Below, one piece after another: positions 1-8,844 of a stretch of 8,844 nucleotides of DNA (position 1 is its first letter; each line of letters opens with the position of its first letter). This DNA is from Coriobacteriales bacterium (GTDB taxonomy: Bacteria; Actinomycetota; Coriobacteriia; Coriobacteriales; UBA8131), in NCBI GenBank assembly GCA_031254905.1, contig JAIRTN010000055.1, positions 1 through 8,844 of the forward strand, written 5' to 3'. The position numbers were made by a program, and so were the translations under genes. A model generated the notes under the pieces. That model did not search any database. It was not told the origin of the DNA and saw only the letters and a program-made list of their open reading frames with translations.

Positions 1-11
1 AAAAGAGAAGA

Positions 12-31
12 ACCCCGGGGGTAGCCGGGGT
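12..31 (-). terminator. Putative Rho-independent terminator after cydB
   Basis: Read on the minus strand, a 7-bp perfect GC-rich stem (ACCCCGG / CCGGGGT, 6-nt loop) is followed at once by a T-rich tract (TTCTTCTCTTTT, positions 12-1). It lies about 80 nt beyond the cydB stop with no gene between, so it probably ends the cydAB transcript. The tail is not a pure T run. A Shine-Dalgarno-like AAAGGAGGA just before it (minus strand, about 33-41) has no start codon after it inside the window, so a further cyd gene such as cydDC beyond the left edge cannot be excluded. Confidence 0.55.
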
Positions 32-112
32 CCTCCTTTCGGTAGGTTGGGGGTGCGGCTCTCAGAAGGTGTTGCGTGTCTTTGAGGGCCTAAACCTTAA
101 ACCTTGAGTAAC

Positions 113-1285
113 TCAGTAGCCGAGGTCCTCGTCGAGAATCCTACCGCGGAAGGTGCGATAGATGATGATGTGGTAGACGAGAACAATCGGGAGGGCGATG
201 CCGGTGATGATGGTCATCGCTGTCAGGCACAACTCCGAGTTTGCCGCGTTGAAAATCGTGATGGACTTAGCAGCAATGTCGGTGCCGGGAACCAAGAAGT
301 ACGTGAGTACTCCCACGGGGTTATCGGCAGCCGGGATGAGATTGGGGAAAATCGAGCCCGCCGTTATCCCTATAAGTCCAACCGGAATGAGATTCGTAGC
401 GAGGAAGCTGAGGAGGTCATTACCCTTGTTCATGAACAAGCGGGCGACGAGCCAGCCGACGACCACGATGGCCGCGGAGGCGTACGCAACGGGAAGAAGC
501 GTGCGCTCCTCGCTGAAGTTCGGGAGTACTAGCAAGATAGTAAAGGCGCTTACCAGCACAAAAACCGCAATTTCGACGATGTTGAACAGCGAGCGCATCT
601 TGACGGCGCGCTGGTGGACAAGGCTGCCGACGGGGGCCTTGAGGGCGAGCCACGCCGCGCCTTGGGTGATGAAGGCGACGAGGCCCATGATGGCGCAGAG
701 CAGCGCGAAGGGGTTGAGCAGCGAGAAGAAGCCGCCCGAGTAGTCGCCGACGGCGAGCGGTGTGCCCGCGATGGAAACGCTTTCGCCGGCGCCGACGAGT
801 GCCACGCCACCGATGACGTTACCGATGGCGGCGCCAAAGAGCAGGGCCGGCAGGAAGCTGCCGATGAAGAAGGCGATGTCCCAGAATTTCTTCCATTTGG
901 GGTCGCGGTCGCGATATTCGATGGCAATCGCACGGAAAATCAGGCCGAACAGTACGAGCATGATAGCAAGATAGAATCCCGAGAAACTTGTGGCGTAGGC
1001 GGGGGCGAAGGCCGCAAAGAGCGCGCCGCCTCCCGTGAGGAGCCATACCTCATTGCCGTCCCACAGAGGGCCAACGGCGCGGCGTACGAGGGCCTTTTCC
1101 TTCTCCTTTTTCGCGATGAAGGGATAGAGTATCCCAGCGCCGAGGTCGAAACCATCGAGGATGAAGTAGCCCAGCAGCAGTACGGCAATCAGCAAGAACC
1201 ACAGTATCGCCAAAATCCCATGTACGGAGGTCGGAGCGATAGGCTCAGCAACGAGTTGCGCAGAAATCGGCACGATGGACTCCAT
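113..1285 (-). CDS. cydB: Cytochrome bd quinol oxidase subunit II (CydB)
   Basis: Second core subunit of the cytochrome bd terminal oxidase, which oxidises membrane quinol and reduces O2 to water; a polytopic inner-membrane protein. Recognisable family blocks are LDGFDLGAG in the first helix, WDGNEVWLLTGGGALFAAF around residues 70-90, and FRAIAIEYRDRDPKW. Repeated long hydrophobic helices continue to the C-terminus, which ends in the typical short polar tail (RGRILDEDLGY). The length of about 390 residues is close to the 379 of E. coli CydB. The gene follows cydA directly. I chose the ATG at 1285 because a GGTGGT stretch sits about 8 nt upstream. A GTG at 1291, two codons earlier, overlaps the cydA stop as GTGA and would also work. 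Either way the two genes are translationally coupled. No frameshift or missing block is seen. Confidence 0.95.
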   Translation of the reverse strand: MESIVPISAQLVAEPIAPTSVHGILAILWFLLIAVLLLGYFILDGFDLGAGILYPFIAKKEKEKALVRRAVGPLWDGNEVWLLTGGGALFAAFAPAYATSFSGFYLAIMLVLFGLIFRAIAIEYRDRDPKWKKFWDIAFFIGSFLPALLFGAAIGNVIGGVALVGAGESVSIAGTPLAVGDYSGGFFSLLNPFALLCAIMGLVAFITQGAAWLALKAPVGSLVHQRAVKMRSLFNIVEIAVFVLVSAFTILLVLPNFSEERTLLPVAYASAAIVVVGWLVARLFMNKGNDLLSFLATNLIPVGLIGITAGSIFPNLIPAADNPVGVLTYFLVPGTDIAAKSITIFNAANSELCLTAMTIITGIALPIVLVYHIIIYRTFRGRILDEDLGY

Positions 1286-1287
1286 TA

Positions 1288-2742
1288 TCACTCACCACCT
1301 TCCGAAGCGGGAACAACCGGGGTAGCGACAGAAGTCTTGACGGGGGCACCGGCTTTGGGAGCGCCGGCCTCCTCCTCAAGCTGCGGACCTTTCTTGATTT
1401 GGCCGAGGACAAGACGCAGCCAAGCGACGAAAAGCACCGCGTAGAACACGAGGAACAGCGCAATGGTGATGAGGATTTCGGGTGCGCTAACAACCGGCGA
1501 CACGCCATCGGCGGTTGTCAGCAGGTTGTAGACAACCCATGGCTGACGGCCTACTTCGGCCACCATCCACCCTGCTTGGATGCAGAGGAAGGGAATGAGC
1601 GGGCCAAATACCAGCAGGTAGAGAGCCGCTTTGCCGGGCTGCTTGCCCTTGTTGGCGCCCTTGAGCGCTATGCCGGCTATGACGAGCCAGATAATGAGCA
1701 GCGCGTAGAAGCAAACCATGATGTGATAGGCTTGGAAGGTGAGGTTAACCGGCGGGTTGCCGCCCTGATAACTCTCGGCCTTAACGCCCGGATAGGCGCT
1801 GAAATCGACCGCGTTTTCCGTCGTGTTCAGGCCGGGGTACACGGTCTCGCTGTCGAAGGTGGCGAGCAGGCTCGTGAAGCCGGGAATCGAAAGACCGGTG
1901 GTGGTCTTAGACTCCTCGTCGACCCAACCAAAGAACGTAAAGTCCGCGGGTCCGTCCTCCCATTGTCCCTCCATCGCAGCAAGCTTCGCAGGTTGCTGCT
2001 CGGCAACCACGGTTGCCTGCATGTGAGCGAAGGGGAGCATGAGGATGACGCTTACGATACCGACAGTAAGCCCCGTTTTGATGAACTTCTTGCCGTCTTG
2101 CACATGCGTCTTGCGCAGCAGATAGTAGGCGCCAATGGCGATAACGCAAAACGAGGCAAGGATGATAACCGAGTCAACGGTGTGCAGATAGCGCGCAATC
2201 GTCGAAGGATTGAGCGCGGCGCCCCAGAAATCGGTGATTTCCGCCTTGGTTCCCAAATCTTGAAAACCCGCCGGAGTCTGCATCCAGGAGTTGGCAATGA
2301 GAATCCAGAGTGCGGAGAGTGCGGAACCAAAGAACACAAGCCATGTGGAGACAAGATAGAGCTTCGGCGAAATCTTCGTACGCGCAAAGAGCACGATTCC
2401 GAGGAAAATCGACTCGAGGAAGAAGGCAAGCAGGGCCTCGGCAGCCAGCGGGGCGCCGAAGATGTCGCCAACATACCGCGAATAGTTCGCCCAGTTGGTT
2501 CCAAAACTAAACTCCATGGTGATGCCGGTGGCAACGCCGATGATGAAGGTCGTGGTGAAAATTTTCGCCCAGAACTTCGTCGCCGCCTTGTCTTTGGGGT
2601 CCTTGGTCTTGTAGTACCGTGTCTCAGCGAGAGCCACGAACAATCCCAGACCGATGGATAGGGGAACAAAGAGGAAGTGGAAGATGACGCAAATCGCAAA
2701 TTGCAGACGCGCTAGCATCACGGCATCCATCAAAAATTCCAT
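1288..2742 (-). CDS. cydA: Cytochrome bd quinol oxidase subunit I (CydA)
   Basis: Haem-bearing subunit of the cytochrome bd oxidase, with the quinol-oxidising Q-loop. By family comparison with E. coli CydA: His22 matches His19 (haem ligand near the N-terminus); His187 (YLHTVDS) and Met342 (YHIMV) match the b558 ligands His186 and Met393; Glu396 in GWMVAEVGRQPW matches the b595 ligand Glu445; Glu102 and Glu110 in AAEALLAFFLES match Glu99 and Glu107. The Q-loop start QQPAKLAAMEGQW carries Lys253 and Glu258. The distance from Glu258 to Met342 is about 50 residues shorter than in E. coli, so this is a short-Q-loop form of 484 residues. Start chosen at 2742 (MEFLMDAVMLARLQF) because AAAGGAGGGAACT precedes it; the in-frame upstream extension to 2781 lacks such a site. 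The last ~30 residues are Ala/Pro/Val-rich and probably disordered. Confidence 0.97.
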   Translation of the reverse strand: MEFLMDAVMLARLQFAICVIFHFLFVPLSIGLGLFVALAETRYYKTKDPKDKAATKFWAKIFTTTFIIGVATGITMEFSFGTNWANYSRYVGDIFGAPLAAEALLAFFLESIFLGIVLFARTKISPKLYLVSTWLVFFGSALSALWILIANSWMQTPAGFQDLGTKAEITDFWGAALNPSTIARYLHTVDSVIILASFCVIAIGAYYLLRKTHVQDGKKFIKTGLTVGIVSVILMLPFAHMQATVVAEQQPAKLAAMEGQWEDGPADFTFFGWVDEESKTTTGLSIPGFTSLLATFDSETVYPGLNTTENAVDFSAYPGVKAESYQGGNPPVNLTFQAYHIMVCFYALLIIWLVIAGIALKGANKGKQPGKAALYLLVFGPLIPFLCIQAGWMVAEVGRQPWVVYNLLTTADGVSPVVSAPEILITIALFLVFYAVLFVAWLRLVLGQIKKGPQLEEEAGAPKAGAPVKTSVATPVVPASEGGE

Positions 2743-2762
2743 AGTTCCCTCCTTTCTGAGAC

Positions 2763-2779
2763 GCCAACTACCCGTTGGC
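2763..2779 (-). other. Leader hairpin 1 upstream of cydA
   Basis: Perfect 6-bp inverted repeat GCCAAC-TACCC-GTTGGC, about 21 bp upstream of the cydA start and just before its ribosome binding site. If transcription starts near 2827 it lies in the 5' untranslated leader, where a hairpin could affect translation or mRNA stability. Function is inferred. Confidence 0.4.
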
Positions 2780-2789
2780 AAAGCGTCCA

Positions 2790-2808
2790 GAAGGCAACGG
2801 CTGCCTTC
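2790..2808 (-). other. Leader hairpin 2 upstream of cydA
   Basis: Perfect 7-bp inverted repeat GAAGGCA-ACGGC-TGCCTTC, 10 bp from hairpin 1. It has the same architecture, a 5-nt centre. It is predicted to lie in the cydA mRNA leader and has no T tract, so it does not resemble an intrinsic terminator. Confidence 0.4.
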
Positions 2809-2812
2809 CTAT

Positions 2813-2833
2813 ATGTTACCGGAATGGTAACAT
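2813..2833. promoter_or_regulatory. Putative operator at the cydA transcription start
   Basis: A 21-bp palindrome made of perfect 8-bp arms, ATGTTACC-N5-GGTAACAT. On the minus strand it lies directly downstream of the predicted cydA -10, so it would cover the transcription start, a common position for a repressor site. It does not match the Rex (TTGTGA-N6-TCACAA) or FNR (TTGAT-N4-ATCAA) consensus as I know them. The cognate regulator is therefore unknown. No regulator gene lies in the window. Confidence 0.55.
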
Positions 2834-2861
2834 TTCATACTCACGTCAGTGTACTCCTCAA
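2834..2861 (-). promoter_or_regulatory. Putative cydA promoter
   Basis: On the minus strand, TTGAGG (2861-2856) and TATGAA (2839-2834) are separated by 16 nt, resembling -35 and -10 boxes of a housekeeping sigma factor. The predicted start falls near 2827, inside the 2813-2833 palindrome. The -10 is a fair match only and a shifted register is possible. Confidence 0.4.
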
Positions 2862-2904
2862 AAGTGGCACGGTAAAGACCCAAAAAGGCCAAATCTTCAT
2901 AATC

Positions 2905-2933
2905 TTCACAATTTTTAGGAGAGGGTTTAGAAT
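2905..2933 (+). promoter_or_regulatory. Sigma-70-type promoter for the 110-residue membrane protein
   Basis: TTCACA (2905-2910) and TAGAAT (2928-2933) are each one base from consensus and are spaced by 17 nt. The predicted start is near 2940, about 50 nt before the ATG at 2991. It diverges from the cydA promoter, with about 45 bp between the two -35 boxes. Confidence 0.6.
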
Positions 2934-2990
2934 GGGGAGCCGAAGCGACATTGAGGTTTGAAAGTTTGAGATGCGATTCAGGGAGGCTTC

Positions 2991-3323
2991 ATGACTGAAA
3001 GCAGTGAGAATCGGGAGCGCGGCGGTGCCGGCTTCATCATAACGTGGACCATAGTAATAATGCTCGGACTGGCTGTAGAGTTCCTCGGTCGGTTTTTTGG
3101 CTATGCGAATAACCCTTTGGCGATGTTTCATCCCGTCGTACCGGCATTCACGGGAATCCTCGCGGCCATCATCGTCGTCAGCGGCTGCCTCATGCTCACG
3201 GGTAAGGGTGCTAAACAACAAAGCATGACCCGGCGCACGAGCGTACTACTCATCGCACTCGGAGCCTCCATGCTCCTTGCCTTCTTCCTGTTTAAGCAGG
3301 TTATGCCCTTGATTTTTGGATGA
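2991..3323 (+). CDS. Small three-helix membrane protein, function unknown
   Basis: I do not recognise this 110-residue protein. It starts with a short polar N-terminus (MTESSENRERGG). Three hydrophobic segments follow at about residues 14-33, 50-70 and 84-108, with loops FFGYANNPLAMFHP and GKGAKQQSMTRR between them. The positive charges of the second loop and the N-terminal Arg residues are the only strong topology cues. There are no Cys or His pairs that would suggest metal or haem. The start is supported by GGGAGGC 4-5 nt upstream and by a good promoter at 2905-2933. It is the only gene here on the plus strand, divergent from cydAB and convergent with the next small membrane protein. A role in respiration is suggested only by its neighbours. 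Confidence 0.75.
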   Translation: MTESSENRERGGAGFIITWTIVIMLGLAVEFLGRFFGYANNPLAMFHPVVPAFTGILAAIIVVSGCLMLTGKGAKQQSMTRRTSVLLIALGASMLLAFFLFKQVMPLIFG

Positions 3324-3337
3324 GGGTTTGGGATTGC

Positions 3338-3409
3338 GGCCGTTTGGTGGTTGGTGGATGTTTGACGGTTGGTGGCCGCTTGGCGGCTGGTTGATGTTTG
3401 GCGATTGAC
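3338..3409. repeat. 36-bp tandem duplication, G/T-rich, intergenic
   Basis: Two adjacent imperfect copies, 3338-3373 and 3374-3409, match at 28 of 36 positions; both start GGCCG and share GATGTTTG in the middle. Six of the eight differences are C/T or G/A transitions. The copies fill the gap between two convergent genes. The minus-strand reading gives Pro/Asn/His-rich peptide (NIHQPPN-like), which I regard as not coding. Confidence 0.7.
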
Positions 3410-3414
3410 GGGCA

Positions 3415-3426
3415 GAGCGGCCGCTC
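3415..3426. repeat. 12-bp perfect palindrome over a stop codon
   Basis: GAGCGGCCGCTC is a perfect palindrome that overlaps the stop codon of the minus-strand four-helix protein (stop at 3427-3425). It has no loop and no T tract, so it is not a convincing terminator. Confidence 0.35.
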
Positions 3427-3853
3427 AGTGCTTTACGACAAGTTCGTCGCAAATCGCAACATAGGTGACAACATAATAGACGGCGGCCGTTAAGAGCGCC
3501 AAGCCAAGTCCACTGTAAAACGGAGCGATGATGAAACCGGGCACAAGACCGGAGAGCCTCACGGCCGCTCCGAGAACAATCATGACGGCAATCAAAACAT
3601 AGGATTTAGCGTCGAAGAACTTGAACATATTCGTGAGTTCTTCCGTATAGCCACGTATGCGCCGTATATGCCTGCGGGTAATCATGAGGAACATGACGAG
3701 AAACAGAACATAGACGGCAAGAGAGGCAAGGGCCATCGGGGCAGTCCACGAAACCTCGGCGGCCGTAACCCCAACACTGACGACGCTGAAGCCCGCCGCG
3801 AGCCAGACAAAAGCCGCAGCCAACAATAACATCTTTGTAGGAATCTTAAGCAT
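3425..3853 (-). CDS. Four-helix integral membrane protein, uncharacterised
   Basis: A 142-residue membrane protein with hydrophobic segments at about 8-30, 38-59, 85-102 and 108-133. A basic loop after helix 2 (TRRHIRRIRGYTEE) leads to the block FKFFDAKSYVLIAVMIVLG and then RLSGLVPGFIIAPFYSGLGLAL. I associate this pattern (a KIPTK-type N-terminus, FFD-KSY, then SGLVP and FYxGLGLAL) with an uncharacterised family of small membrane proteins in anaerobic Gram-positive bacteria; no function is known to me. Start chosen at MLKIPTK (3853) by that family resemblance. An in-frame ATG at 3871 has a better-placed GGAG (6 nt upstream) and would add six residues. It lies on the same strand as the hydrogenase and oxidase operons, but the repeat cluster separates it from the former. 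Confidence 0.75.
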   Translation of the reverse strand: MLKIPTKMLLLAAAFVWLAAGFSVVSVGVTAAEVSWTAPMALASLAVYVLFLVMFLMITRRHIRRIRGYTEELTNMFKFFDAKSYVLIAVMIVLGAAVRLSGLVPGFIIAPFYSGLGLALLTAAVYYVVTYVAICDELVVKH

Positions 3854-3903
3854 GCTGGAAGCATAGCACACTCCGCCACATTGTGCTGCCTTCGCAACAA
3901 ACT

Positions 3904-3921
3904 CCTCATATTCCTCATATT
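3904..3921. repeat. 9-bp tandem duplication
   Basis: CCTCATATT occurs twice in direct succession, just outside the REP-like cluster. On the minus strand the second copy includes TAATAT, which could serve as a -10 box for the four-helix protein, although no -35 is evident. Confidence 0.4.
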
Positions 3922-3965
3922 AGCCGTGTGTGTGTCATGGGGACGTATCTCCTGACACACGCGCC

Positions 3966-4026
3966 GTGTCATGGGGACGTATCAGGGGACACACTGAGTG
4001 TGTCACCTGATACGTCCCCATGACAC
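3966..4026. repeat. Inner 29-bp hairpin of the cluster
   Basis: Arms 3966-3994 and 3998-4026 are reverse complements at 28 of 29 positions, with only TGA between them. Either strand as RNA or single-stranded DNA would form a very stable hairpin. It lies just past the hydrogenase protease gene and could end or protect that transcript, although no T tract follows. Confidence 0.85.
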
Positions 4027-4031
4027 ATTTC

Positions 4032-4057
4032 CCCTGACACACGTCAGTGTGTCAGGG
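4032..4057. repeat. 11-bp hairpin at the stop codon of the protease gene
   Basis: CCCTGACACAC and GTGTGTCAGGG are perfect reverse complements with the 4-nt loop GTCA. The stop codon of the minus-strand hydrogenase protease gene (4046-4044) lies in this loop. Confidence 0.75.
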
Positions 4058-4640
4058 CGTCCCCATGATTCAGTGTGTCAGGAGATACGTCCCCATGACA
4101 CACTGGGTGGATGTTGCGTTGGTTGAGGAAGCCGATGACGCATTCGACGAGGAAGGGTATCGCGGCCTCAACGGGTGGTGTGAGGCCGATGGCGTATTCG
4201 CTGGGGAGCATGTTTTGCACTTGGACGCCGAGACAGTGCGCCTCGGGGGTATAGCCGACGAGCGCGGCTGCTTCAAGCACGTCGATGAAGCGTGTGTCGT
4301 GCGCCCCGTGGAAGGCCTCGTAGGGGGCAATCTCCTCCGGGAGATAGGTGACGACGGTGCCGGGCGGCTGGCCGGTGTTGTCGACGGCGTCTACCAGCAA
4401 GATGACGTCGAAGCGTTTGAGGTCGGCAAGAAGTGCCATACCCATGGTGCCGCGGTCGAGCACCTCAACGTTTTCGGGAAATTCGTAGCGCGCCAAGAGT
4501 TCCGCGGCGACGCGCGGCGCTGCCCCTTCGTCGAGCATGAGGATGTTGCCCACGCAGAGTATGGCGACGCGGCCCGCGGCGACTTGCGCGTTTGGGAGGT
4601 TTGCGGCGACGTGGCGCTTGTTAGTATCCCCATTATTCAT
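4044..4640 (-). CDS. hyaD: [NiFe] hydrogenase maturation protease, HyaD/HybD family
   Basis: Endopeptidase that removes the C-terminal peptide of the hydrogenase large subunit after nickel insertion; cytoplasmic. The family start AILCVGNILMLDEG (residues 26-39) is present. Metal-recognition residues match E. coli HybD: Glu38 (Glu16), Asp84 in LLVDAV (Asp62) and His114 in GAHDTRF (His93). The block LGVQVQNMLPSEYAIGLTP near 137-155 is also typical. The fold should be complete by about residue 178 (ECVIGFLNQRNIH). The last 19 residues and the stop are encoded inside the REP-like cluster, so the native C-terminus has been replaced or extended. There is no ribosome binding site before the ATG at 4640; a TATACT box ends 6 nt upstream, which suggests a leaderless transcript. 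It is 131 nt downstream of the cytochrome gene, with a structured gap between. Confidence 0.92.
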   Translation of the reverse strand: MNNGDTNKRHVAANLPNAQVAAGRVAILCVGNILMLDEGAAPRVAAELLARYEFPENVEVLDRGTMGMALLADLKRFDVILLVDAVDNTGQPPGTVVTYLPEEIAPYEAFHGAHDTRFIDVLEAAALVGYTPEAHCLGVQVQNMLPSEYAIGLTPPVEAAIPFLVECVIGFLNQRNIHPVCHGDVSPDTLNHGDALTH

Positions 4641-4646
4641 AACTAT

Positions 4647-4652
4647 AGTATA
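4647..4652 (-). promoter_or_regulatory. Candidate -10 box for leaderless hyaD transcript
   Basis: On the minus strand TATACT is followed by exactly 6 nt (ATAGTT) and then the hyaD ATG, which would place transcription start at or next to the start codon. No Shine-Dalgarno sequence is seen upstream and no clear -35 is visible. Leaderless mRNAs with this geometry are known in Actinobacteria and Deinococcus. Confidence 0.4.
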
Positions 4653-4686
4653 GAGAAAGTTGTCGTGGGCCGTGGGCTAAAGAGAG

Positions 4687-4749
4687 GGCAGCGATGGGCG
4701 GAGAAGTGCCTGCACAACAGTACAGACAGGCTCTCCGCACACCGCTGCC
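4687..4749 (-). other. Large compound stem-loop between hyaC and hyaD
   Basis: Three nested complementary pairs occur: GGCAGCG (4687-4693) with CGCTGCC (4743-4749), GCGGAG (4698-4703) with CTCCGC (4733-4738), and CCTG (4709-4712) with CAGG (4727-4730). The internal loops are small and the apical loop is 14 nt. No T tract follows on the minus strand. It may act as a processing or stability element that separates hyaD expression from hyaABC, or as a partial attenuator. Confidence 0.5.
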
Positions 4750-4771
4750 TCAATTCGCAACGATGATGAAA

Positions 4772-5464
4772 CTAGTGGTCGTGCTCCATCTCGTCTTCGC
4801 CGACGATGGTGTGAAGGTCGGGGTCGTAGACGAGGCCGCCGTGCTCCTTCCACGCGAATATCATCTTTGAGGGCGCGAAGCCTTCGACGTTTGCGAGGTA
4901 GGCATGAATCATCGTGAAGATGATGAATACCCACATGCAGAAGTTGTGGATGATGCGCGTGACGACCACGCCGCCGACCAGATTGTTGAAGAACGCAAAG
5001 GGGCCAACGAGCGAGGTAGGCGCCCAGAGGCACAGCCCGGTGAAGAAGGTGAAAAGGATGAGTACGGGGATTGCGTCGTAGCAGATTTTCTGCGGCACGC
5101 CGTACTTGCCACCGAGCGGATGGTCCTTCTTGAAGAACAGGTAGTACTTAATCCACGCAAAAAGCTGGTGGCGGTTGTCCTTTTGCGGCAGGAAGGTGTT
5201 GATGTCGCGCTGAACTTTGCGCGTGCCGCCGGACGGCGCCGATTTGATGAAGAAGGACAGGATGACGCGCAGGAGGCAGTTGGCGAAAATGAGGTAGCCA
5301 AAGAACAGGTGCGCGCCGCGGGCGATTCCCATGAACCCGGTGAAGAAGGGGAAATGGATGTAGAAGCCCGTGAAAATCAACACGACCATACAGATGAGGT
5401 TTACCCAGTGTGTGAGGACGAAGGGTAGTGGATGTGCCTCACGATAATGTGCGAGATGTGCCAT
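4772..5464 (-). CDS. hyaC: Ni/Fe-hydrogenase b-type cytochrome subunit (HyaC-like)
   Basis: Membrane cytochrome b of the b561/HyaC group, which accepts electrons from the hydrogenase small subunit and passes them to quinone. The 230-residue protein has four main hydrophobic segments: about 15-40, 50-73, 130-148 and 165-191. Candidate haem-ligating His residues lie in these helices: His19 (THWVN), His52 (GAHLFFGY), His173 (RIIHNF) and His187 (TMIHAYL). A large cytoplasmic loop after helix 2 (GTRKVQRDINTFLPQKD) and the C-terminal WKEHGGLVYDPD are family features. The C-terminus is acidic and His-rich (DEMEHDH). The gene begins one base after the large-subunit stop (TAAAATG), with its GGGGTGAAG ribosome binding site inside the end of that gene, so translation is coupled. 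Confidence 0.93.
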   Translation of the reverse strand: MAHLAHYREAHPLPFVLTHWVNLICMVVLIFTGFYIHFPFFTGFMGIARGAHLFFGYLIFANCLLRVILSFFIKSAPSGGTRKVQRDINTFLPQKDNRHQLFAWIKYYLFFKKDHPLGGKYGVPQKICYDAIPVLILFTFFTGLCLWAPTSLVGPFAFFNNLVGGVVVTRIIHNFCMWVFIIFTMIHAYLANVEGFAPSKMIFAWKEHGGLVYDPDLHTIVGEDEMEHDH

Positions 5465-5465
5465 T

Positions 5466-7295
5466 TTACTTCACCCCCCAGGGGCTCGTCACGGTAGAGA
5501 AGGTTCTGCCGGTTTTCGGCTCGGTGATGTGTACGGCACAGGCGACGCAGGGGTCGAAACTGTGAACCGCACGCAGGGCGTGTATGGGCTTGTCGAGGTT
5601 TTCGACGGGAAGCCCTATCAGCGAGGCTTCCATCGGACCTTGCGCTCCGCCGGCATCGCGCGGAGAGATGTTCCACGTCGAAGGGATGATGATTTGGTAC
5701 TTCTGGATGACGTCGTTGTCAATCTTCATGTAGTGGTAGAGCGCGCCGCGGGGAGCCTCCCACATGCCGGCACCCTCGCCGGTATGGTTCTTCGCCTGCG
5801 CGAAGGTGGAGGAATCTCCGCCCTTGATGGCGTCGATAAGCTCGTTTATCCACTCGAGCATCTTGTTTGCGACGTACAGGGTTTCGATGTTGCGAGCGCC
5901 GGTACGACCGAGTGTCGAGTTGAGGAGGTCGAGCCTGCCGGGGACACCGAGGGCGACGAGTACGTCGTCGATACCCTTGACGATTTCCTTGACGCCACGC
6001 TTGTAGGCGACGAGCAGGCGGGAAAGTCCGCCAGCCTCAAAGGGCTTGCCGTCGTAGCGAGGGGCCTTGTCCCAAGTGTAGGGGTTGCCGTCCTTGGGAT
6101 GGTCGCGGACATCGGCGAGCGCGTACTCCTCCTTGTACAGCGGGGCAGTAATGCCCTCGCGAGGATGGATGGGCGTTCCGTCGTCCACGGAGCGGTCGTA
6201 GAAGGAGGAGATGGTTGTCTCGGTGATGAGGCTTTCATCCCAATTCTGCACGCTCTGGTACTTGGACTCATTGAAACTCCACACGCCGCCGGGCAGATAG
6301 CGCTCCTCGGGCTTGTAGCTCGGAGACTCGAAGACGCCCCAAGCGATGTAGTTGCCCTCGTTGCCACCGTGGAAGAAGTCGCTGTCCTCGCCTTCCGCGG
6401 TGAGGTAGGCGCCGGCGATGGCAAGCGTGTCGGGAATCATTGTGTTGGCGACAAAGGCCTGAATGCGCTTTGCGCGGAACAGGATGTCGTCGAGTTTTTC
6501 TTCGGTGGGGACGAAGGTCGTTCCGCCCGGAAGCGAACTCATGATGTGGGGCATCTTGCCGCCGATGATACCGCTTATCTCGGAGGCAACCGCCTGCATC
6601 TCGAGCGCCTCAAGATAGTGGGCAGTCGCGATGAGGTCGAGTTCCGGCGAGAGTTTGTAGGAGGACCGTCCGTCATGCTCTTTTGAGTCGAACCAGTTTC
6701 CTGAGAAAATCGAAAGCTGCCCGTTGTTCGCAAAGCCCTGCAGACGTGTCTTGAGGTTGGCGAAGTCGGCTTGGGTGGTGCCCGCCGCGTCCGCCAGCTT
6801 GACGGTGTCTGAAACGTTGGCCGTAAGCGCGTTGAGCGGGTTTACGTAGTCAAGCGCGGCCAAGTTGTAGAACCACAAGATGTGGGAGTGGAGGAACTGC
6901 GCGCCCTCCACGATGTTGCGGAGTATGCGGCCGGCGGCCGGGATGCTCGAGTAGAACGAATCGTTCTCGCCGTAGCTTTTCTCGGCGGCGATGCAAGCGG
7001 CGTGTGCGTGGGAAACAGGGCAAACGCCGCAGATGCGCTGCGCGATATAGGCCGCGTCTGCCGACCTGCGATTCTGAAGGACGAGTTCCATGCCGCGGAA
7101 CAAGCCTCCGGAAACCCACGATTTTGTGACAAAACCGTTTTGGACCTCCATGTCGATGCGGAGATGGCCCTCGATGCGGTTAACCGGGTCGATGATGGAG
7201 GGGCCGCTTGGCGTGCTGCCGCGCACGAGCGAACTCCTGTCGGGAAGGTCTCCTGAGATTGGGGACACACCTGTGGTGACATTATCGTCTGGCAT
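5466..7295 (-). CDS. hyaB: [NiFe] hydrogenase large subunit (HyaB-like)
   Basis: Catalytic subunit that carries the Ni-Fe(CN)2CO site and splits or forms H2. The 609-residue protein has the N-terminal block DPVNRIEGHLRI with Glu42. Its L1 motif RICGVC provides Cys89 and Cys92, and its C-terminal L2 motif DPCVACAVH (581-589) provides Cys583 and Cys586; these four Cys hold the metal site. Cleavage by the maturation protease is expected after His589, removing a 20-residue peptide that ends in SPWGVK. The protein has no signal peptide of its own and is expected to be co-exported with the Tat-bearing small subunit. The start at 7295 is preceded by AAAGGAGGCG, and the ATG overlaps the small-subunit stop by one base (TAATG). 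With the small subunit, cytochrome and protease it forms a respiratory group 1 uptake hydrogenase operon. Confidence 0.97.
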   Translation of the reverse strand: MPDDNVTTGVSPISGDLPDRSSLVRGSTPSGPSIIDPVNRIEGHLRIDMEVQNGFVTKSWVSGGLFRGMELVLQNRRSADAAYIAQRICGVCPVSHAHAACIAAEKSYGENDSFYSSIPAAGRILRNIVEGAQFLHSHILWFYNLAALDYVNPLNALTANVSDTVKLADAAGTTQADFANLKTRLQGFANNGQLSIFSGNWFDSKEHDGRSSYKLSPELDLIATAHYLEALEMQAVASEISGIIGGKMPHIMSSLPGGTTFVPTEEKLDDILFRAKRIQAFVANTMIPDTLAIAGAYLTAEGEDSDFFHGGNEGNYIAWGVFESPSYKPEERYLPGGVWSFNESKYQSVQNWDESLITETTISSFYDRSVDDGTPIHPREGITAPLYKEEYALADVRDHPKDGNPYTWDKAPRYDGKPFEAGGLSRLLVAYKRGVKEIVKGIDDVLVALGVPGRLDLLNSTLGRTGARNIETLYVANKMLEWINELIDAIKGGDSSTFAQAKNHTGEGAGMWEAPRGALYHYMKIDNDVIQKYQIIIPSTWNISPRDAGGAQGPMEASLIGLPVENLDKPIHALRAVHSFDPCVACAVHITEPKTGRTFSTVTSPWGVK

Positions 7296-8653
7296 TAGTT
7301 ATCGCCTCCTTTCGCGTCTTTCGTTTGGGGGGTCTCTTTGGAGGCGCTGCTTGCGGGGGCGCTTGCAGGGGCGCTTGCGGGGGCGCTTGCCGAAGCGCTT
7401 GCGGGGGCGCCGCCTATGACACCTTCCACGTCCGCGGCGGCACACGCGGCGACTGGCTTGTCGGGATGTTTCTTATCCCAATTACGCACTCCCTCGAAGG
7501 GCGCGCCACCCTTGGTCCGACCCGTAAGCTTCATGCCGAAGCCATGAGCAACCAGCGCAACGGCGACAAGACCGGTGATGCCGGCCCCGATGGTCACGGG
7601 CTGAATGGGGATGTCGGCGATGAGAAGGTTCTTGAAGCGCTTGAGGAACGGCGTGTTGAGGTCAACCCAGTTGAAGCCTTCTTTTGTGGGATTGGCGCTC
7701 GCGCAGCCCGCGCAGGGGGCGCCCGACTCGACGCACCAGCTTACGCGGCGGTTCCAGCGGACGATGGGGCAGTTGCTCTTGGTCTGCGGGCCCTTGCAGC
7801 CCAGCGGGTACAGACAATAGCCCAGCTTTTCTTCCTCGGAGCCAAATTGATAGACGAACTCGCCGTTCTCAAAATGGCCGCGACGCGGGCAGTTGTCGTG
7901 GATGTACTGGTCGAACATCAGCGAGGGCATGCCGAAGCTGTTGAGTTCCGGGAATTTGCCGACGAGCAGCACGTCAACGAGGACGGCGATAATATGCTCG
8001 GGGTTCGCCGGACAGGTGGGGACGTTGATGATGGGAGGAATGTCGTGCGTAAAACTCCCATTGGCCTTCGCTTTCTCAAGGAAGGCTTGTATTCCAATGG
8101 CACCACCGGGATTGGGTACCGCGGCCTGCCAACCGCCGTCGACGGCACAGGAACCGGCACAGACGATAGCATCGGCCTTCGACGCGGCATGGAGTACGAT
8201 GTCCGTACCCTTCTCATTGGCAATCTTCAGCGCGTGGCCATCCCAACCCTCCATAAGCGCGCCCTCGATGACGACGATGTAACCGCCGGCCTCGATGGTC
8301 TGCTCCTTTGCCTCCTCCAGCGAGAAGCCGGCACCGGCGGACAAAGTCTCGGCATAGTTGAGTGAGATAAGGTCGAGTACGATGGTTGCGACATCTGGCG
8401 TATCCGCAGAAGCGAGTGACTCCGTGCAACCCGTACATGACGCAAGCTCAAGCCAGATGACCGGTTTGAGATTCCCGCTCGTCTTGCCGATGACGCTTTC
8501 CGCGAGAGCCTCGCGAATCGAGGGAGCCATCATTTCTGAAAGCCCCAGCGACACCGCAATGGCACCACAGAACTCCAGGAACCGGCGGCGTGTTACGCCA
8601 CGCTGTTCAAGCATCTCGTCGAACCTGTCGACACAGGTTTCTTTTGTTGTCAT
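7295..8653 (-). CDS. hyaA: [NiFe] hydrogenase small subunit, Tat-exported, membrane-anchored
   Basis: Electron-transfer subunit with three Fe-S clusters. A Tat signal TRRRFLEF (residues 21-28) is followed by a hydrophobic stretch and a probable cleavage site after ALA (51). Proximal cluster Cys: 73, 76, 169 and 214; the two additional Cys of O2-tolerant enzymes are Gly here (Gly75 and Gly174). Distal cluster: His252, Cys255, Cys280, Cys286. Medial cluster: Cys295, Cys314 and Cys317, plus Cys307 in WCVE where the family usually has Pro. A C-terminal anchor helix spans about 350-375. It is followed by an Ala/Ser/Pro tail (about 416-438), encoded by a 12-bp tandem repeat, and an acidic/basic end. 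Start at 8653 chosen for its GGGAGGTG site; the extension to 8743 lacks one. I think it resembles the group 1 enzymes of Coriobacteriia, with moderate certainty. First gene of the hydrogenase operon. Confidence 0.96.
   Translation of the reverse strand: MTTKETCVDRFDEMLEQRGVTRRRFLEFCGAIAVSLGLSEMMAPSIREALAESVIGKTSGNLKPVIWLELASCTGCTESLASADTPDVATIVLDLISLNYAETLSAGAGFSLEEAKEQTIEAGGYIVVIEGALMEGWDGHALKIANEKGTDIVLHAASKADAIVCAGSCAVDGGWQAAVPNPGGAIGIQAFLEKAKANGSFTHDIPPIINVPTCPANPEHIIAVLVDVLLVGKFPELNSFGMPSLMFDQYIHDNCPRRGHFENGEFVYQFGSEEEKLGYCLYPLGCKGPQTKSNCPIVRWNRRVSWCVESGAPCAGCASANPTKEGFNWVDLNTPFLKRFKNLLIADIPIQPVTIGAGITGLVAVALVAHGFGMKLTGRTKGGAPFEGVRNWDKKHPDKPVAACAAADVEGVIGGAPASASASAPASAPASAPASSASKETPQTKDAKGGDN
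7344..7411. repeat. 12-bp tandem repeat inside hyaA (Ala/Ser/Pro tail)
   Basis: Four 12-bp units reading GCGCTTGC followed by GGGG, AGGG or CGAA lie at 7359-7406. They are flanked by a 15-bp imperfect unit (7344-7358) and a partial one (7407-7411). On the coding strand they give APAS-type codons in the C-terminal tail. The unit length is a multiple of three, so gain or loss of copies keeps the frame. Confidence 0.85.
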
Positions 8654-8668
8654 ATGTACACCTCCCAG

Positions 8669-8685
8669 TGTGCCCAGCATGTGCC
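8669..8685. repeat. Direct repeat TGTGCC in the hyaA leader
   Basis: TGTGCC occurs at 8669-8674 and 8680-8685, an 11-bp period (one helical turn), just upstream of the hyaA ribosome binding site. This spacing can mark a binding site for a tandem-acting regulator. The short length means chance is a fair explanation. Confidence 0.25.
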
Positions 8686-8789
8686 GAACAGACAACATCC
8701 TTTCGTAAACCGACAGAAAAAATCCAACGTATATCATCCTCATTTATCGAGAGAATCTTTACCATCACGCGCGCTCGCTCGGTAAGCGG

Positions 8790-8799
8790 TTTGCGCAAA
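8790..8799. promoter_or_regulatory. Palindrome TTTGCGCAAA upstream of hyaA
   Basis: Perfect 10-bp palindrome about 137 bp upstream of the hyaA start, in the only long upstream region of the hydrogenase operon. It could be half of, or all of, a regulator site. AT-rich sequence between it and hyaA (for example GATATACG on the minus strand near 8730) may hold the promoter, but I cannot assign -35 and -10 boxes with confidence. Confidence 0.3.
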
Positions 8800-8812
8800 G
8801 GGCAAATGGTGA

Positions 8813-8844
8813 AAAAATGTGACGAGTTAAAAAATTCGTAACAC
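8813..8844 (-). terminator. Weak terminator-like hairpin upstream of hyaA
   Basis: On the minus strand ACGAATT and AACTCGT form an imperfect stem that extends through GTG/CAC past a TT bulge, with T residues in the loop, and is followed by ATTTTTTC. It could end a gene beyond the right edge. The stem is AT-rich with one mismatch, so this is a tentative call. Confidence 0.25.

Follow-up and report, generated by a model that had tools for sequence, protein, structure and literature searches.

REPINs formed from GTAG REPs, together with RAYTs, were reportedly described by Bertels and Rainey in 2011. For GTAG REPs in single-stranded form, cleavage between C and T (once also at CA) near the stem-loop, followed by strand transfer, is documented in vitro for other enzymes in the available text of PMC8266576. 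The motif GGGGWSAS is described for the majority of TIRs, and no REP-like sequences were found near the genes of RAYT subclass 2.1, both according to the portion of Quentin 2018 (PMC6006769) drawn on here.

We analyzed a cluster of inverted repeats in a contig of an uncultured Coriobacteriales bacterium; the window below is that whole 8,844-nt stretch. The cluster is very likely a nest of non-autonomous REPIN-like repeats of the TIR/TIRYT type, and the element class associated with it is probably RAYT subclass 2.1. Its core, GGGGACGT, agrees with the published GGGGWSAS at six of eight positions and thus lacks the strict motif; since GGGGWSAS is typical of TIRs and not obligatory, we class the window as a variant and not as a strict member. 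In the passages of Nunvar 2010 (PMC2817692) on which we rely, GTAG REPINs and their RAYTs resemble the cluster in having an inverted pair of short palindromic units, in being dispersed and in their link to a Y1 enzyme, both of which are seen here in relatives. The cluster differs from them in that it has no GT(A/G)G head and has a larger loop with a conserved core. A literature search, covering part of the matching papers, returned no description in Coriobacteriales that we recognised. The kind of element is already known; the new part is the stacking pattern of its copies in relatives, which is unusually regular.

Architecture of the cluster and the end of hycI

The window contains cydA/cydB-like genes, a gene for a hycI-like hydrogenase maturation protease, a cytochrome b561 gene and genes for two NiFe hydrogenase subunits. 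The cluster begins 58 bp from the listed start of a 148-aa reading frame and runs into the 3' end of hycI (Table 1).

Table 1. Positions of the repeat units and of the adjoining reading frames in the window.
Feature	Position	Strand	Details
148-aa reading frame	3425..3871	-	Downstream of hycI, same strand; no Pfam match
Outer full unit, stem-loop	3930..3960	+	8-bp stem GTGTGTCA/TGACACAC; 15-nt loop TGGGGACGTATCTCC; core GGGGACG at 3939-3945
Inner unit	3966..3995	+	Left arm of inner inverted pair
Inner unit	3997..4026	-	Right arm of inner inverted pair; one mismatch
11-bp hairpin	4032..4057	none	Built from unit-arm sequence: CCCTGACACAC (4032-4042), GTCA loop, GTGTGTCAGGG (4047-4057)
Cut-off unit	4058..4072	-	Minus strand TGAATCATGGGGACG; stops at 3' end of core, then hairpin 4032-4057
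Outer full unit	4073..4103	-	Inverted repeat of 3930-3960, without mismatch
hycI-like hydrogenase maturation protease (PF01750)	4044..4640	-	3' end overlapped by cluster

The unit order +, +, -, - (truncated), - that was claimed in the initial annotation was recovered with every part in its place, including the perfect outer inverted repeat (31 nt, 100% complementary), the inner inverted pair with its single mismatch, whose arms measured 30 nt, and the third, 11-bp hairpin between the repeats. The same annotation had contrasted perfect outer arms with drifted inner ones, a distinction that did not hold up: 0 mismatches in 31 positions and 1 in 30 are not detectably different (Fisher p 0.49). 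Each outer unit reads GTGTGTCA, T, GGGGACG, TATCTCC and TGACACAC, the core lying on the loop's 5' side. The main difference between outer and inner units is in the part of the loop that follows TATC (TCC versus AGG), which looks like a difference of subtype. The hairpin at 4032-4057 is probably a remnant of further copies. Structurally, both the inner pair (3966-4026) and the outer pair have the form of a REPIN-like doublet. Our stem-loop detector picked out the two outer units and 3997-4026 in the window, three in all, and none with any of three altered cores, and an Rfam scan of the window gave no matches.

A chance origin of the cluster is excluded. The 17-mer TGTCATGGGGACGTATC occurs four times in the window without mismatches; in 200 dinucleotide shuffles, with up to three mismatches allowed, the mean number of occurrences was 0.01 and four were never reached. 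The number of perfect 31-bp inverted repeats expected by chance in a random window of the same composition is 1.5e-11. The 174-nt cluster is much more stably folded than its shuffles, with a z of -16.0 as DNA (plus strand) and of -15.9 as RNA (minus strand).

The repeat also reaches into a protein. When the window protein was aligned with 39 relatives (P0002-P0040 of 120 listed), HycI homology stopped at about residue 179, near which the relatives end or diverge. The codon after residue 179 begins at 4103, where the repeat itself starts on the minus strand; residues 180-198 and the stop codon (4103-4044) are therefore repeat sequence. The protease thus takes its last 19 residues and its stop from the repeat, and the window presents a repeat of a transposase-linked type becoming part of a protein-coding gene. 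Among 73 related loci examined, 48 had a hycI match (five of them ending early downstream), and no half-unit was seen at up to 400 bp from where the match ends (0/48); the insertion is therefore peculiar to the lineage of the window among those compared. No terminator-like or promoter-like site was found within 3700-4400.

Related units and Y1 transposase genes in other Coriobacteriales

The nearest relatives are uncultured Coriobacteriales with 69-85% identity in the best segment of the large hydrogenase subunit (L001-L008, L020 and L064); several of their genome series presumably come from termite guts. With up to two mismatches, the 17-mer was found at 35 places in five of the ten nearest genomes (15 in G003, 12 in G005, four in G002 and two each in G008 and G010), against one control place. 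With up to one mismatch, 41 places were found in 10 of 395 genomes of the order, against four places for a reversed-pattern control: 21 in G148, 10 in G003, two each in G383 and G395, and one in each of six others, where some of the single places may be due to chance. The exact 17-mer is present in none of the 395 genomes (none of the 41 near matches is exact), nor was it found in viral contigs.

Units of the same design were then sought by structure (core GGGG[AT]C[GA] with arms of at least 6 bp). The detector counted 57 units across 372 kb of G003 (2, 1 and 1 with the three altered cores) and 30 in 274 kb of G148 (0, 2 and 2); these stretches were picked partly for known matches, so that the counts are not genome-wide densities. 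Units outside a greedy set of reading frames, which covers 89% and 87% of the stretches, amount to 37/57 and 15/30, respectively; because the frames were called mechanically, this placement is only a rough sign of intergenic location. The dispersed units of relatives stand largely as inverted pairs; such pairs recur in G003 and G148, where their cores are for the most part 10-53 or 95-97 nt apart. A search at genus level around G003 returned G003 itself as the sole genome. In G004, one locus (L221) has GGGGACG copies every 18 bp, a tandem repeat with no apparent relation to the stem-loop units.

Genes with a Y1_Tnp match are present in five of the ten nearest genomes and in 11 of 24 further ones. 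In G148, a RAYT frame of 261 aa (L154 1359-2144) with HVH and YIHRNP motifs lies between two inverted unit pairs. Its downstream pair consists of the unit GTGTGTCAAGGGGACGTATAATTTGACACAC at 2168 and an inverted copy at 2265, and this unit agrees with that of the window at 26/31 positions; the upstream pair resembles the downstream one without being identical. In the window, tblastn with 24 RAYT frames of relatives (E up to 0.01) detected no transposase like theirs. The dispersed paired copies and the Y1/RAYT-type gene between pairs of related units support, by way of the relatives, the earlier suggestion of a non-autonomous mobile element.

We collected 30 RAYT loci, in 24 of which the frame passed our filter (L104, L109, L112 and L133-L135 were excluded). 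For 21 of the 24 frames, the flanking inverted repeat outscored the best of 20 shuffles. GGGACG points inward on both sides of 14/24 frames and outward on both sides of 2/24, the inward core on both sides being missing in 10/24; the strict published GGGGWSAS occurs on both sides at 2/24 loci. For all four frames scanned against NCBIfam, the best match was the REP-associated tyrosine transposase (E from 8e-14 to 1.8e-18, below the curated cut-off). In an alignment of 22 of the 24 frames (L137 and L142 excluded, L140 taken as L154), every frame matches Y1_Tnp, with the HUH residues H60 and H62 and the tyrosine Y119 invariant. A C-terminal R-Q-x-x-R-x-T-G is conserved as well, its G being invariant and the other residues at least 90% conserved. 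The helix-turn-helix typical of subclass 2.1 is weakly matched: six of the 22 frames hit HTH_23 at E up to 1, the best at 0.0018 and the G148 frame at 0.0065, below the Pfam cut-off. Among solved structures, the G148 enzyme had three matches, none of them a transposase.

Two further observations, from genomes of unstated completeness, count against the link between enzymes and repeats. The sole RAYT found in G003 (L108) bears the terminal repeat GTGGACAGGGGTACGTATAATTCGTCCATC, which is unlike the dispersed families in the G003 stretches analyzed. G389 has a copy of the unit with one mismatch and no RAYT match.

Nested copies and the origin of the cluster

Half-units, defined as G[AT]CA up to 4 nt before the core, were counted in stretches of five relatives. 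In G003, 34 of 137 half-units run, no more than 12 nt past the core, into the arm of a further half-unit on the same strand, and none of these 34 has its own 3' arm of at least 6 bp. Nested half-units were also counted in G006 (4/13), G004 (5/38) and G385 (1/27), and G148 had none (0/44). Uniform placement would give 0.33 nested pairs in G003, which is a weak null because the elements cluster; the informative part of these counts is that the cut falls between the core and the 3' arm. When core pairs within 30 bases were counted instead, the reversed-core control was high (13 in G003 and 18 in G004), we think because the reversed core also matches inside ACAGGGG-type units. The 19 core pairs of G004 do not exceed its 18 control pairs, and we therefore used the half-unit counts.

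Some nests are mirror-symmetric. Convergent pairs with a perfect outward arm of at least 16 bp were found in 10/30 cases in G003, 2/5 in G004, 1/13 in G148, 0/3 in G385 and 0/0 in G006. Perfect arms of whole nests extend over 64 bp (L163 9192-9322), 51 bp (L227 1249-1354), 42 bp (L160 16143-16249) and 29 bp (L172 15195-15265). These four nests are layered palindromes of half-units, in some of which the shell and its content belong to different families. G003 shows the nesting pattern strongly, and G004 and G006 also have it; G148, whose link to a transposase is the closest, lacks it. In the window, the cut-off unit 4058-4072 has the same type of junction as those in the relatives; its outer units are whole, which makes the window only a partial example of nesting. 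Stepwise insertion, as originally suggested for the cluster, fits the half-unit junctions of the relatives.

Two loci show related arrangements. At L190:451 in G148, an inverted unit pair lies inside a long palindrome with a 33-bp outward arm, the outer part of which is unlike the unit type. At L107:400-550 in G006, tandem 5'-half units are cut at varied points past the core, and a RAYT gene is located on the same contig.

Template switching can make the arms of a palindrome identical. The nesting might accordingly have arisen by replication slippage and template switching within one original palindrome, without repeated insertion, and 30 of the 44 nested junctions, which join the same or nearly the same arm, agree with such an origin. 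However, the other 14 join different families, their arms differing at no fewer than two of seven positions (13 of the 14 are in G003), and slippage alone does not supply such differences. Nor does it supply shells unlike their contents, as in the L172 and L160 nests listed above. We consider this explanation unlikely.

It is far less probable that the cluster is a canonical REP or BIME of the GTAG (or CGTC) super-family, at which gyrase, IHF or a nuclease would bind or cleave. Inverted pairs of short palindromes do adjoin the end of a gene, and CGTC is found in the reverse complement of the core. Yet neither GTAG or GTGG nor their complements CTAC and CCAC occur anywhere in 3930-4103, so the definition by tagged ends fails, and the CGTC lies in the 15-nt loop and not at the foot of the stem; the CGTC REPs of PMC3733652, in the text we draw on, have CGTC at the foot of a stem of 8-9 bp with a loop of 4-5 nt. 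Both REP classes are ruled out by their end motifs.

Equally remote is the retention of the cluster for a function as regulatory RNA or terminator between hycI and the 148-aa frame. The two frames are on the same strand with the cluster between them, and the RNA fold on the coding strand is very stable, as noted above. Against this stand the lack of any terminator-like or promoter-like site in 3700-4400, the lack of a half-unit at the same place in all 48 hycI loci of relatives, and the dispersal of the same sequence type elsewhere in their genomes. Finally, an assembly or library artefact of fold-back reads, to which palindromes are prone and with which the location of 9/34 G003 junctions within 150 bp of the edge of the analyzed stretch would agree, is scarcely credible, since the cluster lies in the middle of the contig, its interior is asymmetric, it adjoins hycI at one end and different sequence at the opposite one, and the same unit type recurs in the genomes of several relatives.

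For the insertion of a mobile repeat we propose the following course. A Y1 (HUH) enzyme encoded elsewhere in the genome of the window would recognise the hairpin in single-stranded DNA, cleave near it, and copy or move inverted pairs of units to new sites. Several such events at one spot behind hycI would have built the nest, and the event that placed the unit 4073-4103 would have given hycI its present end. Judging from the nested junctions, copies may open in the loop 3' of the core, possibly with an exchange of apex hairpins. Going further, the GGGGACG core might mark the place of opening, and new copies might enter the loops of old ones, the incoming hairpin taking the place of the one at the apex of an existing inverted pair, core to core; we put this forward tentatively, as a possibility somewhat on the doubtful side. 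Under such a self-targeting exchange of hairpin for hairpin, older copies would be left with just their 5' arm and core on both sides, which would account for the perfect mirror shells that surround a younger copy, sometimes one of another family. If it is true, the growth of the element is confined to its own graveyards, and the cut-off unit 4058-4072 is one such event. More generally, nested copies preserve a record of the arrival sites of new ones, through which cleavage and the choice of target can be tested directly.

Comparison with described elements

As far as the available text of PMC3733652 goes, REP dimers inside palindromes, namely A. variabilis GTAG-15 and H. neapolitanus CGTC-1, share with our nests a pair of repeats within another palindrome. 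They differ from the nests in that, in the relatives studied here, many shells are older copies of the same type of element, cut just 3' of the core.

The TIR repeats of TIRYT genes and TIRtrons (Di Nocera 2013, PMC3733652) are inverted repeats that flank a Y1 tyrosine transposase, and in the sections of that paper considered here some carry a GGGG-type motif, some are self-complementary and some families are dispersed as dimers or clusters. The repeats studied here are like them in these respects, with the flanking of a Y1 gene and the dispersal seen in relatives, whereas their core is GGGGACGT in place of GGGGWSAS and lies within the loop of a stem-loop, and their copies are nested.

The enzymes of the relatives are similar to TnpAREP subclass 2.1 as given in the part of Quentin 2018 at hand (PMC6006769), having the Y1 domain, the conserved C-terminal part and weak helix-turn-helix matches, HTH_23 among them. 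That account reports subclass 2.1 enzymes without REP-like partners, as far as its consulted portion extends. Here, in contrast, stem-loop units flank such genes and are dispersed, and these Coriobacteriales appear to supply the partners, built to a shared stem-loop design.
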